Source: Halioglobus sp.
Lineage (GTDB): Bacteria; Pseudomonadota; Gammaproteobacteria; Pseudomonadales; Halieaceae
DNA: 64,000 bases
Assembly: GCA_020443425.1 (NCBI GenBank)
Contig: JAGRIE010000007.1
Span: forward strand, 70,868 to 134,867
Direction: 5' to 3'
Under the pieces are notes generated by a model that was not told the DNA's origin, made no database searches, and saw nothing but the letters and a program-made list of their open reading frames with translations. A program made the position numbers and the translations under genes. Below are positions 1 to 64,000 of this stretch, in pieces (positions within the stretch are counted from its first letter, which is position 1; each line of letters starts with the position of its first letter).

Positions 1-891
1 CTCGATTTTCGGCTCCCAGTCCAATGTCGATTTCGCCAGCGCTATATTGGGCTGGCGCTGCATCGGATCATCATTGGGCAGCGGGCGCAGAACCAGTTCA
101 GACCTTGAACCGGTCAGCTTGATCACTTTCTCGGCCAGTTCCCTGATGGTGAACTCATTGGGGTTGCCGAGGTTTATCGGGCCTGTAATATCATCAGCAG
201 TGGCCATCAGGCGGATGAACCCTTCGATAAGGTCATCCACATAACAGAAAGACCGGGTCTGGGAGCCGTCGCCGAACAGCGTGATCGGCTCCCCGCGCAG
301 CGCCTGCATAATGAAATTGGAGACCACCCTGCCGTCATTGGGGTGCATATTGGGACCGTAGGTATTAAAAATACGCGCGACCTTGATACGCAGATTGTGC
401 TGGCGGTAGTAGTCGAAAAAGAGAGTCTCCGCACAGCGCTTGCCCTCGTCGTAGCAGGAGCGCTCACCGATCGGGTTTACGTGCCCCCAGTACGCCTCGT
501 GCTGGGGGTGGATTTTCGGGTCGCCGTAGACTTCGCTGGTGGACGCCTGGAATATCCTGGCACCCGTGCGCTTGGCCAGACCCAGCATGTTAATCGCGCC
601 ATGCACACTGGTCTTGGTGGTCTGTACCGGATCGTGCTGGTAGTGCACAGGGGAAGCGGGACAGGCGAGGTTATAGATTTCATCCACCTCCACGTACAGT
701 GGAAAGGTAATATCGTGTCGCAGCAACTCAAAGTTGGGCTGGTCCAACAGTTCGACAATATTGTCTTTTGTGCCGGTAAAGAAGTTATCTGCGCAGATTA
801 CGTCGTGCCCCTCGCCGACGAGGCGGCGGCACAGGTGTGATCCCAGGAAACCCGCGCCACCTGTGACCAGTACCCGTTTTCTTATATGCAT
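1..891 (-). CDS. UDP-glucuronate decarboxylase (UDP-xylose synthase), partial
   Basis: An extended short-chain dehydrogenase/epimerase that, by family, converts UDP-glucuronate to UDP-xylose and CO2 in the cytoplasm for polysaccharide synthesis. The N-terminus has the NAD-binding GGAGFLGSH motif, followed by the TSEVYGDP segment and the catalytic YxxxK as SCYDEGKR, then [20 protein letters not shown], all typical of bacterial Uxs proteins. The ATG at 889-891 begins [12 protein letters not shown]. The frame is still open at the left edge after 297 codons, so only about 15-25 C-terminal residues are missing. A 5-bp inverted repeat (GTGAC/GTCAC, 919-935) lies in the 74-bp gap before purA. UDP-galactose-type epimerase is less likely given the motif set. 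Confidence 0.88.
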
Positions 892-965
892 AGTGTTTCC
901 ACATCCAGTCCAGCAACTGTGACTATTACTGTCACGGGGATGATCGCCAGCCGGTCAACCGTGGG

Positions 966-3493
<2,528 letters not shown>

Positions 3494-3508
3494 CTCATGT
3501 ACCCGGCC

Positions 3509-3700
3509 CTAATGAACCCAATATAAAATAACAACCCCGAACAGCATACTGCCCAGCCCGATATTGCGAATCACCCTGTCATCCATTCGCTCGGCCTGCG
3601 CCAGCATCGCCCGCCAGCGGTTGGGACTGATAAACGGCAGCATCCCTTCCACAATGAATACCAGCGCAATCGCCGCCGGCAATACTTGCCAGAAATCCAC
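3509..3700 (-). CDS. DUF2065 (YjeT-like) small membrane protein
   Basis: A 63-residue protein with two hydrophobic helices (around residues 3-20 and 46-62) separated by a short basic loop with the segment ISPNRWRAML. This matches the DUF2065/YjeT family, which sits between hflC and purA in many gammaproteobacteria; function unknown. I chose the GTG at 3700 because GGAGAG lies 3 bases upstream and the protein then has the usual size of about 60 residues; a longer frame begins at 3748 but adds a non-conserved polar extension. Confidence 0.82.
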   Translation of the reverse strand: MDFWQVLPAAIALVFIVEGMLPFISPNRWRAMLAQAERMDDRVIRNIGLGSMLFGVVILYWVH

Positions 3701-3787
3701 GAGCTCTCCAGGTTGAAACGCCAGGTCACTACCCGGCCCGATCCGCAAAGGCTGTCAGCCATCCGCGGCGAGCAGGGCAATCCCAGG

Positions 3788-4678
3788 CTAATTCGTTTCC
3801 GTTTCCGTACCGCCGCGAGAATCTTTCAGATAGCGGAAAAACTCGCTATCGGGCTGTACCAGCATAATATCACCGTTGCCCTGGAAAGCATTCTGATACG
3901 CTTTCAGGCTGCGGGTGAAGGCGTAAAATTCAGGATCCGCATTAAAGGCCTCGGCGTAGATACGGGTCGCGGTCGCATCCCCCTCACCCCGGATCAGCTC
4001 CGAGTCGCGGTAGGCGTTCGCTTTTAATACCGTCACCTCGCGGTCCGCCGCGGCCTGGATGCCCTCCGCCAGCTCCTGACCCTGTGAGCGGTGCTCGCGG
4101 GCCTCTTTCTCCCGCTCGGCGTTCATCCGGCGATACACGGATTCAGAGACATCCGGCGGCAGGTCGATCTGCTTGACGCGCACATCGACCACTTCGACAC
4201 CCAGTCCCTCCTGCGCGACTATCGTCAGCTCTTCCGTCAGCGCCTGCATCAACTCATCGCGCTCACCGGACACCACTTCCTGGATCGTGCGGATGGCGAC
4301 CTGGTTGCGCAAGCCGTCGTTGATACGCTGGGCCAGCAGTGTCATGGCGCGCGACTCCTCACCGTTGGTGGCGGTGTAGAACTTCTCCGTATCCGATACC
4401 TTGAACTTGGCATAGGAATCCACAATCAGCGCCTTTTTCTCCTGCGTGAAATAGCGCTCAGGCGTGGAATCCACCGTCAGTACCCGACCGTCGAATTTCC
4501 GCACACTGTTGACGAATGGAATCTTGATATGCAGACCCGGCTGGATATTTGGATTGACCACCTCACCGAACTGCAGCAGAACACCGCGCTCGGTCTCCTT
4601 GATCACATACAGCGAGTTACTCAGTATCAGCACCGCGATCAGCGCGATAAATATTAAGGTTACATTGCGACCTGACAT
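3788..4678 (-). CDS. hflC: FtsH-associated membrane protein HflC
   Basis: SPFH/prohibitin-family inner-membrane protein of 296 residues. With HflK it forms the large periplasmic HflKC assembly that surrounds and modulates the FtsH protease. One N-terminal membrane anchor (about residues 5-24, LIFIALIAVLILSNSLYVI) is followed by the band-7 domain beginning ETERGVLLQFGEVV and a helical region rich in Glu and Arg. It starts 2 bp after the hflK stop, so the two are almost certainly co-translated. Confidence 0.96.
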   Translation of the reverse strand: MSGRNVTLIFIALIAVLILSNSLYVIKETERGVLLQFGEVVNPNIQPGLHIKIPFVNSVRKFDGRVLTVDSTPERYFTQEKKALIVDSYAKFKVSDTEKFYTATNGEESRAMTLLAQRINDGLRNQVAIRTIQEVVSGERDELMQALTEELTIVAQEGLGVEVVDVRVKQIDLPPDVSESVYRRMNAEREKEAREHRSQGQELAEGIQAAADREVTVLKANAYRDSELIRGEGDATATRIYAEAFNADPEFYAFTRSLKAYQNAFQGNGDIMLVQPDSEFFRYLKDSRGGTETETN

Positions 4679-4680
4679 GA

Positions 4681-5838
4681 TTAGCGCCCTCCCCTGCGGC
4701 TATCGGAGGCAGCCGCGTCTCGGCGTAGCTGCTCAGTGACGGCATTGGTCAATTCACGTATGTTGGAGCTGTCCACCTTGATTTGGCCGGCGCTGGACGC
4801 GCTGCGCTGGCTCTGCTCGGCGAGCTTGTCCAGCGGCAGGTACATCACGTTATTACCGCCCTCGACGTCAACCATGACTTTGTTGGTCTGGCTGAGCACC
4901 GTCTGCACGGCATCCAGGTACAGGCGTTCGCGAGTCACCTCGGGCGCCTTTTTGTACTCCTCAAGCAGGCGGGAGAAGCGCTGCGCCTCACCCTCGGCGT
5001 TTGCGATCACCTCTTCCTTGTAGGCACTGGCCTCTTCAATCTGCCGCTGTGCACTACCGCGGGCCTCGGGTACGATGCCGTTGGCATAGGCCTGGGCTTC
5101 GTTCTGCAGCCTTTCCTCGTCTTCGCGGGCCTTGATAACATCGTCAAACGCCGCCTGCACCTGTGTTGGGGGTTTTGACTCGTCTATCGTCACCTTGCTG
5201 ACCAGGATACCGGTCTGGTAGAGGTTGATATACTCCTGCAGGCGCTGCTGCACATCGACGGCGATCTGCGCCCGCCCCTCGGTCAGCACCATATCCATGG
5301 TCGCGCCACCGACGACATGCCGCAGCGCACTCTGTGCGGCGTGCTGCAGCGAGCGCTCGGGATCGCGCACCTTGAGGATGAAATCGACAGGGTTGTCGAT
5401 CACATATTGCACCGAGAGTTTGACCTCGACGATGTTTTCATCCTGCGTCAGCATAATCTCGCGGAAGCTGCTGGAGCGAACCTTGGTGATATTCAGCAGT
5501 GTGACTTCGTCGACCAGCGGCGGATTCCAGTGCAGGCCGGGCTGCACGGTGTCGAGGTACTTACCAAAGCGCAGCACCACCCCGCGCTCCTGCTGGTCGA
5601 CCTGGTAGAAACCAAGCGCCGCCCAGATCACCAGTGCGACAACCAGCAGCACGCCCAGCGCAGCGCCGGAAAACCCGGACGCGCCACCGCTGCCGGAGGA
5701 GGAACCTCCGCCGAACAGCCCCCCCATTTTGGCCTGCAGTTTTTTCAGCGCCTCATCCAGATCGGGCGGGCCCTGATCGCCACCACCCCATGGGTCTTTT
5801 GGCTTGTTGTTACCGCCACCCGGTTCATTCCAGGCCAT
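4681..5838 (-). CDS. hflK: FtsH-associated membrane protein HflK
   Basis: Partner of HflC in the FtsH-regulating SPFH complex; 385 residues. The N-terminus is Gly/Asn-rich and cytoplasmic (MAWNEPGGGNNKPKDPWGGG), as is typical of HflK. A Ser/Gly stretch precedes the single membrane helix (about residues 62-82), then the band-7 domain with VDQQERGVVLRFGKY. The ATG at 5838 has AGGAG 6 bases upstream; an in-frame TTG two codons earlier is less likely because it would sit almost on the ribosome site. The gene follows hflX by 82 bp. Confidence 0.96.
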   Translation of the reverse strand: MAWNEPGGGNNKPKDPWGGGDQGPPDLDEALKKLQAKMGGLFGGGSSSGSGGASGFSGAALGVLLVVALVIWAALGFYQVDQQERGVVLRFGKYLDTVQPGLHWNPPLVDEVTLLNITKVRSSSFREIMLTQDENIVEVKLSVQYVIDNPVDFILKVRDPERSLQHAAQSALRHVVGGATMDMVLTEGRAQIAVDVQQRLQEYINLYQTGILVSKVTIDESKPPTQVQAAFDDVIKAREDEERLQNEAQAYANGIVPEARGSAQRQIEEASAYKEEVIANAEGEAQRFSRLLEEYKKAPEVTRERLYLDAVQTVLSQTNKVMVDVEGGNNVMYLPLDKLAEQSQRSASSAGQIKVDSSNIRELTNAVTEQLRRDAAASDSRRGGR

Positions 5839-5920
5839 ATGCAACTCCTAGTGTTGTCTCGAAAACAGTCTATCAAACTTTCGGCCCCGGGTACGCAGCA
5901 CAATGCGCGCACACCCGCCT

Positions 5921-7192
5921 TTAAAAAAGCGGTTCCGGGCCTTTCTTCATCAACCGGTTCCAGTCTGCACGCGGCAGTCTCACGCTCAAATGAGCGACAC
6001 CGTCATCGCCATAGTCTTCCGCCTCGACAGCACCGAGGCTGTAGAGTGCTGCCCGCAGGCCGCCCTCTTTTGGATCCAGGTACAGCTCTTCGGACACCAT
6101 GTCCTGGCCCACCAGTTCCGCGATAGCCTGCAACAACAGCTCTGTGCCCTCGCCGGTCGCGGCGCTGAGCCAGACCCGCTCCGGCCGGCCATCTGCATTC
6201 CGCTCCAGTCGCGGCGACTGCTCCAGCACATCTATCTTGTTGAACACCTGCAACTGGGGAATCTCTTCGGCGCCGATTTCAGCCAGCACGTCCTGCACCT
6301 GGTCTATATTGCGGCCCCTGTCTTCAGTGGCTGCATCCACTACATGCAACAGCAGGTCGGCATTCAGGGTCTCTTCCAGCGTCGCCTTGAACGCCTCGAC
6401 CAGCTTGTGCGGCAGATGCGCGATGAAACCCACCGTGTCGGCCAGCACCACCGGCCCGACATTTTCCAGCTCGACCCGGCGCAGGGTGGGGTCCAGTGTG
6501 GCAAACAACTGGTCAGCAACATATACGGTGGATTCAGTGATTCGGTTGAACAGCGTGGACTTCCCGGCATTGGTATAGCCCACCAGCGATACGGTGGGAA
6601 TCTCTGCCCGCGTCCGCGAGCGGCGCCCCTGCTCCCGCTGCTTTCGCACTTTCTCGAGCCTTGCGGTGATCGACTTCAGCCGCACCCGCAACAGCCTGCG
6701 GTCCGTCTCCAGCTGGGTTTCGCCCGGACCGCGCAAACCGATACCGCCTTTTTGCCGCTCCAGGTGAGTCCAGCCCCGCACCAGCCGAGTCGACATATGC
6801 TGCAGCTGTGCCAGCTCGACCTGCAGCTTGCCCTCGTGAGTCCTGGCCCGCTGCGCGAAAATATCCAGGATCAGGCCTGTGCGATCCAATACCCGGCACT
6901 GCAGCTCGCGCTCCAGGTTGCGCTCCTGGCTGGGACTGAGGGCGTGGTTGAACATCACGATTTCCGCGCATTCCGCGTGCACCTGCTCGCGGATCTCCTC
7001 CAGCTTGCCGCTGCCCACGAAGGTACGCGGATGCGGCGCTACACGAGCGCCCATCACAAAGGCCACCGGATCGCCTCCGGCAGAGAGCACGAGCTCCTCG
7101 AATTCACGGGGATCTTCGCGCTCCGATTCACTGGCAATGTTCAGGTGAACGAGCACAGCGCGTTCTCCCGAGTCGGGACGGTCAAAAAACAA
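5921..7192 (-). CDS. hflX: ribosome-associated GTPase HflX
   Basis: A 423-residue GTPase that binds the large ribosomal subunit and, in E. coli, splits stalled ribosomes under heat stress. The HflX N-terminal domain ends with the Gly-rich GGIGLRGPGETQLE segment; the G domain has GYTNAGKSTLFN (G1), DTVGF (G3) and NKID (G4). The start is TTG at 7192, preceded by AGAGG at 5 bases, giving MFFDRPDSGERAVLVHL, which aligns with the usual HflX N-terminus. It lies 65 bp downstream of hfq. Confidence 0.95.
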   Translation of the reverse strand: MFFDRPDSGERAVLVHLNIASESEREDPREFEELVLSAGGDPVAFVMGARVAPHPRTFVGSGKLEEIREQVHAECAEIVMFNHALSPSQERNLERELQCRVLDRTGLILDIFAQRARTHEGKLQVELAQLQHMSTRLVRGWTHLERQKGGIGLRGPGETQLETDRRLLRVRLKSITARLEKVRKQREQGRRSRTRAEIPTVSLVGYTNAGKSTLFNRITESTVYVADQLFATLDPTLRRVELENVGPVVLADTVGFIAHLPHKLVEAFKATLEETLNADLLLHVVDAATEDRGRNIDQVQDVLAEIGAEEIPQLQVFNKIDVLEQSPRLERNADGRPERVWLSAATGEGTELLLQAIAELVGQDMVSEELYLDPKEGGLRAALYSLGAVEAEDYGDDGVAHLSVRLPRADWNRLMKKGPEPLF

Positions 7193-7257
7193 GTCTACCT
7201 CTTCAGGTCAGAACTGTGCGATGACGAAGTCCGCGCAAGCACCTGCCCGCAAGACAC

Positions 7258-7509
7258 TTAACCAGCGTCTTCGTCATCGTCCTGTGGGTTTTGCAACGGT
7301 ACACGCACCACGCGGGAAGGAACAACGGTGGATATTGCATGCTTGTAGACCATCTGGCTCACGGTGTTCTTCAGCAGCACAACAAACTGATCGAAAGACT
7401 CGATCTGGCCCTGCAGCTTGATTCCATTAACCAGATAAATGGAAACGGGTACCCGTTCCTTACGCAAAATATTCAAATAAGGGTCTTGTAGCGTATGCCC
7501 TTTTGACAT
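7258..7509 (-). CDS. hfq: RNA chaperone Hfq
   Basis: Hexameric Sm-like RNA chaperone that pairs small RNAs with mRNAs. The 83-residue protein has the full Sm core: Sm1 with [20 protein letters not shown] and Sm2 with the [10 protein letters not shown] motif. The C-terminal tail is short and acidic (DDDEDAG), as in pseudomonads and unlike the long tail of E. coli Hfq. GGGAGAG lies just before the ATG. A candidate own promoter lies in the 137-bp gap to miaA. Confidence 0.98.
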
Positions 7510-7616
7510 AAGTCTCTCCCAATGAGGCTCAAATCGAGCCGAAAATTAAATGGACCAACTGCCTGATCACCTGAACCCAACCCGCATTCATCCGCGGTGT
7601 CGGCTCCGGGCCCAGC

Positions 7617-7650
7617 CGGCCACAGTATAAAGCATTTGTACCAGACTTAT
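7617..7650 (-). promoter_or_regulatory. candidate hfq promoter
   Basis: On the minus strand TATACT (plus positions 7624-7629) differs from the -10 consensus at one base. No good -35 hexamer is visible at 16-18 bp, only the weak CTATAA. Transcription from here would give an hfq leader of about 105 bases with a small GGCTC/GAGCC hairpin near the start codon. In E. coli hfq also has promoters inside and after miaA, so an internal promoter here is reasonable, but this call rests on one hexamer. Confidence 0.4.
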
Positions 7651-8624
7651 AGTGGGGGGCTTTCAAGATACTTCAAGGCCAGCGCCAGCGGTGTGTCGCC
7701 GCCGCCGTCCTCGCGCACAGCAGAACTGACCTTATTTGCACATTTTCCCGACTGATCGGTGTAAATCCACGCCAGATCCGGCCATTTCCGCAACCAGGTG
7801 AGTTGCCGCTTGGCCAGTTGCCGGGTCGCGGCCTCGGCATTTTTCACAGCCTGCGGCAGACTGCACTCCCCCGCCAGGTACTGCCACAGCTGCCGATAGC
7901 CCACCGCGCGTATCGCCGGCAGGTCTGCGTGCAGGTCCGGACGCTGCCAGAGGCCGCGCACCTCCTCCAGCAACCCCGCCGCCATCATCTGCTCGAACCG
8001 CCGGGCGATGCGCTGGTGCAGGATGGCGCGGTCTGCCGGGCAGATCGCCAGTTGTACGACGCGGCAGTGCGCAAATGCGGGGCCCGGATCGTCCTGATGC
8101 CACTGTGACAACGGCACGCCACTGGCGCGGAATACCTCGAGGGCGCGACCCAGGCGCTGGGAGTGGTTCGGATGAATACGGGCGGCGGACTGCGGGTCGA
8201 CCCGCGCCAGTTCCCGGTGCAGATGCGGCCAGCCATGCAGTTGCGCCTCCGCCGCGATCGCGGCCCGGATATCCGGGTCCGACGCCGGCATCTCCGACAG
8301 GCCCTGCAGCAGCGCCTTGAAATACAGCATGGTGCCGCCCACCAGCAGCGGCGTCCTGCCGCGCGCCAGGATATCCGTCACCACCGCGCTCGCATCCACC
8401 ACAAAGTCCGCCGCTGAGTAGACCTCGGCGGGATCGCGGATATCCACCAGATGGTGGGGATAGTCGGGCTTGGCACTGCCGATATCCAGGCCCCGGTACA
8501 CCAGAGCCGAGTCCACGCTGACCAGTTCACAATCGAGTCGGCCGACCAGCTCTATGGCCAGATCTGTCTTGCCTGAGGCGGTGGGGCCCATCAGGCAGAT
8601 CAGCAGGGGTTTAGCGGCACTCAC
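7647..8624 (-). CDS. miaA: tRNA dimethylallyltransferase MiaA
   Basis: Transfers a dimethylallyl group to N6 of A37 in tRNAs that read codons beginning with U. The P-loop [11 protein letters not shown] is at about residues 13-23, followed by [19 protein letters not shown] and the HHLVDIRDP segment of the family. At 325 residues it is of normal length. It starts 5 bp after the mutL stop and precedes hfq, the conserved order in this superoperon. Confidence 0.97.
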
Positions 8625-8629
8625 CGGGG

Positions 8630-10465
8630 TCAGCGCCCGCGCAGAAACAGCTTGTCCAGTTCATCCAGGCCCATCTGGACCCAGGTCGGCCGCCCGTGGT
8701 TGCACTGCCCTGAACGCTCAGTCTCCTCCATGTCGCGCAGCAGCGCGTTCATCTCGGGAATAGTGAGGCGGCGATTGGCGCGCACCGACCCATGGCAGGC
8801 CATGGTCGACAGGATTTCATCCATATGCGACTCGATGCGCTCCGAGCTGCCGAATTCAATCAGGTCCGCCAGCACATCCCGCAACAGCTGCTCGATATTG
8901 GAATCGCGCAATATCACCGGGATCTGCCGGATCACCAGGCTCTCCTCGCCGGCCTCCTCGACCGCCAGTCCCAGCCGCTGGAACAGCTCGGCGTGGTGCA
9001 CGGCAACCTGTACCTCGCGCTGGCTCACCGCGACGGACTGCGGCACCAGCAATGGCTGGCTGCGGATACCGCTGTCATCGCGAGCGGCCTTGAGCCGCTC
9101 GTAGGTGATGCGCTCATGGGCCGCGTGCATATCGACCAGCACCATACCGTGTGCATTCTCAGCGAGGATATAGATACCCTTGAGTTGGGCCAGCGCATAA
9201 CCCAGTGGCGGCACCTCTTCGGGGGCCGCCTCCTGCAGTCCGTGCAGGCGTGCGTAACCGCGCATCTGGTCACCCACCGCCCCCGGTGTGAGAGAGCGCC
9301 CGAATCCCCCGCCGGATGCAGACGCGCGCGCCGTCTCGGGCGCACCCCAGGCCAGCGCACTCTGGCGCTGAATCTCTCCCGTCACCGTGTCGATAGCCAT
9401 ACCGTCACCGCCGGGCAACAGTTCCGGTGCCGGCGCCCCGGGGCCGGAGGGCTGGCCAGGGCGCACATCGGCCAGCGCGCGGTGCAGGCTGGAGAAGATA
9501 AAACTATGCACCGCGCGACTGTCCCGGAAACGCACCTCGTGCTTGGTGGGATGCACATTGACATCAACCTGCGCAGGATCGAGTTCGAGGTACAGCACAA
9601 ACGCGGGGTGACGCCCGTGGTACAGCACATCCCGATAGGCCTGTTTCACCGCGTGCGCTACCAGGCGGTCGCGGATGACGCGGCCGTTGACGAAAAAATA
9701 CTGCAGGTCCGCCTGGCTGCGGGAGAATGTCGGCAGCCCGACCCAGCCGGACAGGCGGTAGGGCGGCACCGCGGCGTCGATGGCGATAGCCTGCTCCATG
9801 AATGCCGGCCCGCAGATCGCCGCCACGCGGCGCTGGCACTCCGCCTGCTGCGAAGCGGCATTGAGGTTGTGCACCACCCTGCCGTTGTGGCGCAGCGTAA
9901 AGGCCACATCGAAACGCGACAGCGCCAGTCGTTTTACCACTTCCTCCAGGTGATTGAACTCGGTCTTCTCCGTGCGCAGGAACTTGCGCCGTGCCGGGGT
10001 GTTGAAAAACAGGTCGCGCACTTCCACCGTGGTGCCACGCGGGTGCGGTGCCGGCTTCAACTGCACCGCCATATCGCGTCCCTCACAGGCGGCACTGCTG
10101 CCCTCACTGCCCTGGGCATTGGCGTTACTGGTCAGCGTCAGGCGCGAGACCGAGCCGATACTGGCCAGCGCCTCACCGCGGAAGCCCAGGCTGCCGACGC
10201 TCTCAAGATCCTCCAGGGAGGCGATTTTGCTGGTGGCGTGGCGAGCCAGGGCGAGCCCCATGTCCTCGGCGGGAATGCCACTGCCGTTATCGCGAATCCG
10301 GATCAGCTTGGCGCCACCGGCCTCCACATCGATTTCCACGCGGGTGGCACCGGCGTCCAGGCTGTTCTCCAGTACTTCCTTGGCCACCGAGGCGGGTCGC
10401 TCGACGACTTCACCAGCGGCAATCTGGTTGGCCAGCCTGGAACTGAGCAGATGAATTTTGGGCAT
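8630..10465 (-). CDS. mutL: DNA mismatch repair protein MutL
   Basis: Couples mismatch recognition by MutS to strand incision. The N-terminal GHKL ATPase is intact: [22 protein letters not shown] and [10 protein letters not shown]. The C-terminal domain carries [12 protein letters not shown], matching the DQHA(x2)E(x4)E endonuclease motif, plus [10 protein letters not shown] and CNHGRPT zinc-site motifs. It is therefore the nicking type found in species lacking MutH, not the E. coli type. Length 611 residues. It lies 13 bp after the amidase gene. Confidence 0.97.
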
Positions 10466-10478
10466 CGAAGCGGCTTGG

Positions 10479-11786
10479 TCAGCTCTTGGGAATATTCAGC
10501 TTCTGTCCGACCAGGATTCTAGAGCTGTTGCTGATACTGTTATAGCTCTTGAGCTCTGCCAGCGGGACACTGAAGCGATCGGCAATGCCGGACAGTGTAT
10601 CACCTCGCGCAATGATGTACTCCTCTGCGCCCTGCTGCTTTTGCCAGGCCAGCAGCGTTCCCGATGGCGGGTGTGCCTTGAACCACTCGCGGATTCCGCG
10701 ATGGATGGCTGCGGCGATTTTCTTCTGGTAGGCCGTGGTCGCCAGCAGACCGGCCTCCTGGGGGTTGGAGATAAAGCCTGTCTCCACCAGTATGGAGGGG
10801 ATATCCGGCGATTTCAGCACGGCGAAACCGGCCTGTTCGACCTGGCGCTTGTGCAACTTGGCCACGCCATCCACATTGCGCAGCACCTTGTCTCCCAGTT
10901 TCAGGCTGGTATCCAGGGTCGACGTCATCGACAGGTCGGCCAGCACGCCCGCCAGCACATCGTCCTTATCGGACAGGCTGACACCGCCGACGAGGTCGGC
11001 GGCGTTCTCGCGCTGCGCCAGGTATTCGGCGGCGGTACTGGTCGCGCCGCCGGTGGAGAGGGCGTAGACCGAGGCGCCGTTCGCCTCCTTGCGTTTGAAA
11101 GCATCGGCGTGAATGGACACAAACAGGTCGGCCTGCCGCTCGCGCGCCAGGTCACGGCGCCCTTTCAGGCTCACATAGTAGTCGCCGGTGCGAATCAGGG
11201 TCGGTTTGAACCCGGGGTCCGCCTCTAACAGCGCATTCAGTTCCCGTGAGATCGCCATTACAACGTCCTTCTCCTCCACCCGGTTCGGCCCCATCGCACC
11301 GGGGTCCTCGCCACCGTGACCAGCATCGATCGCAATAATCAGGTCGCGCTTGGCCGAGTGCTGCACGGTTTTCTTCACTTCGGTGGTCTGGCTCGCCTGC
11401 TGGTCGTACAAGTCCAGCACCAGTCGATCACCCGCCTGCTCGTTGGCCTTGAGTGTAAAACTGCGCGGGTCGACCTTGTCGGTGATCTCCAGCACGACAC
11501 GCAGGTCGTCGCCATCGCGTATACCGGAGCGGACGGAGGATACCGGGGTGTTGGAAAGCTGCAGCTTGGCCAGGTCGGCCCGCAGGTCGGTGTCCTGGAT
11601 GTCCAGCACGACCCGGCCGGGATCAGACAGCACGATCAGCGAGTGTTGCGCGGGGCCGGACAGGTCGAACACGATGCGTGTGTGATCCGGTGCCCGCCAC
11701 AGGCGCACGTCCTGCACCTCCACGGCCCACGCGTTATGCGCGCCCAGAAAACCCAGGACCACCAAGATCCACCACGCCCTGCCCAT
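10479..11786 (-). CDS. amiB: N-acetylmuramoyl-L-alanine amidase, AmiB/AmiC type with LysM
   Basis: A periplasmic zinc amidase that cleaves septal peptidoglycan during cell separation. A signal peptide ends near ...GAHNAWA (about residue 21); an AMIN domain follows (about 22-120), then the Amidase_3 domain (about 145-375) with [18 protein letters not shown] and VETGFISN supplying zinc and catalytic residues, then one C-terminal LysM (about 388-432, [17 protein letters not shown]). The LysM and the position between tsaE and mutL fit AmiB. Length 435 residues. Confidence 0.94.
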
Positions 11787-11816
11787 ATCACTCCCACCCG
11801 GTCATACTGTTTTTCT

Positions 11817-12308
11817 TCAGGCCTGGGTCTGCGCCCCGGACACTGCCTGCATCTGCGCCAGCACCCGTCTGCCCTGCTCGGTCTGCGCAGTGTACTGCAA
11901 ACGCCGACCCCGTCCTTCTGCCGCTATGTTAATTCTTAAGTCCGCCAAGGGCAAAGCGCCGACACCCCGCTCAGGCCATTCCACCAGACAAACCGACATA
12001 TCACCAAAATAATCCCGAATACCCATGAACTCCAGCTCTTCAGGGTCCCCCAAGCGGTATAGGTCGAAGTGGTAGACGTCCATATCTCGCAGCCGGTAGG
12101 GCTCTACCAGCGTATAGGTCGGACTCTTGACCGCACCCTGGTGGCCGAGTGAGTGCATGAAACCGCGACTGAATGTGGTTTTCCCCATACCGAGATCCCC
12201 CTGCAGGAAAATCACCAGGCCGGGCTCGCACACTGCGCCGAGCTGGGCGCCGAATTCCACCATGGCCGCCTCGTCTGCGGCCACCCTCACAGCGGACGCC
12301 GGCGTCAT
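11817..12308 (-). CDS. tsaE: tRNA threonylcarbamoyladenosine biosynthesis ATPase TsaE
   Basis: The ATPase that works with TsaB and TsaD in making the t6A37 modification of ANN-decoding tRNAs. Walker A is GDLGMGKTTFSRG (about residues 35-47; an alanine is more usual where Met stands), followed by SPTYTLVEPY and YHFDLYRL, then VEWPERG. At 163 residues it is typical. Its ATG overlaps the stop of the upstream nnrDE gene by 4 bases. Confidence 0.95.
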   Translation of the reverse strand: MTPASAVRVAADEAAMVEFGAQLGAVCEPGLVIFLQGDLGMGKTTFSRGFMHSLGHQGAVKSPTYTLVEPYRLRDMDVYHFDLYRLGDPEELEFMGIRDYFGDMSVCLVEWPERGVGALPLADLRINIAAEGRGRRLQYTAQTEQGRRVLAQMQAVSGAQTQA

Positions 12309-13786
12309 CTGAGCAGCGACCGCATAACGGGAATCAGGTCCGAGGCCGCCAGCCCACGCTGTCCCTGCTCAGCGGCCACATCGGCCGCGGCGCCGTGCAG
12401 GCAGACTCCCAGCGCCGCTGCTTCCAGCGGCGACAGGTGCTGGGCCAGCAACGCACCCAATACGCCGCTGAGTACATCCCCCATGCCACCACTGGCCATA
12501 CCGGGGTTGCCGTAGTCACTCAAGACCACGCTGTCGCCATCGCTGATCACCGTGCCGTTTCCTTTCAGGACCACAACGCCGCCAAAGCGCGCCTGCAGGG
12601 CGGCGACGGACGCAAACCTGTCAGCCTGCACCTGCGCCGTTGTCGACGACAGCAGCCGGGCCGCCTCGCCGGGGTGCGGTGTCAGCACCCGGTTCCCCGC
12701 GGCGGCGACAGCGCCCAGTGCGCCGCCGGCCAGCAGGTTCAGGCCATCGGCATCCAGCACCAGCGGTTTTCCGCTGGCCAGTGCCAGCTGCAGCAACTCC
12801 ACCGCCCAGGGTGACTGCCCCAGGCCGGGACCGACCACCAGCACATCGGCAGCCTCCAGCATGGGTGTGAAATCGGCCGCCGTCGCGATACCGCGGGGCA
12901 TCACCTCCGGCACCCTGGCCACCAGCGCGGCAACATGCTCTGGCCGCGTTGCCACCTGCACCAGGCCCGCACCGCAGCGCAGTGCCGCCTCCGCGGCGAG
13001 CGCCGCCGCCCCCGCAAGGCCGTAGTCGCCACCCACCACCAGCACCGTGCCGTAGAGACCCTTGTGCGCAGTGGCTGGCCGCGCCGGCAACCGCTCCAGC
13101 AGGGGCTCCAACTCGAGTCGCGAGCAGTCTGCGGCAACCGCCGCATACACCTCGGCCGGCACTCCCAGGTCGGAGAAATGCACCGCACCTGTGTAGTCCG
13201 GCGCCTGCAGGGTGAACAGACCGCGTTTCAGGCCGATGAAAGTCACTGTGACATCCGCGTGCACGGCCGCTCCCAGCACCCGGCCGGTATCCGAGCACAG
13301 CCCCGAGGGGATATCCACCGCCAGCACCGGCGCAGCGCAGCGATTGATACTGTCGATGGCCTCTACATAGTCGCCGCGCACATCGCCACCGAGGCCGGTA
13401 CCCAGCATGGCATCGACGATCACGCCCCGGGGCACCAGCGAGGCCGCGTGAAAATCGACTATCCTGACGCCGTTGGCCTGCGCCTGCTGTCGCGCCAGCA
13501 GTGCATCGCCGCCTATCTTTGCGGCATCGCCCACCTGCACGACCGCGACATCGATGCCGCGCTTGTGAGCCAGGTCAGCAATCAGGAAACCGTCGCCGCC
13601 ATTGTTGCCGGTACCGCACAGGATTTGCAGGTATTGCGGATCAGGCCAGCAGTCCAGCAGACAACGAAATGCCGCGTCAGCAGCGCGCGACATCAGTGTG
13701 ACACCCGCAATATTGCAGTCGTGGATTGCACAGTGATCGAGAGCGCGGGTCTGTTCTGCGGTGTAGAGGGTTTCGGTGCCTAGCAT
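12305..13786 (-). CDS. nnrD: bifunctional NAD(P)H-hydrate epimerase / ADP-dependent dehydratase
   Basis: Repairs damaged, hydrated NAD(P)H. The N-terminal YjeF_N epimerase domain (about residues 1-215) shows CGTGNNGGDGFLIADL and the VDAMLGTGLGG segment; the C-terminal ribokinase-like dehydratase domain (about 225-490) shows HKGLYGTVLVVGG, LTPHPGEAARL and GGMGDVLSGVLGALLAQ. The fused form of 493 residues is standard in gammaproteobacteria. It is the promoter-proximal gene of the minus-strand block and diverges from queG. Confidence 0.95.
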   Translation of the reverse strand: MLGTETLYTAEQTRALDHCAIHDCNIAGVTLMSRAADAAFRCLLDCWPDPQYLQILCGTGNNGGDGFLIADLAHKRGIDVAVVQVGDAAKIGGDALLARQQAQANGVRIVDFHAASLVPRGVIVDAMLGTGLGGDVRGDYVEAIDSINRCAAPVLAVDIPSGLCSDTGRVLGAAVHADVTVTFIGLKRGLFTLQAPDYTGAVHFSDLGVPAEVYAAVAADCSRLELEPLLERLPARPATAHKGLYGTVLVVGGDYGLAGAAALAAEAALRCGAGLVQVATRPEHVAALVARVPEVMPRGIATAADFTPMLEAADVLVVGPGLGQSPWAVELLQLALASGKPLVLDADGLNLLAGGALGAVAAAGNRVLTPHPGEAARLLSSTTAQVQADRFASVAALQARFGGVVVLKGNGTVISDGDSVVLSDYGNPGMASGGMGDVLSGVLGALLAQHLSPLEAAALGVCLHGAAADVAAEQGQRGLAASDLIPVMRSLLR

Positions 13787-13939
13787 TGTTTCACGACCTG
13801 TTGATTAGCGTTGACCTGTTCGGCTGGCGACAGCAGGGGGCGCGCATCGACACACCGCACGCAAGCCAAGAAAGACACCCATAGTAGCGCCACATCTGTC
13901 AGAATTATAACGACATGCCAGACAACGGTCGCTCCCATT

Positions 13940-15016
13940 TTGCCACAAGCACTCTCACAGCAGCAGCTTCACTCCCTGGCGGAACAGATCCGGGAATGGG
14001 CCGCGGAGCTCGGCTTCCAGCAGGTCGGTATCACCGGCGTCAACCTGGGTGAACACGAGGCCCACCTGCAGCGGTGGCTGGATGCCGGACACCACGGCAG
14101 CATGGCGTATATGGCGCGCCACGGCAGCAAACGGGCGCGCCCCGACGAGCTGGTACCCGGCACACTGCGGGTCATCTCGCTGCGCATGAACTACCTGGAG
14201 CGCGACACGCAAGCGCTAGAGGTCCTCGCCTCGCCGCAGAAAGCGTATATCTCCCGCTACACCCTGGGCCGTGACTACCACAAACTGGTGCGCAAGCGGC
14301 TGTCGCTGCTGGCGCGGCGTATCGAGGCGGAAACCGGCAGCGGGCAGTACCGGGCCTTTGTCGACAGCGCGCCGGTACTGGAACGCGCCGTTGCGGAACA
14401 GGCTGGGCTCGGCTGGATTGCCAAAAACACGTTGCTGATCAACCGCGATGCCGGCTCGTGGTTTTTCCTGGGGGAAATCTTCACCGACCTGCCGCTGCCG
14501 ATAGATGCGCCGCAGCAGAGCAAACACTGCGGCAGTTGCACCGCCTGCCTGGACATCTGCCCGACCGACGCCTTCACCGGCCCGTTCCAGCTGGACGCCC
14601 GCAAATGCATCTCCTATCTCACCATCGAGCACCACGGCAGCATCGACCCCGAGCTGCGCCCGCTGATGGGCAACCGTATTTTCGGCTGTGATGACTGCCA
14701 GCTGTGCTGCCCCTGGAACAAATTCGCCCAGCCCACCGACGAGGTGGATTTCCGGCCGCGCCACGGACTGGCCGACAGCGACCTCGTGGCCCTGTTCAGC
14801 TGGGACGAGCCGACCTTCCTGGCCAAAACCGAGGGCTCCGCGATCCGCCGGATAGGCTACGAGCGCTGGTTGCGCAACCTCGCAGTGGCGCTGGGCAACG
14901 CCCCGCACTCAGCGGACGTCGTCAACGCACTGCTGGCCCGGCGCGGGCATGCCTCGACACTGGTGCAGGAACATGTCGCCTGGGCCCTGCAGCAGCACGG
15001 CGTCAGCGCAACTTGA
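13940..15016 (+). CDS. queG: epoxyqueuosine reductase QueG
   Basis: Cobalamin-dependent iron-sulfur enzyme for the last step of queuosine synthesis in tRNA. Two cluster motifs are present, [12 protein letters not shown] and [13 protein letters not shown], and the C-terminus has a HEAT-like stretch. Homology begins near [20 protein letters not shown], so I place the start at the TTG at 13940 (358 residues); no good ribosome site is seen there. The frame remains open back to 13811, but that extension looks non-coding. TATAAC at 13907-13912 could be its -10. The stop overlaps the convergent orn gene by 14 bp. Confidence 0.93.
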
Positions 15017-15548
15017 GGAAATGCTCGCGGTAATAGCGCATTTCATTGATCGACTCGCGGATATCATCCAGTGCCAGATGGGTGCCGGTCTTGGTGAAAC
15101 CGGCTTCCAGCTCTGGCCGCCAGCGCTGCATCAGGATTTTGAGCGTGCTCACATCCAGGTTGCGGTAGTGGAAAAAGGCCTCCAGTTGCGGCAGGTGCCG
15201 GGCCATGAAGCGCCGGTCCTGGCAGATGGTGTTGCCACACATCGGCGAGCTGCCGCTGGGCACCCACTGCTCGAGAAAGGCCAGCGTTTCCCGCGCCGCC
15301 CGCTGCTCGTCATAGGCGCTGGCCCTGACCCTGTCCACGAGGCCGGAGCGCGTGTGGTGGGTGGTGTTCCATTCATCCATCGCCGCCAGTGCGGCATCAC
15401 TCTGGTGCAGCGCTATCACCGGCCCCTCGGCGAGGGTGTTGAGGTCGGTATCGGTCACAATGGTGGCAATCTCTATCACCAAATCCCTGTCCGGATCGAG
15501 CCCTGTCATTTCCATATCGACCCAAATGAGATTGCTGGCGTTCTGCAT
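15003..15548 (-). CDS. orn: oligoribonuclease Orn
   Basis: DEDDh 3'-5' exonuclease that degrades di- to short oligoribonucleotides, including pGpG made from cyclic di-GMP. Motifs: [10 protein letters not shown] (Exo I), a central [11 protein letters not shown] segment, and [13 protein letters not shown] (Exo III). The ATG at 15548 gives 181 residues, the length of E. coli Orn; the frame stays open upstream to 15614 but that part lacks family similarity. It diverges from rsgA, as in many relatives. Confidence 0.96.
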
Positions 15549-15631
15549 GCGGCGCGTCCTGAGGTACCCAAAGATCCGGCAGTGTAACAAATTGCCTCGA
15601 CAGACCAAGGGCATATCCCAATAATGCGCAC

Positions 15632-16645
15632 ATGAGTAAACGCAAGCTCAGCCGGCAGCAGGCCTGGCGCATCGAGAAAATCCAGGGGGAGCGCGCCAAG
15701 CGCGCCGCACGCCGCGACGGCGATGCGCAGAGTGCGCTCAGCGGCGGCGAACTCGGCCCGGAACAGGATGGGCTTGTGGTCGCGCACTACGGCACCCAGG
15801 TAGCCGTGGAGTCAGAGCCGGGGCACAGCCAGCGCTGCCACCTGCGCGCCAACCTGGAGGGCCTGGTGACGGGCGATCAGGTAGTCTGGTGTGAGGGCGA
15901 CCCGATGGGCGTGGTAGTGGCACAGCGCGAGCGCCACAGCGTGCTCTCGCGCCCCGACCCCTACGGCAAACTGAAGCCGGTGGCGGCCAACATCGACCAG
16001 ATCCTGCTGGTGGTCGCACCGCGCCCCGAACCCCATGCCAACCTCATCGACCGCTACCTGGTCGCGGCGGAGGTGGTCGGTATCGAGCCCATCATCCTGC
16101 TGAACAAGACCGACCTGCTGGCCGCCGAGCCCGAGCTGGCAGAGGCGATGGACGCACTGCTGGCGATCTACCCGACACTGGGCTACCGCGTCATCCGCAC
16201 CTCGATCAGGGACGACGGGCTGGGCGAATTGCAGGACGCGCTGCGCCAGCGCACCAGCGTCTTTGTGGGGCAGTCCGGTGTCGGCAAGTCCTCGCTGGTG
16301 AACGCGCTGCTGCCCGATGCCGATATCCGCGTCGGCGCCCTCTCCGAGAGCACCCAGAAAGGCACGCATACCACCACCACCGCGCTGCTGCTGCACCTGG
16401 ACTGCGGCGGCACCCTGATCGATTCACCGGGCATCCGGGAATTCGGTTTATGGCATATGAGCAGGGCGCAGGTGGAGCAGGGGTTCAGGGAGTTCCGCCC
16501 GCTGCTCGGCAGCTGCAAGTTCCGCGATTGCCAGCACCGGCACGAGCCGGGCTGCGCTATTCTCGCCGGAGTCGAATCCGGCGCGATCAGCGAGCGACGG
16601 CTGGACAGTTACCGGCGCATCGTGGCCAGTCTGGAAGAGAGCTAG
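15632..16645 (+). CDS. rsgA: small ribosomal subunit biogenesis GTPase RsgA
   Basis: Circularly permuted GTPase that tests late assembly of the 30S subunit. An N-terminal basic tail and OB fold are followed by the permuted G motifs in the order NKTD (G4), [12 protein letters not shown] (G1) and [10 protein letters not shown] (G3), then the zinc site [14 protein letters not shown]. Length 337 residues. The start [21 protein letters not shown] is a typical RsgA N-terminus. Confidence 0.96.
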
Positions 16646-16659
16646 AAAACGCCGGCGTG

Positions 16660-16883
16660 CCGGCCCTGCAGGCTTGCCGGCCCTGCAGGCTTGCTGGCCC
16701 TGCAGGCGGTTGGCGGGTTGAACGGCCGCAAGCCTGGCCTCGCTTGCGGGCTGCTGCGCAACTCGACAAAAATTGCTGCGCAATTTTCTGGACTCGGACA
16801 GTGCTCGCAGACACCCCCCCGCAAGCGAGGCCAGGCTTGAGCAGCGGCCTGATTGTCCAACCCGCCAACCGCCTGCAGGGCCT
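16660..16883. repeat. tandem 17-bp repeats plus long imperfect palindrome
   Basis: Three copies of a 17-bp unit (CCGGCCCTGCAGGCTTG and variants) run from 16660 to 16710. The last copy leads into the left arm (16697-16750) of a large inverted repeat whose right arm is 16818-16882. The outer 25 bp and inner 22 bp of the arms match perfectly; only the middle (8 versus 18 bp) differs. Each arm also contains its own GCAAGC/GCTTGC hairpin, and the central loop holds a perfect AAAATTGC-TGC-GCAATTTT stem (16769-16787). No coding sequence is seen. It resembles a REP/BIME-type or MITE-like element; family not recognised. Confidence 0.85.
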
Positions 16884-16940
16884 GCGTACTCCACCGCGGA
16901 AGGCTTTTGCTGAGCGGAATGACAACGCCTGTGAGCGCTG

Positions 16941-17789
16941 CTACTGGTAGCTCCCGAGGGCCTCGCCCATGCGGGTGGCCGCGCCGGCGATATAGCGCTC
17001 GTCGAAGCGCATCACCCCTTGCGGGAACAGCAGGATCACGGTGGAGCCGAGCATGAAGCGACCCATTTCATCGCCCTTGCCCAGCGTTACCGGCTGCGGC
17101 AGCTGCTGGTAGTCCACAGATACCGGGCACTTCGGCGGCGGCGCCACCTGCCCTGACCAGACTGTCTCGATTCCCGCCACCACCATGGCGCCGACAAGAA
17201 TCATCGCCATCGGGCCGTGCTCGGTATCGAAATAACAGACCAGGCGCTCATTGCGGGCGAACAGGCGATCCACATTCTCCGCCGTCACGGCATTGACCGA
17301 GAACAGCTGGCCGGGAATATAACAGGTGCCGGCCAGGCGCCCGGCCACCGGCATATGTACGCGGTGATAATCTTTAGGAGACAGGTAGATGGTGGCAAAC
17401 TGCCCGCCCTGGAACTGCGCTGCGCGCGCCTCGTCACCGCCGAGCAGGTCCGCGGCGGAGAAATATCGGCCCTTGGCCTGGAACAGCAGGCCATTGGCGA
17501 TGTCACCCGACTGGCTGATGGCGCCATCCGCGGGGCAGAGGATATCCGCATCCGCCAGCGGTCGTGCGCCCTCGCGCAGCGGGCGCGTGAAAAATTCGTT
17601 GAAGCAGGCATAGCGGGTGTGATCCGGCTCCTGTGCTTCCGACATATCCACATTGAAGTGCTGGATGAAGCGCTGGATCACCCAGTTTTTCAGCCACTCG
17701 GGCTGACGCAGCGCTGCCAGGAAACCGGTGCAGCGCGACAACAGATGCTGCGGGACAATGTGCTGAAAAAAAATGAAGAGTCTATCCAT
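16941..17789 (-). CDS. psd: phosphatidylserine decarboxylase proenzyme
   Basis: Inner-membrane enzyme that makes phosphatidylethanolamine. It is a pyruvoyl enzyme: the self-cleavage motif LGST is present near the C-terminus in RFMLGSTVILL. Earlier motifs include FNEFFTR, CPADGAISQ and YHRVHMPVAG. I use the ATG at 17789 (MDRLFIFFQHIVPQHLLSR), which is the family start and gives 282 residues; the open frame upstream to 17873 is not conserved. The palindromic repeat lies directly downstream. Confidence 0.95.
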   Translation of the reverse strand: MDRLFIFFQHIVPQHLLSRCTGFLAALRQPEWLKNWVIQRFIQHFNVDMSEAQEPDHTRYACFNEFFTRPLREGARPLADADILCPADGAISQSGDIANGLLFQAKGRYFSAADLLGGDEARAAQFQGGQFATIYLSPKDYHRVHMPVAGRLAGTCYIPGQLFSVNAVTAENVDRLFARNERLVCYFDTEHGPMAMILVGAMVVAGIETVWSGQVAPPPKCPVSVDYQQLPQPVTLGKGDEMGRFMLGSTVILLFPQGVMRFDERYIAGAATRMGEALGSYQ

Positions 17790-17909
17790 GGCGCCTAGTG
17801 TACCGTGTCGTCGGGGCCACGAGTATAAGGCAGAGCCAACTGCAGCGGTAAAGGAAAAATTCCCATGCCGCATCGGGCTGCAGGGCGACAGGCCGGCGCG
17901 CGCGCCACA

Positions 17910-18101
17910 TCAATGCAGGTCTGCCATCTGTCGCAGGCGCAGGGCCCGGGCGTAGCGCCGCTCGGCACACTCCAGCATCGCCTGTAATCGCGACGCCGAC
18001 GTATCGTCGCGCTCTCGCCCCCACCAGACCACGAAGTCGCGCCAGAAAGCCAGTTCCTCGCGGGCCAGTTCCAATTCGGTTTCAATTGCATCCATCTGCA
18101 T
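17910..18101 (-). CDS. hypothetical small helical protein
   Basis: A 63-residue frame (MQMDAIETELELAREELAFW...) rich in Glu, Arg, Ala and Leu, predicted to be almost entirely helical and perhaps coiled-coil. Residue spacing and codon use look like the neighbouring real genes, unlike the overlapping frame at 17795-18091. No family recognised. The start may also be the ATG two codons later; no strong ribosome site is visible for either. It lies between psd and the AraC-type regulator on the same strand. Confidence 0.55.
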   Translation of the reverse strand: MQMDAIETELELAREELAFWRDFVVWWGRERDDTSASRLQAMLECAERRYARALRLRQMADLH

Positions 18102-18199
18102 TGTTCGGCCAGTCAATCATGGCGTTATTCTATGCATCAGGGCCGCGGTGAAAATAACCGCAGGCGCCAATCCTGTACCAGATTGCGCCAGGTTCACGA

Positions 18200-19204
18200 C
18201 TACTGTGGCAGCTGGGACCTGAACGCTGCCGGCGGGTCGCCGGTCCATTTCTTGAATGCGCGGGAAAAAGAGGACGCGTCGGAGAATCCCAGCATGTAGC
18301 TGATCTCGGACAGAGGCATGCTTTTGTCAGCGATATATTTTGCCGCGAGGTCACGGCGCACTTCGCTCAACAGCGTGCGATAGCTGGTACCCTCTTCCGC
18401 CAACTTGCGCTGCAGGGTTCGGCCGCTGACGCAGACGCGCCTGGCAATCGCCTCTTCCGAGGGCGCGCCGGACGGCAGCGCTTCAATGATGGCGCGCTTG
18501 ACCTGGCTGACGATATCGGGGCGCGCAAACTCGCGGAGCATTGTCTCCAGTATCTGGTCGCTGCTGAGGGCCAGGTCGCGATTGGCCGCGCTCAGGGGCC
18601 GTTGCATATCCGCCAGCTTGAACGAGATTCTCGACACCGGCTGCGCGAACTTCAGCGGACAGCGAAACACAGCAAAATGATCGCCTGTCGCAGCCGGCTC
18701 CGGATAGGTAAACGCTACTTCTGCCGGATCGATACCCTGATCCAGCCCCAACCGGCACAGGCTTATCAACAGCGCGGCCCGGCTGTCCTCCATCACCCGG
18801 ACAGCCCCGTCTGGCGCCGTCGGCACTGCGCTAAGGAAATGCATTTTCCCATCGCTTTCGGACACCGAGACCTCCAGACCGGTATTCACTATCGATACAT
18901 AACGCTGCAGTCGCTGGATGGCTTCTGTGAGTGTGGCACTGGAGAGAAAGGTCACGCCCAGCGCGTTCAGGTCAAGCGGCGAGTAGTACTGCGCCAGTTG
19001 CAGCCCGATATTCTCATTGCGGGTCAGCCTGGCCGCCTCGAGAAACACCTTGGCGAGCACGCGGAAGGGGTAGCGTGTACGGGGTTCCCTGATCAGCGCG
19101 GGGTCGAGACCACACTGCCTGAACAGCGCATCGGCATCGATACTGTTTGCGTCCAGGTAGCGCCACAGCGACCTGCCCGCTGACGCCAGAATCGTGGCCT
19201 CCAT
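18200..19204 (-). CDS. AraC family transcriptional regulator with arabinose-binding-like N-terminal domain
   Basis: A 334-residue one-component regulator. The N-terminal two thirds match the Arabinose_bd-type sensor region found in OruR/ArgR-like AraC proteins (LANNENIGL-type segment seen as RNENIGLQLAQYYSPLDLNA). The C-terminal double helix-turn-helix has RRVCVSGRTLQRKLAEEGTS and LGFSDASSFSRAFKKWTGD. The ATG at 19204 (MEATILASAGRSLWRYLD) has a GGGGACAGGG upstream; the frame stays open to 19309 without family character. Target and ligand unknown; a small membrane protein gene diverges from it. Confidence 0.9.
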   Translation of the reverse strand: MEATILASAGRSLWRYLDANSIDADALFRQCGLDPALIREPRTRYPFRVLAKVFLEAARLTRNENIGLQLAQYYSPLDLNALGVTFLSSATLTEAIQRLQRYVSIVNTGLEVSVSESDGKMHFLSAVPTAPDGAVRVMEDSRAALLISLCRLGLDQGIDPAEVAFTYPEPAATGDHFAVFRCPLKFAQPVSRISFKLADMQRPLSAANRDLALSSDQILETMLREFARPDIVSQVKRAIIEALPSGAPSEEAIARRVCVSGRTLQRKLAEEGTSYRTLLSEVRRDLAAKYIADKSMPLSEISYMLGFSDASSFSRAFKKWTGDPPAAFRSQLPQ

Positions 19205-19378
19205 ACCCTGTCCCCTCAATACATCCCGCCTGAGTGTAGGAATGCTGGCGTACAGGGTCAAGCGAATGGCGCGCCCTGCTATCGATAATACCCACCCGCG
19301 AGAACACAATTGCTCGCACAGAAAAAGCAGCTGCGGCCAGTGTCGGCCCGGCCCCTGAAGGAGACATCCGGCGGTGCC

Positions 19379-19588
19379 ATGAAAAAGACTCGCAAGCCAA
19401 TAAAAAGAAGCCGTACCGAGAGGGTGTTGCTGACACTGCTGGTCATTTTGTGGCTGGGCATGGCCGTGCTCTACTGGCCTGTTGCGCTGGTATTCCTGCT
19501 ATTGGTTGCCGTGCAGGCGCCCGGCAAAAGAGCCACGGAAAAGCTGATGGATAAATTCAGGAAAGACGGACACGACCAGGAACCGTAA
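19379..19588 (+). CDS. hypothetical single-helix membrane protein
   Basis: A 69-residue protein: a strongly basic N-terminus (MKKTRKPIKRSRTER), one hydrophobic segment (about residues 16-45, likely one long or two closely packed helices) and a charged tail. The positive-inside rule would put both ends in the cytoplasm if there are two helices. I use the ATG at 19379; an upstream AAGGAG is about 15 bases away, which is far, so the start is not certain. No family recognised. It is divergent from the AraC-type regulator. Confidence 0.6.
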   Translation: MKKTRKPIKRSRTERVLLTLLVILWLGMAVLYWPVALVFLLLVAVQAPGKRATEKLMDKFRKDGHDQEP

Positions 19589-19623
19589 GCCACCCGCCGC
19601 CATGGCGGCGCCCATCCGGATAG

Positions 19624-19654
19624 AAAAAAGCCCCGGCAGCGACGCTGCCGGGGC
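19624..19654 (-). terminator. rho-independent terminator of the DUF2860 gene
   Basis: A perfect 11-bp GC stem (GCCCCGGCAGC and its complement) with a 3-base loop, followed on the minus strand by six T residues. It lies 21 bp after the stop of the minus-strand outer-membrane protein gene and is a textbook intrinsic terminator in that direction. On the plus strand the stem is not followed by a T run, so it is not expected to end transcription of the small membrane protein gene as efficiently. Confidence 0.92.
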
Positions 19655-19675
19655 CTTCAACTGACCGGGTTGCAA

Positions 19676-20683
19676 CTAGAAGCTGCGACCGATACGCGCT
19701 GAGAACATCGCGACAGAGCTCTTGTTGAAGTCGATGTCGGCCTGGTTCTCGCCCCAGGAGACACCCACAGTTGTGAACCATCGCTCCCAACCGAACGGAT
19801 CCGGGATGCGCAGCTCGCTGGCGAGCACATAGATGTCGGCATTGTTCTTTTCATTGAAGATCGGGTTGACCTTGTCGCCATCGAGGCTCTGGTACGCGGC
19901 GCGGTTCAACCAGGTGTAGCTGCCCGCATCGTAGACGAAACTGACGCCGAGCTCATAGCCGTCCTGGGCCATGGCCTTACCGTCCAGGTCGCGATCGATA
20001 TAAGCTGCGCTGGGACGGACCACCAGGTCATTGTCCATGCAGTTGAACGCGTAACCCAGTTCGATACGGGTCACATCGCCCTCGCGATCAAGCAGTTTCT
20101 GGTCTTCCGCACTGAGGCCGAGGCTCTCGCCGCTGCGCTCGTGGTCGAGGTCCACTTTGCGTACATTGGCGATGAACTCGAGGCCGGTACCGAACATTTT
20201 GTCCCAGGTGAGGCGGCCGCCACTGGTGGTGCGCTCTGTGGAGCTGCGGTTTGAACCCAGCTGGTAGGGGTCTTCCCACACTTCCAGCTTGGCAACGCCC
20301 GGGGCGAGGCCGGCCAGTTCGATATTACCCAGCGAATCAAAGTCGTGGCGCACGGCCAGTACTGTATTGGTGGAGAAGTCCAGGGAGTCCTCTACGGCAG
20401 TGCCAGCGTAGATCCGGGTTTTCTTGTTGGCAAACGTATAACCCAGGTTGTAGTCAAAGCTGGGGATGATGATGTCGGTCTGGTCCGGAGAGTCGTAGTA
20501 GTAGATGTCATTATTGCTCAGGTCAATACTGAGGATCTCTGCCAGGAAGTTGGACTCGACAGAGCCACCGGCAGCGCCGACTGCGAGAAAACCAGAAAAC
20601 CCGGCTTCCTTGGGCATCTCATCCATCGCTGATGCAGACATTGCCAGTGTAGAGACCGCCAGGGATAGTGCTAACTTTTTCAT
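19676..20683 (-). CDS. DUF2860 family outer-membrane beta-barrel protein
   Basis: A 335-residue exported protein with an N-terminal signal peptide (MKKLALSLAVSTLAMSASA) and alternating amphipathic strands, ending in the aromatic C-terminal residue typical of outer-membrane barrels (ARIGRSF). The segments EAGFSGFLAVGAAGG, YNLGYTFANKKTRIYAGT and VWEDPY match what I know of the DUF2860 family of Vibrio and relatives; function not established. The ATG at 20683 is chosen because GGAG (inside the upstream in-frame ATGGAG) is 9 bases away. It has its own promoter and terminator. Confidence 0.8.
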   Translation of the reverse strand: MKKLALSLAVSTLAMSASAMDEMPKEAGFSGFLAVGAAGGSVESNFLAEILSIDLSNNDIYYYDSPDQTDIIIPSFDYNLGYTFANKKTRIYAGTAVEDSLDFSTNTVLAVRHDFDSLGNIELAGLAPGVAKLEVWEDPYQLGSNRSSTERTTSGGRLTWDKMFGTGLEFIANVRKVDLDHERSGESLGLSAEDQKLLDREGDVTRIELGYAFNCMDNDLVVRPSAAYIDRDLDGKAMAQDGYELGVSFVYDAGSYTWLNRAAYQSLDGDKVNPIFNEKNNADIYVLASELRIPDPFGWERWFTTVGVSWGENQADIDFNKSSVAMFSARIGRSF

Positions 20684-20728
20684 TCTGTTTTTCTCCATAA
20701 CACGTTGTCAGATGTGTGGTATTTCGTG

Positions 20729-20757
20729 ATTATAGGGTTGCTTATTCCGCGTTAACA
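20729..20757 (-). promoter_or_regulatory. promoter of the DUF2860 gene
   Basis: The minus strand carries a perfect TATAAT (plus positions 20729-20734). The best -35 match, TTAACG, is 15 bp upstream, which is short, so the -35 is weak. Predicted transcripts would have a leader of about 40 bases to the ATG at 20683. Support comes from the perfect -10 and from the paired terminator downstream. Confidence 0.6.
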
Positions 20758-20759
20758 GC

Positions 20760-21050
20760 GAAAACACTTGGTAATATTCCCCCAACAACCGGGCCATCCG
20801 CACACACCTGCCGCGGCAGACCGGGCTGCCACGGCAACCCTGTGGGGCCTTGCCGGGAGCGCTGTGGGACCAGGCCCGGCAACAGCCACCGCGGCAGTGA
20901 ACCCGCTTTGGCAGACAAGGATAGCGCTGTTTGAAGTCGGTTTTATGACGGCAGCGGCGCGACGACAGGCGCGGCAGAGTCAGCAGCACCCCGGATGCAG
21001 GCCGCCGTCACAGCGGTTATGCTTCGGGTTTGCAGACAACAGGACAGCGC
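20760..21050. other. intergenic region with nested inverted repeat
   Basis: Between the DUF2860 promoter and the DUF2868 gene I see no convincing coding frame. It holds a 12-bp perfect palindrome CTGCCGCGGCAG (20808-20819) and a nested inverted repeat: outer arms CTGCCACGG (826-834 of this kilobase, i.e. 20826-20834) and CCGCGGCAG (20889-20897), inner arms TTGCCGGG (20850-20857) and CCCGGCAA (20875-20882). Promoter elements for the downstream gene are not clear. Confidence 0.6.
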
Positions 21051-22430
21051 GTGATTGAACCGACACCACTGCAGCGCCTCTGGCTCACCGAAGCCGTGCG
21101 CCTGCGCGAAGAACAGGCGGGACCACTTGAAGACCTGGAGGCGAATCGCAGCGCCCGCACAAGCGGCGGTGACCTGTCGAGCCGGTTACAGCACAGGGCG
21201 CTGTGGTTAGCCAGGCGCGATGGCCTGCTGGAGGCGCTGGCCCACTGGCTGCAGGGGGCGCGGCTGGCTCTGTTGGCACTGGCTGTGCTGGCCCTTTGCA
21301 GCGGCGCCGGACTGGCGATCGCAGCGCTGGGCAACGGGCAGGCGCCGGTCAACGTATTCTGGGCGCTGGGCAGCTTGCTGGGACTGAATATCGTGATGCT
21401 CTGCAGCTGGGCGCTGGGGCTGGTGTGGAGCGGGAACCAGGATGCCAGCCTCGGCCGGTTCTGGCTCTGGCTCAGCGCCAGGCTCGCCCGCGATGCCAGG
21501 GCAGCACAGCTGGCTCCGGCACTGATACTGCTGCTGCAGCGGCAACACCTGAATCGCTGGGCCATCGGCCTGGTCACCCACTGCGCCTGGCTGCTGGCCC
21601 TGTCGAGTGCGCTGGTGGTTATGGTGCTGGCGATGGCGACCCGCCGCTACGGCTTTATCTGGGAGACCACGATCCTGCACAGCGACACCTTTGTCGCCTT
21701 CACACACGCCCTCGGTGTTGTCCCGGCCTGGCTGGGCTTCCATGTGCCCGACCCCGAAATGATTCGCGCCAGCGGCGACACCGCGCTGGCGCTGGAACAT
21801 GTGCGGCAGGCCTGGGCCTCGTGGCTGGTCGGCGTGCTGCTGGTGTACGGCGTGGCGCCGCGCCTGCTGCTCGCCGCGCTCTGCCTGTGGCGCTGGCGAC
21901 GCGGACGCCGCAAGCTGGTTCTCGACCTGAAACTGCCCGCTTACACCCAGCTGGGCGAGCGCCTGATGCCGGGCAGCGAGCGCCTCGGCGTCAACGATGC
22001 CGCCCCGGATACACTGCCGGGTACGCCGGCAGGCGGTGCACCGGCACAGGGCTCCGGCGCCGTGCTGGTTGCCATCGAACTGGACAGCGAGCAGCCCTGG
22101 CCGCCACCGCTGCCGGAGCAGGTGGCGGATGCCGGCATCCTCGACAGCCGGGAGTCCCGGCGGCAGCTGCTGGAGCAACTGGCACAGTCCCCACCCGCCC
22201 GGCTCGCCATCGCCTGCGACCCGAGGCGCTCGCCGGATCGCGGCAGCCAGGCCCTGATTGCCGAACTGGCGCGCAGTGCCGCGGCAACCCGTATCTGGCT
22301 GCTGCCGGCGCCACCCGACCAGGCGCTGGATCCCGAACGCCTGGCCGACTGGCACCGCGCCCTGCAGCAACTGGGTTTACCATTCACCGAGACAGCGCCA
22401 CTGGACTGGCTGGAGACCGGCAGTGAGTAA
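21051..22430 (+). CDS. DUF2868 domain membrane protein
   Basis: A 459-residue inner-membrane protein of the DUF2868 family, function unknown. After a soluble N-terminus (IEPTPLQRLWLTEAVRLREEQ region) there are hydrophobic segments near residues 75-100, 112-135, 180-210 and 255-280, then a cytoplasmic region from about 300. I use the GTG at 21051, which has AGGA 6 bases upstream; the open frame begins with a TTG at 21030. Its last 8 bases overlap the GTPase gene that follows, so the two are translated together and probably act together. Confidence 0.85.
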   Translation: MIEPTPLQRLWLTEAVRLREEQAGPLEDLEANRSARTSGGDLSSRLQHRALWLARRDGLLEALAHWLQGARLALLALAVLALCSGAGLAIAALGNGQAPVNVFWALGSLLGLNIVMLCSWALGLVWSGNQDASLGRFWLWLSARLARDARAAQLAPALILLLQRQHLNRWAIGLVTHCAWLLALSSALVVMVLAMATRRYGFIWETTILHSDTFVAFTHALGVVPAWLGFHVPDPEMIRASGDTALALEHVRQAWASWLVGVLLVYGVAPRLLLAALCLWRWRRGRRKLVLDLKLPAYTQLGERLMPGSERLGVNDAAPDTLPGTPAGGAPAQGSGAVLVAIELDSEQPWPPPLPEQVADAGILDSRESRRQLLEQLAQSPPARLAIACDPRRSPDRGSQALIAELARSAAATRIWLLPAPPDQALDPERLADWHRALQQLGLPFTETAPLDWLETGSE

Positions 22431-23796
22431 GCCCCTGAAACTGGCCGTCGTCGGCCACACCAATGTCGGCAAAACGTCGCTGCTGCGCACCCTCACCCGC
22501 GATGTGGATTTCGGCGAAGTGTCGCATCGCCCCAGCACCACCCGGCACGTCGAGGGTGCCCGCCTGTCGGTGGAGGGCGAGGCGTTGCTGGAGCTGTATG
22601 ATACGCCCGGACTCGAGGATGCCATCGCCCTGCTCGATTACCTGGAGCGACTGGACCGGCCCGGCGAACGCCTCGACGGCCCGGCGCGCATCGCCCGCTT
22701 CCTGCAGGGCAGCGAGGCGCGGCAGCGCTACGAGCAGGAGGCCAAGGTGCTGCGCCAGTTGTTGGCCTCGGACGCGGGGCTCTATGTCATCGACGCGCGC
22801 GAGCCGGTGCTGGCGAAATACCGCGACGAGCTCTCCGTCCTCGCCAGCTGCGGCAAACCGCTGCTGCCGGTATTCAACTTTGTCAGCAGCGCCGGACAGC
22901 GGGAACCCCAGTGGCGCGAGGCCCTGGCGCGACTGGGCCTGCACGCTCTGGTGCGTTTTGACAGCGTGGCACCGCCGCAGGACGGTGAGCAGCGCCTCTA
23001 CGAAAGCCTGGCACTGCTGCTGGAGGATGCGCGCCCGCAACTGGAGCGCCTGGTCCGCGATCACGCGGCACAGCGCCAGGCCCGCCACGCCAGTGCCGCC
23101 CTCCTCATCGCGGAACTGCTGATCGATTGCGCCGCCTACCGGCACAGCGTCAAGAGCGGGGACGCCGCCGAGCAGCAGGCCATCGAGAACCTGCGCAAGG
23201 CCGTGCGCAAACGGGAGCAGCGCTGTGTGGAGGCCCTGCTGAAACTCTATGCGTTCAGGCCCGGCGACGCGACGGCGGCGGAACTGCCGCTGCTGGACGG
23301 GCGCTGGGGCGACGACCTTTTCAACCCGGAGACGCTGCGGCAACTGGGCGTGAATGTCGGCAGCGGCATTGCCGCCGGCGCTGCGGCGGGCGCGGGAGTG
23401 GACCTGCTGGTCGGCGGCCTCACCCTGGGCACTGCCGCCCTCGCCGGGGCCCTCGCCGGCGGCGCGCTGCAGACCGCCCGCAGCTATGGCAACCGGCTGC
23501 TGGGCAAACTCAAGGGCAAGCGGGAACTGACGGTCGACGACAATGTCCTGCGCCTGCTCGCCCTGCGCCAGACCCTGCTGGTGCAGGCACTGGAGTGCAG
23601 GGGCCACGCCGCCACCAACAGCGTCGAGGTGGAGCTGCCGGCGGACAAAACCTGGCGCGAGGGCAAATTGCCGGACGCCCTGAAAAAGGCCCGCGCCCAC
23701 CCGCAGTGGTCGACCCTGAACAAGAACGCGACGACCAGCCAACCGCAGCGCCAGCAACAGGTCGAGGCGCTGGCACAGGTGATCGAACAGCCCTGA
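22423..23796 (+). CDS. DUF3482 domain GTPase
   Basis: A 457-residue protein with a GTPase domain at the N-terminus: GHTNVGKTSLLRTL (G1) and LYDTPGLEDA (G3), followed by the DUF3482 region. A Gly/Ala-rich hydrophobic hairpin lies around residues 312-350 (GSGIAAGAAAGAGVDLLVGG), suggesting membrane contact. The GTG at 22423 overlaps the stop of the DUF2868 gene and has GGAG 7 bases upstream; the frame open to 22258 is inside the neighbour. The DUF2868/DUF3482 pair is conserved in pseudomonads; the role is not known. Confidence 0.88.
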   Translation: MSKPLKLAVVGHTNVGKTSLLRTLTRDVDFGEVSHRPSTTRHVEGARLSVEGEALLELYDTPGLEDAIALLDYLERLDRPGERLDGPARIARFLQGSEARQRYEQEAKVLRQLLASDAGLYVIDAREPVLAKYRDELSVLASCGKPLLPVFNFVSSAGQREPQWREALARLGLHALVRFDSVAPPQDGEQRLYESLALLLEDARPQLERLVRDHAAQRQARHASAALLIAELLIDCAAYRHSVKSGDAAEQQAIENLRKAVRKREQRCVEALLKLYAFRPGDATAAELPLLDGRWGDDLFNPETLRQLGVNVGSGIAAGAAAGAGVDLLVGGLTLGTAALAGALAGGALQTARSYGNRLLGKLKGKRELTVDDNVLRLLALRQTLLVQALECRGHAATNSVEVELPADKTWREGKLPDALKKARAHPQWSTLNKNATTSQPQRQQQVEALAQVIEQP

Positions 23797-23837
23797 CCGC
23801 GCCATCGGGCCGGGCAGCGTGTCGACGGCGGCCGGCG

Positions 23838-24140
23838 CTAGAGGTGCCCGTGCTCAAGCACCGGCGTTATCCAGTAGCGTATCGCCGTCGCGGTAAACGC
23901 CTGCCGCAGGCAGGCCAACAGGCCATCCTGATCGACCCGCTGGTGCAGTACCTCAAACTGGCACAGCGCCCGGTAGCCCTCAACCTGTTCGCGCACATCG
24001 TACTGGCTGTGCTCCCGGCTGTAGCCCGCCATGGCGGACATACTGAACCCGGAAACCAGGTCGCAGGCGGCCAGCACGTCGACCACATCGTCGCGCAGGT
24101 CGTTCGGTACCACGATGCTCAGCAACTGCTGTTCACTCAT
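23838..24140 (-). CDS. DUF3240 family protein of an RND efflux operon
   Basis: A 100-residue protein that matches DUF3240, a small family with a P-II/ACT-like size and beta-alpha-beta pattern found next to CzcA/CusA-type permeases. Recognisable is the N-terminal LLSIVVPNDLRDDVVDVLAA and the C-terminal RYWITPVLEHGHL. Its start overlaps the end of the permease gene by 8 bp, so it is the last gene of this efflux operon. A regulatory role is likely by analogy with P-II proteins but is inference. Confidence 0.82.
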   Translation of the reverse strand: MSEQQLLSIVVPNDLRDDVVDVLAACDLVSGFSMSAMAGYSREHSQYDVREQVEGYRALCQFEVLHQRVDQDGLLACLRQAFTATAIRYWITPVLEHGHL

Positions 24141-27100
24141 GACGGCGACGCTCCATGTAATAGTAGAACAGCGGCAGCAGGTACAGGGTGGTCACTGTCG
24201 AGGTCAGCAGGCCACCGATGACCACGATCGCCAGCGGTTTCTGTATCTCCGCGCCCGGCCCGGTGGCAAACGCCAGCGGCATCAGGCCGAACATCGCGGT
24301 AGTCGCTGTCATCAACACCGGGCGCAATCGCCGCACCGAGCCCTGCACGATACGCGTGTGCAGGTGGGTGACACTGTGCCGGGTCTGCTCGAAGTAGCTC
24401 ACCATGACCACACCGTTCAGCACGGCCACACCCAGCAGTGCAATCAGGCCCACCGAGGCCGGCACCGAGAGGTATTCACCGGTGATGAACAGTGCGATCA
24501 GGCCTCCCATAATTGCGAACGGGATATTGCCCAGGATCAGGCCCGCTTTGGTGATCGAGCCGAAAGTGGAAAACAGTATGATGGTGATCAGCAACAGTGC
24601 AGCGGGAATCACCAGCAGCAGGTTGTGCGTGGCGCGCTGCTGGCTCTCAAACTCTCCGCCGAACTCCACGCGGTAGCCCGGGGGAAGCACCAGTTGCTCC
24701 GCCATGGTGACCGACAACTCCTCCACAAAGCTGACGATATCCCTGCCCGCCACGTTGGCGGTGACCACCGCAAACCGGTTGCCGCGCTCGCGCTCGACGA
24801 GCAGCGGCCCCTCCCGGTAACCGACCTCGGCCAGCTCCGACAGTGGCGCCTGGCGCCCGTCCGGCATCACCATGACCGTCTGGCGCAGGTCATTGACCGA
24901 GGCCGGGGCGAACGGTCCCTGGCCGCCCGTGGCGAACACGATCGGTGTCCTCTTCTTGCCCTCGATGATCTCCGAAACCTGCAGCCCCTCCAGCTGTGTC
25001 CTGAGATAGCGCGCAAATGCCAGTGTCGACATGCCGAAACGCTGCGCCACCTCAGCGTGCACATCGACACTCAGGAACTTGCCGCCATCGATCGATGAGG
25101 TCTGCACATCGACACTGCCCGGCACGCCGCGTGTAATGTCCGCCACCCGGTCTGCCAGCGCCGCCAGTTGGGAGATATCGCTGCCGAATATTTTTATCGA
25201 CAGGTCACCGCTGCTGCCGGTCAACATCTCCGACACGCGCATCTGGATCGGCTGCGTAAACCCGATATTCATACCCGGGTAATCCTGCAACACCTCCCGG
25301 ATCGCTTCGATCAAGGCCTCCTTGCTGTCAAAGCGCCACTCGGAAGCGGGTTCCAGCTCCATGAAGACATCGGTTTCGTTAAGGCCCATCGGGTCCAGCC
25401 CGATCTCATCCGAGCCGGTGCGGGCAACGAGCTGGCGGATTTCAGGGACCCGCTCCAGCAGGACCCGCTCGATCTGCCGGTCCAACGCCACCGAGGCCGC
25501 CAGCGAGATGGTGGGCGACTTCTCCAACTGCACAATGATGTCACCTTCATCCAGTACCGGCATGAATGTCTTGCCGGTCAGCGTGAACATCACCCCGCTG
25601 ACGACCAGCAGTGCGGCAAACACCGCCAGTACCGCACGCGGTTTCTGCATCACCGCCTCGAGACTGTCCCGGTAGATGCGTTGCAGGGAGGTCACCCAGG
25701 TCGGCGCCGCAATGGGTTTACCCCCCAGCAGCAGCGAGGCGGCTATCGGCACCACGGTCAATGCCAGCAGCAGTGACACCGACATCGCAAACACAATGGT
25801 GACCGCCACCGGGGTAAACAGCTTGCCCTCCAGCCCGGTCAGGGTCAGCAGCGGGGAAAACACGATCAACACGATCGCCGTACCGGAGACGACAGGCAGC
25901 GCCACATCCTTACAGGCGCGGTAGATAAGGTGCAAACGCGGCAGGCCCTTGCGGTTGGCCATGGTGGTAACCACATTCTCCACCACCACCACCGAGGAAT
26001 CGACCAGCATGCCGATCGCGATCACCAGCCCACCCAGGCTCATCAGGTTCGCCGACAGGCCGGCGACAGACATCAGGTAGAATGTCGCCAGCGCCGACAG
26101 CGGCAGCGACATGGACACCACCACCGCCGCCCGGAGGTTGCCCAGGAACAGCGCGAGCAGCAGCACCACGATCGCTATGGCCTCGAACAGTGCACTGGAG
26201 ATGGTTTCAATCGCGGTGTCGATCAGGGTCGCCCGGTCGTAGAAGACGTTCAGCTCCGTGCCCGGCGGCAGTGTCGGTTCCAGTTCCGCCAGCTTGCGCT
26301 TCACGCCTGCCACAACCTCGGCGGTATTGCTGTCTTTCAGTGCGATGATCAGTGCCTCGGTGGTCTCCTCACCGTTTCGGGTCACCGCACCGTAGCGGGC
26401 GAGATGGCCGATGCTGACATCCGCGACATCGCCGAGCCGGTAGATGTCCAGCCCCTCCGCCTTCACTACCAGTTCCGCCAGCTGCTGCCGGTCGCTGATG
26501 CGCCCCTCGGTGCGCACCACCAGCGTATCGTTGCCCTGCGCCAGGCGGCCCGCGCCGAGGTTCAGGTTGTTGTCCCTGATCGCCTGCTCCAGTTGCTCCA
26601 GGCTGATGCCGGCCTGCGCCAGCATCGCCGCTCGCGGCGACACCTGGAAGGTGCGGGCATAGCCACCCAGTACGTTCACATCCGCCACGCCGGGGACGGT
26701 GCGCAGCACAGGGCGAATCTCCCAGTCGAGCAGTTGGCGACGCTCCATCAGCGACAGCCTGGGGTTTTCAACCGTGAACATGAACATCTCACTGAGCGGC
26801 GTGCTCATCGGTGCGACACCGCCGCTGACCGTCTCCGGCAGGCTGTCTCGCACACTGGCGAGCCGCTCGTTGACCTGCTGCCTGGCCCAGTAGATGTCGG
26901 TGCCGTCGCGAAAGTCCAGCGTGATATCGGTGATCGCGTACTTGGTCACCGAGCGCAACATCTGCTGGTCGGGAATACCCAGCAGCTCGGTCTCTATCAC
27001 CTGGGTCACCTGCTGCTCGACCTCTTCCGCCGTCATACCCGGCGCCTTCAGTATGATCTTGACCTGGGTCGGCGCGATATCGGGAAAGGCGTCGACGGGG

Positions 27101-27201
27101 AGCGCCAGCCAGGCGCGGACACCCAGCGCCATCGCCACCAGCACCAGAATGCCGACGAACACGCGCTGGGTGAGGGAGAAACGGATCAGGGCGGACAGCA
27201 T
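24133..27201 (-). CDS. heavy-metal efflux RND permease, CusA/CzcA family
   Basis: Inner-membrane proton-driven pump subunit, 1022 residues, with the expected two sets of one plus five helices and two large periplasmic loops. The N-terminus RVFVGILVLVAMALGVRAWLALPVDAFPDI, the helix-4 segment GMLVDSSVVVVENV with its Asp and Glu for proton relay, and ARTGSDEIGLDPMGLNETD are hallmarks of the HME subfamily. The metal cannot be named from the sequence: the usual CusA methionine set is not obvious to me. It starts directly after the adaptor stop. Confidence 0.93.
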   Translation of the reverse strand: MLSALIRFSLTQRVFVGILVLVAMALGVRAWLALPVDAFPDIAPTQVKIILKAPGMTAEEVEQQVTQVIETELLGIPDQQMLRSVTKYAITDITLDFRDGTDIYWARQQVNERLASVRDSLPETVSGGVAPMSTPLSEMFMFTVENPRLSLMERRQLLDWEIRPVLRTVPGVADVNVLGGYARTFQVSPRAAMLAQAGISLEQLEQAIRDNNLNLGAGRLAQGNDTLVVRTEGRISDRQQLAELVVKAEGLDIYRLGDVADVSIGHLARYGAVTRNGEETTEALIIALKDSNTAEVVAGVKRKLAELEPTLPPGTELNVFYDRATLIDTAIETISSALFEAIAIVVLLLALFLGNLRAAVVVSMSLPLSALATFYLMSVAGLSANLMSLGGLVIAIGMLVDSSVVVVENVVTTMANRKGLPRLHLIYRACKDVALPVVSGTAIVLIVFSPLLTLTGLEGKLFTPVAVTIVFAMSVSLLLALTVVPIAASLLLGGKPIAAPTWVTSLQRIYRDSLEAVMQKPRAVLAVFAALLVVSGVMFTLTGKTFMPVLDEGDIIVQLEKSPTISLAASVALDRQIERVLLERVPEIRQLVARTGSDEIGLDPMGLNETDVFMELEPASEWRFDSKEALIEAIREVLQDYPGMNIGFTQPIQMRVSEMLTGSSGDLSIKIFGSDISQLAALADRVADITRGVPGSVDVQTSSIDGGKFLSVDVHAEVAQRFGMSTLAFARYLRTQLEGLQVSEIIEGKKRTPIVFATGGQGPFAPASVNDLRQTVMVMPDGRQAPLSELAEVGYREGPLLVERERGNRFAVVTANVAGRDIVSFVEELSVTMAEQLVLPPGYRVEFGGEFESQQRATHNLLLVIPAALLLITIILFSTFGSITKAGLILGNIPFAIMGGLIALFITGEYLSVPASVGLIALLGVAVLNGVVMVSYFEQTRHSVTHLHTRIVQGSVRRLRPVLMTATTAMFGLMPLAFATGPGAEIQKPLAIVVIGGLLTSTVTTLYLLPLFYYYMERRRHE

Positions 27202-28227
27202 CTATTCGCCTCCCAATCCCAGCAACACACCCTGTACCGCGCTGACCGAGGATACCAGCACAGACTGTCCCGCGAGCCCCTCCTCACTGTGCACGATGTA
27301 GGCATCGCCCTCTGCCGCCAGCACGGTTACCGGCACCGCCTCAAGGGTGTCGTCGCGCAGCCGCCAGACATAGGTCTGTCGCTGCAGCGCGAACACGGCT
27401 GCTCGCGCCACCCGGTAGGCGTTATCGACCCGCAGCAGCGGTTGCAGCAGCAGCTGCTGACCGAGCAGCAGCGGGCACGCGGGGGGCAGCGTCTGTGTCC
27501 ACGCCCTGATAAAGAAGCTGTCAGTCATTGCACTGACACGCTCGATCTGCAGTTCGCAGCTGCCGGCGCGCACCGCAAACACCGCTGCAGCTGTCGCCTG
27601 CGGCAGCGCCACCTGTAACCGGATCGCGGCGCGCGGGATGAACAGGGCAATGCTGTCGCCCTCGCCGACCTCGCTGCCGTCGGCATCGTAATCGATCACA
27701 CCGGTCAGCGGCGCAGTCAGCGTCAGTGCCGCCGGGTCGTTGTCATCACCGGCGACCAACTCAAAGAAATGTCGCATATGCTCATACTCGAGCTGCGACG
27801 CGTAATAGTTCTCACTGATCTGTCGCCACTGGCTCTCACTGATGGCCTTGCGTTCATACAGCGGCTGGTTGCTTTTGAAGCGCTGCTCGGCGCCGGCCGC
27901 CAGTGCCCGACTGCTGTGGTAGCTCATCTCAAAGTGGTGCATCTCCGGGCCGCGCAATACTGCAAAGGGCTGGCCCTTGCTCACCGCGGCTCCCGGCTCG
28001 ACAAGGTACTCAATCTGCTGCACGCGGCCGGGGCTGGGCACGCTATAGGCCTCGCCACTGCGAAAGCCCACGCGGCCCGACAGCGGCTGCCCGGGATAGG
28101 ACGACACCGCGACCGGGCGTTCGTACGCCAGTTCCAGGGCACCCAGCGCGACCACCTCCAGCGTTTGCGCCGTCGCCGCGCCGACACTGGCCACAGACAC
28201 CAGAAGGGCCAAAGCTACATTTTTCAT
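27202..28227 (-). CDS. RND efflux periplasmic adaptor protein
   Basis: Membrane-fusion subunit linking permease and outer-membrane channel. A signal peptide ([20 protein letters not shown]) is followed by a lipoyl/barrel-sandwich segment (VQQIEYLVEPGAAVSKGQPFAV), a short helical hairpin and beta-barrel regions. At 341 residues it is shorter than CusB and lacks its His/Met-rich N-terminus. The ATG at 28227 overlaps the stop of the outer-membrane factor gene by 4 bases. Confidence 0.86.
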   Translation of the reverse strand: MKNVALALLVSVASVGAATAQTLEVVALGALELAYERPVAVSSYPGQPLSGRVGFRSGEAYSVPSPGRVQQIEYLVEPGAAVSKGQPFAVLRGPEMHHFEMSYHSSRALAAGAEQRFKSNQPLYERKAISESQWRQISENYYASQLEYEHMRHFFELVAGDDNDPAALTLTAPLTGVIDYDADGSEVGEGDSIALFIPRAAIRLQVALPQATAAAVFAVRAGSCELQIERVSAMTDSFFIRAWTQTLPPACPLLLGQQLLLQPLLRVDNAYRVARAAVFALQRQTYVWRLRDDTLEAVPVTVLAAEGDAYIVHSEEGLAGQSVLVSSVSAVQGVLLGLGGE

Positions 28228-29432
28228 AAACTTAATCCCGCTGCCTGGCGCAGCATTGCGTTGTTCTGGCCTATCAGGAGTTCATTCAGTGCGACGTCAG
28301 CGCGGGTATCGATGGCGGCCATCGTCCGACGCAGCACAATCTCCTGCGCGATCTCGTTGCTGGCCTGCAACTGCTCAAGCTGCCCGGTGATACGTCTCGC
28401 CAGCTGCTGGGAACGCCCCAGCAGTGACTGCTTTGCCAGCAGCGTGTCGCGCTCATTCAGCAGCTGCTCCCAACTGGCGGAGAACTCGGTCAGGAGCTGG
28501 TCCCTCGCAAGCGCGTACTCGCGCTCGGCAGAGCGCCATTCCGAATTGTCTGACTGGCGCGAGACGTCAAACACCGACAGCGGGATCTCTACACCGAGAC
28601 CGTACTGTTGTTCGTTGTAGCCGTCGCTATCCAGGTGCTTGGCCTTGACCGCGAGGTTCCAGTCCGAGGCCTGGGGGCTGCTCGCCCGCAGCAATTGCTG
28701 CCGCTGCTGGTGGGCGAGTTGCAGGGCCTGCAGTTGCGGATGGCGGTTGGGGCTGAACGCTGCAGCTTGCAGCGCAGGCTCCGCGATGTCGGCGGGCAGC
28801 GTGCGCAGCCCTGTCAGGCGGCGGTAGCGCTCCAGCCACAGGCGCGCCTCCTGCAGGCAGTCCTGCTGCAGGATCTCCACCTGCACCACTTCCATCTGCA
28901 GCAGCAACAGCGTGTACTCCGACGAGGCGCCCACCGCCAGCAGCTCCTGCTGGCGCAGCTCCAGATCAAGCAGTACCTGTTTTTTGTTGGCGGCAAACCG
29001 GCGCCGGGTATCCGCCAGCCGGTAGGACCACAGCGCCTCGCGAATCAAGCCGGAGTAATACAGTGCGCGCTGCTGTTGCGCGACCTCGTCAAGCCCCGTG
29101 GCCAGCGCCTGCAGTGCCGTGTCCGCTGAGCGCCGACGGCCGGATTTGAGCGGCAGGTTGACGCTAAACTCCGACTCGTCGACCCCGTAACGATCCTCAC
29201 TGCCCAGGTAGCTGAGGTTCAGGCTGGGCAGGCCGGCGAGCCAGGAGGAGGCCTGGTAGGGCGCGGCCACCAGCGGGTTATCCCCGGCCATCGCGCGCTC
29301 AAGGGTGGTCGACAGGACATCCTCCAAGGTAAGCTCTGGGGAAGTCTGTGCGAGCGCAGCCTGGCACAGTGACAGCAGGGCGGCCAGCCACAGGCTGCAG
29401 CGACGCGGGGGATGGGGTGTCAAACGTTTCAT
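28224..29432 (-). CDS. TolC family outer-membrane efflux protein
   Basis: First gene of the metal-type RND operon; 402 residues. A signal peptide ends near ...SLCQAALA, followed by long heptad-rich helices and the repeated outer-membrane-factor pattern, for example NLSYLGSEDRYGVDESEFSVNL-type strands and LELRQQELLAVGASSEYTLL. The protein is short for the family (often 420-470). It is divergent from the membrane-bound LuxR-type regulator gene, with a 134-bp spacer carrying two palindromes. Confidence 0.87.
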   Translation of the reverse strand: MKRLTPHPPRRCSLWLAALLSLCQAALAQTSPELTLEDVLSTTLERAMAGDNPLVAAPYQASSWLAGLPSLNLSYLGSEDRYGVDESEFSVNLPLKSGRRRSADTALQALATGLDEVAQQQRALYYSGLIREALWSYRLADTRRRFAANKKQVLLDLELRQQELLAVGASSEYTLLLLQMEVVQVEILQQDCLQEARLWLERYRRLTGLRTLPADIAEPALQAAAFSPNRHPQLQALQLAHQQRQQLLRASSPQASDWNLAVKAKHLDSDGYNEQQYGLGVEIPLSVFDVSRQSDNSEWRSAEREYALARDQLLTEFSASWEQLLNERDTLLAKQSLLGRSQQLARRITGQLEQLQASNEIAQEIVLRRTMAAIDTRADVALNELLIGQNNAMLRQAAGLSL

Positions 29433-29519
29433 GGGGCAGTGTCACGACGGCTTACAGTGCCTGCAGTCTAACGACCCACCATCCGGGCGCATCGGGCGAA
29501 TGTCCCTCGCCGACCCTAT

Positions 29520-29555
29520 GGTACATATGTACCCTGAAATCTAAATCATTGATTT
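29520..29555. promoter_or_regulatory. two palindromes between efflux operon and LuxR-type gene
   Basis: GGTACATATGTACC (29520-29533) is a perfect 14-bp palindrome. AAATCA-T-TGATTT (29543-29555) is a perfect 13-bp palindrome that ends 11 bp before the ATG of the regulator. Both sit in the divergent spacer, as operators for a dimeric regulator would. Which protein binds is inference. Confidence 0.55.
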
Positions 29556-29566
29556 AATGGAATAAA

Positions 29567-30064
29567 ATGAAAGACATTGTAATCACGGTCATACTCAGCA
29601 TCATCATGGTGCTCAATTTTGCCGATGTGATAACGGATATACAGCTTGGCGTTCCCACCTGGCATATCATTGAGGAAAGCCTGATTGTGCTGGCCGCGGG
29701 ACTCACTGTGGCCTACCTGGTGATCGAGATGCGCCATCGATCCCGCCAGCTGGAGCAACTGACCCTGACCCTGTCACGGGCCGACCGCGATATGGCCAAC
29801 ATCACGGAGGAGATGCGCAGCGCCCGCAAACAGTACAGCGAAGTGATACAGCAACAGTTCCGGGCCTGGCAACTGACCACGAGTGAGCAGGAGGTGGCGA
29901 TGTTGCTGCTGAAAGGGCTCAGCTTCAAGGAGATAGCGGCGGTGCGCAACACGCGCGAGAAAACCGTCCGCCAACAGGCCTCGACGATCTACGCCAAGTC
30001 CGGGGTGGACGGTCGTCACGCGTTTGCGGCGTGGTTCCTTGAGGACCTGCTCGCCAGCGCCTGA
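29567..30064 (+). CDS. membrane-anchored LuxR-type transcriptional regulator
   Basis: A 165-residue protein with two hydrophobic N-terminal helices (about residues 3-22 and 36-55), a predicted coiled coil (about 58-95, RHRSRQLEQLTLTLSRADRD) and a C-terminal LuxR-type helix-turn-helix (about 105-160, LTTSEQEVAMLLLKGLSFKE then NTREKTVRQQASTIYAKSG). There is no receiver or ligand domain, so it appears to be a one-component regulator tethered to the inner membrane. The ATG has GGA 5 bases upstream. It is divergent from the metal-type RND operon, which is the obvious candidate target. Confidence 0.85.
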   Translation: MKDIVITVILSIIMVLNFADVITDIQLGVPTWHIIEESLIVLAAGLTVAYLVIEMRHRSRQLEQLTLTLSRADRDMANITEEMRSARKQYSEVIQQQFRAWQLTTSEQEVAMLLLKGLSFKEIAAVRNTREKTVRQQASTIYAKSGVDGRHAFAAWFLEDLLASA

Positions 30065-30133
30065 TGCGGCGGCGCGGCGCTGCCCGGGACACTGCAGCGA
30101 CAAAACACAGCGCGAGGGAGGGGGATCAGCGGA

Positions 30134-30162
30134 GCCTGCGCCCGTCGGCAGCGAGGGCAGGC
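30134..30162. terminator. possible hairpin terminator between convergent genes
   Basis: An 8-bp stem with one bulge (GCCTGC-CC paired with GG-GCAGGC) and a 12-base loop lies between the LuxR-type gene and the convergent FGGY kinase gene, followed on the plus strand by CTTTAAAA. The short T run makes this a weak candidate. Confidence 0.3.
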
Positions 30163-30164
30163 CT

Positions 30165-31724
30165 TTAAAACGGATAGCCGGTGATCCTGCGGATGGCCCC
30201 GTACAGTGGGCTCAGCCTGGCGTACATCTTGAGGTAGACCTCTTTGTACAACCTGTCGTAGGTCTCGACGTTCGCCGCAATGGGCACAAAGGTATCACCG
30301 GTGCGTGTCATCTGCCGCAGTGCGGTGGCGTAATTCGGGTACAGGCCGACGCCCACAGCGGCGTTGATGGCCGCGCCCAGCCCGGATGTTTCGTAGGTGT
30401 GCGGGCGCTCAACGGCGAGCCCGAAGATGTCGGCGGTAATCTGCATGGCCTCGTCACTCTGCGAGCCGCCACCGGACACTTTCAGCGTCGTGATGCGGTG
30501 ACCGCTGCGCTGCTCCAGTCGCTCCTTGCCCTCGCGCAGTGCATACGCCAGCCCCTCTATGATCGCGCGGTAGATATGCGCGCGCGTGTGCACATCGCCG
30601 AAGCCGATGATCGCGCCCTTGGCCTCGGGGCCAGGGATGCGGACACCGGGCGACCAGTAGGGTTGCACCGTGAGGCCCATGGCGCCGGCGGGCACCTGCT
30701 TCAGCAGGTCGTCGAACAGGGTTTCGGTCTCCACCCCCAGCTTTGCCGCCAGGCGCGTCTCGTGTAAGCCGAACTCGCGCTTGAACCAGTTCACCATCCA
30801 GTAGCCGCGCTGCACAATAGTCTCCGAGTTGTAGGCGCCCGGAATCGCGGCCGGGTAGGCGGGGACATGCCTGATGGTCTCTATGTAGCGGGAGTGGGTG
30901 CTGTTGTACGTCGCCGTGGTGCCGTAACTCAGGCTGCCGGTATCCGGCGTCAGGCAGCCGGAGGCCAGCACCTCACAGGCTTTGTCGGCGCCGGCGGAGA
31001 TCAGCGGCAGCCCCGCCGGGATACCCGTCTGCTGCGCGGCCGCCTCGGTGATCACCCCCAGCGGTGATCCCGCCGGCACCAGCTCGGGCAGCTGGCTGCG
31101 CTTTATCGGCAGCGCGCGCCACTTCCAGTCCAGCGCATGTGCCCATTTGTGCCGCTTGAAATCAAACGGGATATACCCGACCTGGCTGGCCACCGAATCG
31201 ACAAATTTCCCGGTCAGCCGGTAGCTGAGATACCCGGACAGCAGCAGCAGTTTATCGGTTTTCTCCCAGATGTCAGGCTGCCGGTTCCTGATCCAGTTCG
31301 CCTCCGCCTGGCGGCGGAAAAAACGCACCGTTTCACGCTCCCCCGCCAGCGTCAGCAGCGCACCCCACAGCCCCATGCCGGGCAGTTCGTCCTCGAGACG
31401 CTGGTCCAGCCAGACAATGGCCGGGCGCAGCGGCCTGCCATCGGCGTCCAGGTTGACGACGGTAGCCCGCTGCGTGGTCAGCGCGACTGACTTGATCGCA
31501 CTGAGCGGAAAATCCAGCTGCGGCCACAAGCCGTGACAGGCCTCGCACAGCCTGTCCCAGAAGTACTCGACATGCTGTTCCGCCCAGCCGGGCTGCTCGG
31601 AGAAGTAGGGTTCGATCTCCACCTTGCTCTTGGCCACCAGCTCACCGTGGAGATCGAACACCAGGGCGCGGACACTTTGCGTGCCGTTGTCGATAGCCAG
31701 AACATACTCTCTGTTATCGTCCAT
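30165..31724 (-). CDS. FGGY family carbohydrate/polyol kinase
   Basis: An ATP-dependent sugar or polyol kinase, 519 residues from the ATG at 31724. The first phosphate-binding motif is [15 protein letters not shown] (about residues 9-23), and the C-terminal FGGY signature region includes [28 protein letters not shown] at 31748 overlapping the GlpD stop as GTGA is an alternative start; I prefer the ATG because GGGATCGGG precedes it and homology begins there. Next to a glycerol-3-phosphate dehydrogenase it may phosphorylate glycerol or dihydroxyacetone, but the substrate is inference. Confidence 0.88.
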
Positions 31725-31744
31725 ACCCGATCCCGTGGCGGTTG

Positions 31745-33346
31745 TCACGCTGTCGGCAGGTAGTAGTGCTGGCGCCAGATCTCCCGATAGCGCGCCTCCT
31801 CTGCCTGCCAGCGCGCATCATCCCAGCCCAGCTCGGCCTCGCAGATGGCCTGCAGCGCGGGAAATAAAGCCACTCCGCCCTGCTCCAGCAGCGAGCCGAG
31901 CCGCGTGCGGCGCAGCAGCAAATCATCCAGATGCACCACCGATTCATGGCGCGCAGCCCAGCGGCACTCGGCCAGGCAGAACAGTGTGTCGCCGATCAGC
32001 TGGCGCTCCCCGGCACTGGCCTCGGCCAACAGCTCCCGGGCGTGATCGCCGTACCGGCCTATCAGGCGCTGTGCCCAGCCCCTGTCCGCGGTGTCGAGTT
32101 GGTCAGCGCCGATGGACGGAGCCCGGAAAATGGCATCGCCGCTCTCTTTGACGGCGACAGGACCCAGCGCCGGCGCGGCCGCAGCCAGCGCGTCCAGCGC
32201 GATCAGGCGGAAGGTGGTGAGCTTGCCACCGCTGACTGTCACCAGCCCGCCGTCGACCCAGACCGCGTGATCGCGCCTCTCCTTGGAGGGATCGGTGGAT
32301 TTGTCGGAGCCGATCACCGGGCGCACCCCGGACCAGGTGGAGATAATGTCGTCTTCGGTGATATCCAGCGCCGGGTACATCAGGCGCACGATATGCAGCA
32401 GGTATTCCAGCTCCCGGGTATTGATGCTGGCCTCCGCATCGATATCGTCGCCGTGATCGAGATCCGTGGTCCCCACCACGGTCGCGCCCTCCCACGGGAA
32501 GATGAAAACCGGGCGCTTGTCCTCGGGGTGCAGCAGGGAGAGGGAATCTGTCACCGGCAGTTTCTGTCGTGGCAGCACCAGGTGGCTGCCGCGCAGCGGG
32601 CGAATACGCTTCTCGGGATTCACCTCGTTGCGCAGCCGGTCGGCCCAGGCGCCGGTCGCATTGATCACCGCCTTGCAGCGCAGTTCCAGCTGTGCGCCGC
32701 TGTCCACATTCTGCAGCACTACACCCGCCACCTGCCCCTGTTGTTTGATCAGTGACTGCGCCCGGGTGTAATTGATGGCCTCGCCGCCCGCGGCCATCGC
32801 CTCCTGCAGCACACGCAATACCAGGCGGGCATCGTCGGTGACGGTATCGGTGTAGTACATCGCACCGGTGACACCCTCAACGCTGACACCGCGGTAGTGC
32901 TGTGCAAACTTTTCCCGGCTGAAATAGCGATGATCCTTGATGCCGGCCAGCTTGTCGTACAGCCACAACACCATGCTGAACGGGATGCGACCGGGGAACT
33001 GCCCTTTGCGCAGCGTGAAATGGTAGCCCATCCGGTCAATCAGTCCCGGTGCCTCACGCAGCAGTCGCTCGCGCTCCTGCAGTGAATCCCGGGTCAGTTT
33101 GATATCGCCGTGGGAGATGTAGCGCAGCCCGCCGTGCACCATTTTCGAGGAGCGGCTCGATGTCCCCCAGGCGTAATCGCGCTGCTCGACCAACAGGGTT
33201 TTCAGGCCGCGCCGCGCCGCTTCGCGCAGGATTCCGGCGCCGATGATCCCGCCGCCGACAACCACCAGGTCCCAGTCCCGGTCACCGTCTGCCAGCGACT
33301 GCCACAGCGCCTCGCGCGACCTGAAGCCGACCCGGTTGGCACTCAT
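31745..33346 (-). CDS. glpD: FAD-dependent glycerol-3-phosphate dehydrogenase
   Basis: Membrane-associated flavoenzyme that oxidises sn-glycerol-3-phosphate to dihydroxyacetone phosphate and feeds electrons to quinone. The N-terminal FAD site is [20 protein letters not shown], followed by [13 protein letters not shown]; later SGVRPVIG and the C-terminal DAO_C-type helical domain fit GlpD/GlpA. Length 533 residues. It lies between the AGPS-like gene (28 bp upstream) and the FGGY kinase (21 bp downstream), all on one strand, indicating an operon. Confidence 0.88.
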
Positions 33347-33374
33347 AGCCGCGCCCCGCTCTGGCGGCAGCGCG

Positions 33375-34973
33375 TCACGGCAGTAACTTCCCGGGGTTCA
33401 TCTGCTGCCCGGCGTCGAACACGGTGAGCAGTCCCCGTATGGCCTCAATGCCCAGCTCGCCTTTCTCCGCCGACAGATACTTCGCGTGATCCTTGCCGAC
33501 ACCGTGCTGGTGGCTGATGGTACCGCCGAACCGGACGATTGCCTCCGCCCCGGCCGCCTTCAGTTTCTCCCAGCGCGCCTGCGTCTGTGCATAGGAATCG
33601 CCACAGCGGAAGATATACGTGGTGTAGACACTGGAGCCCTGCCCGTACATATGCGACAGGTGGGTGAACGCATGCACTTTTTCGCCCTCATCGGCCAGCG
33701 CATTGGCGATATCGCTCTGGATGCCGGCCGCCGCTTCCGCCACGCGCGCCCAGTCTATCGCCGTCTCCATCGTGTCCACCGCATAGCCGGCATCCCACAA
33801 CCCGTGACGCAGGTAGGGCGAGCGGAAGCGGCTGTGCTCCCACTTCTTGCCCAGCGCCGGCCCGGCACTGACCCCCTTGTGGCGTCTGGCGATCTGCCGG
33901 GTCAGGCGCAGGGCGGCGGCGCACTGCGCCTTGGAACCGGTGACGCCGAAGGTGAACATCACCTTGTCGTCGCCGACCCCGCGTTTCTTCAGGTACCACT
34001 CCAGCAGTGCAATCACGCGTGCGCTGCCGGCCAGCTTGAGCTGCGTGAAGGTCTCCATCTGGTTACTGAGCCGCATCATCGACAGCTGCATTTTGTTCTG
34101 CACGATCTCGCGTACCGCACCCAGTGCGACCTCCCACGACGGGAAGAACAGGACATGAAATGCCTCGTGCTCGGGCAGCGGTGTCACCCGCGCCTTGACC
34201 TCGGTGATGATGCCCAGCCGCCCCTCGGTGCCCAGGAAAAACTCTCGCAGGTCCGGCCCGGCGGAGGTAGCCGGAAAGGTGGGGATATCCAGTGTGCCCT
34301 TCAGGGTCTCTATGCGGCCGCCGGCAAACATCTGTTCGATGCGGCCGTAGCGCATGGATTGCTGGCCACTGGAGCGGCTGGCGACCCAGCCGCCGATGGT
34401 GGACAGCTCCCAGGATTGCGGGTAGTGCCCCAGCGTGTAACCGTGCACGGCCAGTTGCGACTCTATCTGGGGTCCTATCGTCCCCGCACCAAAGGTCGCA
34501 ATCTGGCTCTGGCGGTCCAGCGCCAGCAATTTGTTCATGCGGGTCATGTCAATGGTCAGCACCGGCCGCTCGGAGACTTCCGGGTTGATATGCCCGACCA
34601 CCGAAGTCCCGCCACCGTAGGGAATCACGTCGATCCCGTGTTCCTGCGCATGCTGCAGCAGGCCCCGCACCTCTTCACTGGTCTGTGGGAAAGCAACCGC
34701 GTCGGGAAACACGCCCAGCTCACCGCTGCGCAGCGCCAGCCAATCGGGCAGGCTCTGCCCGCGCGCATGGCGCAGGCGATCCTCGGCATCGACGCTGTAG
34801 AGGGCGCTCACCGGCAGGCGGGATTCCGGCACTTTCGCCAGCGCCTGCTCCAGGCTGGCATCCGGCAGGCGCGCCGCCCTGCCGACCAGGCCCTCGAGAA
34901 AGCCCAGCGCGGATTTGCTCAGCTCGTAGTCGAGATCGTTGCTGTCGTCACCCCAGCCATTCCAGCGCTTCAT
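33375..34973 (-). CDS. alkyl-dihydroxyacetone-phosphate synthase-like FAD-binding oxidase
   Basis: A 532-residue protein of the VAO/FAD-PCMH family that resembles eukaryotic alkyl-DHAP synthase (AGPS) more than lactate or glycolate oxidases. It begins MKRWNGWGDDSN, very close to the AGPS start; the FAD domain has PYGGGTSVVGH and YPQSWELSTIGGWVASRSSG, and the C-terminal motif is GGTISHQHGVGKDH, where AGPS has three consecutive His. AGPS exchanges the acyl group of acyl-DHAP for a fatty alcohol, giving ether lipids. The company of glycerol-3-phosphate dehydrogenase, which makes DHAP, supports a related role; a plain FAD-linked dehydrogenase remains possible. Confidence 0.82.
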   Translation of the reverse strand: MKRWNGWGDDSNDLDYELSKSALGFLEGLVGRAARLPDASLEQALAKVPESRLPVSALYSVDAEDRLRHARGQSLPDWLALRSGELGVFPDAVAFPQTSEEVRGLLQHAQEHGIDVIPYGGGTSVVGHINPEVSERPVLTIDMTRMNKLLALDRQSQIATFGAGTIGPQIESQLAVHGYTLGHYPQSWELSTIGGWVASRSSGQQSMRYGRIEQMFAGGRIETLKGTLDIPTFPATSAGPDLREFFLGTEGRLGIITEVKARVTPLPEHEAFHVLFFPSWEVALGAVREIVQNKMQLSMMRLSNQMETFTQLKLAGSARVIALLEWYLKKRGVGDDKVMFTFGVTGSKAQCAAALRLTRQIARRHKGVSAGPALGKKWEHSRFRSPYLRHGLWDAGYAVDTMETAIDWARVAEAAAGIQSDIANALADEGEKVHAFTHLSHMYGQGSSVYTTYIFRCGDSYAQTQARWEKLKAAGAEAIVRFGGTISHQHGVGKDHAKYLSAEKGELGIEAIRGLLTVFDAGQQMNPGKLLP

Positions 34974-35131
34974 AATTCGCGTCCCGTGTTGCAGCCGCCA
35001 GCAGCGGTCGGTCTCATTATCAATGGAAAATCCGCCGCCATTATAGAAGGGCGCTGGTCAGGAAACCACGGCAATTGGTTTTATCTGGTCGACAGACCCC
35101 CAGGCACACGCAGACAGTCGGCTGGGCCGCT

Positions 35132-35153
35132 TTAACCCGCCGTTAACCTGCCG
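35132..35153 (+). promoter_or_regulatory. 11-bp tandem repeat, likely OmpR/PhoP-type regulator box
   Basis: TTAACCCGCCG (35132-35142) is followed at once by TTAACCTGCCG (35143-35153). Read on the other strand this is GGTTAA-N5-GGTTAA, close to the PhoP-box layout of two half-sites 11 bp apart. It lies 41-62 bp upstream of the ATG at 35194 of an operon that encodes its own OmpR-family regulator. A possible -10 (TAGGCT, 35159-35164) follows it. Confidence 0.5.
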
Positions 35154-35193
35154 CTGGCTAGGCTGTGACAAAATGCAGTGGAATCAAGCGGCG

Positions 35194-36537
35194 ATGAAAC
35201 ACCTATCCCTCCTGCTGGTGTTGGCAGTGCTCGGCGGCTGTACCTTGGCGGGCACAGCACCGGACTACCAACAGCAGGCCATCACAGAGCGCGATCATGC
35301 GGCCTCGTGGCCGTCGCCAGGCCCTGCCACCACGGCAGGTCTCAACCAGTTGATCGCTGACGACGAACTGGACGCACTGGTCACCGAGGCCCTGCAGGCC
35401 AACCCCGGTCTGCAGCAGACGCTGCTCTCAGTGCAGATCTACCAGGCGCAGTGGCGACAGGCCTTTGGCCAACGCCTGCCCTCGGTTGAACTGGGCGGCA
35501 CCGCGGCGAAGGTCGAGGACGCGGGCTCCACCTTCAGCACCAGCCTCACCGTCAGCTGGCAGCTGGACCTGTGGCAGAGCCTCAGCGATCGCAGTCGCGC
35601 TGCCGGCAAGGATGTCGAGCAGCAGCAGCAACTGTACCAGCTGGCCCGGGATACACTGGCGGCAAACGTGATGGATGCCTGGCTCGCCCTGATTGCGCAG
35701 CAACAGACCATCGCCATCCAGCGCAAGCGCCTCGAGACACTGACCAACAACGCGAATTTTATCGTGCAGCGCTATCGCAACGGCACCGGCAGCCTGGATG
35801 ACCTGACCACCGCCCGCACCGTGCTCGCCAGTGAACAGGCGAACCTGGAGAGTTATACCGAGACCCTGCTGCAGCAGCAGCGCGCACTGCGCACCCTGCT
35901 GGGGCGCAGCCAGGGCGCGCCGGTCGCGGTCGCTGACACGTTTCCCGACGTGATCACGCCACTGGCCGACCTGCCCGAGCAGACCCTGGCCCGGCGCCCC
36001 GACCTGCAGGCGGCCTACGCCGCTATCGAGGCCGCCGACCTGCGCAGCAGCGCCGCCTATAAGGACCTGCTGCCCAGCATCAATCTCGAGGCGGCCCTGC
36101 TGGACAGCGACGGCAACCTGAATGACGCACTGCTGACAGGGCCGCTGTGGTCGCTGCTGGGGCAACTCACGGCGCCGCTGTACAAGGGCGGCCAGTTGCA
36201 GGCAGCGGCGGATATCGCCGAGCTCGAGACCGCCCAGGCCTACCAGGGCTACCGCGACACCCTGTACAACGCCGTCACCGAAGTCGAGAACGCGCTGGGG
36301 CTGGAACAGAGCCTGGCCCGTCAACAGGTGCATATCGAGGACGCGCTGGCCAATGCCACTATCAACCTCACGCAGTATCGCAGCAGCTACCGCTCCGGCC
36401 TGGCGAGCATCCTCGACCTGCTCACCGTCGAGCAGAAAACCTATGACCTGCAAAACCAATTGAACGATCTGATCTATCAACGCCTCAGTAACCGGGTCAA
36501 TCTCGGCCTGGCACTGGGGCTGGGAGTAACGCTATGA
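35194..36537 (+). CDS. NodT-type outer-membrane efflux lipoprotein
   Basis: Outer-membrane factor of the second RND pump, 447 residues from the ATG at 35194. The signal peptide MKHLSLLLVLAVLGGC ends in a lipobox (LGGC), so it is a lipoprotein. Two TolC-like repeats follow, with RRPDLQAAYAAIEAADLRSS and the C-terminal TVEQKTYDLQNQLNDLIYQR typical of the NodT subfamily. The frame extends back to 35173 but MKHLSLL is the natural signal-peptide start. Its stop overlaps the adaptor start by 4 bp. Confidence 0.92.
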   Translation: MKHLSLLLVLAVLGGCTLAGTAPDYQQQAITERDHAASWPSPGPATTAGLNQLIADDELDALVTEALQANPGLQQTLLSVQIYQAQWRQAFGQRLPSVELGGTAAKVEDAGSTFSTSLTVSWQLDLWQSLSDRSRAAGKDVEQQQQLYQLARDTLAANVMDAWLALIAQQQTIAIQRKRLETLTNNANFIVQRYRNGTGSLDDLTTARTVLASEQANLESYTETLLQQQRALRTLLGRSQGAPVAVADTFPDVITPLADLPEQTLARRPDLQAAYAAIEAADLRSSAAYKDLLPSINLEAALLDSDGNLNDALLTGPLWSLLGQLTAPLYKGGQLQAAADIAELETAQAYQGYRDTLYNAVTEVENALGLEQSLARQQVHIEDALANATINLTQYRSSYRSGLASILDLLTVEQKTYDLQNQLNDLIYQRLSNRVNLGLALGLGVTL

Positions 36538-37754
36538 AGCCCTGGAGTCACATAACCCGGTTGCGCCGCACACCGCTGGTCCTCGCCACAGCCGTGCTGG
36601 CCCTGGTGGTGGCCTACCTTTGTTACAGTGTGGTGGCGCAGGCCCAGCGCCCGGCCAGGGGCGCCGCTACCACCCCCCCGCCCGATGTGAGCGTGGTCGA
36701 GCGCGTCCCCGCCAGCTATCGGGCCCTGGTCACCGCCTACGGCGCGGTAACCCCCCATTACGCACTCACCGTGACCGCAAAAGTCAGCGGCTATGTCACC
36801 GCACTGTCCCCTGACTTTGAACCCGGTGGCGTGATTGCGGCCGGCGAGACGCTGTTGCAACTGGAGGACAATGACTACCGCCGCGCCCTGTCCAGCGCCG
36901 GGGAGACGCTGGCCTCCGCCCGCCTGACGCTGCTGGAGGAGCAGCGCCAGGCGGTCCAGGCGGAAGCCGAATGGCGCAGTGCCGGACTCGAGGGTGAACC
37001 GGACTCCGAGCTGGTGTTGCGCCAGCCCTATGTGGACGCTGCGCTGGCCAGCCTGCACAGCGCCGAGGCCGCTGTTGCCAGCGCACAGACGGACCTCGCC
37101 CACACCCGGATTTCCGCCCCGTTCGACGCTGCGGTGGTAGAGCGGCTGGTGGCACCGGGCAGCTATGTACAGACCGGGACCGAGATCGCGACCCTGTACA
37201 GCAGTGACCGTGTCGAGATCACGCTGGCACTGTCCAGCCTGGACTGGCGCAAACTGCCGGCCGTCAGCGAGCTGACAGGCGCGCGCTGGCCGGTGACGCT
37301 GCGCGATGTCGAAAGCGGCGCCGAGTGGGAGGGCTATGTCGCGCGTGTCGAGCAGCACCTGGACACCACCACCCGCCAGCGCTCGCTGGTCGTGGCAGTG
37401 GACAAGCCGCTGGAGCAGGCCAGCGCACTGCTGCCCGGCAGCTTCGTGGACGCCACCATTGCGGGCCGGCGGCTCGACGGGCTCTGGCAACTGCCGACCT
37501 CCGCCCTCAGCCAACGCGGGGAGATCTGGTATGTGAGCGCGGACAATACACTGGCCAAGTTCACCGCCGATGTCGCCTTCAGCGAGGGCGACAAAATCTA
37601 TGTCGAGGTCCCCGCCGCACTCGCCAGCGGATCACAGCGCGTGCTGGTGCACCCGCTCAGCGGCTACCTCGCAGGCATGGCGGTGACACCGGTGGCAGCG
37701 GCCACCGACACCATCGCTGCCGGCAGCGTGCAGGAGAGCAACGACAATGGCTGA
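36534..37754 (+). CDS. RND efflux periplasmic adaptor protein (HlyD/AcrA-like)
   Basis: A 406-residue membrane-fusion protein with an uncleaved N-terminal anchor (about residues 15-37, PLVLATAVLALVVAYLCYSV). The barrel-sandwich half-motifs are YALTVTAKVSGYVTALSP and AHTRISAPFDAAVVERLVAPG, flanking a short helical hairpin. It overlaps both neighbours (4 bp with the outer-membrane factor, 8 bp with the permease), so the pump is translationally coupled. Confidence 0.92.
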   Translation: MKPWSHITRLRRTPLVLATAVLALVVAYLCYSVVAQAQRPARGAATTPPPDVSVVERVPASYRALVTAYGAVTPHYALTVTAKVSGYVTALSPDFEPGGVIAAGETLLQLEDNDYRRALSSAGETLASARLTLLEEQRQAVQAEAEWRSAGLEGEPDSELVLRQPYVDAALASLHSAEAAVASAQTDLAHTRISAPFDAAVVERLVAPGSYVQTGTEIATLYSSDRVEITLALSSLDWRKLPAVSELTGARWPVTLRDVESGAEWEGYVARVEQHLDTTTRQRSLVVAVDKPLEQASALLPGSFVDATIAGRRLDGLWQLPTSALSQRGEIWYVSADNTLAKFTADVAFSEGDKIYVEVPAALASGSQRVLVHPLSGYLAGMAVTPVAAATDTIAAGSVQESNDNG

Positions 37755-40700
37755 TTCCAATCCCGAACGCGGTATCGTCGCCTGGTTTGCCAGCAATTCA
37801 GTAGCGGCCAACCTGCTGATGATCATGGTGATACTGCTGGGGGTATTCTCGCTGGGCTCGCTGCGCCGGGAGGCCTTTCCCAGCATCGAACCCGACACGA
37901 TCAAAATCTCCATCAGCTACGACAGCGGTTCCGCGCAGCAGTCGGAAGAGGGGCTGGCGATAAAAATCGAGGACCAGCTGGAGGGCGTTTCCGGTATCAA
38001 GAGCATCACCAGCACCTCCACCGGCAGCAGTGCGACGGTATCCGTGGAAAAGCAGTCGGATTACGACCTGGACACCCTGCTGCTGGATGTCAAAGCCAAG
38101 GTCGATGCGATATCCACCTTCCCCGCCGAGGCCAAAAACCCGGTCATTGAGAAAGCGGAGCGGGAGGAGCACTCGCTGTGGTTGCAGCTGTACGGCGACA
38201 GCGACCGCCAGACCCTGCAACAGCTGGCAGATAAACTGAAAGACGACCTGCTGGCCGAGGATGAGATCAGCAGGGTCACTGTCTCCGGCTGGCTGGACCC
38301 GATGATGGTGGTGGAGATCGATGAGGCGCGGCTGCAGGCTTTCGGTCTCAGCCTGTCCGACATAGAGGATGCCATCAATGCCAGTTCCTCCACCCCGCTC
38401 ACTGCCGTGCTGCGCAACGATGACACCTACCTGCAACTGCAGGCATCGAAACAGGCCTACACCGCGACTGACTTTGCCGCGCTGCCGCTGATCACCACCA
38501 CTGACGGCCAGCAGATCCGCCTCGGCGACGTCACCACGATTCGCGACACCTTTGATGACAACAGTTCGGTGCTGTCGCGCTTCAATCACCACGACAGCAT
38601 CGCAGTGCAGGTGATCACCGCCGGCCTGGGCGACATCTCCGATACCGCCGATGCCGCCCGCAGGGTCGCCGACCGCTGGCAGCACAGCGCCATCCTGCCC
38701 ACAGGCGTGCAACTGGACAGCTGGTACGATCGCAGTACCAATATCAATGACCGCCTGGACCTGCTGGTGAAGAACGCCATCGGCGGCATCGCGCTGGTGT
38801 TTGTACTGCTGGCGCTGTTCCTCAACCTGCAGGTGGCGCTGTGGGTCGCCGCCGGGTTGCCGTTCATCTTTTTCGGCACCCTGTATTTCATGGGCGACAG
38901 TTTCATGGGCCTGACGCTGAATGCGTTCACCACCTTCGGCTTCATCATGGCGCTGGGCATTGTCGTGGATGACGCCGTGGTGGTCGGCGAGTCCGTCTAT
39001 ACGGAGCGCTCCGCACACGGCGACACACTTGCCAATACCGTCCGCGGCACCATGAAAGTGGCGGTGCCGACGCTGTTCGGCGTATTCACTACGGTGGCGG
39101 CATTCTTCGCGCTGTCGCATATCGAGGGCCGGCTGGGCGTACTCTACTCCCAGTTTGCAATGGTCGTGACCATCTGCCTGGTGCTCTCCATCATCGAATC
39201 GAAACTGATACTGCCGGCGCACCTGGCCCACATCGACACGCGCAAGCGCGCCGCCGGCAACCCGGTCTCGGCGTTCTGGCAGCGCTGCCAGGCGGCGGCT
39301 GACGGGGGCCTGAACTGGCTCAACCAGCGCTGCTACCGGCCGCTGATCCAGTGGGCGCTGGTCCACAGGTACGCGGTGGTGCTGCTGTTTGTCGCGCTGT
39401 TCCTGCTGGTGATGTCCATGCCGTTCACCGGCGCGGTGCGCATCAGCTTCTTCCCCGACATTCCCGGTGACACCGCGCGCGCAGAACTGACCATGAGCAA
39501 CGACGCCAGTTTCGGCATGACACATGCCAACCTGCTGGCCATGGAGGCGGCCGCCTATGCCGCCGACCGGCAACTCAGCGCCGACCCGGAGCGGGTGTAT
39601 ATCGCAAACCTGCAGGTGATGTCGGAGGCGGACCAGTCGGGAAAAATCACGCTGGAGCTGGACCCGGACGCACCCTACGATATCAATGAGTTCACCCGCC
39701 AGTGGCAGCGCCTCGTCGGCATGCCGGAGGGCGCCAGGACGGTGGCGGTGCAGAACACACCGCGCCAGGTCGACGCGCTGCGCATTGAACTGCGCGCCGA
39801 CAGCGACGACACACTGTCGCGCGCCGGCGCGGCCTTTCGAGCCGAACTGGAGTCGGTCGCCGGTGTCAGTGGCATTAATGACAACCTGCAACCCGGCCAG
39901 CCACAACTCAACCTGGCGCTGACGGCCGAGGGCAAGGCGCTGGGCCTGAGCACCAATGACCTCGCGCAGCAGGTGCTGCAGTCCTTCAGCGGCCAGGTGG
40001 TACAGCGCTACCAGCGCAACTCCGATGAGATCGAGGTCAAAGTGCGCTACCCCGAGGTGCAGCGCCGCAACCCGACCGATGTGATCAATGCCCGGGTGCG
40101 CACGGCCGACGGCACTGTGGTGCCGCTGTCCAGCGTCGCCGATGTCAGCTATGGCTATACGCGCGACAGTATCACCCGCATCGATAGCAAACGCGCCGCC
40201 TACATCAGCGCCGATGTCGACAAGGAGATTCTCTCCGCCACCGAACTGGTCAACCGCCTGCGCAGCGAGGTGTCACCGAAACTGGAGCGACAGTTTCCGG
40301 GGCTCGATATTCACTTTGCCGGCGAGGCCGAGGAGCAGGCCGAGACCGCCACCTCGATGGAGAAGATGTTCGCGCTCGCGCTGCTGGCCATCTATATGCT
40401 GATTGCGATTCCGCTGCGCTCCTATGTGCAACCGCTGGTCATCATGACGGCCATTCCGTTCGGTGTGGTCGGTGCAGTCCTCGGCCACTGGCTGAACGAC
40501 CTGCCACTGGGCATCCTCTCACTCAACGGCATCATCGCGCTGAGCGGCGTGGTAGTGAACGACAGCCTGCTGCTGGTGGCCCGTTTCAACGAAACCCGCA
40601 GCGAGCACGGCGACCTGCACGAGGCGATCGCCACCGCCTGCAGTAGCCGCCTGCGCGCGGTACTGCTAACCTCTGTCACTACGTTTGCGGGGCTGATGCC

Positions 40701-40887
40701 GCTGCTGGGTGAGACGTCACTGCAGGCCCAGTTCCTGATTCCGGCAGCGGTATCACTGGGCTACGGGATACTGTTCGCGACCGTCATCACCCTGATACTG
40801 ATTCCGGCGCTGTTGCGTATCCAGTACGATGCCCACAGCGTACTCCATCGATTGTTCTCACAAGGGCGGGCCGAACAAACATGTTGA
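37747..40887 (+). CDS. RND efflux permease (AcrB-like superfamily)
   Basis: Proton-driven inner-membrane pump of 1046 residues with twelve predicted helices and two periplasmic loops. Helix 4 has MALGIVVDDAVVVGESVYTER, where the paired Asp residues form the proton relay. The N-terminus is ERGIVAWFASNSVAANLLMIMVI. The sequence falls among the broad, mostly uncharacterised RND permeases rather than close AcrB; substrate unknown. It overlaps the response-regulator gene by 7 bp, linking pump and two-component system in one operon. Confidence 0.94.
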   Translation: MADSNPERGIVAWFASNSVAANLLMIMVILLGVFSLGSLRREAFPSIEPDTIKISISYDSGSAQQSEEGLAIKIEDQLEGVSGIKSITSTSTGSSATVSVEKQSDYDLDTLLLDVKAKVDAISTFPAEAKNPVIEKAEREEHSLWLQLYGDSDRQTLQQLADKLKDDLLAEDEISRVTVSGWLDPMMVVEIDEARLQAFGLSLSDIEDAINASSSTPLTAVLRNDDTYLQLQASKQAYTATDFAALPLITTTDGQQIRLGDVTTIRDTFDDNSSVLSRFNHHDSIAVQVITAGLGDISDTADAARRVADRWQHSAILPTGVQLDSWYDRSTNINDRLDLLVKNAIGGIALVFVLLALFLNLQVALWVAAGLPFIFFGTLYFMGDSFMGLTLNAFTTFGFIMALGIVVDDAVVVGESVYTERSAHGDTLANTVRGTMKVAVPTLFGVFTTVAAFFALSHIEGRLGVLYSQFAMVVTICLVLSIIESKLILPAHLAHIDTRKRAAGNPVSAFWQRCQAAADGGLNWLNQRCYRPLIQWALVHRYAVVLLFVALFLLVMSMPFTGAVRISFFPDIPGDTARAELTMSNDASFGMTHANLLAMEAAAYAADRQLSADPERVYIANLQVMSEADQSGKITLELDPDAPYDINEFTRQWQRLVGMPEGARTVAVQNTPRQVDALRIELRADSDDTLSRAGAAFRAELESVAGVSGINDNLQPGQPQLNLALTAEGKALGLSTNDLAQQVLQSFSGQVVQRYQRNSDEIEVKVRYPEVQRRNPTDVINARVRTADGTVVPLSSVADVSYGYTRDSITRIDSKRAAYISADVDKEILSATELVNRLRSEVSPKLERQFPGLDIHFAGEAEEQAETATSMEKMFALALLAIYMLIAIPLRSYVQPLVIMTAIPFGVVGAVLGHWLNDLPLGILSLNGIIALSGVVVNDSLLLVARFNETRSEHGDLHEAIATACSSRLRAVLLTSVTTFAGLMPLLGETSLQAQFLIPAAVSLGYGILFATVITLILIPALLRIQYDAHSVLHRLFSQGRAEQTC

Positions 40888-41573
40888 GCGTGTTACTGGT
40901 AGAGGATGATATCGATCTGGCCGCAACTGTGGTGCAGTACCTGGAGCTCGAGGGTATCCAGTGCGATCACGCCAGCAACGGTGTCTCCGGCCTGCATTTC
41001 ATCGCCAACAACCACTACGACAGCCTGCTGCTCGACATCAACCTGCCCCGGCTCGACGGGCTTGCGGTGTGCGAGCAATTGCGCGACAACGGCGACGACA
41101 CACCGGTGCTGATGCTGACGGCCCGGGACCAGCTCGACGACAAGATCCGCGGCTTCCAGGTCGGCACCGATGACTACCTGGTGAAACCCTTTGAGCTGGA
41201 GGAACTGGTGGCGCGGGTGCGGGCACTGGCAAAACGGCGCAGCGGCCAGTCCCGCCTGCTGCAGTGTGCCGAGGTGGTAATGAACCTCGACAGCAAAACA
41301 GCATCGCGCGCGGGGCGTCCGCTGAAGCTGTCCCCCACCGGGTGGCGATTGCTGGAGTTGCTGCTGCGCGCCTCACCGAAAGTGGTGTCGCGGGCAGCGA
41401 TAGAGCAGGCGCTGTGGGGCGACGAGCCCCCCGACAGCAACAGTTTGAAAGTACACCTGTTCAACCTGCGCCGGGTCATCGATGCAGAGGGAGAGACCCC
41501 GCTGCTCCACACCATTCCCGGACAGGGGTTTACACTGCGGGATATGACGGCGCCGGACGGGGGTGTGCAGTAA
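40881..41573 (+). CDS. OmpR/PhoP-family response regulator
   Basis: A 230-residue regulator. The receiver domain shows VEDDID at the acidic pocket, LLLDINLPRLDG with the phosphoacceptor Asp (about residue 52) and VKPF; the C-terminal winged helix has LSPTGWRLLELLLRASPKVV and DSNSLKVHLFNLRRVID. Encoded after the pump genes and followed, as TAATG overlap, by its kinase. The 11-bp repeat upstream of the operon is a plausible autoregulatory site. Confidence 0.94.
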   Translation: MLSVLLVEDDIDLAATVVQYLELEGIQCDHASNGVSGLHFIANNHYDSLLLDINLPRLDGLAVCEQLRDNGDDTPVLMLTARDQLDDKIRGFQVGTDDYLVKPFELEELVARVRALAKRRSGQSRLLQCAEVVMNLDSKTASRAGRPLKLSPTGWRLLELLLRASPKVVSRAAIEQALWGDEPPDSNSLKVHLFNLRRVIDAEGETPLLHTIPGQGFTLRDMTAPDGGVQ

Positions 41574-42844
41574 TGCGATTCGCACTCAGTTTGCGCTGGT
41601 TCGTCGGCCTGACATTCCTGCTGCTGGCGCTGACCCTGGTCGCCGGGTACTCGATGCTGTCTGCCGATTATTTCATCCGCGGTATGGACAATATCACCGC
41701 CCTGCAGATGGAAAAGGCAGCCCAGCGCTATCTCGCGAGCACCCCCGAACAGCAGCGCCGGCAGCCGCACAGGATTCTCGACTATACGGTGTACCCGCAG
41801 TGGCAGCAGGTTCCGGAGGCGCTGCGCGAAAAGGTGCAAGGCGCGCCGCAACGCAGTGGTGAGATGATCAAGGTTGCCAACCGGGATGAGGCCGGCGACA
41901 AGCGCTCGCTGGACTTCCTGTTTCGCTACGGTGAGGACGGCAATACGGTCTATGTCACCTTTCGCGTGTCGCCGGACACCGTGTCGGCGATGGTGAGAAG
42001 CAACGCCCGGCAAAACCGGGAGAAGCTGTTGATGATCAGTCTCGCCGCCGCGCTGGCACTGTCACTGGTTATCTGGCTGTTGCTGCGACGCATATCCCAG
42101 CCGGTCAACCGACTCGTGCAGTGGACCAGCAGTCTCGATACCAGCACCCTGAAAGCCGCACCGCCGGATTTCACCTACCCCGAACTCAATCACCTGGCGC
42201 AGCTGATACGCGGCAGCCTGTCGTCGGTGCAGGAGAGCCTCGATCGGGAACACCGCTTCCTGCGCCATACCAGCCACGAACTGCGGACGCCGATCTCCAC
42301 CATCCGCAGCAACGTCGAACTACTGCGCCGGCTACAGCTGAACTCACCGCCGCAGGACGGGCAGCAGCGGCAGGTGGTAGAGCGGCTGGACCGCGCCAGC
42401 CTGACCATGAAACACCTGACCGAGACACTGCTGTGGCTGAGCCGGGACAGTGCGGAAAACCTGCCGACGCGCGAGGTCATGCTGGACCAGTTGCTGGCAC
42501 AACTGGCAGACGAAATGGCGTACCTGCTGGAGGACAAACCGGTGCAGGTCACGCTCGATACCCAGCCCTGTCAACTGCTGCTGCCAGAGGTCGTGGTGCG
42601 TATCGTGGCCGGCAACCTGATCCGCAATGCCTTCCAGCACAGCTGGGAGGGACAGGTGCTGATCCGCCAGCGCGGGGCGACGCTGGAGATCAGCAACCCG
42701 CAGGAGGAAACGCAGGGTGAGGAGGACCTCGGCTTCGGCCTGGGCCTGAAACTCACCGAGCAGCTGTGCGCCAAACTGCACTGGCACTACCGGAACAGCA
42801 CCCAGCACAAGCTGCGTACGGCCACTGTCGACTTCGGCGGGTGA
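41573..42844 (+). CDS. sensor histidine kinase of the efflux operon
   Basis: A 423-residue membrane kinase: first helix about residues 8-28, a periplasmic sensor loop of about 120 residues, second helix about 150-170 (LMISLAAALALSLVIWLLL), a HAMP-like linker, the His box SHELRTPISTIRSNVELL and an HATPase domain with GNLIRNAFQHSW (N box) and the G-rich LGFGLGLKLTEQL. The open frame reaches back to 41264 inside the regulator gene, but the ATG at 41573 overlapping its stop (TAATG) is the real start. The C-terminus is a little short after the G2 box. Confidence 0.92.
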   Translation: MRFALSLRWFVGLTFLLLALTLVAGYSMLSADYFIRGMDNITALQMEKAAQRYLASTPEQQRRQPHRILDYTVYPQWQQVPEALREKVQGAPQRSGEMIKVANRDEAGDKRSLDFLFRYGEDGNTVYVTFRVSPDTVSAMVRSNARQNREKLLMISLAAALALSLVIWLLLRRISQPVNRLVQWTSSLDTSTLKAAPPDFTYPELNHLAQLIRGSLSSVQESLDREHRFLRHTSHELRTPISTIRSNVELLRRLQLNSPPQDGQQRQVVERLDRASLTMKHLTETLLWLSRDSAENLPTREVMLDQLLAQLADEMAYLLEDKPVQVTLDTQPCQLLLPEVVVRIVAGNLIRNAFQHSWEGQVLIRQRGATLEISNPQEETQGEEDLGFGLGLKLTEQLCAKLHWHYRNSTQHKLRTATVDFGG

Positions 42845-42892
42845 CGCGCGGACCGCAGCCCGGCGCCAGCCGCCCGCACAGCGTGTGCTGCG

Positions 42893-44335
42893 CTAGAGGT
42901 TTTCCTCCGCAAAGGCCGCCAGCCGGGAGCGCACAATCCCGTTCACGTGCATGATGCCGGCGTGTGGATAGGCCTTGGTCTTCTCCACCAGATAGGTCAG
43001 GCCAGAGGTGAGTGGCGAAATATACTTGTTGTCGATCTGGGCGAGATTGCCCAGCACCACAATCTTTGAATCCGCCCCCAGCCGGCTGATCACCGACTTG
43101 AGCTGGAACTGGGTCAGGCCCTGGGCTTCGTCGATAATCACATAGGCGTTGTTGAACGAGCGGCCGCGCATGAAGTTGAGTGATTTGAACTGGATATTGG
43201 CGCGCTCTTTCACATAGCTGATGCTGCCGTTGCAGGATTCGTCGGCACCGTGCAGGATCTCCAGGTTGTCGTCAAACGCTGCCAGCCACGGCGCCATCTT
43301 CTCCTCCTCGGTGCCGGGCAGGAAGCCGATATCCTCTGCGATGGGCGGTGTCGAGCGCGCGACAATCAACTTGCTGAACTTGCGCTGCTCCAGAATCGCA
43401 TGCAGACCGTACGCCAGCGCCAACAGCGTCTTGCCGGAACCGGCGGGGCCGGTCATCACCGTCATATCCACCCCGTCGTCATCCAGCAGCGACATCGCCA
43501 TCGCCTGCTCCAGGTTGCGCGGCGCCAGGCCCCAGAAGCGCTTGTTCATCAGGCTGTCACGGCTGTCGCAGCGCAGGTAGACAAAGTCCCGGTCGACCCG
43601 CTTCACAAACGCCATAAACTCCTGATCGTCGTACACGAACATATTGGGATAGGCCTGTGGCAGCGATTTGCGCGGCACCCGGTGCAGCGTGCAATCATCC
43701 TCCCGCAGCGTATCCACCTCACTGATGGTGGACCAGAAGTCACCACTGAGATGCTCGTAGCCGGTCGCCAGCAGGTCGATGTCATCGAGCACGCGGTCGC
43801 GGCGATAATCCTCAACATGCATCAGGCCCGAGCCCTTGGCCTTGATCCGCATATTGATATCTTTCGTCACCAGGCAGACGAATTCCTTGGGGTTCTCGGC
43901 CTGCAGGCGCAGCGCCACATTGATGATGCGGTTGTCGTTGGCCTGGTCCGGGGTGCCGTCCAGATACGGCACCTCACTGTTGGCGGTGAGCCGCTGGTCC
44001 GGGAAGATGGCCAGCGTCCCCGGCGCCGAGCCGTCCAGCACCGCGCCTGGAATCGGCACCCCGGCCTGAATCGCCTGCGGCGATGCCGCCTCCACCACCT
44101 TGTCGATCATATTGATTGCGATGCGCGCCTCCCGGCTCACGGTTTTGTCGTGGCGGTCCTTGATGTGATCGAGTTCTTCCAGCACGGTCATGGGGATGAC
44201 CAGATGATGTTGCTTGAAGGCCGTGACGGCCATCGGGTCATGCAGCAGGACATTGGTGTCCAGTACATAGGTTTTCTTGATAACAGCTTTCAGGGGGGTG
44301 GTTTTTTCTACACGCAGCGTAGAACCTGAGTCCAT
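42893..44335 (-). CDS. PhoH family protein with N-terminal PIN domain
   Basis: A 480-residue PIN-PhoH protein: a PIN-type ribonuclease domain (about residues 18-190, beginning YVLDTNVLLHDPMAV) fused to a PhoH ATPase (about 250-470) with Walker A TGPAGSGKTLLALA and Walker B VIIDEAQGL. Family members of this architecture have been linked to RNA helicase/nuclease activity. The ATG at 44335 has AGGA about 8 bases upstream. It converges with the kinase gene at a 48-bp gap and is preceded by a long intergenic region. Confidence 0.92.
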   Translation of the reverse strand: MDSGSTLRVEKTTPLKAVIKKTYVLDTNVLLHDPMAVTAFKQHHLVIPMTVLEELDHIKDRHDKTVSREARIAINMIDKVVEAASPQAIQAGVPIPGAVLDGSAPGTLAIFPDQRLTANSEVPYLDGTPDQANDNRIINVALRLQAENPKEFVCLVTKDINMRIKAKGSGLMHVEDYRRDRVLDDIDLLATGYEHLSGDFWSTISEVDTLREDDCTLHRVPRKSLPQAYPNMFVYDDQEFMAFVKRVDRDFVYLRCDSRDSLMNKRFWGLAPRNLEQAMAMSLLDDDGVDMTVMTGPAGSGKTLLALAYGLHAILEQRKFSKLIVARSTPPIAEDIGFLPGTEEEKMAPWLAAFDDNLEILHGADESCNGSISYVKERANIQFKSLNFMRGRSFNNAYVIIDEAQGLTQFQLKSVISRLGADSKIVVLGNLAQIDNKYISPLTSGLTYLVEKTKAYPHAGIMHVNGIVRSRLAAFAEENL

Positions 44336-45003
44336 AAGGAAATCCTCATAACAAAAGTACGAAAAATGGGTGAGAGAGAGCGCTGCAAAAATCCCGATAC
44401 GTCCGGTCGGATAGAGTGTGAAAAGGAGGGTTGGAGAAAACGTCGTGGGTGTTCAGAGGGTGTAGGCAGCCCCAGTGGCTTGATCTCACTGGCGGTGTAG
44501 TGGTGCACACTGTTTGACACAGGACAATCTGCTACAGGCAGATCGCGCGGTGTCCGGAAATTCATCAAAGGCACATCCCGGCGGATTGCGACCGCTTCGC
44601 AAGGATTATTAAGTGCGGTGCGCGGGCGTGTCAAGGCACGGTTGCTGAATTTATTGTTACAGCGGCAAATCTGTGGCGGGATTCGCAGTGACGCGGTGGC
44701 GTTGCGGTGCGTCTGCGCACGTTACAGGCTTTAAACATTTTCCTGGCCGAGGGGGGGGCAACAGAGGGGGGAGGTTCACATCCTTGTGAAGTTACATCCA
44801 TGTACTCCTTGCTACAGCGGGTTTTCCTTTTCGCGCCGGGCTGGACCGCGAACGCGTGACACCGTGCTTTCCTTTGCACACCCTAAGACTGTCTCAATAA
44901 CACCGTACTCTCGGTATCTGGGCGTATTATGGTCGCTGGGATCGGGCTGCGCCATGCACGGAAGTTTAGGCCAGGGGATTAGGCGCGCGCGAGTGCGCTG
45001 CTG
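44336..45003. other. 668-bp intergenic region without a clear gene
   Basis: Upstream of the phoH-like gene and downstream of the giant three-domain gene. The short frames inside lack family signals and coding character. Notable content: homopurine runs near 44750-44775 (eight and six G), and two adjacent hairpins at 44775-44804. No tRNA cloverleaf or clear intrinsic terminator was found; the giant gene has no obvious terminator immediately after its stop. Confidence 0.6.
44775..44804 (-). ncRNA. CsrA/RsmA-like GGA hairpins, possible regulatory RNA or leader
   Basis: Read on the minus strand, TTCACA-AGGA-TGTGAA (44775-44790) is a perfect 6-bp stem with an AGGA loop, and GTACATGGATGTA (44793-44805) is a second near-identical hairpin. 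Both fit the known CsrA consensus RUACARGGAUGU. Further GGA triplets on the same strand occur within about 75 bases upstream (AAAGGAAAG, AAAAGGAAAA, CAAGGAG) and one downstream. A GGA-rich small RNA or a leader of the phoH-like gene are possibilities; no clear promoter or terminator was seen. Confidence 0.35.
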
Positions 45004-48000
45004 TCAGGCTTTCAGTTCATGCTGTGCCAACAGCGTGTTCGATTCGTCGAAACAGGCTACGCGCACCCCGCCGGTGGTGGCCTCGACCCGCACAAACTGG
45101 GAGTAGTGATCAGACAGCAGGGTATTGGTGCACGCAATCGCAAGCGACGGCCTGGTATGCACGGGCAGCGCGTGGGACTGGTCCCAGAGGAAATCTTCAA
45201 CATGCGCATTGGCGAACGGCAGCGGCGCGTACAGCCCGGAGCTGACGATTTGCCAGACCTCCACCACCGGGTTGCTGCCGTCGAGGCTGAGCCGCAACCT
45301 GGACACCGCTGACAGGTGCGCGTCGCCACCGACAAAAACCACGTTGGCAATGCCGCGCTCGGCGATGAATTGCAGCAGGCTCTCCGCGGTTTGCGGGTAT
45401 CCGGCCCAGCCATCCTGCTGGCGCCAGGTGGCGGGCGCGCGCAGGTAGCTGATCGGCAGGGGTGCGAGGATACTGCCCGACACAATGAACTTCGGCGCCC
45501 GCGGATGATCCCGCTGTGCCGCCGACAGCCAGTCGGTCAGCGCACCGTACTGCGCATCTTTCATCAGGTGGTGGCGCCCGGGATCGTTGCTGTCGCGATA
45601 GTCGCGCTCGCTTCGGGTATCCGTCATGAAGACAGGGAAATCACACTCCTGCGGATGCGCCAGCGCGTAGTAGTGCAAGCTGCAGGCCGGCTCCCCATGC
45701 ACCGCCCGGGTGCTGCGTCCGGACCCCAGATACCGCGCCGCCATCGCCGCGGCGTAGTCATGGCTGTCCCCGGGCGTTACCGGCAGGTCGGTCGGCGAGC
45801 CCGACCAGTCATCGACCTTCTCGTGATCGTCCAGCGCAAAGTGTGTGGGGACCTGCTGCACCAACCGCGCGAAATTGGGCGAGCACTGTGCGCCGAAGGC
45901 GCGGTGATAGCGGTCACTATACTTGGCCTTCTGTGACTTCATCTCCACCAGCTGGTCGGTGGCGTCCGCGTAGATCTGGTCGCCGATCAGGAGCAGCATC
46001 TGCGCCCCTGTTACCGCCGTGACCTGGCGCTCGATGGCGGCGTACACCTTGTCCGACAGGGCGTTGTCGACTATGGAGCCGGGGTAGCGGCAGGAACCGA
46101 CGATAAAACACATACCCGGCCGCGGCTGATGTGCGGCGTCGGCACGCAACCTGTGCAACCAGGCCTCGTCTTCGTACGCCAGCGTGGCACCCGCGTCCAA
46201 CCGGTGATGCGACAGCCTGCCACGCAGCGACAGCCGGATGCGGCCGGGCGTGTCGACCTCCACGTCAATCATGCGGAACCGCGGTATGTCGGCACGGGAC
46301 GGCGCCGGCACCGCAAGTTCGAACTCTGCCACCTCCCGGCCACCCGACACCTCCAGCTTGTCGGGCTGGTAGGTGACGTTGGTCCTCAGCTCCGCCCAGA
46401 CCCGCAGCCTGATGCGCCCATCCTCCACCCAGGCTGCGCGCAGGATTGGCCCGGTCAATGGTTTCGCCAGATAGGGCTCCTGCCAATCGGGCTCGCCCTG
46501 TGCACCGGGGAAACTGTGGGGGTCGCGCAGAAAATTGACATAGTCCCCGAAGCAGCTTGCATGTGCGTTCTCCGCGAAGATCACATCCATGTGCCCGTAG
46601 TCCGGATAGATTTTGTAGCGCACCGGGATTCTGTCGCCCTGCGGCGCTGCGCCAGGTGGCGATGCAGGCGAGCCGTTCAGGATATCGTGCAGGCGCCTGG
46701 CCGAGCGTCTCGCCGAATGCGGATTGAACACCCGGCTGTCATTGCCGTGTATGAACAGGATGGGGAACTGCCAGTTGTTGCGTATATTGCTCGCCGTGAG
46801 GTAGGTGTTCTCACCCTCGCGATCGGTGATCCTGCGCAGGCTGGAGTAGTAATACAGATGCTGGTAGACGCTGGCAGGCGCAGGCCCCAACATCTGTGTG
46901 AACGCCTCATGCGTCCCATCCGACAGGTTTTTATGGTTCCACATCCGGCCGTACAGGAAGGTCATCCTGTCACAGATACCCTGCGCCAGCTCGCTGCCGC
47001 CAAAGTCGCGGTGATCATCCTTTTCCAGCTCATTGATCCTGGCGAGGCTGAACGCAAGCCGATCGAGGATGTTCTGCACACCACCGGCACCCTTCGCCGG
47101 ATTGGGCTCGAGAATCTCCTCCGGCACCCACTCGCGGTAGAAATTGCCAAATTTCGCCCGCAGGCGATTGGCGGGTGACGGCATCACCCAGGGATGTATC
47201 GCATTGGTCACGGCCGCCTCGATACGCGCACCGATATCCCTGTCCCTGAGTGCGGCCATCGCCAGCGTACAGGCGCCGACACAGTGTCCGAAAACGGCGA
47301 TTTTGTCGCGACCTGTCAGTTCACAGACCTTGCGGATGGCCGCGGGGATATCAAACCGGGCGATCTCGTCCATGCTCCACTGCCGGTCTTCCGGGCTCAG
47401 CGCCGGCAACACCAGGTTACTGAGACGGTAGTCCAGCAGCCAGACGTCGAACCCCTCGTCATAGCAGTAGGCTGCGAGGTTGGTAATACCCGGCAACCAG
47501 AAGATCTGCGAGCCCTGCGCGAGCCCGTGCAGCATCAACAGCGGTTTCGCGTTCTCCCGTCCGTAACGCGTCAGCCGCAGCGTGACCGACCGCGCAGACC
47601 CCTGTTGCAGGGGAACGTCAAAAAACACCGGCGCATCCGGCGCCACCACACCGCTTTTTGGCGTGTGCAGGGCCGCCGGCTGCGGCCGCTCAGGTGGCGA
47701 CTCACGGTACTCCAGCCCCCCGAACTCCCAGAAATTGGTGGCGAACAGCGACCGCGCCACAAACCCCGCAAGACCGCCGGCGAACAACAGGCTGCGCGGC
47801 AGATTGGCAGACGCTGTGATGGCCACGAGGCCAGGGTCCAGCAGCGACTCGGTATTCACCCCCAGCCGCCCGCCACAGGACTGGCCGTCGCGCTGGGCAA
47901 TCCGGATATCGAGGTTGAGCAGGCCGTCCCACATCCTGTCGATATCCGGGCTGTAGCCGAGTACCTTCTGGCCCTCAATCGAGACACCCGACGCCCGGTG

Positions 48001-50490
48001 GGTGAACGCATACGACAGCCGCCGGCAGCGGCTTTGCATCGCGCCGATATTGATAGAGACTCGAATCGAGTTGTACAACCGCTGTATAAACCCGCACGGG
48101 TCCGCCAGGAAACCGGGCTCATCCGGCGCGGCCAGGCGGATTCGCCCACGGCGCTTGCGGTAGGCGAGATAGGCCCGCCAGGCACCGATCATATCTGTCA
48201 GCCAGCTGTGCGCATCCTCGGCAAACACCGTGAACTGCCCCTGTAGCACCATCATCGGCGGCAGCGTGTCCACCAGTGCCGGTGGTACACCCACAGGGTT
48301 GTAAAGGTTCACCTGCTCAAGCGTCATCGGGTTGACATAGAGGTACATACTGGCCTTGAGCGGTGCGACCCCGGGGTTGTCCAGCCATGCCTGGGCGTCC
48401 TCGCTGGACGCGCTGACCTGCACCACAAGGCCGTCCCGCTGCAGCAGGCGCTGCTGCTGTTCCTCGTCCAGGTGTTGCCTGAGCGCAGGCACCAGACCAT
48501 CGAGCTTACCCGTCAACTGCTCCTGTAGCACGAACGCTGTCGGTCGCTGCGCATCCCGGTACCGTCGCGGCACCTCGCCCAGGTCGGCGTACCCGGGGCT
48601 GACCGTGGCGCTGCCGGTATCCTCGACCTCGCCCAAAATCAGGCCGGTATTGCGCCACGCCAGTGCCGCAATCGTCAGGAACGGATTCACCTCCAGCGCC
48701 GCGGGGATGATGGCGCCATCCATCACGAACAGGCCGTCATGCAACTGCCCGTCGCGCCGGAACACCTGTCCCCGGTGGTTGACCACACCGCCGCTGGCGT
48801 CATCGGCCATCGCGCAGCCACCCAGTGGGTGCACGGTGAGCACGCGCCGTGTCGGCATAGCGCCGTTGAGCGCATCCGCCGCCTGCGGGGGCAGCAACTG
48901 CCACAGCGGGTTGGGGGCGTACTGCCCGCCGTCCAGGCCCGCCTTTCGGTCCTGTGCCTGCACCAGCGCGTTGGACGCTGCCAAAGCGGCATTCTCACTG
49001 ATATTCGCGGCCGGGAACGCGATGTCCAGTGACTCTCGTCCGGGCGATAGCGAGAGCTGCCCGTCGGCGCCATCGTCACCCATGACCAGCAGCGCCTGGC
49101 AGTGATCCGCCAGCGCCAGCGGCGCCGCCAGTGGATCGTGGTCGCCGCCGTCGAACACCGCGGGGAGTTTGCGTTTGGTGATTCTCTGCAGCATGGCACT
49201 GCTCGTCACCAGCTCCGCGAACACGCGGCCCAGCGCCGCGGGAATACTGGCCTCTTCGATACTCAGCGCGCCGGTGCGGATGATGCCGGTGATGGTCGGT
49301 CCCACCGCTTTCGACGGAGCTCGCTGTTCGGCCTCGGCCACCGCGCCGACGCGCCGCCGCTGCCCGTAGCTCATGATGATGCCATCACCATTGGTGGAGA
49401 ATTTTTGTCCCAGCGCCTCGGAAAACTCCAGCACACCGGGCGCCTGCGACCGCAGCAGTATCTCGGTGCTGCCGAGGGAGCCGGCGGCGAGGATGACATT
49501 CTTCGCCAGTATGCGGTAGGTGTCGTACTCGACCGCACCCTGCGCATGCGCCCGGGGTTTTTCCGTGGGTTTGACCGTGGGGTGCAGTATCACAGCCCAG
49601 CGATAACCCTCATCGCGGGCTGCGTCCTCCGCCGCCAGTGGCTCGATGCGCTGCACCGTCGCGCCGGTATAGAAATCGGCGCCGCGGGATTTCGCCAGGC
49701 GCAGCAGATTGCGGTCCAGCGTGTTCTTGGCCCCCACGTTGCAGCCGGTGACACAGTTGCCACAGTCGGTGCAGGGGCTCTGCTCGACGCCGACAGGATT
49801 GGTGCGGGTGCGGGCGGTGTCGCCCGACGCCGTCGTCACTGCGATCCCGGCTGGCCTGGCCTCGTGACCCAGCGCTGCGCCCAGCTGTCGCAATGCCGTG
49901 TACTTGGGAAACTCACCGTCCTCGCCCCCGGTGTACCCGGCGACGCCGAGGCGCGCGGCCACTTCCGTATAGGCCGTATCCAGCAGCCCGGGCGCCTCCC
50001 TGAACTCCCTTGGCCACCGCGGTTTGCAAAAGACATGTGGCTCCGGCCGCTCGGCCACATTGGCGTTGATCAGCGAGGTGCCGCCGAGACCACTGCCGAC
50101 CAGCACATCAGCCGCTGCCCTGTCCCTGCCCTTGGCCCGGTCCTTATCCGTGGCCGCCGGATCCCTGTTTTCGACCCCGACATGGAGGTTGAACAGCGCG
50201 TCGGGGTAGCCGCTGGGCCCGGAACCAGTGCGGAGCATGCGGATATGTGACGGCAGGTCCTCAATATCGTAGGGGAAATCACCGAGACCGTACTCCCTGC
50301 CCCGCTCCAGCACCACCACGCCGGAGTCCCTGTCAGCGCCCGCAGCGCCAGCGCCGCGACCGGCAAGACGCATTGCCGCCACCGCGCCGCCGTATCCCGA
50401 GCCGATGACCAGGTAGTCGGCCCGCAGCAGGGTGTCCCCGGCCTGCCTGCCCGCCATCTTCGACTCGATAGGTACTGAAATCCTTTTCAC
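45004..50490 (-). CDS. three-domain protein: GMC oxidoreductase + alpha/beta hydrolase + PhoD-like phosphatase
   Basis: One uninterrupted frame of 1828 residues. Residues about 20-620 form a GMC flavoprotein related to cholesterol-oxidase-like enzymes: GSGYGG (30-35), the Cys-rich CTDCGNCVTGC (240-250) and HPLGGC (554-559). A linker region (about 650-950) precedes an alpha/beta hydrolase (about 960-1320) with HGLAQGS, nucleophile elbow GHCVG (Cys at 1070), Asp 1251 and His 1300. The C-terminal part (about 1455-1828) is PhoD-like: GSCRYP, GDQIYAD (1503-1509), LDDHEKVDDW (1553-1562) and GGDAHLS (1721-1727). There is no signal peptide, unlike usual PhoD enzymes. The GTG at 50490 has GGAGAG 6 bases upstream; the frame to 50640 is not supported. 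A two-component system lies divergent to it. Substrate unknown; a lipid or sterol ester is a guess. Confidence 0.85.
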   Translation of the reverse strand: MKRISVPIESKMAGRQAGDTLLRADYLVIGSGYGGAVAAMRLAGRGAGAAGADRDSGVVVLERGREYGLGDFPYDIEDLPSHIRMLRTGSGPSGYPDALFNLHVGVENRDPAATDKDRAKGRDRAAADVLVGSGLGGTSLINANVAERPEPHVFCKPRWPREFREAPGLLDTAYTEVAARLGVAGYTGGEDGEFPKYTALRQLGAALGHEARPAGIAVTTASGDTARTRTNPVGVEQSPCTDCGNCVTGCNVGAKNTLDRNLLRLAKSRGADFYTGATVQRIEPLAAEDAARDEGYRWAVILHPTVKPTEKPRAHAQGAVEYDTYRILAKNVILAAGSLGSTEILLRSQAPGVLEFSEALGQKFSTNGDGIIMSYGQRRRVGAVAEAEQRAPSKAVGPTITGIIRTGALSIEEASIPAALGRVFAELVTSSAMLQRITKRKLPAVFDGGDHDPLAAPLALADHCQALLVMGDDGADGQLSLSPGRESLDIAFPAANISENAALAASNALVQAQDRKAGLDGGQYAPNPLWQLLPPQAADALNGAMPTRRVLTVHPLGGCAMADDASGGVVNHRGQVFRRDGQLHDGLFVMDGAIIPAALEVNPFLTIAALAWRNTGLILGEVEDTGSATVSPGYADLGEVPRRYRDAQRPTAFVLQEQLTGKLDGLVPALRQHLDEEQQQRLLQRDGLVVQVSASSEDAQAWLDNPGVAPLKASMYLYVNPMTLEQVNLYNPVGVPPALVDTLPPMMVLQGQFTVFAEDAHSWLTDMIGAWRAYLAYRKRRGRIRLAAPDEPGFLADPCGFIQRLYNSIRVSINIGAMQSRCRRLSYAFTHRASGVSIEGQKVLGYSPDIDRMWDGLLNLDIRIAQRDGQSCGGRLGVNTESLLDPGLVAITASANLPRSLLFAGGLAGFVARSLFATNFWEFGGLEYRESPPERPQPAALHTPKSGVVAPDAPVFFDVPLQQGSARSVTLRLTRYGRENAKPLLMLHGLAQGSQIFWLPGITNLAAYCYDEGFDVWLLDYRLSNLVLPALSPEDRQWSMDEIARFDIPAAIRKVCELTGRDKIAVFGHCVGACTLAMAALRDRDIGARIEAAVTNAIHPWVMPSPANRLRAKFGNFYREWVPEEILEPNPAKGAGGVQNILDRLAFSLARINELEKDDHRDFGGSELAQGICDRMTFLYGRMWNHKNLSDGTHEAFTQMLGPAPASVYQHLYYYSSLRRITDREGENTYLTASNIRNNWQFPILFIHGNDSRVFNPHSARRSARRLHDILNGSPASPPGAAPQGDRIPVRYKIYPDYGHMDVIFAENAHASCFGDYVNFLRDPHSFPGAQGEPDWQEPYLAKPLTGPILRAAWVEDGRIRLRVWAELRTNVTYQPDKLEVSGGREVAEFELAVPAPSRADIPRFRMIDVEVDTPGRIRLSLRGRLSHHRLDAGATLAYEDEAWLHRLRADAAHQPRPGMCFIVGSCRYPGSIVDNALSDKVYAAIERQVTAVTGAQMLLLIGDQIYADATDQLVEMKSQKAKYSDRYHRAFGAQCSPNFARLVQQVPTHFALDDHEKVDDWSGSPTDLPVTPGDSHDYAAAMAARYLGSGRSTRAVHGEPACSLHYYALAHPQECDFPVFMTDTRSERDYRDSNDPGRHHLMKDAQYGALTDWLSAAQRDHPRAPKFIVSGSILAPLPISYLRAPATWRQQDGWAGYPQTAESLLQFIAERGIANVVFVGGDAHLSAVSRLRLSLDGSNPVVEVWQIVSSGLYAPLPFANAHVEDFLWDQSHALPVHTRPSLAIACTNTLLSDHYSQFVRVEATTGGVRVACFDESNTLLAQHELKA

Positions 50491-50675
50491 AACTGTCTCT
50501 CCGCTATAAATATGGCTCGGGTGCACGCGCCACCCCATGGAATGTAGCAGAGAACTCGCAATCGCATGGGCTTTCGGGGCAGAATACCGCCGTGCAGCCC
50601 GCTGGCAACGGCAAACACCGGCCCGGCGTGCTGTCGGCAATAGCCCCGAGATTTAACATGACCGGCGCACAGCTC

Positions 50676-50696
50676 TCACGCTAGAGTGTGGCGTGA
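50676..50696. promoter_or_regulatory. inverted repeat in divergent spacer
   Basis: TCACGC (50676-50681) and GCGTGA (50691-50696) form a 6-bp inverted repeat with a 9-bp spacer, 33 bp upstream of the histidine kinase ATG and in the spacer shared with the giant gene. It may be an operator for the neighbouring regulator; no binding data can be inferred from sequence alone. Confidence 0.35.
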
Positions 50697-50728
50697 ACCC
50701 GCTGTCGGCCGATACAGGGAAAGGAACC

Positions 50729-52087
50729 ATGCAACTGCTCGATAACGAAGTTGAGCCGATTGTCCTGCGCGAGTCCCTGCGCGCCCGCGTCACGGTGGCG
50801 CCTTTTTCCATGTTCGCGACTTTCCTGTCCATTTTCCTGTACATCCCGTTTATGGTGTTCCTGGGCGTCGATAACGGCGCCATCGCACTGTGGGCGGTGC
50901 CACTGGTACTGCTGATGCTGGCCAGGGGCATCCTGTCCGCCAACATCCGCGCCAAACTGGACTCGCTGTCCGATGCCGCCATGGAGAGGGCGAACCGGCA
51001 GCTCCGGTTCAGCAGTATCGCCAACCAGGTCACTGTCGGGCTGGGGATCTGGATTGTCCAGTCGCCGGAACCCGGTGCGCTGGTCATTCCGCTGTTCATG
51101 ACGCTGATCATGATCATCTGGTCGGTCGGCGTGCTCGCCAACCTGTTCTCCGACTTCCCGACGTTCATTCTCTCCATGCCCCTGATGATCGCTGAGAACG
51201 CCACGTTCTGGCTGGTACAGGGCGGCATTGGGCTGTCAATCGGGCTCAGCCTGCTCCTCGCCGCCGTACTGATGGCGATGCTGGTACAGCGCGGTTCGGC
51301 AATTTTCCGCGACAGCATCCTGATGCGTTTCGAGAAGGACCAGGCCCTGATCCGGGTTGAGACTGAACGCAGCAACACACAGACGGCATTGCGCCAGGTG
51401 CAGCTGGCCAATGACTCCAAAACGTATTTCATGGCGGCGGCCAGTCACGACATCAAGCAACCCCTGCACGCCCTCGGCCTGCTCACTGACACCCTGCTGA
51501 TGTCGGACCCGCCGCCGTCAACCGTGCCTATCCTGCAGATGCAAAAGGAGAGCATCTCCCAGATGACAGCGCATTTCGATGCGCTGCTGGATCTGAGCCG
51601 ATTTGAAGGTGGGCATTTTCAATTGAATATCCGCCACTTCCAGCTGGGGCCTTTCTGCGCGGGCATCGATCGCGAGATCGCACCCCTGTGCGCCGAGCGC
51701 GGCCTGGCGTGGCACATGGATGTCGATGACCTGCCGGTTGCCACCGATGAGGAGTTGTTACTGCGCCTGATACGCAATCTGTTAAGCAATGCCGTGCGCT
51801 ACACACAGGCCGGTTCGGTGTCTTTCTCCGCCAAACTCGTCGGCGAGCGAATCGAGTTCGCGATCGCTGACACCGGCTGCGGCATCGCCAGCAAACACCA
51901 GGAGTCGATCTTCCAGGAGTTTGTCCGCGTCACTGACAACGGGGTAAAGTCCCAGGGTGCCGGGCTCGGCCTGTCTATTGTCAGGAAAATCAACGAGGCG
52001 CTGGAACTGGACCTGCAATTGACATCGGCGCCCGGCGAGGGCACCCGGTTCACCTTCCACCTGCCGCAACCCGTCGCGGCGCAATAG
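50729..52087 (+). CDS. membrane sensor histidine kinase
   Basis: A 452-residue kinase with about five to six membrane helices in the first 200 residues and almost no extracytoplasmic domain, so the stimulus may be sensed in the membrane. The His box is SHDIKQPLHALGLL, the variant typical of kinases paired with LuxR-type regulators. The ATPase domain has LIRNLLSNAVRY, DTGCGIASK and GAGLGLSIV. The ATG at 50729 has AAAGGA directly upstream. It converges with the regulator gene, separated by 5 bp, and diverges from the giant gene. Confidence 0.9.
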   Translation: MQLLDNEVEPIVLRESLRARVTVAPFSMFATFLSIFLYIPFMVFLGVDNGAIALWAVPLVLLMLARGILSANIRAKLDSLSDAAMERANRQLRFSSIANQVTVGLGIWIVQSPEPGALVIPLFMTLIMIIWSVGVLANLFSDFPTFILSMPLMIAENATFWLVQGGIGLSIGLSLLLAAVLMAMLVQRGSAIFRDSILMRFEKDQALIRVETERSNTQTALRQVQLANDSKTYFMAAASHDIKQPLHALGLLTDTLLMSDPPPSTVPILQMQKESISQMTAHFDALLDLSRFEGGHFQLNIRHFQLGPFCAGIDREIAPLCAERGLAWHMDVDDLPVATDEELLLRLIRNLLSNAVRYTQAGSVSFSAKLVGERIEFAIADTGCGIASKHQESIFQEFVRVTDNGVKSQGAGLGLSIVRKINEALELDLQLTSAPGEGTRFTFHLPQPVAAQ

Positions 52088-52092
52088 CGCGC

Positions 52093-52746
52093 TCAGTCGA
52101 GCAGTTGCAGCTGGCGGGATTTCAGAATGGCCTGGGCGCGGTTGTTGACGCGCAGCACCTGGTAGATGCTGTGCAGGTGCGTTTTCACCGTGCCCTCGGC
52201 CATATCGAGGCGCCGGGCAATGATTTTGTTGGGTACACCGAGCATCAACTGATCGAACACCTGCTGCTGCTTGGGCGTGAAACGTATGGTCTGGTCCGGT
52301 ATGCCGCACTGCACCTGCGTCTTCTCTACCGGCTCATACCCCATCGAACGGGCCGCTGCCGGGGGAATGTAGACACCGCCGTCGAGCACCGTGCGGATGG
52401 CATCCACCAGCACTTGCATCGAAGCGCTTTTTGAGACAAATCCATGCACGCCGTGCTCGAAACACTCGGCGACGATATCGTTGGAATCCGTGCCCGAGAA
52501 CACCAGCACGGGTACTGCGGGAAAGTGCTCGCGGACATAGGCCACACCGCGCGAGCCGGTGATGTCCGTCAGGCTGAGATCGAGGACCAGCAGGTGATAG
52601 CCGGCGTCCTGTTCCAGCACCTCAATGAGTTCGCTGAAACAGTTGGCGGTGGCCACGTCGTCGATCACGCCGAGGGAAAGCAGGGATGTGACTACGGCCC
52701 CGCGTATTACCGGGTGGTCATCAGCGATGAGGGCGCGGGTTGAAAT
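52093..52746 (-). CDS. LuxR-family response regulator, apparent ATT start
   Basis: A 217-residue NarL/FixJ-type regulator. Receiver: ALIADDHPVIRGA acidic pocket, LLVLDLSLTDITG with the phosphoacceptor Asp, GFVSKSAS with the conserved Lys. Output: FTPKQQQVFDQLMLG and DMAEGTVKTHLHSIYQVLRV. The first ATG/GTG/TTG in frame is a GTG at 52668, which would remove the DDHP pocket. The only codon that restores a full receiver is ATT at 52746, with GGAG 7 bases upstream and a stop codon a little further up. Likely partner of the convergent kinase. Confidence 0.8.
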   Translation of the reverse strand: MSTRALIADDHPVIRGAVVTSLLSLGVIDDVATANCFSELIEVLEQDAGYHLLVLDLSLTDITGSRGVAYVREHFPAVPVLVFSGTDSNDIVAECFEHGVHGFVSKSASMQVLVDAIRTVLDGGVYIPPAAARSMGYEPVEKTQVQCGIPDQTIRFTPKQQQVFDQLMLGVPNKIIARRLDMAEGTVKTHLHSIYQVLRVNNRAQAILKSRQLQLLD

Positions 52747-52876
52747 CCGGATTCTCCAATTGCCTGCAGAAATCAGACGACAGTCTCGTTATTATTCCGC
52801 AGATTCATCAAAACACGGGAATCAGCGGCGTGCAACCGCATACCCCGGATTATTAAACCCCCCGGCGCGGACTGTC

Positions 52877-52919
52877 AATGCTGCCGCACCATTTTGAAGC
52901 AGCATTGCCTGATTCAGGC
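52877..52919. repeat. two adjacent hairpins upstream of the RNase II-like gene
   Basis: AATGCTGC (52877-52884) pairs with GCAGCATT (52899-52906), and directly after it GCCTGA-T-TCAGGC (52907-52919) is a perfect 13-bp palindrome. They lie 74-116 bp upstream of the ATG of the exoribonuclease gene, so they could form a structured leader, or be a regulator site. No T run follows, so a terminator is unlikely. Confidence 0.45.
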
Positions 52920-52992
52920 ATAACTCACTGACAGGCGTGACGATTTCGGCTACGATGCGCTGCCTATATGTCTAAATAAAGTTGTCCCATAA

Positions 52993-54968
52993 ATGCTCAA
53001 CCCGGATACCCTCTCGCAACTCCAAGGCCTGAAGTCGCAGATGGAGGCCGAGAAAGAACGCGCCGAAGCGGTCGTCAAAGGCACCCAGGCCCGCTACGGT
53101 TTTGCGGTGCTGGACGATGGCCGGGAGATCTTCATTCCGCCGCAGGAAATGCTGAAGGCCTTCCCCGACGACCGGGTGAAAGTCTGCATACGCCCCACCA
53201 AAGACAACAAAACCATCGCCGACATTGAAAAGCTGGTGAGCAGCCCGCTGGTGGATTTCACTGGCCGCTGTGTGCGCAAGGGCAAGGCTGTATTCGTCGA
53301 GCCGGACCTGCCCCAGCTGAACCGCTGGCTGTTCATCCCGCCCCAGGCGCGCAACGGCGCCAAGGAGGGCGACTACCTGCGCTGTGCCATCCTGCGCCAC
53401 CCGATCCGCGACGGCAAACCGCAGGCCAAGGTGCTTGCGGTCATCGGCGACGACAACACACCCGGTATTGAAAACCTCTACAGCATGGCCAAGTACCGGC
53501 TGCCCACGCAGTGGAGCAGTGCCGTGAAAGCGGAGGTGCAAGCGGTGCTGGCGGAGAATGCCCCGCTGGCAACCCAGAAACGCAGGGATCTCACTGACCT
53601 GGAATTCGTGTCCATCGATTCGACCAAGACACTGGATATCGACGATGCGCTGTACGAAACGAGATCAGCACCGATGGCTGGATACTGTTTGTGGCGATTG
53701 CCGATCCCACCGCCTGCATCAAACCCGGCTCCAGCCTGCATCGCGATGTGGCGGCGCGCGGCACTTCCGTGTATTTCCACGGCGACGTGCTGCCGATGCT
53801 GCCGGAAGAGCTGTCGCAGGATACCTGTGCACTGTCCGAGGGGGTCGACCGCGCCGCGCTGGTGTGCAAGATCGCCATCAGCGACAGCGGTGAGATCGGC
53901 GACTATGAGTTTATCGAGGCCACCGTCCGCTCGCGTGCAAAACTGTCGTATTTTGCTGTCGATCGCTACCTGAACGGCCAGTATGACGAGTTGATGAGCC
54001 ACGCCTCACCGCTGGAGACCCTGTACCAGGTGTACCGCGCACTGCGCGCGCAGCGCGAGCGCAACAACCTGGTCATGGAGGATCGCCAGGAATTCCGCTG
54101 GGTACTGAATGACAACAAGCAGATCGAGAGCATCGAACCCACCGAAAAGCTGCTGTCGCAGAGACTGGTGGAAGAGTGCATGGTCGCCGCCAATCGCTGT
54201 GGCGCCCGCTTTCTGGCCAGCCATCACGCGAGCGGGCCCTTTGTGTCGCACCCGGGCTTCCGGGCTGATCGCGCCGAGGAGGTGCGGAAATTCCTCACCC
54301 TGCACGCCCCTGAACTCGCGGACATCGACCAGACCACTGTGACGGGCTATCGCGATATCATGCGCGGACTCGCGGCCTCTGAACAGACCCTGCCCCTGCG
54401 CACCATGGTTAACCGCCTGCTGACCCGGGCCGAGCTGTCCTGCGAACCGGCGCCGCACATGGGGATGGCACTGGATTGCTACACCAATTGCACATCGCCG
54501 CTGCGCAAGTATGTCGACTTTCTCGCGCACCTGCAGATCAAGGCAGTACTGCAGGGTAGTGAAGCCAAAGTCGTCGATCCGCACACACTGTCTGACCTGA
54601 AACTGCGGCTAAGTGCCTGTCGCTCGGCGACACTGGAGGCGGAGCGCTGGCTGGCAAGCAATTACCTGAAGCGCATCACCAGCGACACGGCCGTTGTTTT
54701 CAAAGCCACCATCACTCACGTCACCAGCGGCGGCTTTACTGTGCGACTCGATGACAACGGCCTGACCGGCTTCGTGGACCTGCGCCAGGACCCGGAGAAA
54801 TTCAGTTACGACAAATGGACGGCCAGCCTCACCAGCACCACACGCCGCTTTCAACTGGACCAGACGGTGGAATTGCGGTTTCTGGGCGCGGAACCGGACA
54901 CCGCGTACCAATCCCGCTTCAAGCCGGTCGAGGGTTGCGGCGCGAAAGCCGCGGCGCCGGAGCGCTAG
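52993..54968 (+). pseudogene. RNase II (VacB/RNB) family exoribonuclease with a one-base frameshift
   Basis: 3'-5' processive exoribonuclease. The first frame (52993 to about 53660) encodes the N-terminal RNA-binding part and the catalytic SIDSTKTLDIDDALYE; the second frame (from about 53661 to 54968) continues EISTDGWILFVAIADPTACI and then the rest of the RNB domain and an S1 domain (about FKATITHVTSGGFTVRLDD). Restoring one missing base near 53659-53661 gives a full-length protein of 658 residues, with exactly the E. coli spacing between DDAL and VAIADP. No slippery heptamer is present, so a mutation or sequencing error is more likely than programmed shifting. As read, the product would end soon after the active-site Asp residues. 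Confidence 0.85.
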
Positions 54969-55228
54969 ACGGGCCTGCTCAAATGCAGGGACTTGACGCG
55001 ACTGGCGCGCGGCGGACGGGCACAGCCTGAGAGGTACTGGCACACGCCGGATACCAGCTGGATCATCTCCCGCACACCGAGGTTGCGCAAATACTCGCCC
55101 ATCTCCCGGCGGTCACCCCGCGAAACCGTGACCTCCATCGCCTGGAACGCGTCGATGATTGATTTTTCGCGGGCACTGTAGACGTCGTCGCCAAAAATCA
55201 ATTTGGTGAAGGTATTCACAATCGCCAT
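54965..55228 (-). CDS. hypothetical 87-residue protein
   Basis: A small, mostly helical protein (MAIVNTFTKLIFGDDVYSA...) with a strongly patterned first 65 residues and a basic tail. No family recognised. The ATG at 55228 or a GTG at 55237 (with AGGG close upstream) could be the start. The open frame continues far upstream to 55705, but that part overlaps asnS in another frame. Its stop overlaps the stop of the convergent exoribonuclease gene by 4 bp. Codon pattern suggests a real gene. Confidence 0.6.
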   Translation of the reverse strand: MAIVNTFTKLIFGDDVYSAREKSIIDAFQAMEVTVSRGDRREMGEYLRNLGVREMIQLVSGVCQYLSGCARPPRASRVKSLHLSRPV

Positions 55229-55451
55229 TTCAGTCACAGGCCCTGCTTCTAGTTCTTTTGGTGCGTGTCGCACTGCGAAGCCTCCGCTGCTCCCGCCAAT
55301 TCGGGGCAGTTTTTGGTCATGGCCTTTCAGTATGGCCCAGCGGCGGCGGCAGACTGGTCGAAATTCAGGCAATTTTGCACAAAACACCGGCAAACACTGG
55401 CGATTCGCCCCAATTGGGTCAGCGCTGTTACCGGTGGTGGGCGGAGCGCCG

Positions 55452-56849
55452 TCAAAAAATGGCGTGCCCGGGGGTGCGGGGATAGGGAATCGCGTCGCGC
55501 ACATTGTCCATACCGGTGATGTAGTTGAGCAGACGCTCAAAGCCCAGCCCGAAGCCGGCGTGCGGCACCGTGCCATAGCGGCGCAGGTCGCGGTACCACC
55601 ACAGGGTCTCGCGCAGCCCCTCGTCCATACGGGCATCCAGCATATCCAGTCGCTCCTCGCGCTGGCTGCCGCCGATGATTTCGCCAATACCCGGGGCCAG
55701 CACATCCATCGCGGCCACCGTTTTGCCGTCGTCGTTCAGGCGCATATAGAACGCCTTGATGTCTTTCGGGTAGTTCATCACCACTACCGGCCGGCCCACG
55801 TGTTTCTCGGTGAGGTAGCGTTCGTGCTCCGAGGCCAGGTCCAGCCCCCAGGCGACGGGAAACTCGAAACCCTGCTTGCTGCGTGTCAGGATGTCGATGG
55901 CATCCGTGTAATCCATGCGCTCAAACGGGCTGTCGATCACGCCCCGCAGACGCGCGATCACCCCGTCATCGATATGCTGCTGGAAAAAGGCGATGTCGTC
56001 CTCGCGCTGCTCCAGTACCGCGGAGATCACCCGCTTCAACAGGTCTTCGGCAAGTGCCGCATTATCGTCGAGGTCGGCGAATGCGACCTCCGGCTCCACC
56101 ATCCAGAACTCGGCCAGGTGGCGGCTGGTGTTGGAGTTCTCCGCCCGGAAGGTGGGGCCGAAGGTGTAGACCTTGCTCATTGCAAGGCAGTAGGCCTCCA
56201 GTTCCAGTTGGCCTGACACCGTGAGGAATGACTCGCCGCCAAAAAAATCCTGGTGGAAATCCACAGCGCCGCCGGCGCTGCGCGGGAGGTTGGCAAAGTC
56301 CAGCGTGCTGACCCGGAACAGCTCCCCCGCACCCTCGCAGTCACTGCCGGTGATGATGGGCGTATTGATCCAGTGAAAGCCGTTGCCGTAGAAATAGTTG
56401 TGAATGGCGTTGGCCAGGGTGTTGCGGACACGGGTGATGGCGCCAAAGGTATTGGTGCGCGGCCGCAGGTGGGCCTGGGTGCGCAGGTATTCAAAGCTGT
56501 GGCGCTTCTTCGCGATGGGGTAGGTTTCCGGGTCGTCGACGCCGCCGACCACCTCCACCGCCGTGGCCTGGATCTCCACACTCTGCCCCTTGCCCTGCGA
56601 GGCCACCAGCTCGCCGCTGACAATCACCGCACAGCCGGTGGACAGGCCCAGCACCTGTGACTGGTAGTTGTCCAGGGTATCGGGCACCACCGCCTGGATC
56701 GGGTCAAACGCGGAGCCGTCGTGCACCGCCAGGAACGATATACCGGCCTTGGAGTCGCGCTTGCTGCGCAGCCAGCCCCGCACGGTGACGTCTGAACCAA
56801 GGGCTGTCTGGCCGCTGAAAATGGCGGAGATGGAACTGTGTTGTGGCAT
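55452..56849 (-). CDS. asnS: asparaginyl-tRNA synthetase
   Basis: Class IIb synthetase, 465 residues, charging tRNA-Asn. An N-terminal OB-fold anticodon-binding domain ([19 protein letters not shown]) is followed by the catalytic core with motif 2 around [25 protein letters not shown] and motif 3 GFGLGFERL near the C-terminus. The LAEFWM segment and absence of a long insertion distinguish it from aspartyl-tRNA synthetase. Downstream (55385-55436) a CACCGG/CCGGTG pair with a long loop and four T could be a weak terminator. Confidence 0.97.
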
Positions 56850-56982
56850 GGAATCGGTCTTCTGTGGGATCGCGTCGGATGCCGCGTAGATTACCTAGGG
56901 ATGGCATTGAATGCCACTGCCTGCCGGGCACGCCGTGCACCCGGGCCAGGGCTCGGCAGGCGCTGTGCGGTCGACACTGGCC

Positions 56983-57930
56983 TCAGTAGTCGAACGACTG
57001 CCCCACCAACTCCTCGGACAGCAGCCACAACCGCTCCGCCAAAGCGGGATTGACCGCATAGGACTCGACGCCAATGTCCTTGCCCTCGACGGCTGCCGGT
57101 GCGATCTGGGCATCCTCCAGGTAGATGCCCCCGCGCCCCGACAGATGGGGCGACGATGCCGCCCAGACGGTGGTGGCGGCCCCCTGCTGCAGGGTTTTGA
57201 ACTCCATTTTCCCGCCCGAGGCCGTGCGCTCGCTCAATGTGACGAGATCGGACTGGTCGATATGGCGGCCGAGATTGGTCATGATCGCACCGGGGTGGAC
57301 AGCAAAGGCGCGCACGCCACGCTCTCGGGTGCGCAGGTCGAGGCCGACAGTGAACAGGATATTGGCCGTCTTGGACTCACCGTAGGCCTGCCACTTGTCG
57401 TACTCACGGTGGAGGTAGGAAGGGTCGTCAAAATTGAACCGCGCCAGCTTGTGCCCGGCTGAACTGAGATTGACCACCCGGCCCGGCGCCCCCTCCAGCA
57501 GCGCGTCCGACAGCAGCCCGGTGAACAGGAAGTGACCCAGGTGATTGGTACCGAACTGCATTTCAAAGCCCTGCGCCGTGCGCTGCAGCGGACAGGCCAT
57601 GACCCCCGCATTATTGATCAGCAACTGGATTTCCGAGTGGTACAGCAGGATTTCTGTCGCCGCGCTGCGCACACTGTTGAGGTCAGCCAGGTCCATACGC
57701 TGTGTGAGGAACTCCGCACCCGGTTGCTCCTTGCGCAGTTCAGCGGCCACAGCCTCCAGTTTGTCCTCATCGCGCGCGACCATCAGCACGTTCGCGCCGG
57801 CTGAGGCCAGTACACGGCAGGTCTCCACGCCCAGCCCGGAAGAGGCGCCGGTGACCACGGCGAGTTTCCCCGCCAGCGAGATTCCCTCGATAACCTCGGC
57901 GGCGGTGGAGTTTGCGTTAAAGCGGTTCAT
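56983..57930 (-). CDS. short-chain dehydrogenase/reductase
   Basis: NAD(P)-dependent oxidoreductase of the classical SDR fold, 315 residues. Cofactor motif TGASSGLGVETCRVLA (TGxxxGxG), structural NNAGVM, active-site Ser in LSSAGHKLARF and YGESK as YxxxK. It resembles retinol-dehydrogenase/WWOX-like SDRs with a longer C-terminus; substrate unknown. The ATG at 57930 is preferred over a TTG two codons upstream. Confidence 0.88.
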   Translation of the reverse strand: MNRFNANSTAAEVIEGISLAGKLAVVTGASSGLGVETCRVLASAGANVLMVARDEDKLEAVAAELRKEQPGAEFLTQRMDLADLNSVRSAATEILLYHSEIQLLINNAGVMACPLQRTAQGFEMQFGTNHLGHFLFTGLLSDALLEGAPGRVVNLSSAGHKLARFNFDDPSYLHREYDKWQAYGESKTANILFTVGLDLRTRERGVRAFAVHPGAIMTNLGRHIDQSDLVTLSERTASGGKMEFKTLQQGAATTVWAASSPHLSGRGGIYLEDAQIAPAAVEGKDIGVESYAVNPALAERLWLLSEELVGQSFDY

Positions 57931-58038
57931 GTCCAAGTTTCCCCAATAGTGTCAGACCCTGTATTGTGACCAATCGCGATTGCCGTTTTAATGGCGGCAA
58001 CGGTCACAGACCATGGCATTAAGCTTACAGGTTTTTTT

Positions 58039-58422
58039 ATGAACGCCAATCACTCAAATTCCCTGCAAAGTGGCAATTACATCAGTTTTTCCACGCGCAA
58101 GCGCTCCGGCGACTGGGTTGCCACACCGGTGTGGTTCGCACCCGACAACGACCACTACTACCTGTTCAGCGCCGGCGATGCCGGCAAGGTGAAACGCCTG
58201 CGCAACTTCAGCGAGGCGCGCATCGCGCCCTGTACGGTGACCGGCACGGTGACCGGCGAGTGGCAGGATGCCCACGCCTACGTGCTCGACAACGCCACCG
58301 ACCAGGCCCGGGCGCTGGCGGCGCTGCGCCGCAAGTACGGCTGGCAGATGCTGGCGGCAGACTTCTTTTCCCACCTCACCGGCAAGATGGGCCGCCGCGC
58401 CTATATCCGCATCGACCCCTGA
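58039..58422 (+). CDS. PPOX-class pyridoxamine-5'-phosphate-oxidase-like protein
   Basis: A 127-residue split-barrel flavin-fold protein. YISFSTRKRSGDWVATPVWF followed by YYLFSAGDAGKVKRLRNFSE matches the PPOX/F420-dependent-like family of small flavin or deazaflavin proteins. Function of this member is unknown; an oxidoreductase role is likely. The ATG at 58039 has AGG about 8 bases upstream; the open frame from 57991 lacks similarity. Confidence 0.78.
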   Translation: MNANHSNSLQSGNYISFSTRKRSGDWVATPVWFAPDNDHYYLFSAGDAGKVKRLRNFSEARIAPCTVTGTVTGEWQDAHAYVLDNATDQARALAALRRKYGWQMLAADFFSHLTGKMGRRAYIRIDP

Positions 58423-58540
58423 CGACAGCGGCGGCAAAGCCAAAAAACCGGGATTTGATCTGTGTCAATAACTGTTGCAGAGGTTTGCGGGACACTGCGG
58501 GCCTGGCAGCAGTTAATCGGAACGGGACGGGGGTACCGGT

Positions 58541-58672
58541 ATGACCCAGCACACGTCAATAGAAGATACGCTCGATGATCGACGCGCGATGCGGAGACTG
58601 GCGATAATTGTGGGCTGTTTTGTCGCCTTCACCGCCGCCATGGCCGTCGGCGTGGGAATCGCTCTCGGCTGA
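58541..58672 (+). CDS. 43-residue single-pass membrane peptide
   Basis: A short frame from ATG 58541 to TGA 58672. The first 19 residues are polar and charged (MTQHTSIEDTLDDRRAMRR); the rest is one Gly/Ala-rich membrane helix (LAIIVGCFVAFTAAMAVGVG). A GGGACGGGGG stretch lies 7 bases upstream as a ribosome site. It converges with cysH across a 16-bp gap. No family recognised, but composition and ribosome site support a real microprotein. Confidence 0.6.
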   Translation: MTQHTSIEDTLDDRRAMRRLAIIVGCFVAFTAAMAVGVGIALG

Positions 58673-58688
58673 CGCCGGGCCCGAAGGC

Positions 58689-59315
58689 TCAGGCCGCGGT
58701 GTGCAGGCCGCACTCGCGGCCGTCGTGGACTTTGGTGGGGTCGAAATAATGCTTGCAGGTGGGCAGGCTGTGGCGCGCCATATACGCCTCAACGTCCTCT
58801 TCTGACCAGTGGAACAGCGGCGCGACCTTGACAATGCCGCGGCCGTCGACTGACACAATGTCCAGGCTCTTGCGCAACTCGGTCTCCTCGCGGCGGATAC
58901 CCGTCAGCCAGATCTCTGGCTGGAACTGCTCCAGTGCGCGGGCGAACGGCTCCAGCTTCACCTGCCGCGTGAACTCCTGGTGGCGCTCTTCCTCGTCCAC
59001 GGTCGGTATGCCGCCCATAATGGCATTGCGCCGCTCCGAGGTCATCTCGGGGGAGAACACGTGGATATTCAGGTCCAGGTCGCGGATCAGGCGCTCGGCC
59101 ACCACATAGGTATCGCGCAGGTTATAGCCGGTGTCGACCCAGATGGTGGGCACGGATTTATCGATCTCACTCACCAGGTGCAACATCACCGCCGCATTGC
59201 GGCCCATACTGGTGGTCGCGATGGTACGGCGCTCCAGGCCCAGCGCCCAGGTCACAATCTCGGCCGCGCTGGCGTTGCGCAGGTTGTCGTTAATGCTGTC
59301 GAGATCCAGTTTCAA
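58689..59315 (-). CDS. cysH: phosphoadenylyl-sulfate (PAPS) reductase
   Basis: Assimilatory reductase giving sulfite from PAPS with thioredoxin or glutaredoxin. The PP-loop-type core has TTSMGRNAAVMLHL and WVDTGYNLRDTY; GIRREETELRKS follows, and the C-terminus ends with the single active Cys in RECGLHTAA. The CC...CxxC iron-sulfur motif of APS reductases is absent, so PAPS is the expected substrate. At 208 residues it is shorter than E. coli CysH (244). Confidence 0.9.
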   Translation of the reverse strand: MKLDLDSINDNLRNASAAEIVTWALGLERRTIATTSMGRNAAVMLHLVSEIDKSVPTIWVDTGYNLRDTYVVAERLIRDLDLNIHVFSPEMTSERRNAIMGGIPTVDEEERHQEFTRQVKLEPFARALEQFQPEIWLTGIRREETELRKSLDIVSVDGRGIVKVAPLFHWSEEDVEAYMARHSLPTCKHYFDPTKVHDGRECGLHTAA

Positions 59316-59448
59316 GCGGCGTTCATGTCCGTGTTCAATCCGTCAGGGTCGGCACTTTATAGAATCAAAAAGGGAGTTACAAATAACCTGGAGATATATG
59401 GATATGCCAGATTGGCAGCTATCCCCACCCTGTCGCGGCGTCGGCGAC

Positions 59449-60249
59449 TCACGCCGCCGCGCGCGCTCCTGATTTTTCCAGCTCCGCGTGCAGGTCCAGG
59501 AACTGGCCGGTCAGCTTGTGGCTGGGCGCCATATCAATCAGTGGGCGGTGCTCGCGGTGCGACTCCTTCATCTTCACGGAGCTGTTCAGGTAGGTCTTGA
59601 ACACGGGCAGGCCCTCGGTCTCCAGTTCCGCGACCAGTTCCCCGGGCAGCCTGGCCTGTGAATTGAACTGGTTGATGATAATACCCTCCACTTCCAGCTC
59701 CGGGTTGTGGTCCTCCTGCAGCTCGCCGATATTGTCCAGCAGCGAGTACAGGCTGTGCCGGGCAAAACTGTCGCAGTCGAACGGGATCAGGACGGTGTCG
59801 GCCGCGATCAGCGCCGACTTGGAGTAGAAATTGAAACTGGGGGGAGTGTCGATAAACACCCGGTCGTACTCCTGGTCCAGCTTGTTCAGGGCATCGCGCA
59901 GCTTGTAGATCTTGTAGCGCGACTCCAGTTCCTTCTCCATATCCGACAGCACCGGGCTGGAGGGCAGCAGGAACAGGTTCTCATAGGGTGTCTCCCAGAC
60001 GAAGGAGTCGGGGTTTTTGCGCATCTTGCGCGAGCCCACAGTCTGGCGGTACAGGCCCGCCACGCCCTGCGCCTCCGCCGGAAAGGCTTCGGCGTCGATC
60101 TCACCCACCAGATAGTGCGTGGAGTTGCCCTGGACGTCGAGATCGATCACCAGGGTGCGATACCCCATTGCGGCGGAGATGGCTGCAAGGTTGCAGGCGA
60201 TACTGGTCTTGCCTACCCCACCTTTCTGATTGAATACGACGCGCTTCAT
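59449..60249 (-). CDS. ParA/Soj-family partition ATPase, solitary
   Basis: A 266-residue deviant Walker ATPase: KGGVGKTSIACNLAA at the N-terminus, LVIDLDVQGNSTHYL (Walker A') and VFIDTPPSFNF. No parB or centromere-like repeat is nearby, so it is a stand-alone ParA, a type common in pseudomonad-like genomes whose cargo is unknown. The ATG at 60249 (MKRVVFNQKGGVGKT) fits the family; the frame open to 60333 adds an unlikely hydrophobic leader. Confidence 0.9.
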   Translation of the reverse strand: MKRVVFNQKGGVGKTSIACNLAAISAAMGYRTLVIDLDVQGNSTHYLVGEIDAEAFPAEAQGVAGLYRQTVGSRKMRKNPDSFVWETPYENLFLLPSSPVLSDMEKELESRYKIYKLRDALNKLDQEYDRVFIDTPPSFNFYSKSALIAADTVLIPFDCDSFARHSLYSLLDNIGELQEDHNPELEVEGIIINQFNSQARLPGELVAELETEGLPVFKTYLNSSVKMKESHREHRPLIDMAPSHKLTGQFLDLHAELEKSGARAAA

Positions 60250-60384
60250 AAGCTGTTGACCCAACGTGATTAGAGGAGAAATATGCGCTGTTAGTGTAAA
60301 CAATGGCGCGCGGTTTTGTAAGCGCCAGCGCAATGGCGAGAGGGAATTTTCAGCCCCGGCGCCGCGGTTTGCCGTGCCCGGCCG

Positions 60385-61539
60385 CTACCAGATCCGCTGG
60401 TAGAGCTGCACGATATCACTGGCGACGGGTACGCGCGGATTGTTGGCCGGCGATCCCGACGCCAGCGCCTGCTGCGCCATCAGCTCCAGCGAATCGAACC
60501 AGGCCTGCCGCTCAATGCCGAACGCCATCGGCCCCGGCACCTGCAGTTCCGCCGTCAGCGCGTGCAGCGCGTCGACCAGCTTCACGCAGGCCAGCCGATC
60601 GCTGTCCGCCGCTGTCGCCACCCCCATGTAGCGCGCGCAGTGGGCGTAGCGCTGCGGCGCCTCCTCGACCGACCACTCGGTCACGGCCGCCAGCAGCATC
60701 GCATTGCTCATGCCGTGGGGCACATGGTAGAGCGCGCCGATCGGGCGGCTCATGCCGTGAATCAGCGTCACCGAGGCGTTGGCGAAGGCGATGCCGCCCT
60801 GGGTCGCCGCCAGCATCATCGCCTCCCGCGCCTGCCGGTTGTCCGGCTCCGCATAGGCGGTGCGAATACTCTCATAGATGGTGCGCATGGCGGTGAGCGC
60901 GATACTGTCGGTGAACGGGTTGGCCTTGCGGCTGACATAGGCCTCGAGGGCGTGACACAGGCTGTCGATACCGGTATCCGCTGTGAGGCGATAGGGCATG
61001 GTCAGGGTCAGTTCATAATCCACCAGCGCCGCGACCGGCATCAGGCCCAGCCCCATGCACAGCATTTTTTCCTGCGTTTCAGTATCGGTGATCACCGCCA
61101 CCCGCGTCGCCTCCGAGCCAGTGCCGGCGGTCGTCGGTATCGCGATAATCGGCAGCCCGGAATCGACCTGCTGCGGCACTTTGTAATCGCGCATGCTGCC
61201 ACCGTGCGCAGCCAGCACCGCCACGGCCTTGGCCGTGTCCAGCGAGCTGCCGCCACCGAGGGCCACCACACAGTCGAAATCCCCGGCGCGCCACTGCGCC
61301 AGTGCCGCGTAAACACTGTCTGTCGTCGGGTCCGGCACGCAGTCGCTGAACAGGCCGCTGGCGATACCGGCAGCCTCCAGCGGTGCCTGCAACTGCGCGC
61401 AGTAGCCACAGGCCACCATATGGGGATCCGTGACCAGCAGCGGCCGCGACAGGCCCAGCTCTGCCAGCGTCGGCACCAGTTGCGCGCTGGCCCCGGCGCC
61501 GACGCGCAGGATGCGCGGCAGGTTGATGGTGGCCGTCAC
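60385..61539 (-). CDS. iron-containing alcohol dehydrogenase
   Basis: Group III, NAD(P)-dependent metal ADH of 384 residues. Nucleotide binding: VALGGGSSLDTAKAVAVL and PTTAGTGSEATRVAVI. Metal ligands: GIDSLCHALEAY (Asp and His) and the paired His residues of LIHGMSRPIGALYHVPHGMS. Substrate not predictable; members act on short-chain alcohols, 1,3-propanediol, lactaldehyde and others. It lies 6 bp downstream of the FKBP gene on the same strand. Confidence 0.93.
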   Translation of the reverse strand: MTATINLPRILRVGAGASAQLVPTLAELGLSRPLLVTDPHMVACGYCAQLQAPLEAAGIASGLFSDCVPDPTTDSVYAALAQWRAGDFDCVVALGGGSSLDTAKAVAVLAAHGGSMRDYKVPQQVDSGLPIIAIPTTAGTGSEATRVAVITDTETQEKMLCMGLGLMPVAALVDYELTLTMPYRLTADTGIDSLCHALEAYVSRKANPFTDSIALTAMRTIYESIRTAYAEPDNRQAREAMMLAATQGGIAFANASVTLIHGMSRPIGALYHVPHGMSNAMLLAAVTEWSVEEAPQRYAHCARYMGVATAADSDRLACVKLVDALHALTAELQVPGPMAFGIERQAWFDSLELMAQQALASGSPANNPRVPVASDIVQLYQRIW

Positions 61540-61545
61540 CCGCGA

Positions 61546-62178
61546 TCAGTCCTTGACGTCAATCAGGTGAATTTCAAACACCAGCGCGGTGTTGGGCGGA
61601 ATGGCATCGCCGGCACCCTGCTCACCGTAGGCCAGGTGCGGCGGGCAGGCGATGCGCCACTTGTCGCCAACTGACATCAACTGCAGCGCTTCCGTCCAGG
61701 CGGGGATCACCTGGTGCACGCCGAATTCGGCCGGTTCACCGCGGGCCACAGAGCTGTCGAAAACCGTGCCGTCGACCAGCGTCCCGTGGTAGTGGGTGAC
61801 GACGTTGGACTGCGGGCCAGGAGTGGCGCCGCTGCCGCTTTCCAGCACCTCGTACTGCAGCCCACTGGCCGTGGTGGAGACCTCCTCGCGCGCCGCGTTG
61901 GCGGCGAGGAACTGCTCGGCCAGCGCCTCCCGCTTGGCGGCCAGCTCCGCCGCCCTGGCCTGCTGCTGGCGCTGGATCACCTGGTAGCTGGGATTGATCT
62001 GCTCCTGCGTGAGGGTGGATTTCTGGTGCTGGTACCAGTGCTGGATACCGGCCATCACCGCCTCCACGTCGAGGCCGTCAAAATCGTTGCGCAGCAGTTG
62101 ATTGCCGAATTGCAGCCCGAACCCGTAGCTGGCTTTCTGCTCGTCTGTTTTCAGTTCGACTTCTGGAAGTAGTGTCAT
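61546..62178 (-). CDS. FKBP-type peptidyl-prolyl isomerase (FklB-like)
   Basis: A 210-residue isomerase with an N-terminal dimerisation helix region (YGFGLQFGNQLLRNDFDGLDVEAVMAGI) and a C-terminal FKBP domain (about 105-208) with VVTHYHGTLVDGTVFDSS and RIACPPHLAYGEQGAGDAIPP. No signal peptide, so it is cytoplasmic, like E. coli FklB. It is probably co-transcribed with the alcohol dehydrogenase, with no evident functional link. Confidence 0.93.
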   Translation of the reverse strand: MTLLPEVELKTDEQKASYGFGLQFGNQLLRNDFDGLDVEAVMAGIQHWYQHQKSTLTQEQINPSYQVIQRQQQARAAELAAKREALAEQFLAANAAREEVSTTASGLQYEVLESGSGATPGPQSNVVTHYHGTLVDGTVFDSSVARGEPAEFGVHQVIPAWTEALQLMSVGDKWRIACPPHLAYGEQGAGDAIPPNTALVFEIHLIDVKD

Positions 62179-62256
62179 AAGTGGTATCCGCTATCATGTC
62201 ATTTAAGGAAGGGGCGCACTTTAACATATCAGCACCGCAGCGGGAGGCAGAGGGCG

Positions 62257-62847
62257 ATGACAGACACTATTTCGGCAATTCACGATTTCTGGTTCGGTGA
62301 GCTGGATGCGAACGGCCTGTGTGCCAGCGATCGCCACTCGCTGTGGTTCGGCGCCAGCGAGGACACCGACGCCCGCTGCCGTGAACAGTTTGCCGCAGCG
62401 CTGGCGCAGGCCCTGGCTGGCGACCTGCAGTCCTGGGCGCACACGGACCGCGGCCTGGTGGCCCTGGTCGTATTGCTGGACCAGTTCTCCCGCAATATCC
62501 ACCGCGGCACCGCGCAGGCGTTTGCGGGCGACCCGCTGGCGCTGGCGCTGGCACAGGAGACGGTCGCCAGCGGGCGCCATCTGCGCCTGCCGGCGATACA
62601 CCGCGTATTTCTCTACCTGCCGCTGGAGCACAGCGAAGACCTGGCGGTGCAGGAGCACTCTGTCGCCCTGTTTGCGGCACTGGCCCGGCGGGCCGGGCAC
62701 CCACAGTTCACGGAGTTCAGCCGCTACGCCGTCGCCCACCGCGACGTGATCGCCCGTTTCGGGCGGTTTCCGCACCGCAACGAGGCCCTGGGCAGACGCT
62801 CCAGCCCGCAGGAACTGGCCTACCTCGAGGCGCACGGTGGCTTTTAG
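62257..62847 (+). CDS. DUF924 family protein
   Basis: A 196-residue soluble protein. The start IHDFWFGELDANGLC and the central LVVLLDQFSRNIHRGTAQAFAGDPLAL and LPAIHRVFLYLPLEHSED are the conserved signature of DUF924, an all-helical family with TPR-like folding; function unknown. Its stop overlaps the convergent Nudix gene by 4 bp. Confidence 0.92.
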   Translation: MTDTISAIHDFWFGELDANGLCASDRHSLWFGASEDTDARCREQFAAALAQALAGDLQSWAHTDRGLVALVVLLDQFSRNIHRGTAQAFAGDPLALALAQETVASGRHLRLPAIHRVFLYLPLEHSEDLAVQEHSVALFAALARRAGHPQFTEFSRYAVAHRDVIARFGRFPHRNEALGRRSSPQELAYLEAHGGF

Positions 62848-63434
62848 CGCTGCGACACCGGCTGCAGTTCATAGTGCGCCTCTGTCATCTGCGCCTGCCA
62901 CACGTCGAAGCGGCCGCTGTCGAGGTCGTCGTAGGCCTGGCGGATGGAGTCGTTCACCTGCGGATACGCAACCTGGCTCCAGGGGCACTGTTCGCGCGTG
63001 AGGAAACGGCAGGCCATTGACTCCACGCCGGGCACACACTGATCGGACTCCACCACCGCCCTAAACCCGACGTAGAGCTGGTTGATAAAAGTGATGCTGC
63101 CGGTCATGTACAACTGCAGCTGCGCCGGCGGCAACTGCACGCCCGCCTCCTCGTAGAGTTCGCGCGCGGCGCCCTCGGCCAGGGTCTCACCCATTTCCAG
63201 GAAACCGCCGGGAATGGCCCACTTGCCACGCTGCGGCTCGAGATCGCGCTGCACCCAGAGCAGGCGTTTGCCACAGGCTACAAAGGCAGTGACCACCACG
63301 CGCGGGCCGGCGTAGTGCCGGGTGCGACAGCGCTGGCAATACCAGTGATTGCGAGTCTCGCCGGCGACCACATGACGCAACAGGGGGCCGCCGCATTCAG
63401 GGCAGAAATTCATAGAGGGCAGCCGTGCGTTCAT
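62844..63434 (-). CDS. Nudix hydrolase with N-terminal zinc ribbon
   Basis: Cleaves a nucleoside diphosphate linked to another moiety, such as ADP-ribose or NAD-like substrates. A four-Cys zinc ribbon (CPECGGPLLRH ... WYCQRCRTRHY) precedes the Nudix box GGFLEMGETLAEGAARELYEEAGV, which matches G(x5)E(x7)REUxEExGU. Start uncertain: ATG at 63434 or the ATG at 63413 (MNFCPECGG), which better matches the family; neither has a strong ribosome site. About 190-197 residues. Confidence 0.88.
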   Translation of the reverse strand: MNARLPSMNFCPECGGPLLRHVVAGETRNHWYCQRCRTRHYAGPRVVVTAFVACGKRLLWVQRDLEPQRGKWAIPGGFLEMGETLAEGAARELYEEAGVQLPPAQLQLYMTGSITFINQLYVGFRAVVESDQCVPGVESMACRFLTREQCPWSQVAYPQVNDSIRQAYDDLDSGRFDVWQAQMTEAHYELQPVSQR

Positions 63435-63512
63435 GGTCTGCAAACGATAGCACTTTGCCTTTGCAAAAGCATTGCGGCTATGCTGGCGGCCTCACAGACA
63501 TCCGGGGCCTAC

Positions 63513-64000
63513 ATGACACACTCTCAACTGCACGTACAGCTGCTGCTCACCGGTAACGAAATCATGAGCGGCGACACCGTGGACTCCAACTCAGCGATGA
63601 TTGCACAGCGCCTCGGCGAGCTGGCGATCGGCGTTCACCGCAAGGTCACCGTGGGCGACGATGTGCCGCTGTTGCAGGCAGAGCTGGCGGCGATGACACA
63701 GGAAGCGGATCTGGTGATCGTCAACGGCGGGCTCGGGCCCACCATCGACGACCTCACGGCCGAAATCCTCGCCGCCGTCGCCGGTGTGCCACTGCAGGAG
63801 CACCCACAGGCAGTGGCCCACCTGCAGCAGTGGTGCGCCAAGCGCAACCTGACACTCAACGCCGCCAACCTGAAACAGGCCATGCTCCCGGCCGGCGCCA
63901 CCATTGTCGACAACCCCGTGGGCAGCGCCGTCGGCTTCGAGATGACGGTGGGTCGCTGTCGCGTGATCTGCACACCCGGTGTGCCGGGGGAACTGCGCGC
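63513..64000 (+). CDS. CinA-like competence/damage-inducible protein, MoaB-type domain, partial
   Basis: The N-terminal 162 residues of a molybdopterin-binding-fold protein: LLLTGNEIMSGDTVDSNSAMIAQRL, then IVNGGLGPTIDDLTAEILA (GGxGPTxDDxT) and PAGATIVDNPVGSAVGF. This is the CinA N-terminal (COG1058) domain, associated with pyridine-nucleotide repair. The gene runs off the right edge, so the presence of the C-terminal deamidase domain cannot be judged. ATG at 63513. Confidence 0.9.
   Translation, partial: MTHSQLHVQLLLTGNEIMSGDTVDSNSAMIAQRLGELAIGVHRKVTVGDDVPLLQAELAAMTQEADLVIVNGGLGPTIDDLTAEILAAVAGVPLQEHPQAVAHLQQWCAKRNLTLNAANLKQAMLPAGATIVDNPVGSAVGFEMTVGRCRVICTPGVPGELR

Follow-up and report, generated by a model that had tools for sequence, protein, structure and literature searches.

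A single gene of Halioglobus sp. joins a GMC-type flavoprotein, an acid-lipase-fold hydrolase, and a PhoD-type metallophosphoesterase in one polypeptide, and it looks like the fully fused form of a conserved, uncharacterized three-enzyme module. We lean toward the view that the fusion is a cytosolic protein whose three enzymes form a module for a single metabolite that is hydrophobic and phosphorylated and bears an ester or thioester bond. The gene lies in a stretch of 64,000 nucleotides (contig JAGRIE010000007.1 of assembly GCA_020443425.1), referred to here as the window, and the features discussed below are compiled in Table 1. A literature search, with subscription papers mostly outside its scope, returned no title or abstract on this three-domain architecture. 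A preceding reading of the window, made from its sequence only, did not know the arrangement as characterized.

One frame encodes three enzymes

The frame is uninterrupted over its whole length, and a GGAGAG-type ribosome-binding site lies upstream of the GTG start. The start position is shared with two Halioglobus relatives, the N terminus being near-identical; the widest open reading frame at the locus begins with a TTG at 50640 (1878 aa), and its extra 50 residues are unsupported by these two relatives. Pfam places GMC_oxred_N (residues 25 to 348; 50.4 bits, cutoff 23), GMC_oxred_C (499 to 611; 51.1 bits, cutoff 24.6), Abhydrolase_1 (982 to 1305; 55 bits, cutoff 25.8), and PhoD (1489 to 1756; 69.8 bits, cutoff 27) in this order, all above their cutoffs. 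Translation, Pfam, and full-length relatives hence bear out the sequence-only reading of a single intact frame of 1828 residues that joins three enzymes, and every motif it had named is present, namely, GSGYGG, HPLGGC (at residue 554), GHCVG (1068), GDQIYAD (1503), DDHE (1554), and GGDAH (1721). Its remark that an export signal is lacking agrees with our crude hydropathy scan, in which no N-terminal hydrophobic segment was seen.

Full-length relatives with 54 to 58% identity are encoded by Halioglobus japonicus BC5_1 (L003, 1800 aa) and a Halioglobus MAG (L004, 1818 aa). Others, at ~25 to 33% identity, come from a Comamonadaceae bacterium (L006, 2036 aa), Ensifer plasmids (L041 and L063), and genomes of the same family (G024, G731, and G732), the same order (G056), and the same class (G215 and G199), and the domain order is the same in the distant relatives from Comamonadaceae, Ensifer, and other orders; a further genome of the class (G094) has a broken copy. 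At an E value of ≤1e-20, the window protein matched 8 of 140 genomes of the family, 13 of 369 genomes drawn from the class, and 7 of 299 drawn from the phylum, where each count includes the host genome and not all matches have PhoD. The host genome itself (4.33 Mb) has one fusion gene and one additional GMC match. In the order of genome G467, 40 of 297 genomes gave a match when L041 served as the query (E ≤ 1e-40, with scoring of two candidates in each genome), and no three-domain frame was among the matches listed, the longest frame there having 1432 aa. Among 72,556 plasmid records, 55 matched, and the 6 in which a single place accounts for 80% or more of the query are all from Ensifer. The full three-domain fusion is scattered, not common. 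Carriage by phages was considered as well and rejected, the search having given two records with a 9% match each.

Table 1. Features of the fusion gene and its regulatory neighbors (positions in the window)
Feature	Position	Strand	Remarks
GMC-hydrolase-PhoD fusion gene	45004..50490	-	GTG start, 1828 aa; open frame and translation, relatives
GMC flavoprotein domain	48601..50430	-	~residues 21-630; His554 and Asn602 invariant (28/28)
Ferredoxin-like Cys motif, candidate Fe-S site	49741..49773	-	C240-x2-C243-x2-C246-x3-C250; invariant (28/28)
Middle domain without Pfam match	47641..48600	-	~residues 631-950
Acid-lipase-fold domain	46411..47640	-	~residues 951-1360; Cys1070, His1300, Ser1252 at acid position
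PhoD-type metallophosphoesterase part with N-terminal beta domain	45007..46410	-	~residues 1361-1828
Membrane sensor histidine kinase, divergent neighbor	50693..52087	+	HisKA, HATPase_c; four hydrophobic segments
LuxR-type response regulator	52093..52668	-	Response_reg, GerE; relatives in like neighborhoods elsewhere

The three enzymes recur fused, half-fused, or as neighbors

The trio was tallied over 34 loci in which a GMC part and a hydrolase part are both present; these were collected mainly with the three-domain query, and the tally is therefore biased toward fused copies. Left out were loci with GMC in which the hydrolase part was not found (L002, L013 to L018, L027 to L029, L069, and L073), repeat genomes (L001, L008, and L009, together with short loci from the genome searches), the Ensifer adhaerens records H3 to H6, a second R. 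leguminosarum record (H13), and all relatives from the order of G467 except G467 and G647. PhoD is fused at 15 of the 34 loci (the window, L003, L004, L006, L053, L054, L055, L056, L057, L088, L089, G730, L041, L063, and L064), two of which are broken (L056 and L064) and one of which is apparently divided between contigs L090 and L091 (G730). At 12 of the 19 nonfused loci, a metallophosphoesterase of one of three sequence types is at most two genes away. It is PhoD-type in L065 (31 bp apart) and L059 (22.5 bits, below the cutoff of 27). Pfam identifies it as calcineurin-type in L062, L076, and L066, where it comes after the gene for a RoxA-like cytochrome c, and homology to L062 puts L007, L058, and L071 in the same class. 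The third type, of 613 aa and without a Pfam match (L077, L068, L072, and L080), was identified by its GNHDWYDG and GDxH motifs and the annotation of the L077 member as "metallophosphoesterase." In L072 and L080, which were counted as separate genes, GMC, phosphoesterase, and hydrolase are three individual neighboring genes. At the other seven loci (L060, L061, L070, L078, L079, L042, and L005), tblastn with 11 phosphoesterase queries and limited Pfam scans found no phosphoesterase in the DNA covered.

Because relatives have the same enzymes partly fused or as neighboring genes, the trio appears to be a real working unit, and the recurrence lends support to the earlier idea that the three activities are related. 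It is imaginable, if unlikely, that the three domains are only produced together and have separate substrates, the fusion serving a shared regulation or location and not a sequential pathway. The phosphoesterase type does vary between lineages, and 7 of the 34 loci have no phosphoesterase in view; however, a phosphoesterase accompanies the two enzymes at 12 of the 19 nonfused loci, compared with a chance of about 1% among four neighbors at each locus (a rough, post hoc figure that assumes ~4000 genes and is based on the 12 such domains of the host genome, 4 matching PhoD and 8 matching Metallophos), which favors one task.

In a tree of GMC domains with 37 rows, the fused proteins and G467 form one side of a branch with a support of 91/79, which was not starred, and the five named rows with calcineurin-type partners form one clade (99/93), L066 not being among those rows. 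A clade of the fused proteins without the split G467 was rejected (p-AU, 0.002). The tree is compatible both with a single fusion and a later split and with two fusions.

A ferredoxin-like cysteine motif in the GMC domain

The catalytic pair of GMC oxidoreductases is present, and within the same domain, a CxxCGxCxxGC motif is likewise kept in all aligned sequences. A profile search with this motif matched 4Fe-4S proteins (best E value, 0.0018). According to PMC6719666, Cys212, Cys218, and Cys222 of the FAD-glucose dehydrogenase from Burkholderia bind a 3Fe-4S cluster, and the spacing of these residues as given there (6, then 4) is that of C240, C246, and C250 in 28 of 28 sequences. FAD-glucose dehydrogenase 6a2u is not among the 50 matches listed for the motif profile, and the shared register is one of spacing alone. 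In the fold list for the GMC domain, fructose dehydrogenase comes first, tied with choline and alcohol oxidases. Since the flavoenzyme has an Fe-S-type cysteine motif, a dehydrogenase fits at least as well as an oxidase, and the GMC domain may belong to the Fe-S dehydrogenases and not to the oxidases; the earlier assignment as a flavin oxidoreductase stands. The ties in the fold list and the missing 6a2u match weaken the Fe-S cluster part of this reading.

The catalytic subunits of FAD-glucose and fructose dehydrogenases have the GMC fold, the His/Asn pair, and the spacing of three cysteines in common with the fusion protein, whereas the fourth, ferredoxin-like cysteine sets the fusion protein apart. 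Unlike these enzymes, the GMC domain is joined to two further enzymes, and no heme c or small subunit was found among the window neighbors scanned. Cytochrome c type proteins are encoded near GMC-hydrolase genes in L066 (11209 to 13140, RoxA-like) and L061 (5966 to 7021, CCP_MauG), and these are possible electron partners. At three other loci, a single-domain GMC gene with four cysteines is arranged in tandem with the GMC-hydrolase gene (L005, 4753 to 10118; L068, 2312 to 7601; and L042, 2998 to 8017, a plasmid record of Leptospira borgpetersenii).

A cysteine nucleophile on an acid-lipase fold

The hydrolase domain has the acid-lipase fold. The catalytic columns of the GMC and hydrolase domains are invariant in the 28 aligned sequences, with cysteine as the hydrolase nucleophile throughout, and the acid position is Asn in 25 sequences and Ser in 3 (the window protein and its two closest relatives). 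Alignment with gastric lipase assigns the acid position to residue 1252, which is Ser in the window protein, Asp1251 being merely adjacent; the Asp that the first reading had named together with the His, in order, is therefore doubtful. With Ser at this position, the catalytic triad of the window protein may be weak or changed. Because of the cysteine nucleophile and the Asn or Ser at the acid position, thioester chemistry or acyl transfer is at least as likely as the ester hydrolysis that had been put forward together with thioester hydrolysis. Gastric and lysosomal acid lipases, which are among the top PDB sequence relatives, use a Ser nucleophile and Asp, whereas the fusion hydrolase has Cys with Asn or Ser. 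Cys1070 matches the cysteine nucleophile of PHA synthases, but the score for class III PhaC in NCBIfam is 19.9 bits, with a cutoff of 365.3, and the Asp is not kept.

One might suspect a module for sterol esters, with the GMC domain as cholesterol oxidase, a hydrolase that cleaves sterol esters, and a phosphatase for sterol phosphates. The closest PDB sequence relative of the GMC domain is indeed GMC-type cholesterol oxidase (E = 1.8e-49; HPLGGC and the Asn are kept), acid lipases are relatives of the hydrolase, and cholesterol oxidase (NF058674) is the top NCBIfam model. However, that match reaches 136.6 bits against an equivalog cutoff of 850, the aligned cholesterol oxidase is without the cysteine motif, and neither the Ser nor the Asp of acid lipases is kept. 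Opposite Glu361 of cholesterol oxidase, the window protein has Glu and some relatives have Gln (judged by eye). We regard this explanation as improbable, and the plain label of cholesterol oxidase/esterase was rejected, the scores being far below the cutoffs and the sites altered.

The phosphoesterase part and the middle domain

In the PhoD part, Cys1467, Asp1504, Tyr1507, Asp1509, DDHE (1554 to 1557), Asp1723, and His1725 are kept in 12 of 12 aligned sequences, and some of them are presumably metal ligands. PhoD-like phosphatases are typically exported by a signal peptide. The PhoD part differs from the alkaline phosphatase PhoD (2yeq) in that it lies inside a fusion for which the hydropathy scan shows no export signal, and the fusion protein scores 17.8 against the NCBIfam PhoD equivalog cutoff of 1000. 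The middle domain is predicted to be mixed alpha/beta (block pLDDT, 31 to 88); by eye, a stretch resembling it is fused to GMC in L080 and separate from GMC in L072, in an open reading frame between the hydrolase and phosphoesterase genes (5723 to 7162). Structure prediction, which had been proposed as a check on the completeness of the sites, supports the folds, with a confidence that is modest at the cysteine loop (68 to 71) and below 50 at parts of the PhoD site.

Regulators and other neighbors

The two-component genes that adjoin the fusion gene (Table 1) had not been part of the sequence-only reading. The Pfam match of the LuxR-type regulator begins at profile position 24, and its true start may be upstream. 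Relatives of the window kinase adjoin the gene in 12 loci, a count from which weaker matches in L072 and L058, probably general kinases, were omitted, and a LuxR-type regulator is adjacent or one gene off in 12 loci. One or both are present at 11 of the 15 fused genomes: in L055, whose contig stops behind the gene, only the kinase is present, and in G730 the regulator is beside the PhoD end and a kinase relative is on a different contig. At the three Ensifer loci, a cyclase-AAA gene takes the place of the kinase and regulator (in pieces in L064), and L056 begins inside the fusion gene. Kinase and regulator also occur at the calcineurin-type loci L062 and L071. The closest NCBIfam model for the kinase core is that of the NahK/ErcS family, whose cutoff of 400 bits is not reached (188.3 bits). 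In G009 and G014, close kinase relatives are not accompanied by the fusion gene: G009 has one of 57% next to a different gene, on a contig of 4.1 kb, and G014 has one of 52% together with a 62% regulator relative, on a contig that ends at the kinase and in a genome in which the fusion gene was not found; the linkage is therefore strong but nonexclusive, and an exclusive one is ruled out. In L058, the region from 1540 to 6587, next to a GMC-hydrolase gene, encodes a TonB-dependent receptor together with a histidine kinase and a response regulator of a different type (Trans_reg_C).

The fusion or GMC-hydrolase gene is flanked by a gene for a class III cyclase with AAA_16 in L041 (5549 to 9559), L063 (3545 to 7558), L065 (13386 to 17465), and L007 (7838 to 10996). 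These cyclases, as well as the kinase and LuxR-type regulator at other loci, would suit a signaling module in which the phosphoesterase cleaves a cyclic nucleotide or another signal phosphate and in which the cyclases and kinases act as its partners beyond any regulatory role. However, the window-type kinase and the cyclase were not found together at one locus, which is better explained by alternative regulators, and PhoD enzymes are not known to hydrolyze cyclic nucleotides; a signaling module is thus very improbable in our view.

Farther along the window, an RNase II/R-type gene (52993 to 54968, plus strand) is divided between two overlapping frames, with OB_RNB and CSD2 in 52993 to 53973 and RNB and S1 in 53691 to 54968, by either a sequence error or a real frameshift. 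On the minus strand, an FGGY kinase, a DAO/DAO_C protein (glycerol-3-phosphate dehydrogenase-like), and an FAD-linked oxidase are encoded in a row (30165 to 34973), and a DAO/DAO_C gene is near the GMC pair of L005, too. Although the assembly is in 222 contigs and the RNase gene is split, an assembly or sequencing artifact or a chance open frame is practically dismissed as the source of the fusion by full-length relatives at 54 to 58% identity and by distant ones in other orders and classes, all from independent genomes, so that a join of neighboring genes is ruled out.

Proposed function and significance

Our model builds on the domains, their conserved sites, the model folds, the recurrence of the trio both fused and separate, and the linkage to regulators. 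The GMC domain would oxidize a secondary alcohol with FAD, and the electrons would pass via the Fe-S cluster to an acceptor protein and not to oxygen. The acid-lipase-fold domain would form an acyl-enzyme on Cys1070, followed by hydrolysis or transfer of the acyl group, and the PhoD domain would cleave a phosphate ester with a metal pair; the three steps may follow this order on a shared substrate. The sensor kinase and the LuxR-type regulator would probably turn the gene on upon a cue, perhaps the substrate. More tentatively, the trio as a whole could be an unrecognized, widely scattered module for undescribed bacterial phospho-ester lipids or signals, composed of an Fe-S GMC dehydrogenase, a Cys-His-Asn acid-lipase-fold enzyme, and an interchangeable metallophosphoesterase and controlled by dedicated regulators of the two-component or cyclase type.

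The Fe-S-like motif and the Cys/Asn (or Cys/Ser) site depart from the names "GMC oxidoreductase" and "alpha/beta fold hydrolase" in the records, and if true, a lipase fold that carries Cys/His/Asn would be novel as a catalytic variant. Since three steps can be tested at once via one gene, the hunt for the substrate is practical. The recurrence of the enzymes as fused, half-fused, and separate genes, with a phosphoesterase of three types, is good comparative evidence for a pathway that has gone unnoticed.
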